A DNA stretch of 5,123 nt from Candidatus Auribacterota bacterium (GTDB lineage: Bacteria > Auribacterota > JAFGBW01). Positions 1 through 5,123 of the stretch are shown piece after piece (positions within the stretch are counted from its first letter, which is position 1; each line of letters opens with the position of its first letter). The DNA is taken from assembly GCA_016932965.1 (NCBI GenBank), contig JAFGBW010000247.1, positions 1-5,123 of the forward strand, given 5' to 3'. Position numbers and translations under genes: made by a program. The notes beneath the pieces are model-generated. The model was given only the letters and a program-made list of their open reading frames with translations. It searched no databases and had not been told where the DNA came from.

Positions 1-1
1 C

Positions 2-1390
2 TCCCTATTTTTCCTGATGGCATGCTGGTTTATACTCTGCATGGTTTTTGGACAGCTTTCTTTTACCGATAAACAGAGGTTTCAAATCAAAATCCATTCT
101 AAAACACCTGCTACATTAACAGGAACTGTTATAACGGAACCCAAACATAAAGGCGAAATAGCACGTTTCATTTTAGAAGCAACCGGCATCCAAACAGAAT
201 CAGGGACATTTCCTGCATCAGAATCATTCCATGTGACTCTGTTCGGACATAAAAATATCCTGATGGAAAAAGGCGACCGCCTCACCCTCACGGGGTATAC
301 CCGGGCTTTAAACGAATGGTCTGAATTTGATCAAAATTTGAGATTAAACGGCATCACAGGCAAACTCATTGTGCCGAAAGCAAAACCTGTATCATTGGTT
401 CACCGAAAGGAAAATCAGTTTCAATTCTTCTTTAAGAGTATGAAAAAAAAGATCTGCCGGATAATAGAATCCACTTCGATTGAATCCCAATACAAAGATA
501 TTCTTCTGGCCCTTCTTTTCGGGAACAAATCCGAACTCAATCAGGAATTCAAACAATCGCTTATTCATCAGAATGTTTACCATATTTTTTCCGTTTCAGG
601 TCTTCATTTCGGCATCCTTGGGCTGATTGCCATTAAAACGCTTGGCTTTTTCATGGTTCCAAAAAATAAACAAGGGATATTGGCCATTCCCATTCTTTTT
701 ATCTTTTTGGGAATGGTGGGATTCCCGCCTGCCTCTACCCGTGCTTTTATGATGCTTTCCCTGTACTGGCTCGCTCCTGTTTTTTCAAGGCAAATACAGG
801 GAATGAACTTATTGGGAGTCGTAGGGATTCTGCTTTTGCTGATCACGCCAAAATATCATCAGGATGCCGGGTTTATTCTTTCCTTTACGGCCATGATCGC
901 ATTGATGGGACCTGGTCAATTGTTGAACTCCTGTTTCAAAACATGGAGCGATAAGATAGAAAAAAAATATCAAATGGATCCAAACATATTGATGAGATTG
1001 AACAGTGTAAAAAATCTATCGTCACACATCTGTTATTCCACAGGCGCATGGATAGGAATGTTTCCGATAGTGATTTACTATTTCAAAATATTTTCCCTTT
1101 TCTCCATTTTGACTAATCTCCTGGCTGTCTATTTCATGACACCAATCATGCTCTGTATTCTGCTTTCAGTCACATGCGGAGCATTCTGGAGCATGGCAGC
1201 AGAAGCCTATGCTCATGCTGCTGCTGTATTATGCAAAATACTGGTTTTTTTTATCCATACGATAGACAAAATACCTTTTTCCTATCTAAAAACCCCGGCC
1301 TATGATCCTGTGGATGTCCTATTTTTCTATTTTATCATCGCCGGAATATATTTTTTCACCGTTTATTGTTTAGACCGGTCAAAATCGTGA
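2..1390 (+). CDS. comEC: ComEC/Rec2-family DNA uptake channel protein, 5' partial, no metallo-beta-lactamase domain
   Basis: This inner-membrane protein is likely the channel that carries single-stranded DNA into the cytoplasm during natural transformation. The frame is open to the window edge: codons before the ATG at 17 read SLFFL and continue a hydrophobic helix (about residues 1-14 from that ATG), so the true start probably lies upstream. Residues about 27-125 resemble the N-terminal soluble DUF4131 region. From about 140 the Competence domain begins, with the family's LLFGNKSEL and HQNVYHIFSVSGLHFG motifs (H184, S194-G195-L196-H197), then PPASTRAFMM (238-246) and DAGFILSF (283-290). Several membrane segments follow, the last near 433-451. 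It stops with TGA soon after that segment, so the C-terminal metallo-beta-lactamase-like domain of many ComEC proteins is absent and no remnant is seen downstream. Short ComEC forms are known, so this need not be a defect. Family assignment is firm; function in uptake is inferred. Confidence 0.88.
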   Translation, partial: SLFFLMACWFILCMVFGQLSFTDKQRFQIKIHSKTPATLTGTVITEPKHKGEIARFILEATGIQTESGTFPASESFHVTLFGHKNILMEKGDRLTLTGYTRALNEWSEFDQNLRLNGITGKLIVPKAKPVSLVHRKENQFQFFFKSMKKKICRIIESTSIESQYKDILLALLFGNKSELNQEFKQSLIHQNVYHIFSVSGLHFGILGLIAIKTLGFFMVPKNKQGILAIPILFIFLGMVGFPPASTRAFMMLSLYWLAPVFSRQIQGMNLLGVVGILLLLITPKYHQDAGFILSFTAMIALMGPGQLLNSCFKTWSDKIEKKYQMDPNILMRLNSVKNLSSHICYSTGAWIGMFPIVIYYFKIFSLFSILTNLLAVYFMTPIMLCILLSVTCGAFWSMAAEAYAHAAAVLCKILVFFIHTIDKIPFSYLKTPAYDPVDVLFFYFIIAGIYFFTVYCLDRSKS

Positions 1391-1503
1391 TCCCATCATC
1401 ATTTACCTGATGGAAACCAAAAGCGGACCCAATGACTAAAAAACGATCCGGTATGATTAAAATATGGTAAAAAATTTAGAACAAAAAGAGTGAATCAATT
1501 TCA
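1391..1503. other. Intergenic gap between comEC and the lipoprotein frame
   Basis: I see no gene here. A weak hairpin (CCATCA 1393-1398 with TGATGG 1408-1413, nine-base loop) follows the comEC stop but has no T tract after it, so it is a poor terminator. AT-rich hexamers near 1452-1463 (TATGAT, TAAAAT) could be a -10 element, but no -35 box sits at proper spacing. AGAG at 1487-1490 is only a weak ribosome binding site for the ATG at 1504. Confidence 0.4.
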
Positions 1504-1938
1504 ATGAAAACAGCTCATATCACTCTGCAATTTCTCATCATTTGTATCATCAGTTTGTATGCCTGTTCTGATTCCTCTTATTCAGTGCAGATAAATAATT
1601 TAGCTCCCCAATCCGCAACAACATATGACCTGAATAATTATATCGATCGACTCAGGTAAGTCCGGGACGTTTTATCACCAGGATATTTAGACAGAACAGA
1701 TATTAAACAGAAAGATCGCGAACTGCTTACGGTTGTTGATGTCAATAACATGCCGCTTCATCCTGATACCCTGGAACCATTGCCAAAAGATACGATACAG
1801 GCTTCTTTAAAAATCCCAAGAGGTTTGTGTCACAGTTGGGGATTGATACACAATACATCCAATGTGATTTATGTTGATGCAGATCTAAATGAAAATGAAG
1901 AGATCGTGCTCATTTGTCAGAAGAGAGATATGAAATAA
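1504..1938 (+). pseudogene. Putative lipoprotein gene broken by an in-frame TAA
   Basis: The ATG at 1504 opens a typical lipoprotein signal peptide: K2, a hydrophobic core (about residues 7-19) and the lipobox LYAC with Cys21. Ser at +2 would suit outer-membrane sorting. The frame is stopped by TAA at 1657-1659, after 51 codons, but stays in register and resumes at once with coding-like sequence (VRDVLSPGYLDRTDIKQKD) through to TAA at 1936-1938. A CAA (Gln) to TAA change would account for the stop. The downstream piece has an internal ATG at 1750 that could give a 62-residue fragment, but no good ribosome binding site precedes it, so I treat it as part of the broken gene. Its family is not recognised. 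The next open frame (1978) is in the same phase, so both may once have been one gene. A sequencing error at 1657 is the main alternative. Confidence 0.6.
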
Positions 1939-1977
1939 AGAATTATTCCAGGAGCCATCACATTTACCGGAGGTCAT

Positions 1978-2640
1978 ATGGGACAGTTTTACCCGAATGG
2001 ATACGACTCCATGATGGTAGTAATAATGGAAAGCCAGCAGGAATTTGATATCAACCTTGAACCTGTTCGGAACTTGTTAGTCAGACTCCATCCCGATGAA
2101 TCCATGGGAATTCCAAATTATTTACTGCAATGGGAATACAAGACAGATGAATCCCATTCAGTTACTTTTTTCAAACTGGATGAACAGGGGAAAAAAATTC
2201 ATGTTACCGGGGCAACAGATCAGTTGGACGCTGCTGTAATTGCTGAATTAAAAAACTACATGAAGATGCAAACCATGCCCAGACCTGATCTCGACTATAA
2301 CATAAAGGGTAGAAAATTGCGTCTCGTTAATTTTTATGTGGAATACACTTATTATTATGCCGTCCCTCTTTCAAAGGCCCAGCAAAAGCTGATAAAATTA
2401 AAAGAAGAAGCCGAAGCGCTCGTACCTGTATCCTGGAGCGAATTGAAGCGCATGATAAATGGCGAAAGTCAGGACGGTGAGGAGGATTTGTCAAAAACCA
2501 CAGATACCATGCGCGCATTACGTTTATTTGTGCCGAATCTAAAAGAAAAACTTGAAGAAGCAAGGCGTCAATTATTTCCTCCTCCCCGTCACATGGTTAC
2601 CGGAAATGCTTCTAACAATGCTGTTCTTGTTTCTGGGTAA
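1978..2640 (+). CDS. Hypothetical protein of 220 residues, possibly the 3' part of a broken lipoprotein gene
   Basis: I do not recognise the family. GGAGGT at 1969-1974 lies only three bases before the ATG at 1978; this spacing is short but the motif is strong and decides the start. The next in-frame ATGs, at 2011, 2014 and 2026, have no such site. The protein has no signal peptide or membrane helix. It is mixed alpha/beta in look, with an aromatic stretch near residues 118-128 (VNFYVEYTYYY), a short charged, possibly coiled helix around 132-148 (KAQQKLIKLKEEAEAL) and a second charged helix near 187-199. It sits 39 bases after the stop of the broken lipoprotein frame and in the same phase. 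The 13 codons between (RIIPGAITFTGGH) look coding, so the gene may be the remaining C-terminal part of a secreted lipoprotein of about 378 residues. ssrA begins about 66 bases downstream with its own promoter. Confidence 0.6.
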   Translation: MGQFYPNGYDSMMVVIMESQQEFDINLEPVRNLLVRLHPDESMGIPNYLLQWEYKTDESHSVTFFKLDEQGKKIHVTGATDQLDAAVIAELKNYMKMQTMPRPDLDYNIKGRKLRLVNFYVEYTYYYAVPLSKAQQKLIKLKEEAEALVPVSWSELKRMINGESQDGEEDLSKTTDTMRALRLFVPNLKEKLEEARRQLFPPPRHMVTGNASNNAVLVSG

Positions 2641-2650
2641 CAGTAAAATC

Positions 2651-2684
2651 TTGACTTTATCCATCCGGATAGGTAATCTATAGT
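2651..2684 (+). promoter_or_regulatory. Candidate sigma-70-type promoter of ssrA
   Basis: TTGACT at 2651-2656 matches five of six bases of the -35 consensus. TAATCT at 2674-2679 lies at the ideal 17-base spacing but is a weak -10. TATAGT at 2679-2684 is a better -10, but its spacing is 22. Either would start RNA a few bases upstream of the mature tmRNA end at 2707, which fits 5' trimming by RNase P. A small inverted repeat (TATCC 2658-2662, GGATA 2667-2671) lies between the boxes and could be an operator or chance. Confidence 0.4.
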
Positions 2685-2706
2685 TAGTAATAAAGTTCTT
2701 TGAAAT

Positions 2707-3104
2707 GGGGACGCACCGGTCTCGACTTGAGATAGGTCGCTTATGTGGCATGCAGAGGTTTCAGGAGGCCTCTTTAAACACCTGAGCACAATAAACGCAA
2801 AAGATATTTTTGCGGGCGCTCGTGAGAACGTTGTTCCTATGAACTTCGTACCCATGGTGCCACTTCCTTTTGCCGCTTAATTGACGGCAAACGTTTCATG
2901 CTGATTCGCCTGTGATCAGCAAGGAAACGTCATTTTACAGGCTGGTCTTTTATGCGCCTGGCATAAAAGACGAGATTTCAGGATAGGCCTTTAAAAATCC
3001 TGACGGCTGGAGTTTTAAAGGAAGAAAACCAAAAAACCTTCTAAGCATGTAGAGGCATGAGTGGAAGTATTTCAAGGACGCGGGTTCAATTCCCGCCGTC
3101 TCCA
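2707..3104 (+). ncRNA. ssrA: Transfer-messenger RNA (tmRNA, SsrA)
   Basis: tmRNA acts with SmpB to free ribosomes stalled on broken mRNA and adds a degradation tag. The acceptor stem pairs GGGGACG (2707-2713) with CGTCTCC (3097-3103), with one G-U pair, followed by A3104. The T arm is GCGGG/CCCGC (3080-3084, 3092-3096) with loop TTCAATT, and the 3' end closely resembles E. coli tmRNA. Pseudoknot 1 is clear: AGAGG 2754-2758 pairs with CCTCT 2769-2773, and TCAGG 2761-2765 with CCTGA 2781-2785. Eleven bases then lead to GCA at 2797, RNA position 91, close to E. coli (90). Further pairings fit pseudoknots 2-4: GCTGAT/ATCAGC with GCCTGT 2908-2913 to ACAGGC 2937-2942; GTCTTTTATGC 2945-2955 to 2961-2971; CCTTTAAAA 2988-2996 to TTTTAAAGG 3013-3021. 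The terminal CCA is not encoded (TTC follows A3104), so it must be added by the CCA enzyme. At about 398 bases it is slightly long, partly because of the long tag frame. Confidence 0.96.
2797..2880 (+). other. Proteolysis-tag reading frame inside tmRNA, 27 codons plus TAA
   Basis: The resume codon is assigned as GCA at 2797 because it lies eleven bases after pseudoknot 1, the same distance as in E. coli. The tag would begin AKDIFAGAREN, continue through VVPMNFVPM and end VPLPFAA, followed by TAA at 2878-2880. That TAA sits in the loop of a perfect seven-base hairpin (TTTGCCG 2869-2875, CGGCAAA 2885-2891), the usual place of the tag stop. The other two frames reach stops sooner and do not end in the alanines expected of a tag. 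Known tags are mostly 8-15 residues and often end LAA or VAA; 27 residues with PFAA is odd. A later resume point at GCG 2812 or GCT 2818 would give 22 or 20 residues, still long. Start is inferred; stop is well supported. Confidence 0.72.
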
Positions 3105-3208
3105 TTCCTTTCTCAGCTAATGTCTATTACAGATATTGTTCCTATCAAACTGAGCAGAACATCAAACGTTATCAAATGACCTCTGACCTTCTTTTATATT
3201 CATTTATC

Positions 3209-3246
3209 GCGATTTGATTTTTTTTGTTCAAAAAAAATCAAATCGC
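3209..3246. terminator. Perfect 18-base-arm inverted repeat, possible bidirectional transcript end
   Basis: Left arm 3209-3226 (GCGATTTGA, eight T, G) is the exact reverse complement of right arm 3229-3246, with only TT between, so a hairpin would close with a four-base loop GTTC. Position between convergent genes suggests a shared transcript end. Against a classic intrinsic terminator, the stem is AT-rich and no T tract follows it on either strand; the T run is inside the stem. It could instead be an RNA 3'-end stabiliser or a small repeat element. Confidence 0.45.
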
Positions 3247-3271
3247 AAAAATGCTTTCTTCAGAGGGGAAT

Positions 3272-3316
3272 TTGAAGGGAACCCATTCTTTGGTACAACA
3301 AATGGGGTCCCTTCAA
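3272..3316. terminator. Inverted repeat just downstream of nspC, possible transcript end
   Basis: Arms 3272-3287 (TTGAAGGGAACCCATT) and 3301-3316 (AATGGGGTCCCTTCAA) pair over 16 positions with a single A-G mismatch and a 13-base loop. It starts 23 bases past the nspC stop on the - strand, the usual place for a terminator hairpin, and is richer in GC than the 3209-3246 repeat. No T tract follows directly on the - strand, so it may work as a 3' stability hairpin rather than as a terminator. Confidence 0.45.
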
Positions 3317-3339
3317 GTAAATCCGAACTAAAAAGTTCA

Positions 3340-4485
3340 TCATCCATTTCTGAACTTGTAATCATGATATCCGAACCGCCGGACGACGTTATAGATGCCC
3401 TTTTCACTGAGGATGGCCAATGATGGAAGACTGACCCCATTGAACGTTGTGTTTTTAACAATGGTATAATGAATCATATCCTCAAAAATCAATTTATCCC
3501 CTATCTGAAGCGGCTTTGAAAAACTGTAATCCCCGATGACGTCCCCGGCCAGGCAAGTGATCCCTCCCAACCGGTAAGTATAGGGAGATTTTCCAGGAAG
3601 ATCGGCCCCTCTTATCTCGGGTCTGTACGGCATCTCCAGACAGTCCGGCATATGGGCTGAAACTGAAGTGTCCAGGATGGCAATATCCATTTCATTATGA
3701 ATGAGATCCAGAACGGATGCCACAAGAGTGCCTGTCTGCCAGCCTACAGCAGAACCCGGTTCCAGATAAACATTTGTCTTGTAACGGGACCGGAAATCTT
3801 TTATCAGGCTGATTAAAGCATCCACATGGTAATTTCTACCCGTGACGAGGTGTCCGCCTCCGAAATTGATCCATTTCATGCGCGAAAAATATTGCCCGAA
3901 ACGTTCCTCCACATTTTTCAGGTTGCGTTCCAACACATCAAAACTGTTTTCACAATGAATATGAAAATGAAGTCCTGAAATCCCTTCCAGATCATCTTCA
4001 CGAAATTCCGAAAGGGTCACTCCCAGCCTGGAATGCTTGCCGCACGGATCGTAAAGAGGAGTCTTGACCTCACTTTGCTCAGGATTGATACGGATTCCGC
4101 ATTCAATTTTTTTACCGCTTTTTCTCGCCCTTTCCACACGGGGTTTAAAACGTCTCCATTGAGAAAAAGAATTGAAAATGACATGATCCGCGTAACGTAA
4201 AATCTCAGAAAATTCTTTTTCCGAATAGGCAACGGAATAAATGTGACACTCCCCACGCATCTCGTCATGTGCCAGCTTCAGCTCATTCAATGAACTGGCT
4301 GTAGCGCCTTTTAAAACTTTTCGTATCCGCCTGAAACTGCTCCAGAAGGCAAATCCCTTGAGCGCCAGGAGAATTTTTGCCCCGGATTCCTTTTGGACCC
4401 TGTCCAGAATCTGAAGATTTCTTTTAAGAAGCGCTTCTTCTAAGATATAAACCGGGGTTTCAATATTGGATAAATCTAGGCTCAT
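3340..4485 (-). CDS. nspC: Carboxynorspermidine/carboxyspermidine decarboxylase
   Basis: This cytoplasmic pyridoxal-phosphate enzyme removes CO2 from carboxynorspermidine or carboxyspermidine to give norspermidine or spermidine. It belongs to the fold III (alanine racemase/ornithine decarboxylase-like) group. Counting from the chosen start, Lys43 in LLALKGFAFW is the expected cofactor lysine; SRLG is at 152-155, HFHIHCE at 173-179, the glycine-rich GGGH at 209-212, EPGSAVGW at 242-249, and CLAGD at 311-315 carries the likely catalytic Cys311. At 381 residues it has the family's normal length and looks intact, ending TGA followed by a second TGA. The start at 4485 is chosen because family members begin a few residues before the ETPVYIL segment; AAGGA at 4500-4504 precedes it at a rather long 14 bases. 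An in-frame ATG at 4509 would add eight residues but lies inside a hairpin stem and has only GGTGG abutting it. It follows the dehydrogenase gene that makes its substrate. Whether the product is norspermidine or spermidine cannot be read from sequence. Confidence 0.93.
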   Translation of the reverse strand: MSLDLSNIETPVYILEEALLKRNLQILDRVQKESGAKILLALKGFAFWSSFRRIRKVLKGATASSLNELKLAHDEMRGECHIYSVAYSEKEFSEILRYADHVIFNSFSQWRRFKPRVERARKSGKKIECGIRINPEQSEVKTPLYDPCGKHSRLGVTLSEFREDDLEGISGLHFHIHCENSFDVLERNLKNVEERFGQYFSRMKWINFGGGHLVTGRNYHVDALISLIKDFRSRYKTNVYLEPGSAVGWQTGTLVASVLDLIHNEMDIAILDTSVSAHMPDCLEMPYRPEIRGADLPGKSPYTYRLGGITCLAGDVIGDYSFSKPLQIGDKLIFEDMIHYTIVKNTTFNGVSLPSLAILSEKGIYNVVRRFGYHDYKFRNG

Positions 4486-4504
4486 ATATATGATAGAAGT
4501 CCTT

Positions 4505-4527
4505 AACATCCACCCGAGGAGGATGTT
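4505..4527 (-). promoter_or_regulatory. Small hairpin in the leader of nspC
   Basis: AACATCC (4505-4511) and GGATGTT (4521-4527) form a seven-base stem with a nine-base loop. On the - strand it ends directly before AAGGA (4504-4500), the candidate ribosome binding site for the start at 4485, and it contains the alternative ATG at 4509. It might tune nspC translation or mark an RNA processing site within the operon. With a stem this short, chance cannot be excluded. Confidence 0.35.
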
Positions 4528-4543
4528 TAGCGGATTATATTGA

Positions 4544-4575
4544 AATTCTCAATTCATCATTCTTAATTCTCAATT
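4544..4575. repeat. Duplicated 11-base motif AATTCTCAATT
   Basis: AATTCTCAATT occurs at 4544-4554 and again at 4565-4575, separated by ten bases that are also similar in composition (ATT/CAT rich). The right copy encodes the last residues of the dehydrogenase (IEN then TAA on the - strand); the left copy is in the spacer before nspC. This looks like a small tandem duplication or slippage product at the gene end. Confidence 0.6.
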
Positions 4576-5123
4576 TTTTCAGTCCAGGGTAATCCTCTCT
4601 TTGGCAATTCTCTCATGAAAGGATCCGGATCGAGTTCCTCGACATTCCAAATACCGGATTTTTTCCATTCTCCCTGGAGCATCAGCATAGCTCCGATGAC
4701 TGCCGGAACGCCGGTTGTGTAAGAAATGGCCTGGGATTCCACTTCCCTGAAACATTCCTCATGATCGCAAACATTATAAACATACAGCGATTTCGACTTG
4801 CCCCCTTTTATCCCTTCCATCAAGCACCCGATATTGGTCTTTCCTTTTGTGCGGGGTCCTAAGGAAGCCGGATCTGGCAAAACCGATTTCAAAAATTGTA
4901 AAGGAACGATCTTTCTTCCTTCAAAATTAACCGGAACAATGGAAGTCATGCCTACGTTTTGAAGCACTTTTAAATGGGTCAGATATCGTTCGGAAAAAGT
5001 CATCCAGAATCGGATCCGCTTTAATCCTTTAATATTTACAACCAAAGATTCCAGTTCCTCATGATACATGAGATACATTTCTTTGGGACCGATTTCAGGA
5101 AAATCCCAGGTTTTATGAACTGA
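4563..5123 (-). CDS. Carboxynorspermidine/carboxyspermidine dehydrogenase (saccharopine dehydrogenase family), 5' partial
   Basis: This enzyme joins aspartate semialdehyde to 1,3-diaminopropane or putrescine with NAD(P)H, giving the carboxylated polyamine that NspC decarboxylates. Only the C-terminal 186 residues are inside the window. The frame is open through the edge (SVHKTWDFPEIGPKE before the first internal Met at 5078), so the internal ATG at 5078 is not the start, and the N-terminal Rossmann cofactor domain lies outside. Recognisable family segments are TWDFPEIGP followed by YLMYHEELESL, then SYTTGVPAVIGAMLMLQGEW, and the terminal WNVEELDPDPFMRELPKRGLPW. The last of these resembles bacterial carboxynorspermidine synthases more than lysine-pathway saccharopine enzymes. 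The gene is upstream of nspC on the same strand with a 77-base spacer, or 53 if nspC starts at 4509, so co-transcription is likely. Substrate (three- or four-carbon diamine) is unresolved. Confidence 0.9.
   Translation of the reverse strand, partial: SVHKTWDFPEIGPKEMYLMYHEELESLVVNIKGLKRIRFWMTFSERYLTHLKVLQNVGMTSIVPVNFEGRKIVPLQFLKSVLPDPASLGPRTKGKTNIGCLMEGIKGGKSKSLYVYNVCDHEECFREVESQAISYTTGVPAVIGAMLMLQGEWKKSGIWNVEELDPDPFMRELPKRGLPWTEKIEN

Follow-up and report, generated by a model that had tools for sequence, protein, structure and literature searches.

The canonical tmRNA (RF00023), whose E. coli representative encodes the tag AANDENYALAA, combines a tRNA-like domain with pseudoknot 1, an adenosine four bases before the resume codon (the -4 A), a helix 5 holding the tag stop and pseudoknots 2 to 4, around a frame of about ten codons. 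Extended ssrA tags are best known from the Mollicutes (Mesoplasma florum, Mycoplasma), in which ClpXP has been lost and the tag is reportedly read by Lon, a finding ascribed to Gur and Sauer in 2008 and to Ge and Karzai in 2009. Published tag lengths range from 8 to 35 amino acids (PMC8012679), and the mRNA-like region of the Odontella chloroplast RNA measures 126 nt (PMC1168896). In E. coli, U85 and A86 set the tag frame, with a defined A86/G90 spacing (PMC2481249), and an earlier proposal places a small helix, "helix m", at its resume codon (PMC1168896).

The window analyzed here, a stretch of 5,123 nucleotides from a Candidatus Auribacterota genome, encodes an RNA which shares all the canonical parts and departs from them by a frame of 27 codons instead of about ten, a proline-rich middle, an F-A-A end and an added stem-loop. 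Its tag resembles those of Mollicutes in length and in a hydrophobic middle with a V-P element, a likeness which is not established homology; unlike Mollicutes, the window genome encodes ClpX and ClpP, while Lon was not found in it. The Odontella region likewise illustrates that a tmRNA can accommodate a long frame; it is organellar, and the comparison made here is one of length. A cyanobacterial-type tag, ANNIVPFARKAAAVA (L253, from genome G090, probably a cyanobacterium), shares an N-[IV]-V-P-F motif near its start (NNIVPF); it differs in having 15 residues and one motif copy, and the likeness is one of motif, not of established descent.

The tmRNA gene and its surroundings

ARAGORN and Rfam agree independently on a complete one-piece tmRNA (2707-3104/3107, forward strand). 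The RF00023 match covers the full length of the model (1-374) with 184.3 bits (E 1.5e-74; gathering score, 47 bits), the permuted tmRNA model RF04321 gave no match above threshold, and this is the only convincing tmRNA of the 3.14-Mb genome (92.6% complete). The RNA has the -4 A, helix 5 and the full set of four pseudoknots (Table 1). In pseudoknot 1, AGAGG (2754-2758) pairs with CCTCT (2769-2773) and TCAGG (2761-2765) with CCTGA (2781-2785). The genome, which reads TCTCCA followed by TTC, does not encode the CCA of the 3' terminus, and SmpB is encoded elsewhere (PF01668, 172 bits, at G000:C116). Apart from its long tag, the window RNA is an ordinary bacterial tmRNA.

Table 1. Features of the tmRNA locus (window coordinates).
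Feature	Position	Strand	Basis
One-piece tmRNA gene (ssrA)	2707..3104	+	ARAGORN; RF00023
Pseudoknot 1	2754..2785	+	Sequence, Rfam alignment, alignment with 13 relatives
UA at -5/-4, counterpart of E. coli U85 A86	2792..2793	+	14-sequence alignment
7-bp hairpin CGCAAAA-GATAT-TTTTGCG around the resume codon	2796..2814	+	Folding
Tag reading frame, 27 sense codons and TAA: AKDIFAGARENVVPMNFVPMVPLPFAA	2797..2880	+	ARAGORN, Rfam, alignment
Predicted stem-loop from the extra tag codons	2815..2861	+	Minimum-energy fold
NVVP, tag codons 11-14 (N-[VIL]-[VI]-P motif)	2827..2838	+	Comparison of long tags
Helix 5, 7 bp, 2869-2875 with 2885-2891	2869..2891	+	Rfam, fold, sequence
Pseudoknots 2 to 4	2892..3045	+	Rfam alignment; local folds
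tRNA-like domain, 3' half, T arm GGACGCGGGTTCAATTCCCGCC	3046..3104	+	ARAGORN, Rfam

The neighbors of the tmRNA are unrelated to ribosome rescue. A ComEC-type protein and a 220-aa frame (1978-2640), the latter directly 5' of the tmRNA and with no Pfam or NCBIfam match, precede it; nspC and a carboxynorspermidine synthase gene follow on the opposite strand. Matches to NspC are scattered over many phyla. Strong inverted repeats lie right after the tmRNA (3198-3256 and 3268-3318), for which Rfam gave weak structural matches only; one of them could act as a terminator or be left over from a small mobile element. Further upstream, 1501-1938 has a lipoprotein-like start (..LYACSDSS..) and a frame interrupted by stops, and is possibly a decayed gene.

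The tag reading frame

The resume codon is placed at GCA 2797, 11 bases after the end of pseudoknot 1, both by ARAGORN and by an alignment of 14 5' halves (the window and 13 relatives). The adenosine at -4, A2793, is invariant in these 14 sequences and near-universal, and the A2793/G2797 spacing equals that of A86/G90 in E. coli. The initial annotation had identified a tmRNA with this resume codon from pseudoknot 1 and the 11-base spacing, an assignment with which ARAGORN, Rfam and the alignment concur; on structural alignment to related ssrA genes, the resume codon stays at GCA 2797 and does not move nearer to 2878. The stop, which had been located in the loop of a seven-base hairpin, is indeed found in the nine-base loop of helix 5, CTTAATTGA (TAA, 2878-2880), and helix 5 itself encodes the terminal F-A-A of the tag.

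The frame also reads as first described, with 27 codons, four prolines and a repeated VPM (VPM twice, VPL once). No Val codon and no Pro codon is used twice in the three V-P pairs, and these differences are all synonymous, which points to selection on the peptide. Taken alone, an open frame of 27 codons is weak evidence, since the frame also remains open in 33% of base-shuffled copies of this stretch; the case for the long tag is carried by the RNA structure and by the relatives.

Tag length and ending across bacteria

A survey of tmRNAs from about 118 genomes across the bacterial domain yielded 113 tags, read by ARAGORN or by hand. In this sample, 101 tags have 12 residues or fewer, ten have 13-18, none has 19-25 and two are longer: AKSSVVKEVEIPTNVVPFKAFNIGMMPLAA (30 aa, G069) and a tag of about 33 aa in G099 (L250), read by hand because ARAGORN misplaces it. 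The 27-residue tag is therefore rare but not unprecedented: the early description of it as unusually long holds against the survey, where two of 113 tags are that long, and does not extend beyond the published 8-35 aa range, within which it falls. The claim that its PFAA end is unusual beside LAA or VAA did not stand, as FAA endings are ordinary (3/113), though PFAA was seen in no other tag.

Several singular RNAs were also noticed. The G099 tag has an apparent resume codon AAC (Asn) instead of Ala. Two full-scoring survey tmRNAs, in G110 (L294:61-414, 173 bits) and G145 (L318:61-414, 150 bits), apparently encode two codons and then a stop (GCA GCT TAA and GCC GCG TAA, respectively) if the canonical resume position is assumed; another resume frame is possible. 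In G081 (L254:61-450), the six-codon tag ANTLVA is followed by a C-rich inserted hairpin replacing the usual helix 5 region, and in G030 (L036) and G017 (L045) an extra hairpin of about 30 bases sits within pseudoknot 1, 5' of a normal short tag.

Long tags in the phylum and selection on the peptide

Among 44 species of the phylum, 31 tags were readable, and six of these, distributed over five families including that of the window, are 26-35 aa long. Besides the window tag, they are ADKGKIIPFENIVPAIKAPSINLGVLANAA (G006, 30 aa), ADTNKVIPFNGVGATNLVPFSPVQGLALAM (G020, 30 aa), ANQAKVVAFEKMNTVQFAPRMLALAA (G005, 26 aa), AKTNLISLDAYRADVNVANNVIPFSGAAMALAPAM (G021, 35 aa) and AKNNIISLDAYRVDVPTNVIPFASVSSMALAAAM (G014, 34 aa). 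For G005, the ARAGORN start VHANQ.. was dropped, the alignment setting the resume codon two codons later. Relative to the survey, long tags are enriched in the phylum (Fisher p 0.001 by genomes, which are not independent, and 0.0003 by families). Several phylum tmRNAs, including those of G007 and G012, were not found with RF00023 or with a purpose-built 5' model, probably owing to assembly gaps. The closest sampled relatives offer little comparison, the family of the window genome being one species and the only other readable tag of the order, in G001, being short (ANDNSYAMAA).

Evidence of coding constraint comes from a comparison of G021 with G014, members of different genera in one family that both keep the tag. 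Their codon-position differences number 6/5/16; ten codons differ synonymously and ten alter the residue. An excess at third positions is what translation of a sequence leaves behind, and on this sequence comparison the long tags of this one family are translated and selected as peptide. For the window tag itself, the varied codons of its three V-P repeats and a recurrent motif point the same way. This motif, N-[VIL]-[VI]-P, occurs in six of eight long tags, the window tag included (ENVVPM), and recurs across families of the phylum and in one other phylum. It was defined after inspection, and by residue shuffling has p of about 0.01 per tag; for the window tag, tested with the motif taken from the other long tags, p is 0.013.

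The suggestion that the long tag might be specific to a lineage has thus gained ground, long tags with conserved coding being found in related families; the same tags argue against an insertion artifact or misassembly, in a sample without a very close relative. ClpX and ClpX+ClpP trees did not resolve the deep branches of the phylum, and the long tags may stem either from a single ancestral gain followed by losses or from repeated gains. The window tmRNA is real and looks functional, and its tag belongs to a class of extended tags that recurs.

RNA folding of the extended frame

The extra tag codons are predicted to form a stem-loop (2815..2861) which persists in the full-length minimum-energy fold and is stabler than dinucleotide shuffles (z -4.2) and than synonymous versions (p 0.004). 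Stability exceeds that of dinucleotide shuffles in all eight long frames (z -1.3 to -5.1), and recoding the same peptide with synonymous codons likewise gives less stable folds (Fisher p 6e-7); in the latter test, 84 control clpX windows gave a mean z of -0.35 vs -2.17 for the long frames. G021 and G014 share a common hairpin with three compensated pairs, and between families the hairpins vary in shape and place. Given the recurrence, the common motif and this unusually good RNA folding, the extension seems to be a product of selection and not of accident.

The 7-bp hairpin around the resume codon is the counterpart of the predicted helix m. It was considered as a special feature and rejected, being mildly above codon-shuffled sequences and found domain-wide; by this fold, it might slow resumption.

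Proteases and alternative explanations

In the window genome, clpP and clpX (621 bits) are adjacent, in a cluster tig-clpP-clpX-purA whose flanking genes we take to be tig and purA from their translated products. The zinc finger and the GYVG and RKH loops of ClpX are intact, as are the Ser/His motifs of ClpP, and the presence of these genes makes ClpXP the presumed main protease for the tag. The adaptor SspB (PF04386) had no match in any searched genome of the phylum. As the initial annotation proposed, the tag may be read by a protease or adaptor other than the usual one.

A lengthening of the tag for Lon in place of ClpXP, as in Mycoplasma, would fit the similar length of the 27-residue M. 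florum-derived tag AANKNEENTNEVPTFMLNAGQANRRRV (PMC10873288) and the presence of Lon in two long-tag relatives, G006 and G020. It is nevertheless very unlikely. Lon (PF05362) had no match in the window genome, whose 92.6% completeness means that a Lon gene may have been missed, nor in G001 and G002; it was not found in the sister family, in either of the two f5 genomes or in any of three f7 genomes. Across the phylum it is patchy, found in 23 of 44 genomes with whole families (f1, f2, f5, f7, f9, f11, f16) lacking a match. With Lon in G006 and G020 and not found in the window genome, tag length does not track Lon. Mollicutes, moreover, show the reverse situation, Lon being kept and ClpXP lost (PMC8138137), whereas ClpX and ClpP are present here. 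That the frame is open by chance, the true tag being shorter or the gene decayed or misassembled, is the least credible of the explanations: a third of base shuffles stay open and the assembly is a draft of 300 contigs, but the covariance score is full-length, the -4 A is present, helix 5 is intact around the in-frame stop, and five other long tags are found in four further families.

The folding results raise the alternative that the extension serves the RNA, its stem-loop stabilizing or spacing the mRNA-like loop and the peptide being a tolerated by-product. The excess stability of all eight frames against both kinds of control and the compensated pairs of G021/G014 are in its favor; we regard it as unlikely, because the third-position excess and the recurrent motif indicate that the peptide is selected too, and neither the shape nor the place of the hairpins is constant from one family to another. 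FtsH and ClpAP/ClpCP require a longer unstructured grip than ClpXP, and a long tail could have evolved for them. This explanation is consistent with neither Lon nor SspB having been found in the window genome and with the degradation of ssrA-tagged proteins by FtsH and ClpAP in E. coli (PMC3985003); faced with a ClpX whose pore loops are intact, it appears rather improbable.

Proposed function and implications

We consider it fairly probable that the window encodes a functional tmRNA whose frame has been extended from 8-12 to 27 codons, whose tagged products are degraded by ClpXP and whose extra segment provides a second contact. A stalled ribosome would take alanyl-tmRNA with SmpB, resume translation at GCA 2797, read the 27 codons through the extra stem-loop and helix 5, and stop at TAA 2878, leaving a tail of 28 residues (the alanine and 27 encoded ones). 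The hydrophobic C-terminus ..PLPFAA would be engaged by ClpXP, while the added middle part of the tag, which carries N-V-V-P, could offer the unfoldase or a putative adaptor a second contact and the unfoldase a longer unstructured grip. Being kept in a hairpin, the extended frame would leave the longer mRNA-like loop compact.

A broader proposal is tentative and, in our view, somewhat doubtful: extended tags with N-[VIL]-[VI]-P-F/M may constitute a distinct degron type in several deep lineages which have kept ClpXP, read by a putative adaptor or a second site of ClpX and encoded in a dedicated stem-loop under double selection, on the peptide and on the RNA fold.

Extended tags where ClpXP is kept, with Lon not found in this genome, imply that tag length has another cause than a switch to Lon. 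The common motif and the folded frame provide two separable hypotheses on tag evolution and, if confirmed, the extended tag would be a new natural degron.
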